DNA of 33,692 bases from a virus. The stretch covers positions 1 to 33,692 of IMG/VR virus record IMGVR_UViG_3300036759_000102. The stretch is one strand, 5' to 3'. Made by a program: the position numbers and the translations under genes. Positions 1 through 33,692 of this stretch are shown here, piece by piece. Under the pieces are notes generated by a model that did no database searches, was not told where the DNA came from, and saw nothing but the letters and a program-made list of their open reading frames with translations. How positions within the stretch are numbered: position 1 is the stretch's first letter; each line of letters begins with the position of its first letter.

Positions 1-294
1 CACGCCACTGTTGAGGATGGCCTTCAACATCCGGTAGTAGGCCTGGTGCGCTGCCGGTTGCGAGTCGGGATTGAGTCCTGCGAGGAATTCCTCGAAATCC
101 ACGCCGCAGGCGGAAGCCAGCTTGGCGTACATCTCGATGGTGGGATTGCCTTCGCCGGCGAGTAGATCGTGGACGTAGGTCCGGTCGACTTTGGCGGCCT
201 CGGCAAGTTCCGTCTTGCTCAAGCCCGCCTGCTCGCGGAGCTGGTCCAGCCGTGCGCCCAATAGCTCCTTGGCGCGTTTGAGGCGATCCTGCAC
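1..294 (-). CDS. XRE-family HTH regulator, 3' end beyond window (repressor candidate)
   Basis: DNA-binding transcriptional regulator of the XRE/Cro-CI family. The 98 residues in the window have no stop; a five-helix HTH lies at about residues 10-65, with the recognition region around LSKTELAEAAKVDRTYVHDL. The GTG start at 294 is preceded in frame by a TGA and has no Shine-Dalgarno sequence. Instead TACAGT lies 6 nt upstream, as expected for a leaderless mRNA; the lambda cI transcript from PRM is a known leaderless precedent. It diverges from a second XRE gene at 382 whose HTH shares DRTY.HD.L.GE.NP..E.Y with it, so the two look like paralogous halves of a lysis-lysogeny switch. Which one is the repressor is inference. 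The C-terminal part is missing because the window ends. Confidence 0.85.
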   Translation of the reverse strand, partial: MQDRLKRAKELLGARLDQLREQAGLSKTELAEAAKVDRTYVHDLLAGEGNPTIEMYAKLASACGVDFEEFLAGLNPDSQPAAHQAYYRMLKAILNSGV

Positions 295-381
295 GGGGCC
301 ACTGTAGACGGTTCACAACCGACAGCAACAAAAATTTCGTCTTGATGGTCTAGGGTATACATCGGTAGGATACCAGCCAAC
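295..381. promoter_or_regulatory. Divergent control region between the two XRE genes
   Basis: This 87-nt region separates the two divergent HTH genes. The leftward gene has a -10-like TACAGT (minus strand, 306-301) with TTGCTG 16 nt further upstream. On the rightward side an imperfect inverted repeat, GGTATAC (354-360) and GGATACC (368-374), overlaps the ribosome site GGTAGGA (364-370) of the gene at 382. A dimeric regulator bound there could block rightward expression. The operator role is inference. Confidence 0.45.
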
Positions 382-621
382 ATGACGATGCAAATGTCTG
401 AACGCAAAATTGCAGGCGACAACATCCGGGCGTTGATGGAGAAAAACGATCTCTCCGTCAAGCAACTCACCGACGAGCTGGAGATCGATCGGACGTACTT
501 CCACGACATCCTCAACGGTGAGGCGAATCCCTCGATGGAAAAGTACGAACGGATCGCCTCACGGCTCGGTGTCACGGTGCGCGATCTTCTCGAGCCTTCG
601 AAGCGGCGCAGGGCCTCATGA
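382..621 (+). CDS. XRE-family HTH regulator, 79 aa (Cro/CI-like)
   Basis: Small DNA-binding regulator made almost only of an XRE helix-turn-helix domain (about residues 10-70). Its recognition region, LSVKQLTDELEIDRTYFHD, is clearly related to the divergent gene ending at 294. At 79 aa it lacks an extra oligomerisation or cleavage domain, which is more Cro-like than LexA/CI-like. ATG codons occur at 382, 388 and 394; 382 is used because GGTAGGA lies 11 nt upstream. It heads a rightward gene run that leads to the excisionase-like and integrase genes, so it probably governs the lysogeny decision. Target sites and role are inferred from context. Confidence 0.85.
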   Translation: MTMQMSERKIAGDNIRALMEKNDLSVKQLTDELEIDRTYFHDILNGEANPSMEKYERIASRLGVTVRDLLEPSKRRRAS

Positions 622-661
622 CACCCCTAGAGAGTTCCCAACCCCATGGGAGGTTGAAAAC

Positions 662-775
662 GTGACCGTGGCGCTCGAAACCGTGTATGCCGCCTTTTTC
701 GTCTCCGGCCTCTGCCTGGGCGCGATTGGCGGGTTGATTGTCGGCCTCTACCTCGGACTCTTCCGCCGGAGTTAA
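662..775 (+). CDS. Small single-span membrane protein, 37 aa
   Basis: A 37-residue protein that is nearly one hydrophobic helix (AAFFVSGLCLGAIGGLIVGL), ending in a short basic tail FRRS. The GTG start at 662 follows a strong ribosome site GGGAGG with 8 nt spacing. It sits between the XRE gene and another membrane-anchored small protein on the same strand, 5 nt apart from it. The family is not recognised. A role in superinfection exclusion or host-membrane modulation is possible for a phage gene in the immunity region, but this is a guess. Confidence 0.65.
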   Translation: MTVALETVYAAFFVSGLCLGAIGGLIVGLYLGLFRRS

Positions 776-780
776 AGGCC

Positions 781-1092
781 ATGACCTGGTTGCACGATCA
801 TGTGGGCGTCGCGATCTGGATTGCGTTGCTGACCAATACGGCCTCGTTGCTGCTCGGCTTGCGCATCCGGCGCAAATTGCGATCGCAGTTAAACGGCCTC
901 TGTTTTCATTCCTGGATGGCGGTCCAGGTCCGCCACGAAATCGGCGATGGACACCCGTATCCGTTGACGGTGTCCCTGGACCGCTGTTCAAAGTGCTCGC
1001 AGTCCCGGACTGCGGTCTACGCGGGACGATGGGAGCTCGCGGATTTACAAACTCCCTCAGTCGACGAACTTAATCGTCAATTCAAAAAGTGA
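781..1092 (+). CDS. Small membrane-anchored protein, 103 aa
   Basis: Unrecognised protein with one N-terminal membrane segment (about residues 10-28, VAIWIALLTNTASLLLGL) followed by a basic stretch RIRRKLR and a soluble tail of about 70 residues. A CSKC pair near residue 71 could contribute to a metal or disulfide site. The ATG at 781 has AAAGG close upstream and GGAG at 9 nt spacing. It begins 5 nt after the 37-aa membrane protein and ends 7 nt before the next start, so the three are probably co-transcribed and translationally linked. Function unknown. Confidence 0.65.
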   Translation: MTWLHDHVGVAIWIALLTNTASLLLGLRIRRKLRSQLNGLCFHSWMAVQVRHEIGDGHPYPLTVSLDRCSKCSQSRTAVYAGRWELADLQTPSVDELNRQFKK

Positions 1093-1099
1093 GGTGCAC

Positions 1100-1879
1100 A
1101 TGGAAGTTTTACGCATTGCGGAGGCGATGCGCCGCGGGGCGCTCTTAAAACCGCAACACCTGGGGCCGGGGCTGGCCGATCCGGGCGAGACCCGCTCGTG
1201 CGCGATGCTGGCCGCGATTGAGGGCGCGGGTTACGGAAAAATTCCGCCGCATCCGGGGATGTGGGTCACCGATGGCCGCGGGCCGGGTCACCCGGCCGGA
1301 CCAGGGACGGTGGTCTATGAGACGCCGGAGCCCTGGCGGATTCCGTTGTCGCTGCCTGTCCGGTGTCCGGTGGGCGGCTGTTCCTGGCTCGATATCGCGC
1401 GGCCGCATCGGAGCGCGCATTTGATCGAAGCGATCACGCACCTCAACGACCACCACCGCTGGAGCCGGGAGGCGATCGCCGACTGGATCGAGCCGATTGA
1501 GAATGCCTACTGCGCGGGACGGGAGAATGCGATCGACATGGGGCTGGTACCCGCGAACCCGCCGGCACGATGGGAGGATCCGGTACCGCCATCGGTGACG
1601 GAGCGCAGAAGCGTCACCGTGGTCCGTCCCGACGGATCGGTCGAGCGCGTCGCGCTGCGCTCGGAGCCGCTGTCCGGAAAAGCGATCGAGCGGATGTGGC
1701 GCGACGAAGGCGTCCGCGATCAGGCGCTCTGGGACGAGCTGCGTGCGCTCGACAAAAGCAAAATGTCGGAACTCGAACGCGCCGTCATCGACGATTTCGA
1801 GCACGGCCTTGAGCGGGCGCTAACGGAGCAATCCCGTGCCGAAGCAGAAGGTGTGGAGGAAACCGTCTCGCAGGTTTAA
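1100..1879 (+). CDS. Hypothetical phage protein with HLND..W.REAIADW motif, 259 aa
   Basis: Hypothetical protein. The middle carries a cysteine pair (CPVGGC, about residue 90) and then AITHLNDHHRWSREAIADWI (about 112-131). This HLND-W-IADW signature is familiar from many small phage proteins of unknown function. The N-terminal half is Gly/Pro-rich; the C-terminal 80 residues are charged and helical. ATG at 1100 is preferred to GTG 1094 because GAGG lies 5 nt before the ATG and overlaps the GTG. It sits between the membrane proteins and the excisionase-like gene. The family resemblance is from memory of the motif; no function can be assigned. Confidence 0.75.
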   Translation: MEVLRIAEAMRRGALLKPQHLGPGLADPGETRSCAMLAAIEGAGYGKIPPHPGMWVTDGRGPGHPAGPGTVVYETPEPWRIPLSLPVRCPVGGCSWLDIARPHRSAHLIEAITHLNDHHRWSREAIADWIEPIENAYCAGRENAIDMGLVPANPPARWEDPVPPSVTERRSVTVVRPDGSVERVALRSEPLSGKAIERMWRDEGVRDQALWDELRALDKSKMSELERAVIDDFEHGLERALTEQSRAEAEGVEETVSQV

Positions 1880-2004
1880 GCAGGAGGCCGGCCGCGTGAC
1901 AGCGCTGCCGGCCTTTCGATTTCTTGCCAAGGAAGCAATTGAGATGAAACGGGATTGCTCGCGGATGATCCTCGCGCGGTCCTGCGACAGGAGAGGTCCC
2001 GGCG

Positions 2005-2265
2005 ATGATCGGAAAACAGATTGCGTTGATCCAGGTGCCCAACAAGGCGCTGTTCGGGTTGAAAGCCGCCGCGCAATATCTGGACATCAGCCCCGACACG
2101 CTGCGCGAAGACACCGACGCGGGCCTGCTTCCCTGCTACGAATTCCACGGCCGCCGCACCTACAAACTCGAAGACTTAGAAATGTTAAGGGCGCGTCTCC
2201 CGCGCTGGCATAATGACCGCCGCCCAATACCAGCGTCAGCAGAGAGGATTGTTGATGTCGAATGA
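2005..2265 (+). CDS. MerR/AlpA-type helix-turn-helix protein, excisionase candidate
   Basis: An 86-aa protein with a winged-helix of the HTH_17/excisionase type. FGLKAAAQYLDISPDTLRED (about residues 17-36) is the HTH, followed by the wing LLPCYEFHGRRTYKLEDLE. GAGAGG lies upstream of the ATG. It overlaps the integrase start by 11 nt, the classic xis-int arrangement, so a role as recombination directionality factor or int regulator is likely. The same fold is used in transcriptional regulators, so Xis activity is inferred from position. Confidence 0.8.
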   Translation: MIGKQIALIQVPNKALFGLKAAAQYLDISPDTLREDTDAGLLPCYEFHGRRTYKLEDLEMLRARLPRWHNDRRPIPASAERIVDVE

Positions 2266-3424
2266 AGATCGCAACATCCTGAAGCGCCGCGGCCGGCTGG
2301 AACTGTCGAAGTACTGGCCCGACGGCACGCGCTTCCGGCGCCCGTTCCCTAATCTTACGCTCGCCCGTCAGATGCGCGCACGGATAGAAGCCGCCATCGC
2401 CGACGGAACCTGGCGGGAGTTGAAAGCCAAGCTCTCGCTCGAGAGACAAGAGCCTCCACCCGCCCCTGCCCGCGTGCTCACCTTGAACGAATACGCCCCG
2501 ATGTTTCTGGCCGAAATGCAGCGCCGGAACCGGCGGCCCGATTTTCACCGCATCCAGTTGGGCAACATCTTGCCGGTCCTCGGCGAGCTGCCCCTCACGT
2601 CGATCACCCGCGCGGAGGCGCTGCGCTATCGCGCCTCGCGTCCATCCGGCCTGGCTTTGGCGACGATCAATCGCGGCATGGCAGTGTTGAGTTCCATGTT
2701 GAGTTGTGCGATCGAGGCGGAGTTGTTGCCCGGCCCAAATCCGCTGTTTGGGCTCGACAGCTATGAGGAGGCCGAGCGTGATCTCTTCATCATGACTCTG
2801 GCTCAGGAGCGCGCTTTCGTCGCGGCGCTCTTGAGCATCGATTTGGCAGTCGGCGCGTATGCCGGTTTTTTGGGGGAAACGGCAATCCGGACCGAGGAAG
2901 GGCTGCGCCTCACCTGGCGCACGATCGGCCTGGAGTCTCGGATTGTGACGGTCCCGGCTGGTATCGCAAAGACCAAGAAGGCGCGGCACATCCCGATGTC
3001 AGATTTCTGCAAGGACCTGCTCGGGATGTTGCCGCACGTGACGGACGATCCGCACGTATTCATTCGGGACACGACTCTCAAACGCGTGAAGGATACACGC
3101 GGCGCGTTTTCGAAAGCGCGTGAGAGAACAGGCCTGGATGTACACCCGGAGAGCTTTCGTCACTTCAGAATAACCCAGTGGATGTCCCGGGGAATCGATC
3201 CTGGGGTCGTGCAAGAGCTTGCCGGCCACTCTGACATCCACACGACCATGCGCTACGCGCATTTCGTTCCAGGCTGGGCGGCTCGGCGGATCCTCGAGAC
3301 GCAGCAGGCGGAGTCGGAATCACTGCGTCAGCTCATGTTCGCTTTCGAATCTGGACTAGGACCAAAACAGGACCAGTCGGTTGAGGAGCTGGAGCGGTTG
3401 TATTCATTGGATGCGGGTAAATAG
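2255..3424 (+). CDS. int: Tyrosine-recombinase integrase, 389 aa
   Basis: Site-specific integrase acting on the adjacent tRNA-Leu attP core. Arm/core-binding regions occupy about residues 1-180 and the catalytic domain about 190-360. Catalytic residues visible: Arg212 (ETAIRTEEGLRL), Lys near 239-242 (AKTKKARHI), Arg302 (HPESFRHFRIT), His325 (LAGHSDIHTT) and Tyr334 (TMRYAHF). The position of the usual box II His, three residues before Arg302, appears to be Glu, with a His 5 residues before the Arg. ATG 2255 is chosen over 2213 because GAGAGG precedes it. The gene overlaps the excisionase-like gene and its 3' end contains one of the att arm repeats. Its strand and position fit int transcribed toward attP. 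Confidence 0.95.
   Translation: MSNEDRNILKRRGRLELSKYWPDGTRFRRPFPNLTLARQMRARIEAAIADGTWRELKAKLSLERQEPPPAPARVLTLNEYAPMFLAEMQRRNRRPDFHRIQLGNILPVLGELPLTSITRAEALRYRASRPSGLALATINRGMAVLSSMLSCAIEAELLPGPNPLFGLDSYEEAERDLFIMTLAQERAFVAALLSIDLAVGAYAGFLGETAIRTEEGLRLTWRTIGLESRIVTVPAGIAKTKKARHIPMSDFCKDLLGMLPHVTDDPHVFIRDTTLKRVKDTRGAFSKARERTGLDVHPESFRHFRITQWMSRGIDPGVVQELAGHSDIHTTMRYAHFVPGWAARRILETQQAESESLRQLMFAFESGLGPKQDQSVEELERLYSLDAGK
3358..3375 (+). repeat. Direct repeat copy 1, probable integrase arm-type site
   Basis: AGGACCAAAACAGGACCA, itself two AGGACCA units separated by AAAC. An identical 18-bp copy lies at 3604-3621, on the other side of the tRNA-derived core. Direct repeats flanking a core are how tyrosine integrases mark the P and P' arms. 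This copy is embedded in the last codons of int. Confidence 0.75.
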
Positions 3425-3439
3425 TTGAGGGGAAACGAA

Positions 3440-3507
3440 TGCCGAAAAGAGGACTCGAACCTCCACCCCCTTGCGAGGACTAGAACCTGAATCTAGAACA
3501 ACTGCCT
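3440..3507 (-). other. attP core: 3' part of tRNA-Leu(CAG)
   Basis: On the minus strand this reads as the 3' portion of a tRNA-Leu. It has the anticodon stem CTAGA / loop TTCAGGT / TCTAG (plus-strand 3480-3496, anticodon CAG), a variable arm, the T arm GGAGG-TTCGAGT-CCTCT, and the acceptor strand ending CGGC plus discriminator A at 3440. No CCA is encoded and no matching 5' acceptor half or full D arm follows, so it is not a functional tRNA. Phages that integrate into tRNA genes carry such a 3' fragment so that the gene is restored on insertion. Identity to the host tRNA probably ends near 3496-3507. Confidence 0.85.
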
Positions 3508-3542
3508 TAGTGTTTTCGTGGAAATCCGCAGAAACCGTGTAG

Positions 3543-3572
3543 TTGACGCGGTATTGGGCTCTGCGGAATAGA
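3543..3572 (+). promoter_or_regulatory. Possible rightward promoter after attP
   Basis: TTGACG (3543-3548) and AATAGA (3567-3572) are separated by 18 nt and could be a sigma70-type promoter for the gene at 3691. The -10 match is weak (three of six), so this is only a candidate. Confidence 0.25.
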
Positions 3573-3603
3573 CGATCTCCACCGATAGTCCCGGATTTCA
3601 AAC

Positions 3604-3621
3604 AGGACCAAAACAGGACCA
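3604..3621 (+). repeat. Direct repeat copy 2, probable integrase arm-type site
   Basis: Second identical copy of AGGACCAAAACAGGACCA, 97 nt beyond the tRNA-derived core on the side away from int. Having both arms contiguous with one core indicates an undivided attP rather than an attL or attR junction. Confidence 0.75.
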
Positions 3622-3690
3622 AGGATGAAGGGCGGCAACGCTGGTGTTCTCCGCTCGTGTCAATGCTCGTGGTGTATCCGGAGAGTTTTG

Positions 3691-4551
3691 ATGGGTTCAA
3701 GCGTTGGTTTCGTAATCCTTCCGCGGGATGAATTCGACCATCCCTTCTTCGACGACTTTTGGAATCGTGCGGCCTGGACCGAATTGCTTATGCGCGCTCG
3801 AGGGATCGCAAACGATCGCCTCGCACGCGGTCAACTGGAGGGTTCCTATCGGGACTTTGCGCGGCTGCTCAAGGTGACCGAGGATCGTGTCCGGAAATTT
3901 CTCCGGCGTCTGGTTGAACTCGGCAAGATCGCGATCGACGTCGCGGCAACGAAACACTCCGCGGCGATCTACCGTGTCGTCGACTTTGCGCGCTACAACG
4001 GAGAAAAAGCGAAAAACACCAATGTTTCCAAGGGTGCGGTGAAATCCGCCACTCAAGCCGCCACTCCGATGTTGTTTGAAACACAGGGCGTTAAGAACAA
4101 CTCCGCCACTCAAACCGCCACTCAACAGGTCACTGTAGATGAAACGCGCGCGCGTTTAATAGACAACGGTAAGACAACGTTAGGGAAAGAATCCTCATCT
4201 CCCAAACCCTCTTCTCCTTCCGGGCTCGATGATGAGTTTCGAAAACGAGAAAAGACCGTCGTCTCGACACCGATCGCAGAATCGGAAGTGGATCGCCTCA
4301 CAACGCGTGTTGTTGAAAAATTCGGCCTCGAATCTGGCTCGGCGCGCGACGTCGTGCTGTTGGGCCTCCTGCGAAGCCAGGCAAGGCAACGGATCCACTC
4401 CGCGGAGTATTTCCGGACGATCGTCGAGGAGCTGCGCTCGCAACCGTTGCCGAATCTCTACGCCCACTATCTCGAATTCAAGCTCCGACAACTGCGAGGG
4501 GTGGTTGAGGCACGCACGTACGCGGCCGCCGTTGACGCACGCGGCCCGTAA
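3691..4551 (+). CDS. Winged-helix protein, phage replication-initiation-like, 286 aa
   Basis: Probable DNA-binding replication initiator or replisome organiser. The N-terminal half has the pattern of this phage family: HPFFDDFWNRAAW, then RGQLEGSYRDFARLLKVT and RVRKFLRRLVELGKIAI (about residues 45-85), a winged helix. A Ser/Thr/Ala-rich linker follows and then a helical C-terminal domain (about 205-286). ATG 3691 is chosen because GGAGAG lies 5 nt upstream; the frame is open upstream to 3625. It is the first gene right of attP and the only replication-like gene seen. No helicase loader ATPase motif is present, so origin recognition is the most likely role, by inference. Confidence 0.65.
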   Translation: MGSSVGFVILPRDEFDHPFFDDFWNRAAWTELLMRARGIANDRLARGQLEGSYRDFARLLKVTEDRVRKFLRRLVELGKIAIDVAATKHSAAIYRVVDFARYNGEKAKNTNVSKGAVKSATQAATPMLFETQGVKNNSATQTATQQVTVDETRARLIDNGKTTLGKESSSPKPSSPSGLDDEFRKREKTVVSTPIAESEVDRLTTRVVEKFGLESGSARDVVLLGLLRSQARQRIHSAEYFRTIVEELRSQPLPNLYAHYLEFKLRQLRGVVEARTYAAAVDARGP

Positions 4552-4560
4552 ATGTAGGCC

Positions 4561-4580
4561 TGCAGCATGTCTGCATTTTT
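4561..4580 (+). terminator. Weak hairpin with T run
   Basis: TGCAG (4561-4565), loop CATGT, CTGCA (4571-4575) and then five T. The stem is only 5 bp, so at best it is a leaky terminator after the replication-like gene. Confidence 0.3.
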
Positions 4581-4704
4581 CGCGCGGCTGGGGCACGGTG
4601 CGCGTCCCGATGGCGATCAACCCATGGCAGCCATTCCTCCCGATCGGTAAGGGGCCAATCCGATCCGCGCGATTTCGATAACGTTCGCAACTTATGGAGG
4701 GTTT

Positions 4705-4900
4705 ATGCAAAGACCGTCAATCGGAAGAATCGTGCTCTACAACCATCCTGGCAGTGCTGACGGCAAGTATCCGCCGACACAGTCGCCGGCAATTATTCAA
4801 GAACGTCGCCGAGGACGGCACGGTGCGCCTCTTTGTGTTTGGTCCGAAAGGGGGCGACGGGCCTTGTCAGTGGAACTGGCCTCCGCGCGTGGAGTCATGA
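4705..4900 (+). pseudogene. Small phage protein split by a one-base frameshift
   Basis: A strong GGAGG precedes the ATG at 4705. The first frame reads IGRIVLYNHPGSADG...SPAII and the next (+1) frame continues NVAEDGTVRLFVFGPKGG...WNWPPRV, ending with TGA at 4900. Together they match the order of a common small phage protein (IGRIV, PAI, VFxDG, HWP signatures) about 64 aa long. Removing one A from the CAAG at 4798-4801 restores a single frame. The end overlaps the next ATG (ATGA), as expected for the intact gene. It could be a real inactivating insertion, a sequencing indel, or less likely programmed +1 frameshifting. Function of the family is unknown. Confidence 0.7.
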
Positions 4901-5103
4901 GTCCCTGCAAGAGGTGCGGCGCCGATATCGAGCTCGGTCTACTTCATCGGCCGACGTCTTTTTTCTGTGAAACCTGCGTCGACGCGATTGTCATCGAGTG
5001 GGAGCAGGGCCTCGAGGAGCCTATGCAAGTCACACCCACACTCGAGGGCCTCGACGAGTGGGCACAGCGGCGCCGTAGGAGTGAAACTACGCCGGCGGGC
5101 TGA
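4897..5103 (+). CDS. Zinc-ribbon mini-protein, 68 aa
   Basis: Small protein with paired cysteines CKRC (residues 4-7) and CETC (near 29-32), typical of a four-Cys zinc ribbon, followed by an acidic helical tail and a basic stretch RRRR. ATG at 4897 overlaps the TGA of the frameshifted gene, and its own TGA overlaps the next ATG, so these genes are translationally coupled. Such ribbons bind nucleic acid or a protein partner; the specific role is unknown. Confidence 0.75.
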   Translation: MSPCKRCGADIELGLLHRPTSFFCETCVDAIVIEWEQGLEEPMQVTPTLEGLDEWAQRRRRSETTPAG

Positions 5104-5300
5104 TGATCCGTCGATTTCATCGCAAAGACAGCTGTACGGGTAAGTACAGGTACAGCGCACATGAGGCTGATCTCGAGATCGAGCGCGCGGCCACGTTTCG
5201 AGGCGAGCAGCTGCGCGCTTACGAGTGCGAGAAGTGCGGAAGCCTTCACCTGACGGCACTTTCGAAAGAAGAGTTCGAAAAGTTTGGGAGGAAACAATGA
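5103..5300 (+). CDS. Zinc-finger-like phage protein, 65 aa
   Basis: Carries Cys11 followed by GKYRYS and later YECEKCGSLHLTAL (about residues 41-54). This resembles a small phage family that starts C-GK-R and ends C..CG-WHLT. One Cys plus a CxxC and a His could bind zinc. Its start overlaps the previous stop (TGATG) and its stop overlaps the next start (ATGA). Role unknown; a nucleic-acid-binding accessory protein is the likeliest reading. Confidence 0.75.
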   Translation: MIRRFHRKDSCTGKYRYSAHEADLEIERAATFRGEQLRAYECEKCGSLHLTALSKEEFEKFGRKQ

Positions 5301-5524
5301 GTGGGTCCGCGTTCCATCGCCAACTCGCGCTTACGATTCAGCCACACCTTGAGAGAATCGAACGGTTGCTCGGTTCGAGCTATGCCCTGACACTCGTCGC
5401 GCGCCACACACCAGAAATGCCGGCCGACGCCGATATCATCCTGACCCGTGATGATCTGGACAAAGTCAAAGCGGCGATCGACAGGTTGAAGGACCGCGAT
5501 CCGGTAGTCCGCGCGGAAGTTTGA
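5297..5524 (+). CDS. Small acidic helical protein, 75 aa
   Basis: Unrecognised 75-aa protein, mostly helical, with no signal peptide, membrane span or cysteine. ATG at 5297 has GGGAGG 5 nt upstream and overlaps the previous stop. It is the last gene of the rightward cluster that starts at 4705, and a 9-bp hairpin begins at its own stop codon. No function can be assigned. Confidence 0.65.
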   Translation: MSGSAFHRQLALTIQPHLERIERLLGSSYALTLVARHTPEMPADADIILTRDDLDKVKAAIDRLKDRDPVVRAEV

Positions 5525-5557
5525 AGGAAACTCTGAACACTTTCCTTCAGCCTTTTC
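5522..5557 (+). terminator. Hairpin terminator after the early cluster
   Basis: TGAAGGAAA (5522-5530), a 10-nt loop and TTTCCTTCA (5541-5549) form a perfect 9-bp stem that includes the stop codon of the preceding gene. It is followed by GCCTTTTC. It lies between convergent transcription units (the leftward unit ends at 5600). Confidence 0.55.
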
Positions 5558-5599
5558 GGTCAAGCATTCCGGCCAATTTGGCTATTTGAGCTAATTTGG

Positions 5600-5764
5600 T
5601 TAGTTCTGTGCCTCGTGCACGATGAGATCGCGCGTCGTCTCTCCACCATCGCCCTTTTCTACTGTTGGTCCGCACCAACACTCGCCGGATTCAAGAACGT
5701 GCTCCGGACCAAAGTCGGGTACGACGTCGACCGCGGTGTCTGAGGTTATGGTTAGCCAGGCCAA
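5600..5764 (-). CDS. CWC-motif mini-protein, 54 aa
   Basis: Short leftward gene with TTG start at 5764; GGAG lies 9 nt upstream and an in-frame TGA closes the frame just before. The protein contains VDVVPDFGPEHVLESGECWC followed by GP and ends DLIVHEA. An EHV...CWC-P core with a late VH is familiar from small phage proteins of unknown function, where the Cys/His residues may bind metal. It follows the serine recombinase on the same strand after 67 nt and is probably its operon partner. The unusual start and short length keep confidence moderate. Confidence 0.6.
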   Translation of the reverse strand: MAWLTITSDTAVDVVPDFGPEHVLESGECWCGPTVEKGDGGETTRDLIVHEAQN

Positions 5765-5831
5765 CGTATTTGTCTCCGGTCAAAAAACAGGTGATTGTTT
5801 GCCGGGTACTTGGTCACTTGCGTTAAGTGGT

Positions 5832-6491
5832 TTAGTTTTCAATCGGCGTAGGGGTTTTGGCCGGGCTTTCGAGGCGTTTTTTCTCTGTCCACCTGGTCGC
5901 GATCGCCTGAACCGTTCCTCGGGCGATTCCCGTAGTCCTGGCAATGGCTCGCACACTCTGGCCGGCTCGATGTAGTTCGTAGACGCGCTCCTCGTCGACG
6001 AGCACTCGAGGCCGGCCGATCTTTTTCCCCTCTCTTTTCGCTCGATCGACGCCGGCCTGTACGCGCTCCTGGATCAACGAGCGCTCCAGCTCGGCGACAG
6101 CTCCGAGGACGGTAAAGATCATTTTCCCGACGGCCGTCGAGGTGTCGATCGCCTCGGTGAGGCTTACAAAGTTAATTCCCCATTTCCGGAAATCTTCGAG
6201 GGCTCGGAGCAGGTGCGAGACGCTGCGCGCGAAGCGATCGAAACGCCACACGATCACAGCGTCGAGTTTCCCGGTCTTCGCGTCGTGCATCATTCGATCG
6301 AGCTGCGGCCGGCGCTCCTTTGCGCCGCTATATCCGACGTCGACGTATTCGCGGAAAACGTGAAAATTGCGCGCTCGGATGTAGTCGCGCATCGGTTGGA
6401 GCTGGGTCTCTGGATCCTGGCCGTGTTGCTTTGTTGAAACTCGGGCGTAAAGTGCGACGCGTTTCGCTGCTTCCTGCTGCTCCATCTGCAT
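5832..6491 (-). CDS. Serine recombinase of the resolvase/invertase family, 219 aa
   Basis: Cuts and rejoins DNA through a serine nucleophile. The catalytic domain spans about residues 10-150: ALYARVST (Ser19), then VIVWRFDRFARS, the GKMIFTVLGAVAELERSLI segment and the long E-helix. A C-terminal HTH (about 160-205, SVRAIARTTGIARGTVQAI) binds the site. The length is that of the small resolvase/invertase class, not of large serine integrases. ATG at 6491 or 6485 could start it; neither has a strong ribosome site. The gene faces opposite to its neighbours and has its own control region upstream. With a tyrosine integrase already present, its role may be dimer resolution, inversion, or a passenger gene. 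Confidence 0.9.
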   Translation of the reverse strand: MQMEQQEAAKRVALYARVSTKQHGQDPETQLQPMRDYIRARNFHVFREYVDVGYSGAKERRPQLDRMMHDAKTGKLDAVIVWRFDRFARSVSHLLRALEDFRKWGINFVSLTEAIDTSTAVGKMIFTVLGAVAELERSLIQERVQAGVDRAKREGKKIGRPRVLVDEERVYELHRAGQSVRAIARTTGIARGTVQAIATRWTEKKRLESPAKTPTPIEN

Positions 6492-6508
6492 CCGTGCAAT
6501 TCAAAATT

Positions 6509-6530
6509 TGCAGCAATCCGCTGCAGTTTA
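6509..6530 (-). promoter_or_regulatory. Inverted repeat and -10 box upstream of the serine recombinase
   Basis: TGCAGC (6509-6514) and GCTGCA (6520-6525) form a 6-bp-arm inverted repeat with a 5-nt spacer, 18 nt before the recombinase start. On the minus strand TAAACT (6530-6525) abuts it, a TANNNT -10 box identical to the one at 18141-18136. The repeat would fall at the transcription start, a good place for autoregulation. Role inferred. Confidence 0.45.
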
Positions 6531-6637
6531 CAGAGAACGTATAGCGCGGGGACGTATACCCTGATCCCCGACGCAATCCGACACCCCTACGCGCGCGCGT
6601 GGAAACCCGGTTTTGTGATCCTCCAGGAGGCCTTGAA

Positions 6638-6844
6638 ATGTGCAAAGACAACGAGCATTACTTCGACACGGTCACCGTCAGCGAAACGACAACCAACAAG
6701 GTGAGCGATCACGGCGCTCTCACGTCGACGACGACGAAGCGCGAAATAGAGCTGATGTGTCGCAACTGCGGCAGTCGCAAGAAACCTACAGGGGCGATGC
6801 GGGCCGAACCGCTACGAACGAGGCGAGCTGCAGCGCGGGGGTAA
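6638..6844 (+). CDS. Small protein with CxxC pair, 68 aa
   Basis: Unrecognised protein. The N-terminus is MCKDNEHYFDTVTV, a Thr-rich middle follows, then LMCRNCGS (about residues 40-46) and a basic C-terminus. CRNC plus the N-terminal Cys and His could form a metal site. ATG 6638 has a near-perfect AGGAGG with 7 nt spacing, so the start is secure. It diverges from the serine recombinase and is followed directly by the inverted-repeat cluster. Confidence 0.7.
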   Translation: MCKDNEHYFDTVTVSETTTNKVSDHGALTSTTTKREIELMCRNCGSRKKPTGAMRAEPLRTRRAAARG

Positions 6845-6849
6845 ATAGG

Positions 6850-7079
6850 AGTTGAGTACTCTGATACTCAACTTGCCTTGCATCGGATCGACGCCGGCGT
6901 GCATAAAAATGCAGGTTTCGTGCATGAAAGTCGGGTGAAAACACCCGACTTGGTGGCGTGTTCTATTACGCCAGGTTGGGGCGTGCACGCCCCATCGTTG
7001 AGAGCCTCAAACAGTTACGATCTGATAAGTGTTCGGCGTCCCCTCCTCGTCAGGGGGGAATACCACTCATTTGAGTGGT
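6850..7079. repeat. Cluster of eight inverted repeats (structured RNA or origin candidate)
   Basis: In about 230 bp there are AGTTGAGTA/TACTCAACT (6850-6873, 9 bp), the palindrome ACGCCGGCGT (6891-6900), TGCAT-AAAA-ATGCA (6900-6913), AAGTCGGGTG-AAAA-CACCCGACTT (6928-6951, 10 bp), GGCGT/ACGCC (6955-6972), the 18-bp palindrome TGGGGCGTGCACGCCCCA (6977-6994), CCCCT/AGGGG (7040-7056) and ACCACTCA/TGAGTGGT (7062-7079). A third TGCAT at 6921-6925 could pair alternatively with ATGCA at 6909-6913. The arms are all different, so this is not a simple repeat family. The last two lie in the 5' end of the next gene. Confidence 0.75.
7016..7021 (+). promoter_or_regulatory. TANNNT -10 box, leaderless promoter for the gene at 7029
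   Basis: TACGAT lies 7 nt before the GTG at 7029, and no ribosome site is present there. This spacing puts the transcription start at the start codon. It matches four other SD-less genes of the window. Confidence 0.5.
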
Positions 7080-7925
7080 GGTCTCGTTTCTTCCCCTCAT
7101 TTGAACGGGCGTCCGCTGCTCTCCGGGACGGCGATCGCCAGACGACAGCGTGAGGCCGAGGCCTTCGAAAGGGTCACTATCGAGCAGCTGCGTGAGGCGC
7201 AACGCGCCGTCGATCGCGTGACATCGGATCGGCTCGATGCGCTGATCCGGATCGACCCTCACGGACGTCGTTACCAATGGCGCGGCGTGGATGTGACCGG
7301 GGACGAGTACATAGCGCTTATAGCTCTGCAGCAAGAAAAGATAGATATCGAGGCGCGCGTCACTGAGACGCCGGCGGCTGCCACGAAAGAGGATCTCCTC
7401 CGGATCCAGGAGATCGTAACGATCATCGGGCCCGCCGGCGATGGCGAGCGCCAGGCTCGAGCGAGCGAGCGACGCGCGCAGCTGCAGGCCGAGCAACTGG
7501 TGCACGATCTCTACACCTGGTTGTCCTGGCTGCCGCAACACCCGGGCGGGACGGTTACGATCGCAGTCAGGCCGGAAACAATGGAGCGTTGGCGCGATCG
7601 ACAGAACGAGCTCGTGTGGCGTGAAGTCCGGATGGGCGAAACCCCGAACCTGGTCGGCTGGCTGCCACGGGAAAAGCAGGACTGCGAGAAGGACTATCAC
7701 CTGCGCGTCGCCGATCGGCCGAAGCTGTCGGCGTGGAACCTGCGGGGAGGCATTCCTCCCGACGCGGCGATGATCACGTCGCATCACGTGAGTTTCCGGA
7801 TCTGCCACGCGGTCGACGGCGCCGGCGAGACACATCTCGTGTATCGTGTCGATCCTCCTGTCTCCTTCCAGGTTCTCGATCGGGTGCAGTACTTCAAACC
7901 GTATCGAGGGCGCCGTGATCTGTGA
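7029..7925 (+). CDS. Hypothetical protein, 298 aa
   Basis: Unrecognised. The first 40 residues are Ser/Gly-rich and overlap two hairpins of the repeat cluster. Then comes a long charged helical region (about 45-160: RRQREAEAFERV..., ERQARASERRAQLQAEQ) and a globular C-terminal half rich in Trp/Tyr, with LVGWLPREKQDCEKDYHLRV near 215-235. GTG 7029 lacks a ribosome site but has TACGAT 7 nt upstream, supporting a leaderless start; TTG codons at 7071 and 7101 are alternatives. Its stop overlaps the next GTG start. The C-terminal domain looks well folded; no enzyme motif was recognised. Confidence 0.7.
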   Translation: MFGVPSSSGGNTTHLSGGLVSSPHLNGRPLLSGTAIARRQREAEAFERVTIEQLREAQRAVDRVTSDRLDALIRIDPHGRRYQWRGVDVTGDEYIALIALQQEKIDIEARVTETPAAATKEDLLRIQEIVTIIGPAGDGERQARASERRAQLQAEQLVHDLYTWLSWLPQHPGGTVTIAVRPETMERWRDRQNELVWREVRMGETPNLVGWLPREKQDCEKDYHLRVADRPKLSAWNLRGGIPPDAAMITSHHVSFRICHAVDGAGETHLVYRVDPPVSFQVLDRVQYFKPYRGRRDL

Positions 7926-8121
7926 CAAGTGCCTTTCGTCCAGGTTGGTGAGCTGTTCGGTCTGCGGGCTGTGTATTGATTGCTGTGCGATCGGGACGCC
8001 TACCGCCAAACGGCCGGAGCTGCTCGAGCAACACGCCGAGGATGTGAAAACGGGCCGCGTTCCGACAGCATCGCACTACCTGGGCGGGCCACGAGTTCCT
8101 CAACCGTTCGACGTCGAGTAG
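7915..8121 (+). CDS. Cysteine-rich zinc-binding mini-protein, 68 aa
   Basis: The first 27 residues contain CDKC, then CSVCGLCIDCC, giving eight cysteines in CxxC steps like a RING or treble-clef finger that could bind two zinc ions. The tail is short and Pro-rich. GTG at 7915 overlaps the end of the preceding gene by 11 nt and has GAGGG close upstream, so it is probably translated by coupling. It ends exactly where a convergent leftward gene ends (stop codons abut at 8121/8122). A protein-protein adaptor is likely; the target is unknown. Confidence 0.7.
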   Translation: MICDKCLSSRLVSCSVCGLCIDCCAIGTPTAKRPELLEQHAEDVKTGRVPTASHYLGGPRVPQPFDVE

Positions 8122-8415
8122 CTACTCGCTGCGGATATAGAAGTCCACGAAAGCAAACCACAAACAGCCATCGCGCGCCGGTACCGGCCGATCGAGATAC
8201 AACATGCGCTCGAGCGCGACGATCTCGTCGTGCCTTCCCATGAAACACGGCATGCACAGAAACCCGAGGTGCTCGGTCGATATCGGCGCGGCCTCGAAGT
8301 GGCAACAGTTGCACGTCGGATGGTGGTACACACCCTCGTCGTCAACCGGGTTGAGCATCGGCTCGCGGTGGGTGACTCTAACGAAGTGGTGGCAGGCGGG
8401 CGTCAGCGTGGCCAC
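8122..8415 (-). CDS. Cys/His-rich zinc-binding protein, 97 aa
   Basis: Leftward small protein with CHH near residue 8, HHPTCNCCHF (about 31-40) and LCMPCFMGRHDE (about 53-64), giving enough Cys and His for one or two zinc sites. The C-terminus is aromatic (LWFAFVDFY). Its start at 8415 overlaps the end of the Tat-signal gene (8403) by 13 nt, so the two form a coupled leftward operon. An inner ATG (MLNPVDDEG) is a possible alternative start. Function unknown. Confidence 0.65.
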   Translation of the reverse strand: MATLTPACHHFVRVTHREPMLNPVDDEGVYHHPTCNCCHFEAAPISTEHLGFLCMPCFMGRHDEIVALERMLYLDRPVPARDGCLWFAFVDFYIRSE

Positions 8416-8849
8416 TGGGTCACTGGGTACTCCACCGTGAACGGCGAGTGTTCGCTGTCATAGCGCGTGATCGGTCCGTGCTTTCCGATCTTCAACGCGA
8501 CGAGGTGTTTTCCAAGCTCGACGGCGCCGGGGTGGCGGGCCGCGAATTCCTCCTGCGTGAGTCCCATTCTGCGACGGTAGAGGCCGATCGGCGTGGTCTC
8601 GATGATCGCGAAAACCCTCAGAGGCTCCACTCCCGCGTTCAAGCGTATCCACTGCGGCGGCGGCAAACCCATGCGCCGGGTAAACCGAATTTCCATCCGG
8701 TCGATCTGTTCCCACGGGTCGATCGCCGGCGCCGGGATCGAGATCAGTTTCGGGCGCCAGGTCAAACGATCGAGGATCTCCTCCGGCGCCAAGAGTGCGG
8801 CCGTTGAGAGCCCGATCAAGTTCGTTAAAAATTTCCGGCGTTCCATCAT
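8403..8849 (-). CDS. Predicted Tat-exported protein of unknown function, 148 aa
   Basis: The N-terminus MMERRKFLTNLIGLSTAALL fits a twin-arginine signal: RRKFL, then a moderately hydrophobic stretch and a small-residue region. That predicts export of a folded protein across the inner membrane. The rest (RRMGLPPPQWIRL, RMGLTQEEFAARHPGAVELG) is not recognised. ATG 8849 has GGAGG at 6 nt spacing. It is on the strand opposite to the early genes, coupled to the zinc-binding gene downstream, with a 20-bp perfect palindrome 71 nt upstream. This suggests an independently regulated unit, perhaps expressed in the lysogen; that role is inference. Confidence 0.7.
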   Translation of the reverse strand: MMERRKFLTNLIGLSTAALLAPEEILDRLTWRPKLISIPAPAIDPWEQIDRMEIRFTRRMGLPPPQWIRLNAGVEPLRVFAIIETTPIGLYRRRMGLTQEEFAARHPGAVELGKHLVALKIGKHGPITRYDSEHSPFTVEYPVTQWPR

Positions 8850-8919
8850 CCAGGCCTCCCGAGTGGTGCACGGTACCGTCGGGCCCTATCCACCAAACCG
8901 AGGAACGATCGCGTGGCCG

Positions 8920-8939
8920 AGTGTAAACCGGTTTACACT
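8920..8939. promoter_or_regulatory. 20-bp perfect palindrome, operator candidate
   Basis: AGTGTAAACCGGTTTACACT is perfectly self-complementary and lies in the 267-bp gap between the divergent genes starting at 8849 and 9117. Its half site GTGTAAAC resembles operators of dimeric HTH regulators, for example LacI-family half sites, though the spacing here is 2 bp longer than GalR type. The rest of the gap (8850-9116) holds no convincing gene. Confidence 0.6.
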
Positions 8940-9102
8940 TTGCGGCGTTCCGGAGCTGGGGCGGCCTACCTGTCACCGGCGGCCGTCCGTAGGACAGGGT
9001 CGGGCGGATTCGTTGCGGTACGCCTCGAGCGCGGGACTCTCCCGACGCGCGGGCGCTGGGATCACAACCGGCGCCGGTGCGCGATTGCTTGGGTCCGTCG
9101 GC

Positions 9103-9108
9103 TAAAAT
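9103..9108 (+). promoter_or_regulatory. TANNNT -10 box, leaderless promoter for the gene at 9117
   Basis: TAAAAT lies 8 nt before GTG 9117, which has no ribosome site. Same arrangement as at 7016, 301, 15175 and 18136. Confidence 0.5.
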
Positions 9109-9116
9109 TACGCCGC

Positions 9117-9314
9117 GTGCGCGTTGTAACGGTGGCTATCGACGACGACGAGGAAGTGCGAGAGTGTGCCTGCGGCTGTCGGGCTCCTTTTGTCGCGCGC
9201 AAAACCTCCGGCCGGAAATACTTCCGACGCAAACACAAAGAGATCGCCCGCAAGGCTCGCCTCGGTGACGGAAAGAAAGCACTTTCCGCAAATAGCCCCT
9301 CGCAGGGGGCCTGA
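9117..9314 (+). CDS. Zinc-finger-like basic protein, 65 aa
   Basis: Small basic protein with CACGC (about residues 15-19) followed by RAPFVARKTSGRKYFRRKHK, a pattern of small phage/plasmid proteins that combine a Cys cluster with a basic helix and a His. It probably binds nucleic acid. Two GTG codons could start it: 9117, with TAAAAT 8 nt upstream and so leaderless, or 9132. The frame is open upstream to 8913, but that part has no sensible start signal and would contain the palindrome. Function unknown. Confidence 0.6.
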   Translation: MRVVTVAIDDDEEVRECACGCRAPFVARKTSGRKYFRRKHKEIARKARLGDGKKALSANSPSQGA

Positions 9315-9357
9315 CTCCTTCCGGTTTTCCCGTTCTGGTTCGATTATCTGCTCGCGT

Positions 9358-9378
9358 GCGGTGCAACGATTGCACCGC
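9358..9378. promoter_or_regulatory. Perfect 9-bp inverted repeat upstream of the gene at 9389
   Basis: GCGGTGCAA and TTGCACCGC flank a CGA centre. There is no T run after it, so it is not an intrinsic terminator. It ends just before GGGAG, the likely ribosome site of the next gene, so it may be an operator or a translational control hairpin. Confidence 0.5.
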
Positions 9379-9388
9379 GGGAGACTGA

Positions 9389-9679
9389 TTGCTTGTGAAA
9401 CCACGGATGGGAACACAACTCTGTTTTTCCTTTGATTCGGCCGAAATGCCGACGAGCGCCACGTCGGCCGTCGTTGTTCCCTCCGTCGTTCCTTTTCCTA
9501 AACCTTGCTCGATAGCGGATCCCTCTCGAGATCCTTACTCCGTCGCTGCCCTTGCTGATGCGCTCGTGCGTTTTCTCCTCCGTGGAAGACAAAGCGAATC
9601 CCTCGCGGAAGCCCGGCGGCGCCGGAGTAGGGCTAAAGGCCAATGTCGATCGACGATCGTCTACGGGGTGGCCGCGTGA
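9389..9679 (+). CDS. Hypothetical protein with N-terminal clamp-binding-like motif, 96 aa
   Basis: Unrecognised. TTG 9389 or GTG 9395 may start it (GGGAG 5-11 nt upstream); ATG 9407 is a third option. Near the N-terminus it reads GTQLCFSFD, similar to the QLxLF peptide by which proteins bind the DNA-polymerase sliding clamp. A low-complexity Ser/Val/Pro region follows, then a helical segment (SVAALADALVRFLLRG) and a basic end. It overlaps the next gene's start by 37 nt. The clamp idea is inference from six residues. Confidence 0.5.
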   Translation: MLVKPRMGTQLCFSFDSAEMPTSATSAVVVPSVVPFPKPCSIADPSRDPYSVAALADALVRFLLRGRQSESLAEARRRRSRAKGQCRSTIVYGVAA

Positions 9680-10125
9680 AGCTGCTGCGCGCGATCGCTG
9701 ATAAAGCTCGAGGCCTGGTCGACAGGTTCACAAACGCGTTTCGATCGGCGCCGGCGGACGATACCAGACAGAACGTAAAGCACGGGCTCGATCTCTCGCT
9801 GCTCGATCGCGCACTCGGCCGGGATCCTCGAGAGAAAAAGATCACGGGCCGGCGGCTGCAGTTCCGCACGGTCTATTGGTGGTCGATCGACTTCCTCAAA
9901 GACAAGCTGAGCGTAAAACAGCCGTTCTTTCGAATGCGATCGGGCGGTGTTTACACCCTGCAAATGTATGCGTCGGGCCCACGGAAAGGGCAATTCACCG
10001 GCGCTTTCGTTCGCGTCGACAAGGATCGCCGGCCGGTGAAGGTTCGCAAGGCCTGGCGTCGCGATCGGCGCGAGCACATCGCGAACCTGGGCGCCAGGGC
10101 AACGCCGGCAATGTCCGAGGCGTGA
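9643..10125 (+). CDS. Hypothetical basic protein, 160 aa
   Basis: Unrecognised. The N-terminal 40 residues form a basic helix; the core is TGRRLQFRTVYWWSIDFLKD followed by PFFRMRSGGVYTLQMYASGP, probably beta-rich; the C-terminus is very basic. The high positive charge suggests nucleic-acid or capsid contact. ATG 9643 has AAAGG 4 nt upstream. It precedes the gene at 10140 by 14 nt on the same strand, so the two are likely co-transcribed. Confidence 0.65.
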   Translation: MSIDDRLRGGRVKLLRAIADKARGLVDRFTNAFRSAPADDTRQNVKHGLDLSLLDRALGRDPREKKITGRRLQFRTVYWWSIDFLKDKLSVKQPFFRMRSGGVYTLQMYASGPRKGQFTGAFVRVDKDRRPVKVRKAWRRDRREHIANLGARATPAMSEA

Positions 10126-10139
10126 GGTACAGTCGGAAA

Positions 10140-10466
10140 ATGAGCAAAACAGCAACGAAACGGACAAAAACCAACAAACCGAAAATGACGATCGCGGAGC
10201 GCATGCTCGCGCAGGATAGCTCGCTCGGCGCCGGCAAAACCGGCTACAAGCTCGCGGACGAGCACCTCGACGCCCTGGTCGAAGAGATGCGGTTCGGCCG
10301 AGTGAAAGTCGGTGAGCCCGTCGACCTGGGCAACGGCAAAGTCGGGCGCCTGGTCGATAAGTTCGCGGAAAAAGACTCGACGAGTACCGGCATGAAGGTG
10401 CGCCGGTTCGAGGTGGTGATCTCCGACAAGGTCGCCGAGTCCCTCGAGAAAAAGCTCGCCGGGTAA
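10140..10466 (+). CDS. Hypothetical protein, 108 aa
   Basis: Lysine-rich N-terminal tail (about residues 1-20, KTATKRTKTNKPK), then a compact alpha/beta domain with a beta segment EPVDLGNGKVGRLVDKF and a C-terminal amphipathic helix KVAESLEKKLAG. ATG at 10140 has only a distant GAGG. It lies in a rightward run of small genes leading to terminase. No family recognised; the charged tail suggests nucleic-acid binding. Confidence 0.65.
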   Translation: MSKTATKRTKTNKPKMTIAERMLAQDSSLGAGKTGYKLADEHLDALVEEMRFGRVKVGEPVDLGNGKVGRLVDKFAEKDSTSTGMKVRRFEVVISDKVAESLEKKLAG

Positions 10467-10483
10467 CGGTACATAAGAGGCCG

Positions 10484-10825
10484 TTGCCTGGTGTTTCGGC
10501 GCCGGGCACGGCGCCACAATTCGCCAAGGAAGGGCCCGGGGGCCTCCGGTACTGCAAAACGCAGTACACGCGCTCCGGCTGGGTCAAGGTCATTCACGGA
10601 CGAATGCCTCACACAACACGGGTGCGCGTGATCGACGTCGAGGCTGGTCTCTCCTTCTGCACGCGCTCGCAGGCCTGGCAACTCGTCCACGAACAAAAAG
10701 CCGTCTGGATCTGGACGGACACGATCCGGATCCTCACTGAAGCGGACGAGCTGCGCGGCACGCCAAGTTGGGGCGCGACAACGATGCAGCTGGTACCAAT
10801 TCGAAAACGACGGAGTCGAGGCTGA
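10484..10825 (+). CDS. Hypothetical protein, 113 aa (start uncertain)
   Basis: Open frame with a convincing C-terminal two-thirds: TRVRVIDVEAGLSFCTRSQAW, VWIWTDTIRIL and a basic end RKRRSRG. The start is unclear. TTG 10484 has AGAGG only about 4 nt away, and the next ATG is at 10604 with a weak site. The stop overlaps the ATG of the next gene (TGATG). The stretch 10549-10567 (GTACTG/CAGTAC) forms a small hairpin inside the N-terminal part. Function unknown. Confidence 0.55.
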   Translation: MPGVSAPGTAPQFAKEGPGGLRYCKTQYTRSGWVKVIHGRMPHTTRVRVIDVEAGLSFCTRSQAWQLVHEQKAVWIWTDTIRILTEADELRGTPSWGATTMQLVPIRKRRSRG

Positions 10826-11028
10826 TGGATGGGATCGACGCGTATCTGTTGCAAGCGCAACCTGGGCGCCGGCTGCAGCACATCCACATCACTAACCCGG
10901 ACACGGGCCGGATTCAGTTTGTCTGGGAGTCCGACGTCGACTCGCAACACATGGTCGGCCTGTCGGCCGAGGAGTTCCGCGCGGTACTGAATGGACGACG
11001 AGAGGCCGATCGAGCTCGAGCAGATTAG
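10825..11028 (+). CDS. Hypothetical protein, 67 aa
   Basis: Small mixed alpha/beta protein (DAYLLQAQPGRRLQHIHIT, GLSAEEFRAVLNG). ATG 10825 overlaps the previous TGA, so translation is probably coupled. Its end overlaps the next gene by 38 nt. No family recognised. Confidence 0.6.
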   Translation: MDGIDAYLLQAQPGRRLQHIHITNPDTGRIQFVWESDVDSQHMVGLSAEEFRAVLNGRREADRARAD

Positions 11029-11287
11029 CATCGGCTACGTCGTCGAGCGGATTGTGAAGCTGCCTCCACGCTGCCGCACATGTGAACGGCCGACAAACGG
11101 CGTTCTGCGGTTTCAGTGGGTCGGGATCAAGGTCGACTGGCCGATGTGCCAGGGCTGTTTCGAGCGGATCGAGAGCCAGGCAGTACAGAAAGTTTTGAAA
11201 GGGGATCACGACGATGCCTCGAGACTACAAAGCAGAGATCGAAACGGCGAGGAAGGCCGGGAAGATGCTTCCCGACGGTTTCTTTAA
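10991..11287 (+). CDS. Zinc-ribbon protein, 98 aa
   Basis: Two knuckles, CRTCERP (about residues 28-34) and WPMCQGCFERI (about 50-60), make a four-Cys zinc ribbon around a short beta hairpin. The last 25 residues overlap the start of the next gene in another frame and are low-complexity, so the real domain is the first 75 residues. ATG 10991 has only a distant GGAG; coupling from the preceding gene is plausible. Confidence 0.65.
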   Translation: MDDERPIELEQISIGYVVERIVKLPPRCRTCERPTNGVLRFQWVGIKVDWPMCQGCFERIESQAVQKVLKGDHDDASRLQSRDRNGEEGREDASRRFL

Positions 11288-11447
11288 ATCGAGCGCGGCG
11301 CGCCAGGCACTCAAGGAGCTCGACGCGGCCGACAACGAAAAGAACATGTCGGCTATGGAAATGGCCGAAAACCTCGATCGAGCCCGCAACAAACGAAAAC
11401 CCGCAGTCAAAACGGCCGATCAGGTCCTCTACGGGAAAACGAAGTAG
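11214..11447 (+). CDS. Small charged protein ending in VLYG motif, 77 aa
   Basis: Highly charged helical protein (DYKAEIETARKAG, AARQALKELDAADNEKN) ending TADQVLYGKTK. The VLYG near the C-terminus recurs at the C-termini of the 85-aa protein at 11589 and the scaffold at 18206. AAAGGGG precedes ATG 11214. A role bound to the capsid or assembly machinery is suggested by the shared motif and position just before terminase. It overlaps its upstream neighbour by 74 nt and its stop overlaps the next GTG. Confidence 0.7.
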   Translation: MPRDYKAEIETARKAGKMLPDGFFKSSAARQALKELDAADNEKNMSAMEMAENLDRARNKRKPAVKTADQVLYGKTK

Positions 11448-11611
11448 TGCGGATCCGCGTCGATCGCACGTTTACGTTCGAGGTTTATTTCATCGTGAAG
11501 CACTGGCGGCCGATCTACCGGCATTTCAACCGATTGTTTGCGGACATCCGACGTCGGGTCTCGCTGGTGATCACCGACGAGGTGTCTTATGGGCAAATTG
11601 AAAGCCTCTGA
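11447..11611 (+). CDS. Nested mini-protein, 54 aa
   Basis: GTG at 11447 overlaps the last base of the upstream TAG, and the TGA at 11609-11611 lies inside the next gene, so this frame exactly bridges a 141-nt gap between two genes. The peptide is basic and aromatic (TFTFEVYFIVKHWRPIYRHF), perhaps membrane-associated. No ribosome site is seen; it would depend on translational coupling. Family unknown. Confidence 0.45.
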   Translation: MRIRVDRTFTFEVYFIVKHWRPIYRHFNRLFADIRRRVSLVITDEVSYGQIESL

Positions 11612-11846
11612 TCGCAAGAAGCTGCCGGCGAGCTCGTTCGGGGAACCTGGGGAGCGCAAGTATCCGATGCCGGACAAGAGTCACGCGGCAAACGCCAAAG
11701 CGCGCGCGTCTCAACAAGAGAAAAAGGGCAATCTCAGCGCCTCGGAAAAGGCCAAGATCGACGCGAAAGCAAACCGGATCCTCGGAAAAGGCTCGAAGGG
11801 CCCCAAGAAAAAGAAACCCGAGAGCGTGCTCTATGGGGGCCGGTGA
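11589..11846 (+). CDS. Small basic protein with KLPxSxFGxPGxRKYPMPD motif, ends in VLYG, 85 aa
   Basis: Residues about 11-60 read LPASSFGEPGERKYPMPDKS, HAANAKARASQ and LSASEKAKIDAKANRIL. This resembles a conserved phage domain (LPDSAFA-RRYPI-DxxHARNALAR-LSxxEK) of unknown role. A lysine-rich segment and PESVLYGGR follow. GAGGTG lies 7 nt before the ATG. Its TGA overlaps the GTG of the small terminase gene. The shared C-terminal VLYG links it to the scaffold. Confidence 0.75.
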   Translation: MGKLKASDRKKLPASSFGEPGERKYPMPDKSHAANAKARASQQEKKGNLSASEKAKIDAKANRILGKGSKGPKKKKPESVLYGGR

Positions 11847-12346
11847 AGAAAGCCCCTAAACCCACTCACAAAAAACCCGAGCGCGTCGACCTGGTCCGAC
11901 AAAGGTCGAATCAAGACAGGTTTCTTCGACAGTTTATCGAGTGCGGCACGGTTCGCACGGCGTGCGAGCTGGTCGGTATTCATTGGTCGACACACTACGG
12001 ATGGCTCAAGACCGACAAGGAGTACTCGCTCCGATTCGGCGAGGCCGAGCTGCTCTACGCCGACGGCGTGCGCGACGAAGTACACCGGCGCGGCCTCCAG
12101 GGCTGGGACGAGCCCGTTATTTTTCAGGGCAAACCCTCGACGATCGGCCGCGGCAAGAAAAAACGGCCGGTGACGATCCGCAAGTACTCCGATCGGCTGC
12201 TCGAGCTGCTGGCGCGGGCCAAGTGTCCGGAGTTCCGCGAAACCAAGGAAGGCGGCAAGGGCGACGGTGGGATCGCTCCGCAGGAGCTCGCCGCGAAGCT
12301 ACAGGCCGGACGTGATCGCCTCGCTAAACGAAACCCGAGGAGCTAA
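11843..12346 (+). CDS. terS: Terminase small subunit, 167 aa
   Basis: DNA-recognition subunit of the packaging motor. The N-terminal HTH reads FLRQFIECGTVRTACELVGIHWSTHYGWL (about residues 27-55); a helical region GVRDEVHRRGLQGWDEPV follows, then PVTIRKYSDRLLELLARAKCPEFRE, all typical of phage small terminases. GTG at 11843 overlaps the preceding TGA. It overlaps the large terminase by 35 nt, as expected for the pair. Confidence 0.9.
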   Translation: MKKAPKPTHKKPERVDLVRQRSNQDRFLRQFIECGTVRTACELVGIHWSTHYGWLKTDKEYSLRFGEAELLYADGVRDEVHRRGLQGWDEPVIFQGKPSTIGRGKKKRPVTIRKYSDRLLELLARAKCPEFRETKEGGKGDGGIAPQELAAKLQAGRDRLAKRNPRS

Positions 12347-13829
12347 CGCTCTCGCGCTCAATGCGTACGAGCTCGAGCTGTGGGAACAGATCTCGCAGTT
12401 TTATGCGGATCCGCTCGGTTTCGTGCTATTTGCCTTTCCCTGGGGCGAGCGCGGGCCCCTCGAGAGATTCCGCGGGCCCAACCGCGAGCAGGAAAACTTT
12501 CTAATCGACCTGGGCGACGCGGTCGCCGATCGCAAGTTTGACGGGATCCACCCGGTTGAGCCTATCCGGATGGGGATCACCTCCGGTCACGGGATCGGCA
12601 AAACGGCGCTCGCGGCGTTCATTGTCTGTTGGCGCATGTCGACGGCGCCGGCGATGCGCGGCACGGTCACCGCGAACACAAACGCGCAGCTGCAAACAAA
12701 GACCTGGTCGGGAATACAGCGGTGGACAAAGCTCCTGATCAACCGCCATTGGTTCGATATCACCTCCGAGCGCATGTGGCGCAAGGGGGAAAAAGACGAT
12801 TGGTTTGTTAACCCGCTCACCTGTCGCGAGCAAAACTCCGACGCGTTCAACGGTCAACACGCGATCACGTCGACGTCGCTCTACGTCTTCGACGAGGCCT
12901 CGGGAATACCTAACGCGATATGGGACGCGGCCGAGGGCGGCCTCACGGACGGCGAACCGATTTTTATCCCGATGGGAAACCCGCTGCGGCGATCGGGAAA
13001 GTTTTTCGATATCTCCTACGGGCGCGATCGCAAGGAATGGAAGATGCGGCCGATATCGGCCGAGGACTCCGAATTTGCCAACAAGAAACAGATCGCGAAA
13101 TGGGCGCTGACAAAGGGCGTCGATTCCGATTTCTACCGGGTCCGAGTCAAGGGCCTGCCTCCGAAGGCGGACGATCTGCAGTTTATCGACGGTGACCGAG
13201 TGCGCGCGGCGATGGATCGGCCGGCGGTGTTCCTTCCTGACGATCCGCTCGTGTGTGGCGTCGACGTGGCTCGAGGCGGGCTCGACGACAACTGTATTCG
13301 ATTCCGGCGCGGCAACGATGCGCGCTCGATCAAGCCGATCCGGATCCCGGGCTCGGCGACAAAGGACAGCTCGAAGCTGTGGAACAAACTCTCGCAGCTG
13401 CTCGACGAAGGTGTCGGCGGCGTTCCGATCGCGGCGATGTTCGTCGACGGGACGGGGATCGGCGGGCCGATCGTCAATCGGCTCCAGGAGCTCGGGCATG
13501 TCAACGTCTACGAAATCGGGTTCGGTGACGAGTCTCCCGACTCTCACTACGCCAATATGCGCGCCTACATGTGGGGCCGCATGCGGGACTGGCTCCTACG
13601 CGGTTCGATCGACGATGACGATCAGCTCGAAGTCGATCTCACCGGGCCGGGGTTCCATCACGACAAAAGCGATCGGTACGTACTCGAGAGCAAAGAAGAA
13701 ATGAAAGCTCGCGAGCTCGACTCTCCCGACGACGGCGACGCGCTCGCACTGACGTTTGCGATGCGGGTTGCGCAGCGAAAACATCAACAAGGGTCGCAGG
13801 CGCCGAAACGGCCGCGGCCGTGGGGATAG
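12312..13829 (+). CDS. terL: Terminase large subunit, 505 aa
   Basis: ATPase-nuclease that translocates DNA into the capsid. Motifs (residue numbers from GTG 12312): Walker A GHGIGKT (about 92-98), Walker B LYVFDEAS (about 190-197), coupling motif PMGNP (about 220-224), nuclease acidic residues in GVDVARGG (Asp318), FVDGTG (Asp379) and DDGDAL (474-476). The length is normal and all key motifs are present. The GTG overlaps terS; an upstream in-frame GTG at 12267 is possible. Confidence 0.95.
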   Translation: MIASLNETRGANALALNAYELELWEQISQFYADPLGFVLFAFPWGERGPLERFRGPNREQENFLIDLGDAVADRKFDGIHPVEPIRMGITSGHGIGKTALAAFIVCWRMSTAPAMRGTVTANTNAQLQTKTWSGIQRWTKLLINRHWFDITSERMWRKGEKDDWFVNPLTCREQNSDAFNGQHAITSTSLYVFDEASGIPNAIWDAAEGGLTDGEPIFIPMGNPLRRSGKFFDISYGRDRKEWKMRPISAEDSEFANKKQIAKWALTKGVDSDFYRVRVKGLPPKADDLQFIDGDRVRAAMDRPAVFLPDDPLVCGVDVARGGLDDNCIRFRRGNDARSIKPIRIPGSATKDSSKLWNKLSQLLDEGVGGVPIAAMFVDGTGIGGPIVNRLQELGHVNVYEIGFGDESPDSHYANMRAYMWGRMRDWLLRGSIDDDDQLEVDLTGPGFHHDKSDRYVLESKEEMKARELDSPDDGDALALTFAMRVAQRKHQQGSQAPKRPRPWG

Positions 13830-13833
13830 CTCA

Positions 13834-14046
13834 ATGCCGGCAGATATTAAGTGTCCGCACTGTTTTAAGGAAGGGCCGACGATCAACTCGCGTTTGCTCA
13901 AGTGGCCTAACGGATTGGTCGCGGCGATCTTCTCGTGTGCGGCCTGTAAATGGATCATCTCGATTTCTGTCGTGCCTCAAATGGACGTGCAGCTCAACTC
14001 CGCGATCGTCAAGCCGACGGCCGCGGAAGTGTCCAAAGTCACGTAG
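13834..14046 (+). CDS. Zinc-ribbon mini-protein, 70 aa
   Basis: KCPHCFKEG (about residues 6-14) and FSCAACKW (about 33-40) form a four-Cys zinc ribbon, followed by a beta-rich tail. It begins 4 nt after terL. Function unknown; one of a set of tiny zinc ribbons in this phage. Confidence 0.7.
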   Translation: MPADIKCPHCFKEGPTINSRLLKWPNGLVAAIFSCAACKWIISISVVPQMDVQLNSAIVKPTAAEVSKVT

Positions 14047-14080
14047 TAGGTAACACCGCATCGAAATCAAGGAGGATTCC

Positions 14081-14950
14081 GTGAAAACACTTACCAAGAG
14101 CAAGCGTTTCGGTCTCTCGTTCGTTTTGGGTGCGGCACTCGTCGCGCTCGTGCCGGTCCAGGCGTCCGCGCAGGTGGATCCGCTGATTCAAAAGTTTCAA
14201 AACTGGATCAACATGGTCGACGGGATCAAGTACACCGCGCAGCAAGGCAACAACATCACGCCGGCGTCGCAGCTGTCCAGTTACTACCAATACATCGACG
14301 AGAGCGGAAAGTTTGTCACCCGGCAAGAAGCAATCGACGGCGCGCGGATGGCTCTCAATGAAATCAAGATCGCGTCCGATATCGAAGTCGCGGCGGTTGA
14401 GGGTGCCGGCCAAGAGCTGACGGCCGAACAACGTTTCTACGTCGGCCGGTTAACAGCGGATCTTTCCGAAACCGATCTCGCGCTCGATGCGCTGACGGAG
14501 AATCTCAACGAACTATCCGCCGGCTTCCTGGCGGTGCACATGCTTCTTGAGGCGCTGGGGAACATCTCGCAGGATCTTCAATACAAGGCGGCCACGATTC
14601 AGGGCCTCTACGGCGAGGTTTTAAACTTCCACGCCGACCTGTATGCAGGGGTGCAAAACGGGCCCTGGTATTGCTGGTATTGGTACTGGTACCTCGGCGG
14701 CTCTTCCACGATGCAACAGGTTCAAAGCGACATTCAGCGGGCACTGGATATCTACGATCCGATGAACGGCGAGCTGAGCTACGGCGTCGAGGCGTGGATG
14801 ATCGACTTTATCCTGCCGGGGCAAAATCCGATCCAAGACTCGGCGATGAGGATCTCTGAAATGGAGAGCCTACGCGATGACATGTGGGGCGGGATCGAAA
14901 TTTCCGCCGAGTGGGTCGACTGTTATTTCTCGGGCTTCTGTCAGCTTTAG
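14081..14950 (+). CDS. Sec-exported protein of unknown function in the packaging module, 289 aa
   Basis: GTG 14081 has AAGGAGG at 5 nt. The N-terminus has a textbook Sec signal peptide: basic KTLTKSKR, hydrophobic core FGLSFVLGAALVALV, and cleavage predicted after ASA (residue 30). The mature part is largely helical (about 35-180), then the aromatic run PWYCWYWYWYL (195-205), an amphipathic region, and a C-terminus containing DCYFSGFC. It is neither a lipoprotein nor an enzyme that I recognise; periplasmic helical proteins of secretion systems (TrbJ/VirB5 type) look superficially similar. Between terL and portal such a protein is unexpected: it may be a moron acting in the host envelope, or a virion protein routed through the periplasm. 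Confidence 0.8.
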   Translation: MKTLTKSKRFGLSFVLGAALVALVPVQASAQVDPLIQKFQNWINMVDGIKYTAQQGNNITPASQLSSYYQYIDESGKFVTRQEAIDGARMALNEIKIASDIEVAAVEGAGQELTAEQRFYVGRLTADLSETDLALDALTENLNELSAGFLAVHMLLEALGNISQDLQYKAATIQGLYGEVLNFHADLYAGVQNGPWYCWYWYWYLGGSSTMQQVQSDIQRALDIYDPMNGELSYGVEAWMIDFILPGQNPIQDSAMRISEMESLRDDMWGGIEISAEWVDCYFSGFCQL

Positions 14951-15168
14951 GTCTTCCAGTTCCCCGACAACTTCGCACCTTCCAAAGCTCCGAGCGTAAA
15001 GCCGGCTTTGAACAACTGCCGGTCTCTCAGCGACATCGGCGTTTTAGGGGAAGGGATCAACCCGAGGTTGTCCGAGGTGCCGTTTTCGATCCGTGTCCAC
15101 TCCTCGGACGCGGCCTTTCCGACGTCGGCGCCGAATTGAAAGTGTTTGTCTGTCTCTAGGTTTTTCAT
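14947..15168 (-). CDS. Hypothetical protein on the antisense strand, 73 aa
   Basis: Soluble protein starting MKNLETDKHFQFG, with FGADVGKAASEEWTRIE and a C-terminal helix RQLFKAGFTLGALEGAKL. There is no ribosome site, but TAACGT lies 6 nt before ATG 15168, preceded by TG (extended -10), so a leaderless mRNA is likely. It is convergent with the exported-protein gene, overlapping by 4 nt. It faces opposite to the late genes and so probably has its own time of expression. Family unknown. Confidence 0.65.
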   Translation of the reverse strand: MKNLETDKHFQFGADVGKAASEEWTRIENGTSDNLGLIPSPKTPMSLRDRQLFKAGFTLGALEGAKLSGNWKT

Positions 15169-15174
15169 GCGCCG

Positions 15175-15180
15175 ACGTTA
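15175..15180 (-). promoter_or_regulatory. TANNNT -10 box, leaderless promoter for the gene ending at 14947
   Basis: Minus-strand TAACGT, 6 nt before ATG 15168, with TG one base upstream (extended -10 form). No ribosome site is present. Confidence 0.5.
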
Positions 15181-15223
15181 GCACAAGGTCGGACCACAGC
15201 CTACTAAAGGTGATTCCCAAAAA

Positions 15224-15451
15224 ATGAAACAAGCATGCGTGATCGTGATCATGGACAACGACGACGGCTCGGTGCACATCAAGGGCACGCCGAATTTCGA
15301 GACGATGCTCAAGCAGTCGGTTTCCGGTGAGTCGCTGACGCCAGGCCAAGTCTACGGGGTGCACTTGCTCCTCGAGGCGCGCCGATTCTCCGAGAAACTG
15401 AAGCGCGAGGCCTCGCCGCTGCTGATCCCGCGCTCGAGGCGCACGGTCTGA
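15224..15451 (+). CDS. Hypothetical phage protein, 75 aa
   Basis: Small alpha/beta protein: ACVIVIMDNDDGSVHIKGTP, then FETMLKQ, and LTPGQVYGVHLLLEARRFSE. It resembles small phage proteins of unknown role found near portal genes. The upstream AAAGGTG is 12 nt away, somewhat far. It ends 1 nt before the portal start, so the two are probably co-translated. Confidence 0.7.
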   Translation: MKQACVIVIMDNDDGSVHIKGTPNFETMLKQSVSGESLTPGQVYGVHLLLEARRFSEKLKREASPLLIPRSRRTV

Positions 15452-15452
15452 C

Positions 15453-17651
15453 GTGTCTTCGACGATCTACCAGGCCAATGAGGGCCCAAACGACGCGACG
15501 CCGGCGCAGGCCAACACGCCGAAAACGGTATCGGACGAGGACAAAAAGCTCCTCGACAAGCTGTTAAAGCGTTTCCGGTATCACACGCAGGCATGGTCCC
15601 ACATTCGCGACGAGGCCGAGGAAGACATGCGCGCGCTCTCGGTCAACGGCCTTTGGGAACCTGAAGAGATCGACGATCGAGACAAGGCCGGCCGGCCGCA
15701 CCTGCACCTCGATCAGCTCGGGCAGTACTGCAACAACCTGATCAACGAAGTGCGGCAAAACCCGATCGGGATCAACATCGCGCCGGCGGGCGACGGATCC
15801 AACGATCAAACGGCGCTCCTGCGCGCGGATCGGATCCGACAGATCGAGTACGAAACTAACGCGCCGGTGGCCTACCGGACAGCGTTCGAGTGTTGTGTCC
15901 AGCGCGGCTACGGCGTGTTTGGCCTCACGACGGATTACGAGAGCTGGGATAGCGACAACCTGGTGTTTAAGTTCCGGCGTTTTCCAAACCCGGACGCGAT
16001 CAGCTGGGATCCCGATTGCAAGGAGCAGGACTGCTCCGACATGGCGGACGCGTTTGTGCTCGATCGGGTCACATGGGACAAGTTCAAAGAGGATCATCCC
16101 GACGCGACGATCGTCGACTTTAAGGGCGAAAACTCCGAGCTGGTTACCGCGTGGGTCGATCGTAACGAAGAAACGATTCAGATCGCCGAGTACTGGTATC
16201 GCGAGTTTAAGAAGCGTCACATGTACACCCTGGCCGACGGGACGCGCGTTTTCAAAGACGAGCTCGCGCAGAAGGGTTTCAGCGTCGCCAACGATGGAAA
16301 GACGATGCAAACGCCCGCGGGCACGATCGCGATCGCCAAGGAGCGCGACGTCAAACAGCCTTTCGTGAAGCAGGTGTTGACCAACGGGCTCGAGATCCTC
16401 GAGCGCTCCGAGTTCCCGGGGATCTTCATTCCGATTTTCCCGATCCTGGGGAAAGAAAAGTTCCGACGCGAAAAAGGGAAGGTCATCCGCGATCTCGAGA
16501 GCTACATCCGCATGGGCCGGCACGGTCAAATGTTGTTCGACTACTACAAGACCAACGAGGCCGAGGACGTCGGATACACACCCAAACCGAAGTGGGTCGG
16601 CTATGAGGGACAGTTCAACACGGCGACGCCGTGGAAGGATCTCAACAAGTCCGACGTAACCTACGTCGAGGTGAAGGGCAAAACGCCTCTTACCGGCGAG
16701 GATCTGCTCCCGCTGCCGACCTGGGAGACCTATCAACCCAACACGCAGGCGCTCGAAGTCGGCGCCGAGTCCGCGCGGCGCGCGATCCAGGCGGCCCTGG
16801 GATCCTACGGGGTCACTCGGCTCGACGATACCAACGTCAAAAGTGGGAAAGCGATCAACCTGCTCGATAAGCAGGCGGATCTCGGTAGCTTCCACTTTAT
16901 CGACAATTACAAAATCGCGATCCAACACGCCGGCCGCGTTCTCAACGGGATCCTCGATATCGTCGAGGACACACAACGTCAAGTCGGCGTCCGATCGGCC
17001 GACGGGCAACACAACGTCGTCACGATCAATAAGCCGTTCGAGCAAGGCGGCAAGGCGCGGATCCTCAGCTACAACGCTCCAGGCGCGGCGAGCTCCAAAC
17101 ACGACGTCACGGTCGGCACGGCGCCGTCGTTCCAGTCGCAACGCGAAGCGGCCGACGATTTCCTCGACAGTTTGGCCTCGAGCAATCCGGCCGTGTTCGA
17201 GAAGGTCGGCGACCTGGTCGTCAAGCTAAAGAACCTGGGCCCGATCGGAGATCAGATTGCGGAGCGGTTGACGCCGGCGGAATACCGCGAACAGCCCACC
17301 GATCAACAGCAACTCGCCCAGCTACAGGGACAGATCCAGCAACTCGAGGCAGCGCTCAACGACGCCATGAAACAGCTGGACGCCTACAAGGCGGATCTCC
17401 CGAAGATCGAGGCCGACAAACAGATCGCGGCCGAGGGCAACGCGAGCAAAGAACGGATTGCGGCCATGCAGGCCGAGGTCGACAAACTCAAAATCCAGCT
17501 CGAGGACAGAACAAAGCGCGACGTCGCCGCACTGCAGGCCAACGTCGATCAGATCAAAAACGTGCTGGATATCCAGGCTGCTCGAGAGGCGCACGTGGCC
17601 AAGTACTCGCAGGATAGCGACGCCGGCGGCGAAGGTCGTAGCGAGGAGTGA
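15453..17651 (+). CDS. Portal protein, P22-like, 732 aa
   Basis: Forms the dodecameric ring at one capsid vertex through which DNA enters and leaves. Length, acidic N-terminal region and aromatic wing sequences (TWETYQPNTQALEVGAESAR; NVKSGKAINLLDKQ) fit the large P22-type portals. The C-terminal 120 residues are a long coiled coil (QLQGQIQQLEAALNDAMKQL and onward), corresponding to the barrel seen in P22. GTG 15453 directly follows the previous TGA. Upstream terminase and downstream scaffold support the call. Confidence 0.9.
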   Translation: MSSTIYQANEGPNDATPAQANTPKTVSDEDKKLLDKLLKRFRYHTQAWSHIRDEAEEDMRALSVNGLWEPEEIDDRDKAGRPHLHLDQLGQYCNNLINEVRQNPIGINIAPAGDGSNDQTALLRADRIRQIEYETNAPVAYRTAFECCVQRGYGVFGLTTDYESWDSDNLVFKFRRFPNPDAISWDPDCKEQDCSDMADAFVLDRVTWDKFKEDHPDATIVDFKGENSELVTAWVDRNEETIQIAEYWYREFKKRHMYTLADGTRVFKDELAQKGFSVANDGKTMQTPAGTIAIAKERDVKQPFVKQVLTNGLEILERSEFPGIFIPIFPILGKEKFRREKGKVIRDLESYIRMGRHGQMLFDYYKTNEAEDVGYTPKPKWVGYEGQFNTATPWKDLNKSDVTYVEVKGKTPLTGEDLLPLPTWETYQPNTQALEVGAESARRAIQAALGSYGVTRLDDTNVKSGKAINLLDKQADLGSFHFIDNYKIAIQHAGRVLNGILDIVEDTQRQVGVRSADGQHNVVTINKPFEQGGKARILSYNAPGAASSKHDVTVGTAPSFQSQREAADDFLDSLASSNPAVFEKVGDLVVKLKNLGPIGDQIAERLTPAEYREQPTDQQQLAQLQGQIQQLEAALNDAMKQLDAYKADLPKIEADKQIAAEGNASKERIAAMQAEVDKLKIQLEDRTKRDVAALQANVDQIKNVLDIQAAREAHVAKYSQDSDAGGEGRSEE

Positions 17652-17657
17652 TCGAAC

Positions 17658-17771
17658 GTGCCGCGCGGCCGGTGTTTCATCTGCGAGGACGAAACGCGGC
17701 CGGGCCGGACGTTGTGCGACGAGTGCGATCCCAACGAGACGTTGGGGCGGATCCACGAAACCGGGGAATGA
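17658..17771 (+). CDS. Zinc-ribbon micro-protein, 37 aa
   Basis: GTG at 17658 has GAGGAG at 9 nt spacing. The peptide contains CFIC and CDEC separated by 13 residues, exactly a four-Cys zinc knuckle and little else. It sits 6 nt after the portal stop and ends where a terminator hairpin begins. Strong ribosome site plus paired cysteines argue that it is real despite its length. Confidence 0.6.
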   Translation: MPRGRCFICEDETRPGRTLCDECDPNETLGRIHETGE

Positions 17772-17815
17772 GCAAAAGAAAGCCATAATTAAGGCATTCT
17801 TTTGCCATTTTTATT
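17772..17815. terminator. Bidirectional terminator between portal unit and antisense gene
   Basis: GCAAAAGAA-A-GCC (17772-17784) pairs with GGC-A-TTCTTTTGC (17793-17805) around an 8-nt loop: a 12-bp stem with one A-A mismatch, followed by CATTTTTATT. It lies between convergent genes, and the minus strand also has a T-rich tail. Confidence 0.7.
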
Positions 17816-18128
17816 CGGTTTTCGGCGCCAGCTCCGGCAGCTCGCGGAAACCGCTCTTTCTGAGGACAGCCTGCAGGGCCTCGAGGTAGAGGCGATGCAC
17901 TTCCAACTCTTGCGACAGGGACTCGGCGACGCTGCGGTGATCCTCGTCGACTCGTGCGATCCGTCGGCTGATCGCATCGAAGCGGATCGGGATCTGTAGC
18001 GCCGGATCCGCGTACACGTGGCAGGCCTGCAGGAGCTCGTTTGCAATGTTGTCGAAGTCCGCGGCCTTCAAAAAGTACCAGGCGACGCGGCCGCACAGTT
18101 TTTTCCATAAGGCTCGAAGGTTTTTCAC
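17811..18128 (-). CDS. Helical protein on the antisense strand, 105 aa
   Basis: Leftward gene starting MKNLRALWKKLCG, then WYFLKAADFDNIANELLQA and a long helical stretch (RRIARVDEDHRSVAESLSQE...), probably a coiled coil. GTG 18128 has no ribosome site; TAAACT lies 7 nt upstream, so it appears leaderless. The first residues MKNL and the bases around the start (RTGAAAAACCT) are shared with the antisense gene at 15168. It is convergent with the portal unit across a terminator. Function unknown; expression in the lysogen is plausible. Confidence 0.7.
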   Translation of the reverse strand: MKNLRALWKKLCGRVAWYFLKAADFDNIANELLQACHVYADPALQIPIRFDAISRRIARVDEDHRSVAESLSQELEVHRLYLEALQAVLRKSGFRELPELAPKTE

Positions 18129-18135
18129 GGGCCGC

Positions 18136-18141
18136 AGTTTA
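18136..18141 (-). promoter_or_regulatory. TANNNT -10 box, leaderless promoter for the gene ending at 17811
   Basis: Minus-strand TAAACT, 7 nt before GTG 18128; the same hexamer occurs upstream of the serine recombinase. Confidence 0.5.
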
Positions 18142-18145
18142 GAGG

Positions 18146-18175
18146 AAACCCGGTTTTGGCCGGGTTTTTTCTTTG
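18146..18175 (+). terminator. Strong intrinsic terminator before the scaffold gene
   Basis: AAACCCGG (18146-18153), loop TTTTGG, CCGGGTTT (18160-18167) and a T tract TTTCTTTG: a canonical rho-independent terminator on the plus strand. It is only 31 nt before the scaffold start, so capsid genes need readthrough, antitermination or an unseen promoter. Confidence 0.75.
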
Positions 18176-18205
18176 TTTCTCACAACCACTCATCGAGGTA
18201 AACCG

Positions 18206-19078
18206 ATGCCAAAAGACGAAAATCCGACGGGCTCGTCACCCGTCGAAAACAAAGTACCCGCCGGCGCCGATAGCTTCTATCCGACGCCGGAAACCCCGAC
18301 GTCTGGCGCTCTGCCAGGCGAAGGGAAACCCACGTCCGAGACTCCAACGAAAGAAGGGGTCGAAAGTGCGCCGGTCTCGGAAACCGGGGAAAAGAAAACA
18401 CCGGAAACGAAACCTCCCGAGCGAACCGACGCGACGGGAAGGATCAAAGGGCTCGTTAAGGAAAACAAGCAGCTCAAGGGAGAGCTCGAGACTCTGCGAA
18501 AGCAGAATCCAAAGCCGCCTGAAAAGCGGCAACCGAAACCCGAGCCCAAGGTCGAGGATTTTCCCAGCTACGAGGAGCACGCAAAGGCTCATCGGAAATG
18601 GGAAGTCGACGAGGCCGTCGAAACACGGCTCGACGAGGAACGGACTCGACAGCGTGACGCCGATCAGAAAGCTGCGACCGACAAGGCGCAGAAAGACGCG
18701 GCCGACAAACGTCTGCAAGAGTTTCAATCCCGCGTTGAGGTGGCTCGCCAGGCCCACGACGATTTCGCGCAAGTGGTCGACGACAACGAGGATATCGAGC
18801 TCGACGATCACACCGTCGCATTGATCAACGATTCGGACATCCCGGGGGAGCTGCTCTATCACTTCGGCAGCAATCCCGACGATGCGAAACGATTCGCGGC
18901 AATGTCGCAATGGCGGCGCGAGCACATGTTCCTCGAGCTCGAGACTCGCCTCCGGCCGAAAAAGGCAGAGGAAACTCCGGTTCCACCGATAACCCGCGCG
19001 CCAAAGCCTCCGAGCAACGTCGGCGGTGGCTCGGCACCTCCCAAGCAAAAGACAGCTGAGGAAGTTCTCTACGGATAA
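18206..19078 (+). CDS. Scaffold protein, 290 aa
   Basis: Internal assembly protein that shapes the procapsid and then leaves. Pro/Thr/Glu-rich disordered N-terminus (about 1-70), coiled-coil centre (IKGLVKENKQLKGELETLRK, about 75-95; DEERTRQRDADQKAATDKAQ, about 140-160), and a C-terminal tail with ITRAPKPPSNVGGG and final TAEEVLYG. Coiled coil plus basic/linear C-terminus and position between portal and capsid define the role. ATG 18206 has GAGGT at 6 nt. The terminal VLYG is shared with two small proteins before terminase. Confidence 0.8.
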   Translation: MPKDENPTGSSPVENKVPAGADSFYPTPETPTSGALPGEGKPTSETPTKEGVESAPVSETGEKKTPETKPPERTDATGRIKGLVKENKQLKGELETLRKQNPKPPEKRQPKPEPKVEDFPSYEEHAKAHRKWEVDEAVETRLDEERTRQRDADQKAATDKAQKDAADKRLQEFQSRVEVARQAHDDFAQVVDDNEDIELDDHTVALINDSDIPGELLYHFGSNPDDAKRFAAMSQWRREHMFLELETRLRPKKAEETPVPPITRAPKPPSNVGGGSAPPKQKTAEEVLYG

Positions 19079-19121
19079 GTAGAACAGGACAGGCGCGCCT
19101 CGACTCACAAGGACGTGACTC

Positions 19122-20126
19122 ATGGCGGTACTCTCTACCGGCGCTTTGACCCTTTTGGATTGGGCCAAGCGCGTTGATCCCAACGGCAAAACGGCAACGA
19201 TCGTTGAGCTCCTCGGACAGACAAACGAGATCCTCGACGACATGCTTTTCATCGAAGGAAACCTTCCGACCGGACATCGAACCACGGTTCGGACGGGCCT
19301 TCCTACCGTCGCCTGGCGCTTGCTTAACCAGGGCGTCGCGACGAGCAAGTCGACAACCGCACAGATCGACGAGCAATGCGGAATGCTCGAGGCCTGGAGC
19401 GAAGTCGATTGCGATCTCGCCAAACTCAACGGGAACGTCAACCGTTTCCGTCTCTCCGAAGCGCAGGCCTTTATCGAGGCAATGAATCAGGAAATGGCTC
19501 AAACGCTGTTCTACGGAAACACCGGAACAGCGCAAGAGGAATTTACCGGACTCGCTGCTCGATACTCTGCGATCTCTGGCGCGACCAACGCCTCGCACGT
19601 GATCAGCGGCGGGGGCTCTCAGTCCGATAACTCTTCGGTCTGGCTGGTGTGCTGGGGCGAGCAGACTTGCGTCGGCATTTTCCCCAAAGGCTCTAAAGCA
19701 GGCCTGCAGCATGACGACTACGGCGAACAAACCGCAGAAGTCACGGCCGGCGTCGGCGGCACTCGCATGCGCGTGTACCAGGAGCGCTGGCAGTGGAAAG
19801 CCGGCATTGCCTTGCGCGATTGGCGCTATGTAGTCCGGATCTGCAATATCGACATTTCCAACCTGATCGCGAAGTCCTCGGCCGCGGATCTCCCCGAGCT
19901 GATGATCAAGGCGCTCTATCGCGTTCCTTCTCTGAAGGTCGCGAAGCCCGTTTTCTACATGAATCGGACGTGTATGGAAATGCTCGATATCCAACGGCGC
20001 GACGACGTGCAAACCGGCGGACAGCTCACCTACGAACTGGTCGACGGCAAGCGCGTGAACTTCTTCCGCGGGATTCCGATCCGCATCGTCGATCAGCTGC
20101 TCGAAACCGAAGCAACCGTCAGCTAA
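19122..20126 (+). CDS. Major capsid protein, 334 aa
   Basis: Main shell subunit, expected to have the HK97 fold. LSTGALTLLDWAKRVDPNGK at the N-terminus, the TLFYGNTGTAQEEFTGLAAR region and RMRVYQERWQWKAGIALRDW followed by YVVRICNID are typical of the podovirus capsid class (gp7/BPP-1-like), recognised from pattern. It follows the scaffold and precedes the cement protein. AAGGA lies 9 nt before ATG 19122. Confidence 0.85.
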   Translation: MAVLSTGALTLLDWAKRVDPNGKTATIVELLGQTNEILDDMLFIEGNLPTGHRTTVRTGLPTVAWRLLNQGVATSKSTTAQIDEQCGMLEAWSEVDCDLAKLNGNVNRFRLSEAQAFIEAMNQEMAQTLFYGNTGTAQEEFTGLAARYSAISGATNASHVISGGGSQSDNSSVWLVCWGEQTCVGIFPKGSKAGLQHDDYGEQTAEVTAGVGGTRMRVYQERWQWKAGIALRDWRYVVRICNIDISNLIAKSSAADLPELMIKALYRVPSLKVAKPVFYMNRTCMEMLDIQRRDDVQTGGQLTYELVDGKRVNFFRGIPIRIVDQLLETEATVS

Positions 20127-20152
20127 GCGCGGAAAGAAAGGAGAAAAACACG

Positions 20153-20605
20153 ATGTTTATTGATGCTCTTTGCCTTCTCTCCGACGCGCAGGCGGTCTCG
20201 GCCGATGCAGCGTCGACCAACAGCTATGACTGCGGCAACGTGACACCGAAGCGGGAAATCTCTTCCGGAGAGCCCCTCTGTATTGCGTTCGCGGTCGACG
20301 TCGCGGCCGATGTGGCCGACGGCGACGAAACCTACGAGTTTCAAGTGATCCAGTCGGCCAACTCGAACTTGTCCTCACCCGACATTTTGACGAAAACCGA
20401 CACGGCTCTCGTGACTCGCACGGTCCTCGTGGCTGGTTACAAGTTCTACATGGCGTTCACGCCTCAACTTGTGACGAAACGTTACGTCGGCGCGTTCTAC
20501 AACGTCGACGGCACGACTCCGACGATCACCGTCACGGCCGTCATTCAGCCGTTGTCGATGATCCAGACCGACAAGACCTACGCGAAGGGTTACACGGTCA
20601 GCTAA
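20153..20605 (+). CDS. Capsid cement protein, Bbp16-like, 150 aa
   Basis: Probable trimeric or dimeric cement protein stabilising the capsid, as in Bordetella phage BPP-1. The start ALCLLSDAQAVSADAASTNS is the family hallmark (LLFSDAQAVTA-AASTN); the rest is a jelly-roll-like beta sandwich (GEPLCIAFAVDVAA, VAGYKFYMAF, KRYVGAFYNV). AAGGAG lies 10 nt upstream. Position immediately after the capsid gene agrees with BPP-1. Confidence 0.85.
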   Translation: MFIDALCLLSDAQAVSADAASTNSYDCGNVTPKREISSGEPLCIAFAVDVAADVADGDETYEFQVIQSANSNLSSPDILTKTDTALVTRTVLVAGYKFYMAFTPQLVTKRYVGAFYNVDGTTPTITVTAVIQPLSMIQTDKTYAKGYTVS

Positions 20606-20611
20606 ACCCCT

Positions 20612-20643
20612 CGAGGCCTCCAGGCGCAGGCCTGGGGGCCTCG
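20612..20643 (+). terminator. 14-bp GC-rich hairpin after the cement gene
   Basis: CGAGGCCTCCAGGC and GCCTGGGGGCCTCG pair with one G-T wobble around a GCAG loop. TCACTTTCATTC follows, so the T tract is weak: a partial terminator or an mRNA stability/processing element that raises capsid mRNA over downstream genes. Confidence 0.6.
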
Positions 20644-20669
20644 TCACTTTCATTCACTAAGGAAAACCC

Positions 20670-21455
20670 ATGATCACGAAAACGTTTTCAGCGGCCGGCG
20701 TGTCGCTGGCGCAGCTCGTTCAACCTGGCGAATCGTTTACCTATTCGCTCTCGTCCGCGGGTCACACGGGGCAGCTCGTGATCGAAAGCTCGACGGATAA
20801 CTTCGCCACGCTGCGGCGCGAAGCCTCACACACGGGAACAGCGGGAAGTCTGACAACGGCGTCGGCGACACTCATCAACGAGACCAACAAGCCGCGGCAA
20901 TACCGCGCGAAGTCGCTCACGTTCACGTCAGGAAACATCACGGCGACGCTTAACGACGTCACTCCAAAGGCAAGCCAGGCGCCGGTAAAGATTGATCGAA
21001 AAATCATTTTCAGCGCGGCCGGCCGATCGAAAGTCGGCGGCACGTCCGGTTTCGTTGTCGCCGCGGCCGACAACATCGCGCTCGTGACGTGTCCGGCGTC
21101 ACAGTCGGGCTCCAAGCTGGTCGTTCCGCTCTCAGGCTTGCGGCCTGGGGACATCATTCGCGGATTTCATCTGATCGGACAAGTCGAGTCGGGCGGGAAC
21201 ACGGCAACCGTTGACGCGCAGCTGCGCGTGATGAAAGCGGCCGCGGCCGACGTCACCGACGCACTGGTCGGCTCGATCACTCAGGCCTCGTTCACGGCCG
21301 ACGGCATTCTGTCGGCAACCAACACACGCAAAGCAGGACTTAATCAACCCGTGGCCGAGGACGAAACCTACTACGTCCTGATCACGGTTACCACGGCCGC
21401 GGCGACAGATATCGCTCTACAGGGCGTCGCGCTCGAGGTCACTCAAGCCAACTAA
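20670..21455 (+). CDS. Predicted beta-rich virion protein, 261 aa
   Basis: Ser/Thr/Ala-rich and probably all-beta, with two similar-looking halves (about 1-105 and 110-261), the second with SGSKLVVPLSGLRPGDIIRG. Such proteins near capsid genes are often decoration or head-fibre proteins. AAGGA lies 7 nt before ATG 20670. The family is not recognised. Confidence 0.7.
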   Translation: MITKTFSAAGVSLAQLVQPGESFTYSLSSAGHTGQLVIESSTDNFATLRREASHTGTAGSLTTASATLINETNKPRQYRAKSLTFTSGNITATLNDVTPKASQAPVKIDRKIIFSAAGRSKVGGTSGFVVAAADNIALVTCPASQSGSKLVVPLSGLRPGDIIRGFHLIGQVESGGNTATVDAQLRVMKAAAADVTDALVGSITQASFTADGILSATNTRKAGLNQPVAEDETYYVLITVTTAAATDIALQGVALEVTQAN

Positions 21456-21466
21456 GGAGAATTCAC

Positions 21467-22030
21467 ATGGGCAAGTCACAGGGACAGGGAAGCCGCGGCA
21501 AAGCTGCTGCTGCAAAACAAACCACGCCGGCAGAAACCGAGCGCCTCCAGGAACAGCTCGGCGAGTGCCTCGGGCCCGTCGCGGAGCAGGCCGACGGACA
21601 GTATCAAAACCGCGAGGAACCAGGCCTCCGGGAAGGGCCCGCGCCGATCGCCGAGGAAGATCCGATGCTCACTCGCTTGACGCCGCGCTCGCCTCGAGAG
21701 CGTCGCCTCGCGCGCGGCGAGGTTCGCGTGCGCGCTACCAAACTCGGCTACTACGAACACTCACGGCGCAGGCCTGGGGATGTGTTCACGCTCAAGCCGC
21801 GCGAGATCACCGTCTACAACGTGTCGCTACAACGTCCGGAAGTGGATCCCGCAACCGGCGAAGTTCGCATGAGGCTGATCACGGCGATGCAGCAATTTTC
21901 CCCGAATTGGATGGAGCTCGTCGATCCCTCCGAAGTCGAGACGATCACCGGCGCGCAAAAGGCCATTGATCAGGCCAACGCCGACACGTTCCGGTCACGC
22001 ATGCCGGGCACGCACAGAGGAGAGGAGTAG
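21467..22030 (+). CDS. Virion-associated protein with KLGYYxxxRRRPGDVF motif, 187 aa
   Basis: Disordered basic N-terminus (1-30), acidic linker, then VRATKLGYYEHSRRRPGDVF (about residues 88-107) and a late FSPNWMELVD (about 144-153). The pair KLGYY-RRxPGDxF ... FSxxWMExV is a recurrent phage structural pattern near head genes. AAGGAGA lies 8 nt before the ATG. Likely a minor head protein; role unknown. Confidence 0.7.
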   Translation: MGKSQGQGSRGKAAAAKQTTPAETERLQEQLGECLGPVAEQADGQYQNREEPGLREGPAPIAEEDPMLTRLTPRSPRERRLARGEVRVRATKLGYYEHSRRRPGDVFTLKPREITVYNVSLQRPEVDPATGEVRMRLITAMQQFSPNWMELVDPSEVETITGAQKAIDQANADTFRSRMPGTHRGEE

Positions 22031-22034
22031 ATCC

Positions 22035-22289
22035 ATGTTCACACACAGCAAAACCAACGTCGGCGATGGTTCGCCGACCCTTCTTTTCACGGCAGATCAT
22101 GACCTGGAGTTCTCACTCTACGCGGCCGGAGGAGCACAGGTTTTCATCGGCGACGACAGTGTCGACGAAACAACCGGCTTTCCGGTTGTGACCAATAACC
22201 TGAGCTTGAAAGCCGCAGCCGGGGATTCGGTTTACGCCATCACAGACAGCGGGAACACCGACGTGTTCGTGCTGATCAATCACAAATAG
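22035..22289 (+). CDS. Small beta-rich virion protein, 84 aa
   Basis: An 84-aa beta protein (PTLLFTADHDLEFSLYAAGG, VFIGDDSVD, GDSVYAITDSGNTDVFVLIN), probably a small beta-sandwich decorating the capsid or tail. GAGGAG lies 8 nt before ATG 22035. It is similar in size and style to the next gene. Family unknown. Confidence 0.7.
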   Translation: MFTHSKTNVGDGSPTLLFTADHDLEFSLYAAGGAQVFIGDDSVDETTGFPVVTNNLSLKAAAGDSVYAITDSGNTDVFVLINHK

Positions 22290-22301
22290 GAGGAGAAACA
22301 C

Positions 22302-22601
22302 ATGGCCGGACGAGGCGGACACCGAAACACCGATTACGAGACGGTAGCAGCGGGGCAAACCGATCAGGTTCTCGGGCCGGTCGGCGCCGCGGGGGACATC
22401 CTCGAGTCGCTGATCATCCTGGGAACCGGCGCGAATAGCGCCGTCAGCATCAAGGACGGCAGCGGCTCCGCGATTCCACTCACGGCGGCCGCGGCAAGCG
22501 GGACGATCGTTATCCCTCTCGGGATCCGATCGACGAGCGGCGCTTGGAAGGTGACGACGGGATCCGCGGTGACCGTTCTTGCCTGCGGGCGGTACACATG
22601 A
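22302..22601 (+). CDS. Small beta-rich virion protein, 99 aa
   Basis: Beta-rich with GAAGDILESLIILGTGANSA and VSIKDGSGSAIPL, a pattern of small phage head/tail beta-sandwich proteins. AGGAGG precedes ATG 22302. Its stop overlaps the capsid-staple start (ATGA). Likely a structural protein; the exact place in the virion is unknown. Confidence 0.7.
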   Translation: MAGRGGHRNTDYETVAAGQTDQVLGPVGAAGDILESLIILGTGANSAVSIKDGSGSAIPLTAAAASGTIVIPLGIRSTSGAWKVTTGSAVTVLACGRYT

Positions 22602-22921
22602 GCAAGCTCGTCGATCTCAAACTGCCGAAGTCGAAAACCAAAGAGGGGCCGGTCGAGGTAGCCGCCGATCGGCCTCAATACCCCTACGGACTGCAGCTGC
22701 GCCTCGATAACGACACGATCCAAAAACTCGGGATCGACGACATGCCGAAGGTCGGCGACACGTTCGAGCTCGAGGGTAAAGCGGTCGTCACCTCTGTTTC
22801 ACAAAACGAGAGCAAGGGCGAGACGCGGCGCTCGATCGAGCTGCAGCTGACGAAATGTTGCCTGGAGGGTGAGGGCAACGAGGATGACACGGCCGACTCG
22901 CTCTACAAGAAAGCCAAATGA
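22598..22921 (+). CDS. Capsid staple protein, 107 aa
   Basis: Recognised by MSKLVDLKLPKSKTKE, YPYGLQLRLDNDTIQKLG, PKVGDTFELEGKAVVTSVSQ and ELQLTKC, the order seen in phage capsid staple proteins, which wrap and clamp capsid subunits. ATG 22598 overlaps the preceding TGA, and its TGA overlaps the next ATG. Confidence 0.75.
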   Translation: MSKLVDLKLPKSKTKEGPVEVAADRPQYPYGLQLRLDNDTIQKLGIDDMPKVGDTFELEGKAVVTSVSQNESKGETRRSIELQLTKCCLEGEGNEDDTADSLYKKAK

Positions 22922-23874
22922 GCACCGTCAACGATCTAGTAAACGACAGCCTGATCGAGATCGGAGTACTCCGCGCGGGCGACGATCCGGCGCCGGAGGA
23001 TTCCGATCTCGCCTTTAGCCGGCTCAACAAGCTGATCGAGGATCTCAACACCGATCGCATGATGGTCTACGCGATCTCCGAGGATCTGTATCTGCTGCCG
23101 GCCAACACCCAGGAACCGACGATCGGCACATCGGGCACGATCGTTGCGACACGTCCGGAACGGATCGAAAACGCGAACCTGATCGACATCAGCGATACGA
23201 CGATCAGCGGATCGACAGCGACAACCGGCGCCGGCGACAAGATCCTCACCGACTCGGGCAAAGACTTTACAGCGCTCGGCATCACCAAAGGGCGCGACCT
23301 GGTCTACGTGGTTTCCGGTACCGGCGTGACGGCGGGGATCTATCGGATAACGGCTGTCGGGACGACAACGCTCACGCTGGAAACCGATCCGGGCTCGAGC
23401 GGATCCGCGATCTCCTATCGCGTGATCCGGATCCCGTACCGATCGCCGATCGACGTCACGCAGGATCACGACTATTGGGCCGCACTGCGGACTCGAGGCG
23501 TCATTGGCGTGCCGACAGACCTGTTTTATAACCCGACGTACCCTAACGGCACGATCAAGCTCAACAGCTACCTGACGGCCGCGGCCTGCCTCGAGCTGTT
23601 TGCGTGGACCGTGCTCTCGAGTTTCTCGAGCCTGGCCGACACGGTGTCGTTTCCTCCCGGTTACTACAACCTGCTCATGTACAAGCTGGCGATCCGCTGC
23701 TCGGTACCCTTCGACGAGGAGATCAAGCCGGCGACGCTGCTCGAGGCGAACAAAGCCGAGGCCCGGATCCTGTCGATCAACTCGCAGAATCCCCCGCGAA
23801 TGCAGAACACGGCGCCAGGCGCGCGCCGGAAGTACTCCAACATGAATTTCACGGATCCGAGGTTGCCGCAATGA
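22918..23874 (+). CDS. Head-tail adaptor, P22 gp4-like, with inserted beta domain, 318 aa
   Basis: Connector that attaches below the portal and helps retain DNA. The N-terminal helical part (LVNDSLIEIGVLRAGDDPAP, LNKLIEDLNTDRMMVYAISE) and C-terminal part (LTAAACLELFAWTVLSSFSS ... YYNLLMYKLAIRC) are gp4-like. Between them (about residues 91-172) lies a Gly/Thr/Ser-rich beta segment that roughly doubles the length relative to the 166-aa P22 protein. ATG 22918 overlaps the staple stop. Confidence 0.8.
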   Translation: MSTVNDLVNDSLIEIGVLRAGDDPAPEDSDLAFSRLNKLIEDLNTDRMMVYAISEDLYLLPANTQEPTIGTSGTIVATRPERIENANLIDISDTTISGSTATTGAGDKILTDSGKDFTALGITKGRDLVYVVSGTGVTAGIYRITAVGTTTLTLETDPGSSGSAISYRVIRIPYRSPIDVTQDHDYWAALRTRGVIGVPTDLFYNPTYPNGTIKLNSYLTAAACLELFAWTVLSSFSSLADTVSFPPGYYNLLMYKLAIRCSVPFDEEIKPATLLEANKAEARILSINSQNPPRMQNTAPGARRKYSNMNFTDPRLPQ

Positions 23875-24095
23875 CGACGGAGACGATCCTGGGCGTTCTC
23901 GGCCTGATCGTGAGCAGTGGCGGCGCGGGCTTTGCGATCAAGGCAGCCTACAACTCCGGAAGGGTCGTGCAGTGGTCAAAGGATCACGCGGCGAGTGACG
24001 ACGAACGGCACAGGGACCAAAACGATCGCCTCAAGAAGCTCGAGGAAGTGATTTTTCCCCCGATTGTCATCCCTGGGCGGCCGGTGGAAAAGTGA
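23871..24095 (+). CDS. Small single-span membrane protein at head of lysis cassette, 74 aa
   Basis: N-terminal membrane segment (about residues 4-25, TILGVLGLIVSSGGAGFAIK), then a charged coiled coil (DDERHRDQNDRLKKLEEV) and a Pro-rich end. It could be an accessory holin, a hemolysin-XhlA-like protein or a short inner-membrane spanin. ATG 23871 overlaps the adaptor stop, and its TGA overlaps the transglycosylase GTG. Confidence 0.65.
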   Translation: MTTETILGVLGLIVSSGGAGFAIKAAYNSGRVVQWSKDHAASDDERHRDQNDRLKKLEEVIFPPIVIPGRPVEK

Positions 24096-24583
24096 AGTAC
24101 ACGACACTCGAGCTCGTCGCGCTCACCAAGCAAACCGCCGGCGTGTTCGGGATTGATCCTGTCCTCGCCTGTTCGATCGTTGAGCAGGAGTCGGCGTTCA
24201 ACCCGTATGCGTTTCGGCCGGAGTCTGAGAGCGGATTCGTCGAGCGCTACGGCGCCGAATATCACCGGATCGTGCTCGAGTCGGCCTCGAAGTGGGACGA
24301 TCGCTGGATCCGGTTCGAGGATGCCTTTTACGCAAGCTACGGCCTCATGCAAACGCTGTACTGCGTGATCATTGAGAATTTCCCCTCCTCAACCGAGGAG
24401 CTCCGATATCCGACGGCGCTCTGCGATCCCTGGGACGGGCTCAAGTGGGGCTGTCAGCTGTTCGCGAAGAAACTACGCCAGGCGGGCGGCCGTGTCCCTC
24501 AAGCGCTGTTGCTGTGGAACGGCGGCGGAAACAAGAACTATCCGGCCGAGGTGCTCGCACGTCAGGCCAAGTTTCGCGTGTGA
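24092..24583 (+). CDS. Lytic transglycosylase endolysin, 163 aa
   Basis: Cleaves peptidoglycan glycan strands (GH23/SLT fold). Catalytic Glu33 in IVEQESAFNP, GLMQ at 84-87, and LLWNGGGNKNYPAEVL (about 140-155) are the standard SLT motifs. There is no signal peptide, so release to the wall needs a holin; one is encoded at 25081. GTG 24092 is coupled to the previous gene. The same domain also occurs in virion-entry lysins, but the cassette context favours the endolysin role. Confidence 0.85.
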   Translation: MKYTTLELVALTKQTAGVFGIDPVLACSIVEQESAFNPYAFRPESESGFVERYGAEYHRIVLESASKWDDRWIRFEDAFYASYGLMQTLYCVIIENFPSSTEELRYPTALCDPWDGLKWGCQLFAKKLRQAGGRVPQALLLWNGGGNKNYPAEVLARQAKFRV

Positions 24584-24774
24584 ACGCCTGCGCACACTGC
24601 TGGCACTCCGTCGCGGGACATTTCTCCCTCTGGAAATGCTGCCGGTGTGGCACCCATGCCGAGGACGTCTACTCGCCGGAAATGAAGGAATACGAGCTCA
24701 AGATCCTCGATCCGGCCGAGGTTTTCGCGAAGAAAAGTAAGAGGGGACCGAAGGGGAAAAAAGGGGATGGATAG
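24580..24774 (+). CDS. Zinc-binding mini-protein in the lysis cassette, 64 aa
   Basis: Residues 3-25 read ACAHCWHSVAGH and KCCRCGTHAE, two Cys/His knuckles. The C-terminal 20 residues are Lys/Gly-rich. GTG 24580 overlaps the transglycosylase stop and the end overlaps the lipoprotein start. A zinc finger inside a lysis cassette is unexpected; function unknown. Confidence 0.65.
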   Translation: MNACAHCWHSVAGHFSLWKCCRCGTHAEDVYSPEMKEYELKILDPAEVFAKKSKRGPKGKKGDG

Positions 24775-25045
24775 GGACACGCTGCGCGCGATCGCGCTCT
24801 CGAGCGTGCTCGCCTTCTGCCTTGTGTTTTCGTGCTCGAGCTGCGGGAAGCGCGTCGGGATCCCGGACGAGCAGACCGTTGTCCGCGGGCCCGGTTACCT
24901 CTACCAGGATCACGGCACACAGACGCGCCTGGTCGCGACGGATCGCGACGCACTCGATCGAGCGCTCAAGCAGATCTGCCGGGGGCGGCCGTGTGCCGTG
25001 CTGCCTGTCGGCACGGTTTACGAGGTCGAGCGAGTTACTAAGTAG
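24767..25045 (+). CDS. Predicted lipoprotein in the lysis cassette, 92 aa (o-spanin candidate)
   Basis: Signal sequence ALSSVLAFCLVFSCSSCGKR; the cysteines after VFS form an imperfect lipobox, so lipidation is likely but not certain. The mature part is short and ends in a beta-rich region with two more cysteines. In Gram-negative phages a small lipoprotein beside holin and endolysin is typically the outer-membrane spanin subunit; no clear inner-membrane partner is seen unless it is the protein at 23871. ATG 24767 overlaps its neighbour by 8 nt. Confidence 0.6.
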   Translation: MDRDTLRAIALSSVLAFCLVFSCSSCGKRVGIPDEQTVVRGPGYLYQDHGTQTRLVATDRDALDRALKQICRGRPCAVLPVGTVYEVERVTK

Positions 25046-25080
25046 AACTACTAAGTAAAAAGCCCAAGGAGGGGCGCTCC

Positions 25081-25494
25081 ATGATTCCCATCATCGGCGA
25101 GCTGATCGGCAAAGTTATCGACAGAGTTATTCCGGATCCGGCGCAACGGGACGCGATGAAACTCCAGTTTCAACAGCTCGAGCAAGCCGGCGAGTTTAAG
25201 CAGCTCGAGGCGGATCTCGCGGCCAACCTGGCACAAACCGAAATCAACAAGATCGAGGCGGCGTCGCCGTCTCTCTTCAAATCCGGATGGCGGCCGGCGG
25301 TGGGCTGGGTGTGTGTGGCCGGCGTCGGTTACACGTTCCTGGCTCGGCCGATTGTGACATTCGTCTCGAGCCTGTTCGGCGGCCCTGCAGCTCCTCCGAT
25401 CGACACATCCGAGCTGATGGCGCTGCTCCTGACGCTGCTCGGCGTCGGCGGCATGCGGATGTGGGAAAAGTTTAAGGGCGTCGCCTCGAGCTAA
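25081..25494 (+). CDS. Holin, GTA 3TM-type, 137 aa
   Basis: Membrane protein that times lysis. N-terminal amphipathic helical region with KVIDRVIPDPAQRDAMKLQF, then GWRPAVGWVCVAGVGYTFLA (about 69-88) and MALLLTLLGVGGMRMWEKF (about 113-131). This order is the signature of the three-TM holin family known from gene-transfer agents. AAGGAGG lies 8 nt before ATG 25081. Confidence 0.85.
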   Translation: MIPIIGELIGKVIDRVIPDPAQRDAMKLQFQQLEQAGEFKQLEADLAANLAQTEINKIEAASPSLFKSGWRPAVGWVCVAGVGYTFLARPIVTFVSSLFGGPAAPPIDTSELMALLLTLLGVGGMRMWEKFKGVASS

Positions 25495-26946
25495 ATGGGA
25501 CGGGGAAACGCGAAGCTCTGGCCGGATTTCTGCGGCCCGACGTACCAGGCGCTCTCTAAAAAGATCGACGCACAGCGCGCGGTCAACCTGTACGCGGAGC
25601 TTGTCGAGAGCGGGAGCGGCAAGAATCGGTACGCGCTGATCGGGTCCCCTGGGAAAACCCTCTACTCGACGTTTGGCACGGGCCCGATCCGCGGGATGCG
25701 GACCTTTCAAACGACGGCCGGGGAGGTCAGCTACATTGTCTCGGGCGCCGAGGTGTATCAGATCGCCGTCGACGGCACGGAGTCGCTACTCGCCGGCACG
25801 ATCGCCAACGACGGGCTACCCATTCAACAGGCGGCCTCTGAGGCCTCGTTCCTGATCGTTTCCGCAGGCCTGGGCTATTACATCGACGGGACAGGGGTCC
25901 ATCAGATCACCGACGGTGATTTTCCGATCAACCCTCACGGCGCCGGCTACCTCGATGGGTACTTTGTCGTGCTCTCGAGAGGCGACTATCCCACTAACGA
26001 CGATCGCGCCTACTTCTCGGCGCTGAACGATTCGACGAGCTGGGACGCGCTCGATTACTTCAAGGTCGAGGTCGACCTTAACCGCGATGTCGGGATGATC
26101 ATCTCAAACCGTCAGTTGTGGATTTTCGGCTCGCAAATGACGCAGGCCTTCTACAACTCCGGCGACGCGGACACTCCGATCGTGCCGATCGGCGGCGGTG
26201 TGATCGAGGTCGGATGCGCGGCCGAGAATTCGCTGGCCACGCTCGACAATACGATTTTCTGGCTCGGATCCGACAAACGAGGCACGGGTCTTGTATGGAG
26301 GGCGCAGGGGTTTGCGCCGTCTCGCATCTCGACGCACGCGATCGAGACGATGATCTCAGGGTACTCGACGATCGACGATGCGGTCTCCTACGCCTACCAG
26401 GAGGGCGGACACAGTTTCTATCAGCTGTCGTTTCCGACGGCGCAAGCCACGCTCGTTTACGACGTGAACACGGAAATGTGGCACGAGCGCGGCTACTGGA
26501 ACAACCAAACCTCGCAATACGAGGCCGATCTCGGCTTGCATCACATGGTCCGGGGGAATCGTCACCTCGTCGGCTCGCGTGTCGACGGAAAGGTGTACGT
26601 GCAGAGTCTCCTCGCTTACGACGACGCCGGCGCCGCGCTGCGCCGGCTGCGCCGGACGCCGCATGTCACAAAGCTCAATCAGCTGCTCAAGCACAACTCT
26701 TTCGAGCTCGACATGCGAACCGGCGACGGCCTGCCAACACGGACGCCTCAAGTCTCGCTCCGGATCTCCCCCAATGGCGGCGAGACCTACGGCTCGGAGC
26801 GTTTCCGGAGTCTTGGCGACGTCGGCGAGTACAAGAAACAGGTGATCTGGCAGCGCAACGGAAAGATGTCCGACTCGGTGTACGAGATGGTGATCTCCGA
26901 CGCTGTGCCGGTGCGGATCGCGGCGGCTTATATCGACGTGGGGTGA
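25495..26946 (+). CDS. Tail hub / DNA-stabilisation protein, P22 gp10-like, 483 aa
   Basis: Closes the head below the adaptor. The beta-propeller-like sequence with DFCGPTYQALSKKIDAQRAV near the N-terminus, RYALIGSPGKTLYSTFGTGP, and later SDKRGTGLVWRAQGFAPSRI and VSLRISPNGGETYGSERFRS is characteristic of gp10-family proteins. ATG 25495 starts directly after the holin stop. In P22, gp4 and gp10 are adjacent; here the lysis cassette separates them. Confidence 0.85.
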   Translation: MGRGNAKLWPDFCGPTYQALSKKIDAQRAVNLYAELVESGSGKNRYALIGSPGKTLYSTFGTGPIRGMRTFQTTAGEVSYIVSGAEVYQIAVDGTESLLAGTIANDGLPIQQAASEASFLIVSAGLGYYIDGTGVHQITDGDFPINPHGAGYLDGYFVVLSRGDYPTNDDRAYFSALNDSTSWDALDYFKVEVDLNRDVGMIISNRQLWIFGSQMTQAFYNSGDADTPIVPIGGGVIEVGCAAENSLATLDNTIFWLGSDKRGTGLVWRAQGFAPSRISTHAIETMISGYSTIDDAVSYAYQEGGHSFYQLSFPTAQATLVYDVNTEMWHERGYWNNQTSQYEADLGLHHMVRGNRHLVGSRVDGKVYVQSLLAYDDAGAALRRLRRTPHVTKLNQLLKHNSFELDMRTGDGLPTRTPQVSLRISPNGGETYGSERFRSLGDVGEYKKQVIWQRNGKMSDSVYEMVISDAVPVRIAAAYIDVG

Positions 26947-26950
26947 AACG

Positions 26951-28018
26951 ATGAAATCAAGAGTTCTATTGACTGCGCTGGCGGCTGGCCTCCTGGCGAT
27001 TGCTGTCCGGCTGCCGGGGCAGACCTACACGATCTCGCCTCTGCCTCAAGTGCAATACATTGACGCCAACGGAAACCCGCTGGCGAGCGGGAAGGTCTAC
27101 ACCTACACGGCCGGCACGACAACGCCTCTCAACAGCTACAGCGACAATGCCGGCACACCGAACACCAACCCGGTAATTCTCAACTCGAGTGGCCGCGCCA
27201 CGATCTATCTGATCTCAACCTCGTGCTACAAGATCGTCGTCAAAACCTCAGCTGACGTTACCGTTTTCACTCAGGACAACGTCTGTCCGGTACCGCTGCT
27301 GTCGATCTCGGGCGCGATCGTCGGGACGAGCGACTCGCAGACCCTTTCAAACAAGACCCTCAACAACACAAACACAATCACGGTTAAGGATTCGCTTTTC
27401 ACGATCCAGGACGAGGGGAACACGTCGCGGCAAGTGGTGTTTCAACTGTCGGGCCTGTCCGCGGCAACGCGCACAATCACGATGCCCGATGCCTCGCTCA
27501 CGCTAACCGGCACGTCGACAACGGACACCCTCAGCAACAAAACGATCGCATCGCCAACGATCACCGGCACAAGCGCGGTGTCTTCGGCCGACGGTGAGAC
27601 CATCGGCGGGATCATCACGCCGCAACACCTCGAGGTGGTATGGCACGGTCAATTCGCCGCGTCGCCGGCGACGTTCATTGATCAATCGTTTTTCATAGCG
27701 AATCGGGCCTACCAGGTCACCAACGTGACTTACGTCCAGTCGACCGCAGAAACGACGGCAAACCCTTGCAACGTTCAAGTGGTGAAGGACACGGGGACGG
27801 ATGCGCCAGGCGCCGGCACAGATCTTTTGACCAACAACGCCAACGCGGGTTTCGACGCGCGCGCGACAGCAAACACCGTACAGACAGGAACACTCACCGG
27901 CACGGTGGCGTCGCTGCAACTGGCCTCCGGTAACCGGCTCTCGGTCGATTGGGCTTGTACGGGAACAATCACGCAAACCGCCGGCGTCACGATCACCGTC
28001 ACGCTCAAGCGAATTTAA
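26951..28018 (+). CDS. Tail fibre protein with Sec-type signal peptide, 355 aa
   Basis: Residues 1-24 (MKSRVLLTALAAGLLAIAVR) look like a signal peptide. After that comes a common tail-attachment domain: QVQYIDANGNPLASGKVYTY, then TAGTTTPLNSYSDNAG and ILNSSGRATIYL (about 33-88). Two SNKT motifs (133-136 and 195-198), frequent in tail fibres, follow, then a beta-rich C-terminal receptor-binding region. The gene follows gp10-like by 4 nt. A leading signal sequence on a cytoplasmically assembled fibre is odd. Confidence 0.75.
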   Translation: MKSRVLLTALAAGLLAIAVRLPGQTYTISPLPQVQYIDANGNPLASGKVYTYTAGTTTPLNSYSDNAGTPNTNPVILNSSGRATIYLISTSCYKIVVKTSADVTVFTQDNVCPVPLLSISGAIVGTSDSQTLSNKTLNNTNTITVKDSLFTIQDEGNTSRQVVFQLSGLSAATRTITMPDASLTLTGTSTTDTLSNKTIASPTITGTSAVSSADGETIGGIITPQHLEVVWHGQFAASPATFIDQSFFIANRAYQVTNVTYVQSTAETTANPCNVQVVKDTGTDAPGAGTDLLTNNANAGFDARATANTVQTGTLTGTVASLQLASGNRLSVDWACTGTITQTAGVTITVTLKRI

Positions 28019-28030
28019 GAAGGGGGACAC

Positions 28031-28231
28031 GTGGCACGGACGCCGCTTCCTCCTCCTCCGGTTCAAACACCGTTTTTGGATCCTCCCAATAGCGACGGAT
28101 TCCGCGGTGTCTCTCAACCCTGGCTCCGCTGGTTCGAGCGCGTGTTTGTGCTGCAGCAAACGCAGACCGAAGACGAGGACGAGGGATTTCATCCGCTCAA
28201 CCCTGATTTTTGGTTCATGGGGGACCTATGA
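28031..28231 (+). CDS. Small tail-associated protein, 66 aa
   Basis: Pro-rich N-terminus (TPLPPPPVQTPFLDPP), then GVSQPWLRWFERVFVLQQ, a Trp-rich helix seen in small phage tail proteins (the SQPWLRWF pattern), and an acidic tail. AGGGGG precedes GTG 28031. Its stop overlaps the next ATG. Confidence 0.7.
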   Translation: MARTPLPPPPVQTPFLDPPNSDGFRGVSQPWLRWFERVFVLQQTQTEDEDEGFHPLNPDFWFMGDL

Positions 28232-28545
28232 TTTTGACGCAGTTGCGTGGCCTGGGAACACTGAACACCGACAACCAGGTGTTGCTGACCATTCCGGATG
28301 GCTATCAATCGGTGCGCGTCTACGGCCTGTTCATAAACAAGGGCGCGACGAGCCGGATTCTCACTATCACCGCCGCGGGCATCACAGTGTTTCAGGGCGA
28401 TGTCACCAACTCACCGCTTAAGGCGGGCCAACAGCTCGAACTGAATCTGCCTTTTCTTCTGGAGGCGGGCGAGACCATCACCGGCTATCAGAGCGCGGGC
28501 GAGGACGTCGACTTCATCCTGACGGCAGGAAATCTCCCGGTATGA
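28228..28545 (+). CDS. Beta-rich tail protein, 105 aa
   Basis: Beta-sandwich-like sequence (VRVYGLFINKGATSRILTIT, LPFLLEAGETITGYQSAG). It sits between fibre-related genes and overlaps both neighbours by ATGA junctions. It could be a fibre accessory or tip protein. Family unknown. Confidence 0.65.
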   Translation: MILTQLRGLGTLNTDNQVLLTIPDGYQSVRVYGLFINKGATSRILTITAAGITVFQGDVTNSPLKAGQQLELNLPFLLEAGETITGYQSAGEDVDFILTAGNLPV

Positions 28546-29318
28546 AACCGGCGATCCGGATCTATCCCAAACAGCCCGGGCAGTTCATGGCCTACGGGCG
28601 CGACATGGTGCGGATTCTTCCCGAGCCGGATTCGACCAACTACGAGTACTGGACCGACAGCTTCAACGCCGTCGATATCAACCGCGATCTCAGTGCGGTC
28701 CTCAAAGACTACCTGCACGTGGGGCTCGGTACGGGTGCCGAATCGATTGGCGTCAACAAAGGCTTCCGGTTCACCAATCCCGGCGGGGCCTCCGCTGTGG
28801 CGCGGTACCAGGCCTGGATCCCCTCGGCTCTGGGGGGCGCACGGGGCAAAAGCCAATTCGTCGAGATGGTGTACCTAGAGGACACGGGAGGGAAAGCGGG
28901 TTCGGGTGGACTGGCGCTGTGCTGCTACGGCAGCGCCCGCGATTCGAACACCGGCACGCATATCTCCTGTTTGGATGCGGCGGGTAATCCCAACGGCTTT
29001 GCCTACTTCGCGAATTTTTTGGCTCAGGTCGCGCAAGGGCAGATCGTCCGCATCGAAAAGCGCGTCACGGGCACGTCGCTGGCGACACTGACCTCGGCCG
29101 CGGTTCCGGCGCTCGGTTCGGTCTGCCAGTTCCGGGTGACGTTTGGCAGCGGACAAAACCTACTCGAATTTCTCGACGATGGCGTCGTGATCGCCAGTGC
29201 GACCGACGCGTCATTCCCGATTCAGGATGGATTGCCCGGTTTCATGCACCGCGAAAACAACAACACCGAATCCATTGAATTCGGCATGTTGCGCTGCGGA
29301 CGGATCGAATACGCGTAA
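28542..29318 (+). CDS. Putative receptor-binding protein, concanavalin-like, 258 aa
   Basis: Predicted beta-jelly-roll/LamG-like protein: DSFNAVDINRDLSAVLKDYL at the N-terminus, a long beta core, and near the end FRVTFGSGQNLLEFLDDGVV and LPGFMHRENNNTESIEFGML, a pattern of carbohydrate-binding lectin folds. The position after the fibre genes suggests host-surface recognition. The fold call is inference from pattern only. Confidence 0.6.
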   Translation: MKPAIRIYPKQPGQFMAYGRDMVRILPEPDSTNYEYWTDSFNAVDINRDLSAVLKDYLHVGLGTGAESIGVNKGFRFTNPGGASAVARYQAWIPSALGGARGKSQFVEMVYLEDTGGKAGSGGLALCCYGSARDSNTGTHISCLDAAGNPNGFAYFANFLAQVAQGQIVRIEKRVTGTSLATLTSAAVPALGSVCQFRVTFGSGQNLLEFLDDGVVIASATDASFPIQDGLPGFMHRENNNTESIEFGMLRCGRIEYA

Positions 29319-29332
29319 CCAAGGAAGGAACT

Positions 29333-30454
29333 ATGCCTCTGTCACTCTCCAACATCGTCAGCGCGGCCGTACCGGGGATCGACTATCTCCAGCGCCGGAA
29401 AGCGCTCAACAACGCGCAAACCGCGACACAGTCGGGATCGACGCAAGCGATCGCCGACATCACCGGCGCCGGCACGGCCTCGCGCGATGCGCTCCAGGAG
29501 TACGCCGACACGGGCGCGCAGGGGCTCACCAACCTTAAACAGCTCACCACGCCAGGCGCCGACGTTTCGGCGCTGCTCGAGCAGGATCCGGGGTATCAAT
29601 TTCGACTCAATCAGGGACAGCGGGCGCTGCTGGCGGCAAAGTCCGCAACGCAGACCCTCGGCTCGGGTGGCACACAGAAAGCGCTCCTCCGTTACGCGCA
29701 GGATTACGCCTCGAACGAGCTGTCAAAGGTTTTCGATCGCAATCAGTCCGTCGCGGCGATCGGACAAAATGCCGTCAACGCGCAAAACGCGAGCAGGCAA
29801 AACGAAGCGGCCAACGTCGGCCAACTCCATCAACAGATTTATGACGCGCTGGCCAGCGGCGATCTCGCGCGAGCCAGCACGTTGACGGACATGCTTAAGA
29901 AAGGGGTCGGCCTGGCCGAGAGCCTTTTCGGCGGGGGCGGGGCGGTGCCGTGGAGTGTTCCAGGGACCAACGTCGGCGGGACAGTGGGAACGGGCTCGCC
30001 TCTGGGAGCTGTGGCTAAAGGCGCCACGGCAGCCGGTAAAGCCGTCGTTGGCGCGATCGGCTCGATCCCGCTGGCCGGACAGATTGCACTCGGCGCAGCC
30101 GGCGCGATCCTGCTCGGCAAAAAAGTTTTCGGGATCGGCAACACGCACGAAAAGGCCGACACGTGGGTCCAGGGAAATCAAAACCTGTTCGATCAGGCGA
30201 TGCGCGATATCGACTCGGCCGAGCGCGGCGGGCAGGTCTCGCCGGATCAGGCGCAACAGACAAGAAACGCTCTGGTCGCGAAGTACTTCGAGGCGGCGAA
30301 ACAATTCGCCGGCCTGGGCAGTGATCAGAAAACCGTGATCCGTAACGCTCAAAAAACGTTCCTCGAAAACTACGGCGATCCGAGCAAATTCGGCGCGTCG
30401 TTCCCCCTCTCGCAACAGTCGGGGATCGCGCGTTTCTTCAAAGGAGCGGCGTAA
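29333..30454 (+). CDS. Ejection (DNA-transfer) protein, P22 gp7-like, 373 aa
   Basis: Packaged in the head and ejected with the DNA to build the transfer channel. DPGYQFRLNQGQRAL (85-99) followed by SGGTQKALLRYAQDYASNEL is the hallmark of gp7-type injection proteins. A hydrophobic segment IPLAGQIALGAAGAILLGKK (about 245-264) could insert in the membrane. AAGGA lies upstream of ATG 29333. First of three adjacent ejection genes. Confidence 0.8.
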   Translation: MPLSLSNIVSAAVPGIDYLQRRKALNNAQTATQSGSTQAIADITGAGTASRDALQEYADTGAQGLTNLKQLTTPGADVSALLEQDPGYQFRLNQGQRALLAAKSATQTLGSGGTQKALLRYAQDYASNELSKVFDRNQSVAAIGQNAVNAQNASRQNEAANVGQLHQQIYDALASGDLARASTLTDMLKKGVGLAESLFGGGGAVPWSVPGTNVGGTVGTGSPLGAVAKGATAAGKAVVGAIGSIPLAGQIALGAAGAILLGKKVFGIGNTHEKADTWVQGNQNLFDQAMRDIDSAERGGQVSPDQAQQTRNALVAKYFEAAKQFAGLGSDQKTVIRNAQKTFLENYGDPSKFGASFPLSQQSGIARFFKGAA

Positions 30455-32059
30455 ATGTCACGCGCACAAGAATGGCTCACTGCGCTCGGTCCAAGTGTGG
30501 ACGACAGAATCCTTGCCGACCAACAGAAACGCATCAGCATCGCCAATGCCGCGCGCGCGGGCCAATTGGATCAACTGAGAATCAACGACGCACTCACGGA
30601 ACAGCAAAAACGCGCCGCAATCACCAAAGCTTGGCTCGACGCAGACGGGGATCTTGCGAAGTTTGCAGAGCTGGCTGCGCCGATCGACATGGAGATCTCG
30701 ACGAGGTTTCGAGGCTTGGCGGAAGCAAAAGCCAAAGAGCAGAAACAAGAACAGGAGAAAGCGGCCGCCGATAAGAAAACGGCAGACGAGAAAGCTGCGT
30801 CACAGCGCGAAGCGCAGCACAAAGCGATGCTCACGCGTATCGCAAACGCGACCCCTGACGAGATGGACATGGCGTTCAACGCAGAACGCGGGGGCTTACA
30901 GGATCTGCTCTCGCAGGGTCCGCAGAATCCGGCAGGCCTCGGCACTCAATCCGAGGCGGCCACTCTCGGTTTTCCGGGAACACGTGCCGAGTTCGAGCAG
31001 CAGCATGGACCACTGCAACAGTTTGCCCGCTATCAGCTCGGGGAGAAGGCCCCCGCACCGCAGGCCAAGCCTGGAATTCTCGGAGAGATTTACACGCTCT
31101 ATCCGAAGTTTGACCAGCTGCCTCCGGACCAACAACTCGCCAAGATCCGCGAGTACGTCGCGGCGAAGACTCCCGCCCCGACCCCGACATCCTTCCAGGA
31201 AAAACAAATCGTCGGACCTGACGGCAAGCCAATGTTTGCCAACTTCGATCCGAAAACGGGAAAGACCTACGACCCGTCGACAGGGAAGGAAATCTCGAAT
31301 CCGAAACCGTACGTGAAACCCGACGCGAGCACTACCACATCCACAACGGCAGATATCAAGGCGGGTTCAGGCGACTTTCGGATCGCTCAGGATCTTGCTT
31401 ACGGGAAAACCACGTTTCAGCAATTTAAGGCACTGTTCGCCTACTCGCGGGATCCTGGGAGGAAACTTGCGATCTACAACAAGGCGGCAGACCTCAACCC
31501 GAACTTCAACCCTGCAGCCTTCGAGATGGGATTCAAGCTCGCGTCCAATCCCAAAGTCCAGCAGCAGCTGGCATCGCTCGATAACGTCAACGCAGCAGTT
31601 CCCGATCTACTGGCCCTGTCCGACGCCGCGAAGCGCAGCAGTGTTCCCCTGATCAACCAGTTCACCGTGAAAGGCGGCTTGAAGCTCGGCAACAGGAACT
31701 ATTCGAACTTCCAGACGGCTGTGACCGCGTTTGCCGACGAACTCTCGGGCGCTCTGGGTTACGGCTCAGCGACAGACATGTCGCGCGAAATGGGATTTGC
31801 AATGACCGATCCCTCACTGTCGCCTCAGCAGTTCGAGTCCGCCATCAATGACGTCGTCGTTCCGTTCCTCGCCCGAAAGAAGGACACGCTGCTCAACCAG
31901 ATGGGAGTGTACGGTCAGCCCGGCTTTAATCCAGCGGCTGGACCTGCCGGAAAAGTCATCACCGAGCCTCTGATCCAGGCCAACCTCACAGCACACCCGA
32001 AAGCCACACGTCAGCAGATCATCGACTCGCTGAAGGCGGCCGGGTACCAGGAGAAATAG
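30455..32059 (+). CDS. Ejection protein, P22 gp20-like position, 534 aa
   Basis: Long, mainly helical protein: Lys/Ala/Glu/Gln-rich coiled coil (about 85-125, KAKEQKQEQEKAAADKKT), linker, then a globular C-terminal half. It starts immediately after the previous stop. Order and helix content fit the second ejection protein of P22-like phages; sequence similarity to gp20 itself was not established. Confidence 0.65.
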   Translation: MSRAQEWLTALGPSVDDRILADQQKRISIANAARAGQLDQLRINDALTEQQKRAAITKAWLDADGDLAKFAELAAPIDMEISTRFRGLAEAKAKEQKQEQEKAAADKKTADEKAASQREAQHKAMLTRIANATPDEMDMAFNAERGGLQDLLSQGPQNPAGLGTQSEAATLGFPGTRAEFEQQHGPLQQFARYQLGEKAPAPQAKPGILGEIYTLYPKFDQLPPDQQLAKIREYVAAKTPAPTPTSFQEKQIVGPDGKPMFANFDPKTGKTYDPSTGKEISNPKPYVKPDASTTTSTTADIKAGSGDFRIAQDLAYGKTTFQQFKALFAYSRDPGRKLAIYNKAADLNPNFNPAAFEMGFKLASNPKVQQQLASLDNVNAAVPDLLALSDAAKRSSVPLINQFTVKGGLKLGNRNYSNFQTAVTAFADELSGALGYGSATDMSREMGFAMTDPSLSPQQFESAINDVVVPFLARKKDTLLNQMGVYGQPGFNPAAGPAGKVITEPLIQANLTAHPKATRQQIIDSLKAAGYQEK

Positions 32060-33406
32060 ATGCCTCAACGTGGAGTCCCGTCCAGCACGCCGCCTCTGAT
32101 CCCTGCGCATCAACTGGTCAGCGAGACCGGCGCGCCGTTGATCTCCGATCTCGTCGACGAGAACGGCAAGCCACTCTCCGGCACCTCCGGAAACGGACAA
32201 CGCGGACTCACACCGACCACCGTATCGGCTCCGGCCCTGGCCAACGCAGATCCCACGGCAGTCCCCGATATTCTTCCCAGCCCGCGAACGCTTATGCGGA
32301 CCGGCGGCGCGACCGTCGGCGGCCTTATCGGAGCCCCGGGAGGACCTCCGGGTGCTGTTGCCGGGGGAGCCCTCGGAGCCGTCGGCGGCGATGCGCTCTA
32401 TCAGCTCCTGGAGGCTTTCGCGGGTCAGCGGAAAACGCCTTCAACCCCGCAGCAGGTTCTCCTTGAGGCCGGAGAGGGCGGGCTTGAGGGCGCGCTCCAG
32501 GAAGGTACCGGCGTCGCCGTCGAAAAAGTTGTGCCGAAACTCCTGGAGAAGGGCATGGCGCGAACTACAACGAAAATAATTAGTCCCGCCGGGCTGAGCG
32601 ACAAAGCCATTGCCAAGGAAATTGCGGGGCCCATTTCGAAGGAGCTGCCGCTGGCGACAAGCGCAGAGGATCTCCTCGAAAAATTCAACGTGAAGCTGGA
32701 TGACGCCAACAAAGCGCTCGACGCGGCATTCGCGAAGGTCCCGAAGGGAACAACCTTCGACACCGCTCCCATCCTGAAAAATCTCCAGGACTCCCAACGC
32801 GCGCTTTACGTGAACGGAAAACCAACCCCGGGCACCGGCCAGCAGCTGAAGGCCTACCAGGAATTGATTGACTGGTTTAAAGCCAACCCTCAAATGTCGA
32901 TCGATGCGCTGCGAAAGAACCGTCAACTTTGGGATCAGCTCGTCAATTGGGGCCGTTTGCCTGGAACCACTCAGCCGGCACGCGAGGCGGTGTATGAGGA
33001 AGGCGCAAACCTTCTCCGCGGGTTGATCAACGGCAGCAGCAAAGACATCGCCGACGCCAATTACGGCGTGCATCTGTGGAAGGGTGCGCGGGATCTCTTG
33101 GAAAAAGCAGAAACGCGCGGCGTCAACAAATCCCATCTCGGAGACTCCGTCGCTGCGAGCGTGGGGGCGTTGACCGGGGCGATGCATGGGGGATCCGCCG
33201 AGGCGGCTGTGTTGGGTGCAGGCGCGGTTCTGACGAAGCGGATTATGCAGGAGCCCGCCTGGAGAACGGCAACGGTCGCCGCGCGGCGTCAAGCCCTCAA
33301 CCTGCTTCAGTCGAAAGGCGGCGGAGCGCTCGCTGAGGCCGTCGGGATCCTCACCGCCGGCACCGAGCGGGGTGTGCGCGGCCTGGCTAATCCCAAATCC
33401 GAGTGA
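32060..33406 (+). CDS. Ejection protein, P22 gp16-like position, 448 aa
   Basis: A Gly/Ala-rich hydrophobic stretch (about 82-115, TGGATVGGLIGAPGGPPGAV onward) could insert into the host membrane; charged helical domains follow. ATG 32060 directly follows the previous TAG. Last of the ejection set and last rightward gene. It overlaps the convergent membrane-protein gene by 20 nt. Confidence 0.65.
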   Translation: MPQRGVPSSTPPLIPAHQLVSETGAPLISDLVDENGKPLSGTSGNGQRGLTPTTVSAPALANADPTAVPDILPSPRTLMRTGGATVGGLIGAPGGPPGAVAGGALGAVGGDALYQLLEAFAGQRKTPSTPQQVLLEAGEGGLEGALQEGTGVAVEKVVPKLLEKGMARTTTKIISPAGLSDKAIAKEIAGPISKELPLATSAEDLLEKFNVKLDDANKALDAAFAKVPKGTTFDTAPILKNLQDSQRALYVNGKPTPGTGQQLKAYQELIDWFKANPQMSIDALRKNRQLWDQLVNWGRLPGTTQPAREAVYEEGANLLRGLINGSSKDIADANYGVHLWKGARDLLEKAETRGVNKSHLGDSVAASVGALTGAMHGGSAEAAVLGAGAVLTKRIMQEPAWRTATVAARRQALNLLQSKGGGALAEAVGILTAGTERGVRGLANPKSE

Positions 33407-33563
33407 AGTACTTCGAGAGGATCAGAAGCGCGACGAGCACGGCAATGCCGCCGCCCAAGACTCCACCGATGAGGAAACCACAAACAAACAACAGCCCGAG
33501 CCCGAGCGGCGCACCGATGACGATCACGGTACCCTTTAAGTTGTCCGATTGAATCTGATTCAT
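33387..33563 (-). CDS. Small two-span membrane protein, 58 aa
   Basis: Leftward gene with AAAGGAG 6 nt before ATG 33563. Two hydrophobic segments (VIVIGAPLGLGLLFVCGFLI and VLGGGIAVLVALLILSKYF) with a short Gly turn. Too short for most families; holin-like or superinfection-exclusion roles are possible. It is convergent with the last ejection gene, overlapping its 3' end. Confidence 0.7.
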   Translation of the reverse strand: MNQIQSDNLKGTVIVIGAPLGLGLLFVCGFLIGGVLGGGIAVLVALLILSKYFTRIWD

Positions 33564-33630
33564 ACCCGCTCCTTTACACTACTGTCGGCGCTGTGTCCAT
33601 GGCCCGCCGGTGCCCAGCTGAATAGTTTCC

Positions 33631-33692
33631 TTAATCTCGCCTCTCCAGGGTCACGCGGTAATTCTGCTGGAAACCAAACAACACAAAACGGA
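33631..33692 (-). CDS. Possible C-terminus of a leftward gene, runs off window
   Basis: Minus-strand frame open from the window end to TAA at 33633-33631, reading FGFQQNYRVTLERRD at its end. It would be the gene upstream of the small membrane protein. Only 20 codons are visible, so support is weak. Confidence 0.25.
   Translation of the reverse strand, partial: RFVLFGFQQNYRVTLERRD

Follow-up and report, generated by a model that had tools for sequence, protein, structure and literature searches.

Genomic setting

The DNA analyzed here (the window) is a virus record of 33,692 bases with an overall GC content of roughly 60%. It encodes a P22-type portal, a GP7-type major capsid protein, a large terminase and a tyrosine integrase, as well as a DnaD/O-like replication protein and a small serine recombinase (5832–6491), whose plasmid relatives reach at most 45% identity among the matches listed. 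Its sequence identifies it as a P22-like podovirus, temperate as judged by its integrase. A dense cluster of inverted repeats occupies positions 6850–7079, between two plus-strand genes, where coding signal is absent (Table 1).

Table 1. Coordinates of the cluster elements, the flanking genes and related sites in the window
Feature	Position	Strand	Description
Tandem 12-bp iterons	4046–4126	+	Two pairs of CCGCCACTCAA(A), inside the O-like/helicase-loader gene (3625–4551)
Upstream 68-aa frame	6638–6844	+	Shine-Dalgarno-like AGGAGG; MCKDNEHYF...CRNCG; no known family
H1	6850–6873		9-bp arms including TTGAG/CTCAA, 6-nt spacer; 5 nt past the stop of the 68-aa gene
Palindrome	6891–6900		ACGCCGGCGT, without loop; does not form in folding
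TGCAT-AAAA-ATGCA	6900–6913		Excludes ATGCA-N7-TGCAT
ATGCA-N7-TGCAT	6909–6925		Alternative partner set to 6900–6913
H3	6928–6951		10-bp arms, AAAA loop (TTTT on the minus strand)
H4	6954–6973		TGGCGT-N8-ACGCCA
H5	6977–6994		Perfect 18-bp palindrome, TGGGGCGTGCACGCCCCA
H6	6998–7010		TTGAG-AGC-CTCAA
H8	7040–7056		CCCCT-N7-AGGGG
H9	7062–7079		ACCACTCATTTGAGTGGT; minus strand CCACCACTCAAA; marginal terminator shape on the plus strand
Second site sharing TCAAATGAG with H9	7093–7108	−	Imperfect palindrome, 30 bp from H9
Downstream gene	7101–7925	+	298-aa open frame from 7029; no known family

A sequence-only reading of this DNA had placed the cluster just before a leaderless gene whose first codons hold the last two hairpins, a claim that our analysis leaves unsupported. 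Downstream coding signal, judged by codon use, begins only after about 7110–7150, and the GTG at 7029 is merely the earliest start codon to follow the TAA stop at 7026–7028; the frame start at this GTG is an ORF-finder effect. Possible start codons of the downstream gene are TTG 7071 and TTG 7101. An AlphaFold model of the 298-aa protein, made without an alignment, has low confidence (pLDDT 46).

We found one near relative of the locus, G001 (42,022 bases), which is probably circular because a 127-base direct repeat stands at both of its ends. Searches of viral contigs with the 298-aa, an 81-aa and the O-like frames returned nothing beyond this near-identical relative, and the same was true of the 298-aa frame and the terminase against genome contigs and of the exact H3 and H5 patterns in viral contigs. 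Against phages and plasmids, neither the 298-aa frame nor the cluster DNA found a homologue, and the O-like protein, searched against phages, added none. Two 21-base matches to the cluster DNA (E 0.9) were set aside as chance.

G001 and the window are identical over the compared stretch 3599–8913, which includes the cluster, and about 96–97% identical over 564–1518 and 1679–3700. Window positions 1–563 have no match in G001, where the opposite region holds small frames with a helix-turn-helix-like appearance on visual inspection; the difference is possibly an immunity-region swap. G001 carries 244 additional bases near window 8906–8913, a segment that lies at about 4878–5128 of the G001 locus L003 and is mostly missing from the window. 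A 232-aa minus-strand frame over these extra bases contains DIVELLSQTNEILDDV; the major capsid protein of the window has an almost identical sequence, TIVELLGQTNEILDDM, close to its start (19200–19241). We speculate that the 232-aa frame might be a capsid-fragment gene able to interfere with capsid assembly. With its minus-strand genes and this indel between the two genomes, the cluster region is accessory.

Architecture and folding of the cluster

Nine perfect inverted repeats make up the cluster, none overlapping another; their arms are 5–10 bp long and their spacers 0–8 nt, and every element named in the earlier reading, including the 18-bp palindrome and the AAAA loops, is present. Neighboring hairpins between 6909 and 7010 are separated by linkers of just 2–3 nt. 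Spacers measure 3–8 nt in six of the nine hairpins, while H5 and H9 have 0 and 2 nt between their arms. The hairpin centers, determined by hand, lie at 6861.5, 6906.5, 6939.5, 6963.5, 6985.5, 7004, 7048 and 7070.5, and the palindrome centers share no single helical phase. Inside the robust stems, G-U pairs, mismatches and bulges are absent, in part because the search was for perfect stems, and visual inspection showed no GNRA or UNCG loop in them. Extensions of the stems by G·U pairs, also counted by eye, number four on the plus strand and one on the minus strand, too few to weigh.

The region folds strongly on both strands, with folding z-scores for RNA (6840–7100) of −5.7 on plus and −7.6 on minus and for single-stranded DNA (6845–7085) of about −8 on either strand. 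The plus strand folds no more strongly than the minus strand, and because both fold strongly, RNA and DNA roles are inseparable by folding. A lower-depth folding-energy scan of the plus strand placed the cluster second of 335 segments, after 17701–17900 and before 20501–20700. On inspection, the first of these, which follows the portal gene and has the top plus-strand folding z-score, looks like a long hairpin near a small frame, and the other looks like a terminator-like stem. What is peculiar about the cluster is its tight row of short perfect hairpins and not its total energy.

We examined which helices hold in the RNA ensemble. In the isolated cluster, H1, H3, H4, H5 and H9 have a mean pair probability of at least 0.95 on both strands. 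With longer flanks, both strands retain H3, H4, H5 and H9, while H1 falls from 0.97–0.98 in the isolated cluster to 0.36 on the plus strand. H6 has a probability of 0.84 on the plus strand and 0.01 on the minus strand when isolated, and of 0.15 on the plus strand with longer flanks. H8, as originally drawn, hardly forms on either strand. Its 3′ G-run (7052–7058) instead pairs with 7091–7098 around H9 in a short fold of the plus-strand RNA (7030–7100).

Several elements can exchange partners. As the earlier reading had noticed, the TGCAT/ATGCA/TGCAT elements pair in two mutually exclusive ways (Table 1), and TGCAT-AAAA-ATGCA has a probability of 0.66 on the plus and 0.77 on the minus strand of the isolated cluster. 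A helix between GACGCC (6890–6895) and GGCGTC (7035–7040) reaches 0.51 on the plus strand when isolated and 0 with longer flanks. Just three of the 12 exchangeable GGCGT/ACGCC pairings have appreciable probability.

Shared motifs and a possible protein-bound DNA array

The arms had been described as unrelated to one another, which does not hold for all of them: ACGCC/GGCGT, TGCA and CTCAA recur. ACGCC/GGCGT occurs in seven copies (0.85 expected), in the palindrome at 6891, in H4, in H5 and at 7035, and CTCAA/TTGAG in five copies (0.62 expected), in H1, H6 and H9; the excess is partly due to palindromy, as each stem is counted twice. TGCA is also present five times, and four of these elements (6879, 6900, 6921 and 6984) share one 21-bp phase, a regularity matched at any of six tested periods by 0.0012 of random placements. 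We note that the motif enrichments, this phase and the match of H9 to an iteron described below were noticed before testing, and that their small probabilities are therefore optimistic.

These features bear on the possibility that the cluster is a double-stranded DNA control region, in which dimeric phage or host proteins bind the palindromes and phased repeats as an operator- or enhancer-like array and regulate the flanking genes. The symmetry of the structure between strands and the restriction of the stems to Watson-Crick pairs are consistent with such an array, as are the nearly spacerless palindromes H5 and H9, the TCAAATGAG sequence that H9 has in common with the site at 7093, the phasing of TGCA and the presence of other long palindromes in the window, for example at 8920–8939. 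Against it, the stems mostly differ in sequence, so that one protein cannot explain all of them, the palindrome centers lie off a common helical phase, and no promoter-like site is nearby. Operators of the lambda OR/OL type are tandem palindromes, and those of one repressor share sequence. The mid-cluster palindromes, spaced 18–24 bp center to center, resemble such operators in arrangement but are mostly without shared sequence. We regard a DNA array as the closest competitor among the explanations considered here, conceivable although on balance doubtful. A multi-operator role is possible for a subset of elements, namely H9 with the 7093 site and the TGCA elements in 21-bp phase.

Two further structures lie downstream. 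The 20-bp perfect palindrome at 8920–8939 (AGTGTAAACCGGTTTACACT) is operator-like, and three perfect hairpins at 9269, 9358 and 9448 (9269–9468) are spaced about 90 bp apart.

Hairpin density beyond chance

To score hairpin density, we took the arm length beyond 4 in the best 235-base stretch and compared the window with 400 first-order Markov sequences of the same length and dinucleotide make-up. The cluster scores 26, which none of the 400 random sequences reached (mean 11.9, sd 1.6, largest 20). A stricter score restricted to arms of at least 6 gave a narrower margin, 84 for the cluster and at most 78 in 30 random sequences.

Phage DNA served as a second control. We found 68 viral loci via their terminase, one of which is G001, and scored the other 67 (639,929 bases). 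No window frame of at least 60 residues from the first 11.5 kb had a match among these 67 (E 1e-4), so they were used only as hairpin-density controls. Their top score was 19, from a contig of 70% GC. Named P22-like phages, represented by six stretches (189,086 bases), scored at most 16; HK022 scored 11. The dense cluster that the sequence-only reading had picked out is thus real, exceeding all random sequences and all phage DNA examined, and it is a strong outlier among these phage loci.

This result also bears on the view that the hairpins of the cluster are unconnected and share no function, being for example mRNA-stabilizing, transcription-insulating or left by a decayed insertion, and that they were selected singly or have drifted. 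The absence of any homologue or family, neighbors without a known family and the accessory character of a region with an indel are in line with this view. Nine packed perfect stems in 230 bp, however, exceed everything in the 0.64 Mb of terminase loci, and drift would break perfect stems. We consider this view unlikely, though more probable than those that place replication or recombination at the cluster.

A candidate replication origin outside the cluster

The earlier reading had seen no origin elsewhere in the sequence and had offered the cluster as one. We find an O-type candidate at 4046–4126, within the O-like gene. The encoded protein (3625–4551) matches DnaD-like helicase loaders and aligns with the O protein of HK022 (E = 3e-7), which is annotated as similar to P22 gp18. 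Copies of the iteron CCGCCACTCAA stand at 4046, 4103 and 4115, and a two-mismatch copy at 4058, forming two tandem 12-mer pairs 57 bp apart. In the HK022 O gene, the part that encodes the linker likewise carries tandem 11-mers in two groups, 68 bp from each other. In an AlphaFold model of the O-like protein made without an alignment, of low confidence (pLDDT 44), the repeats fall within an unstructured linker. O-type origins carry tandem repeats in pairs within the linker that joins the winged-helix and C-terminal parts of an O homologue, and 4046–4126 shows this arrangement. The 124 bases after the iterons (4127–4250) have 48% GC, compared with roughly 60% overall. The stretch 4046–4126 is therefore put forward as a candidate replication origin of the P22/HK022 type. 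Just before the O-like gene, at 3600–3622, AAACAGGACCA stands twice in tandem.

The cluster lies outside the O-like gene and lacks this arrangement of iterons within such a gene and an adjoining AT-richer tract. The GC-skew comparison proposed for it as an origin found its turns elsewhere: in G001, the cumulative skew has its turning points at 5005 and 23,224, away from both the cluster (11,803) and the iterons (9,056), and so favors neither site.

One element does connect the cluster to the iterons. The minus strand of H9, CCACCACTCAAA, matches the iteron CCGCCACTCAAA at 11 of 12 positions, and H9 is the sole place outside the O-like gene with at most two mismatches to the 12-mer iteron. Among 10,804 other 12-mers of the window, taken at every third position, 21 have an equally good partner in the cluster, which corresponds to a probability of about 0.002, uncorrected for the 21 repeat rows inspected. 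The 9-mer core of the iteron, CCACTCAAA, is not enriched in the window (seven places with at most one mismatch, 5.5 expected), and the 11-mer occurs with two mismatches at nine other places outside the O-like gene. The link between H9 and the iterons is suggestive. A comparison of H9 with lambda iterons gave 10–12 matches of 18, a level that other places in the window also reach, and was discarded.

These observations frame the idea that the cluster is a replication element, either a secondary origin or a single-strand initiation or assembly site, perhaps bound by the O-like initiator. The single mismatch between H9 and the iteron speaks for it. The better O-type candidate at 4046–4126, the lack of a skew turn at the cluster, the ordinary frequency of the iteron core and 11-mer and the background level of the lambda likeness speak against it, and we hold it to be very unlikely.

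Other roles

The region 6850–7079 contains no tandem or CRISPR array, only short two-copy repeats and no regularly repeated unit, and H9 alone has even a marginal terminator tail; the exclusion of a CRISPR array and of a terminator series in the sequence-only reading agrees with this. Between 6500 and 7200, we counted one terminator-like site (H9), with 0.7 expected from shuffles, and no promoter-like site. Rfam gave no match at the gathering threshold across the whole window, and a permissive search of 6750–7200 gave nothing convincing (best sub-threshold E 2.9). A match to Rfam Pseudomonadales-1 reached 10.9 bits where the threshold is 68 and was rejected as chance; no supporting paper was found.

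A segment at about 3440–3495, just downstream of the integrase gene, is 75–77% identical by blastn to the 3′ half of Caulobacter phage tRNA-Leu genes, with the best match (77%) to that of Caulobacter phage CcrSC, and goes unrecognized as a tRNA fragment by Rfam. This is the likely attP core of the integrase. It is highly improbable that the cluster is itself a recombination site, whether a tyrosine integrase attP or a site for the small serine recombinase, for although both enzymes are encoded less than 5 kb away, the cluster has no tRNA 3′-end identity segment beside the integrase gene, a better attP exists at about 3440–3495, and no inversion or excision separates the window from G001 at the cluster.

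Interpretation

Among the three roles that the earlier reading had left to choose from, a structured RNA is possible and is our first choice, the origin is weakened, and multiple operators are possible for a subset of elements only. We tentatively favor, at somewhat less than even likelihood, the cluster being a structured non-coding RNA of the early transcript that controls the next genes. Hairpins that abut with 2–3-nt linkers and mostly have hairpin-sized loops favor a folded single strand. The position in a non-coding gap between plus-strand genes, the exchangeable helices and the placement of H9 before the start region favor this reading too, as does a hairpin density above that of random sequences and other phage DNA.

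Other observations weaken the RNA reading. There is no Rfam family and no promoter nearby, and plus-strand folding does not exceed that of the minus strand. Watson-Crick-only stems without GNRA or UNCG loops are no less compatible with DNA. H9 has a weak terminator tail, of a kind that chance would give, and several plus-strand helices weaken with longer flanks. The only relative found, G001, is identical over 3599–8913 and so offers no base changes for covariation, and few of the GGCGT/ACGCC pairings are probable.

We hypothesize that the segment from 6845 to about 7100 would be a structured RNA within a rightward early transcript, between the 68-aa gene and the next gene pair, and that it would be transcribed as part of the upstream gene's transcript. 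It may comprise about five stable hairpins plus helices that exchange between TGCAT and ATGCA and between GGCGT and ACGCC, and the G-run at 7052–7058 may pair with either of two CCCCT partners. Such an RNA would act in cis on the downstream genes, either through H9, whose terminator shape would let transcription pass or halt it, or through occlusion of the start region that immediately follows H9, or through both. It is also conceivable, if quite unlikely, that the cluster is an undescribed control element, with perfect hairpins and exchangeable arms, in which RNA refolding, possibly together with binding of the O-like initiator via H9, couples early expression to replication.

Relation to known systems and significance

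A phage precedent for cis-acting early RNA is put of HK022, described as an antiterminator RNA of the early transcript that works without a dedicated protein, about 70 nt long, with two stem-loops bearing indents and bulges, downstream of early promoters, and with put sites that resemble one another in sequence (PMC9378689). Compared with that description, the cluster would similarly be a stem-loop RNA of a phage early transcript and might work alike if the RNA reading holds, but it differs in its length of about 230 nt, its many short perfect stems and its position between two genes. The cluster had no blastn match in HK022 at E 1 and does not have the makings of a put site.

Origins of the lambda/P22 O type have iterons in the O gene, as stated in two sources (PMC7466680, PMC5043065). 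The window shows the same architecture at 4046–4126, by that account, but this stretch is 2.7 kb from the cluster, in which H9 alone resembles the iterons.

GOLLD and ROOL are structured non-coding RNAs (PMC12286853), and the cluster resembles them in being non-coding and strongly structured. It differs in that 6750–7200 is without an Rfam match, even in a permissive search. GOLLD and ROOL are phage-associated and far larger than the cluster. In the openly licensed literature on phage RNAs, hairpin origins and leaders, we found no description of such a hairpin array among the matches listed.

If the cluster is a control RNA, phage leaders would gain a new design; if it acts as DNA, it would be an unusual multi-palindrome control region. 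As a by-product, the analysis points to a candidate paired-iteron origin of the P22/HK022 type in a distant podovirus.
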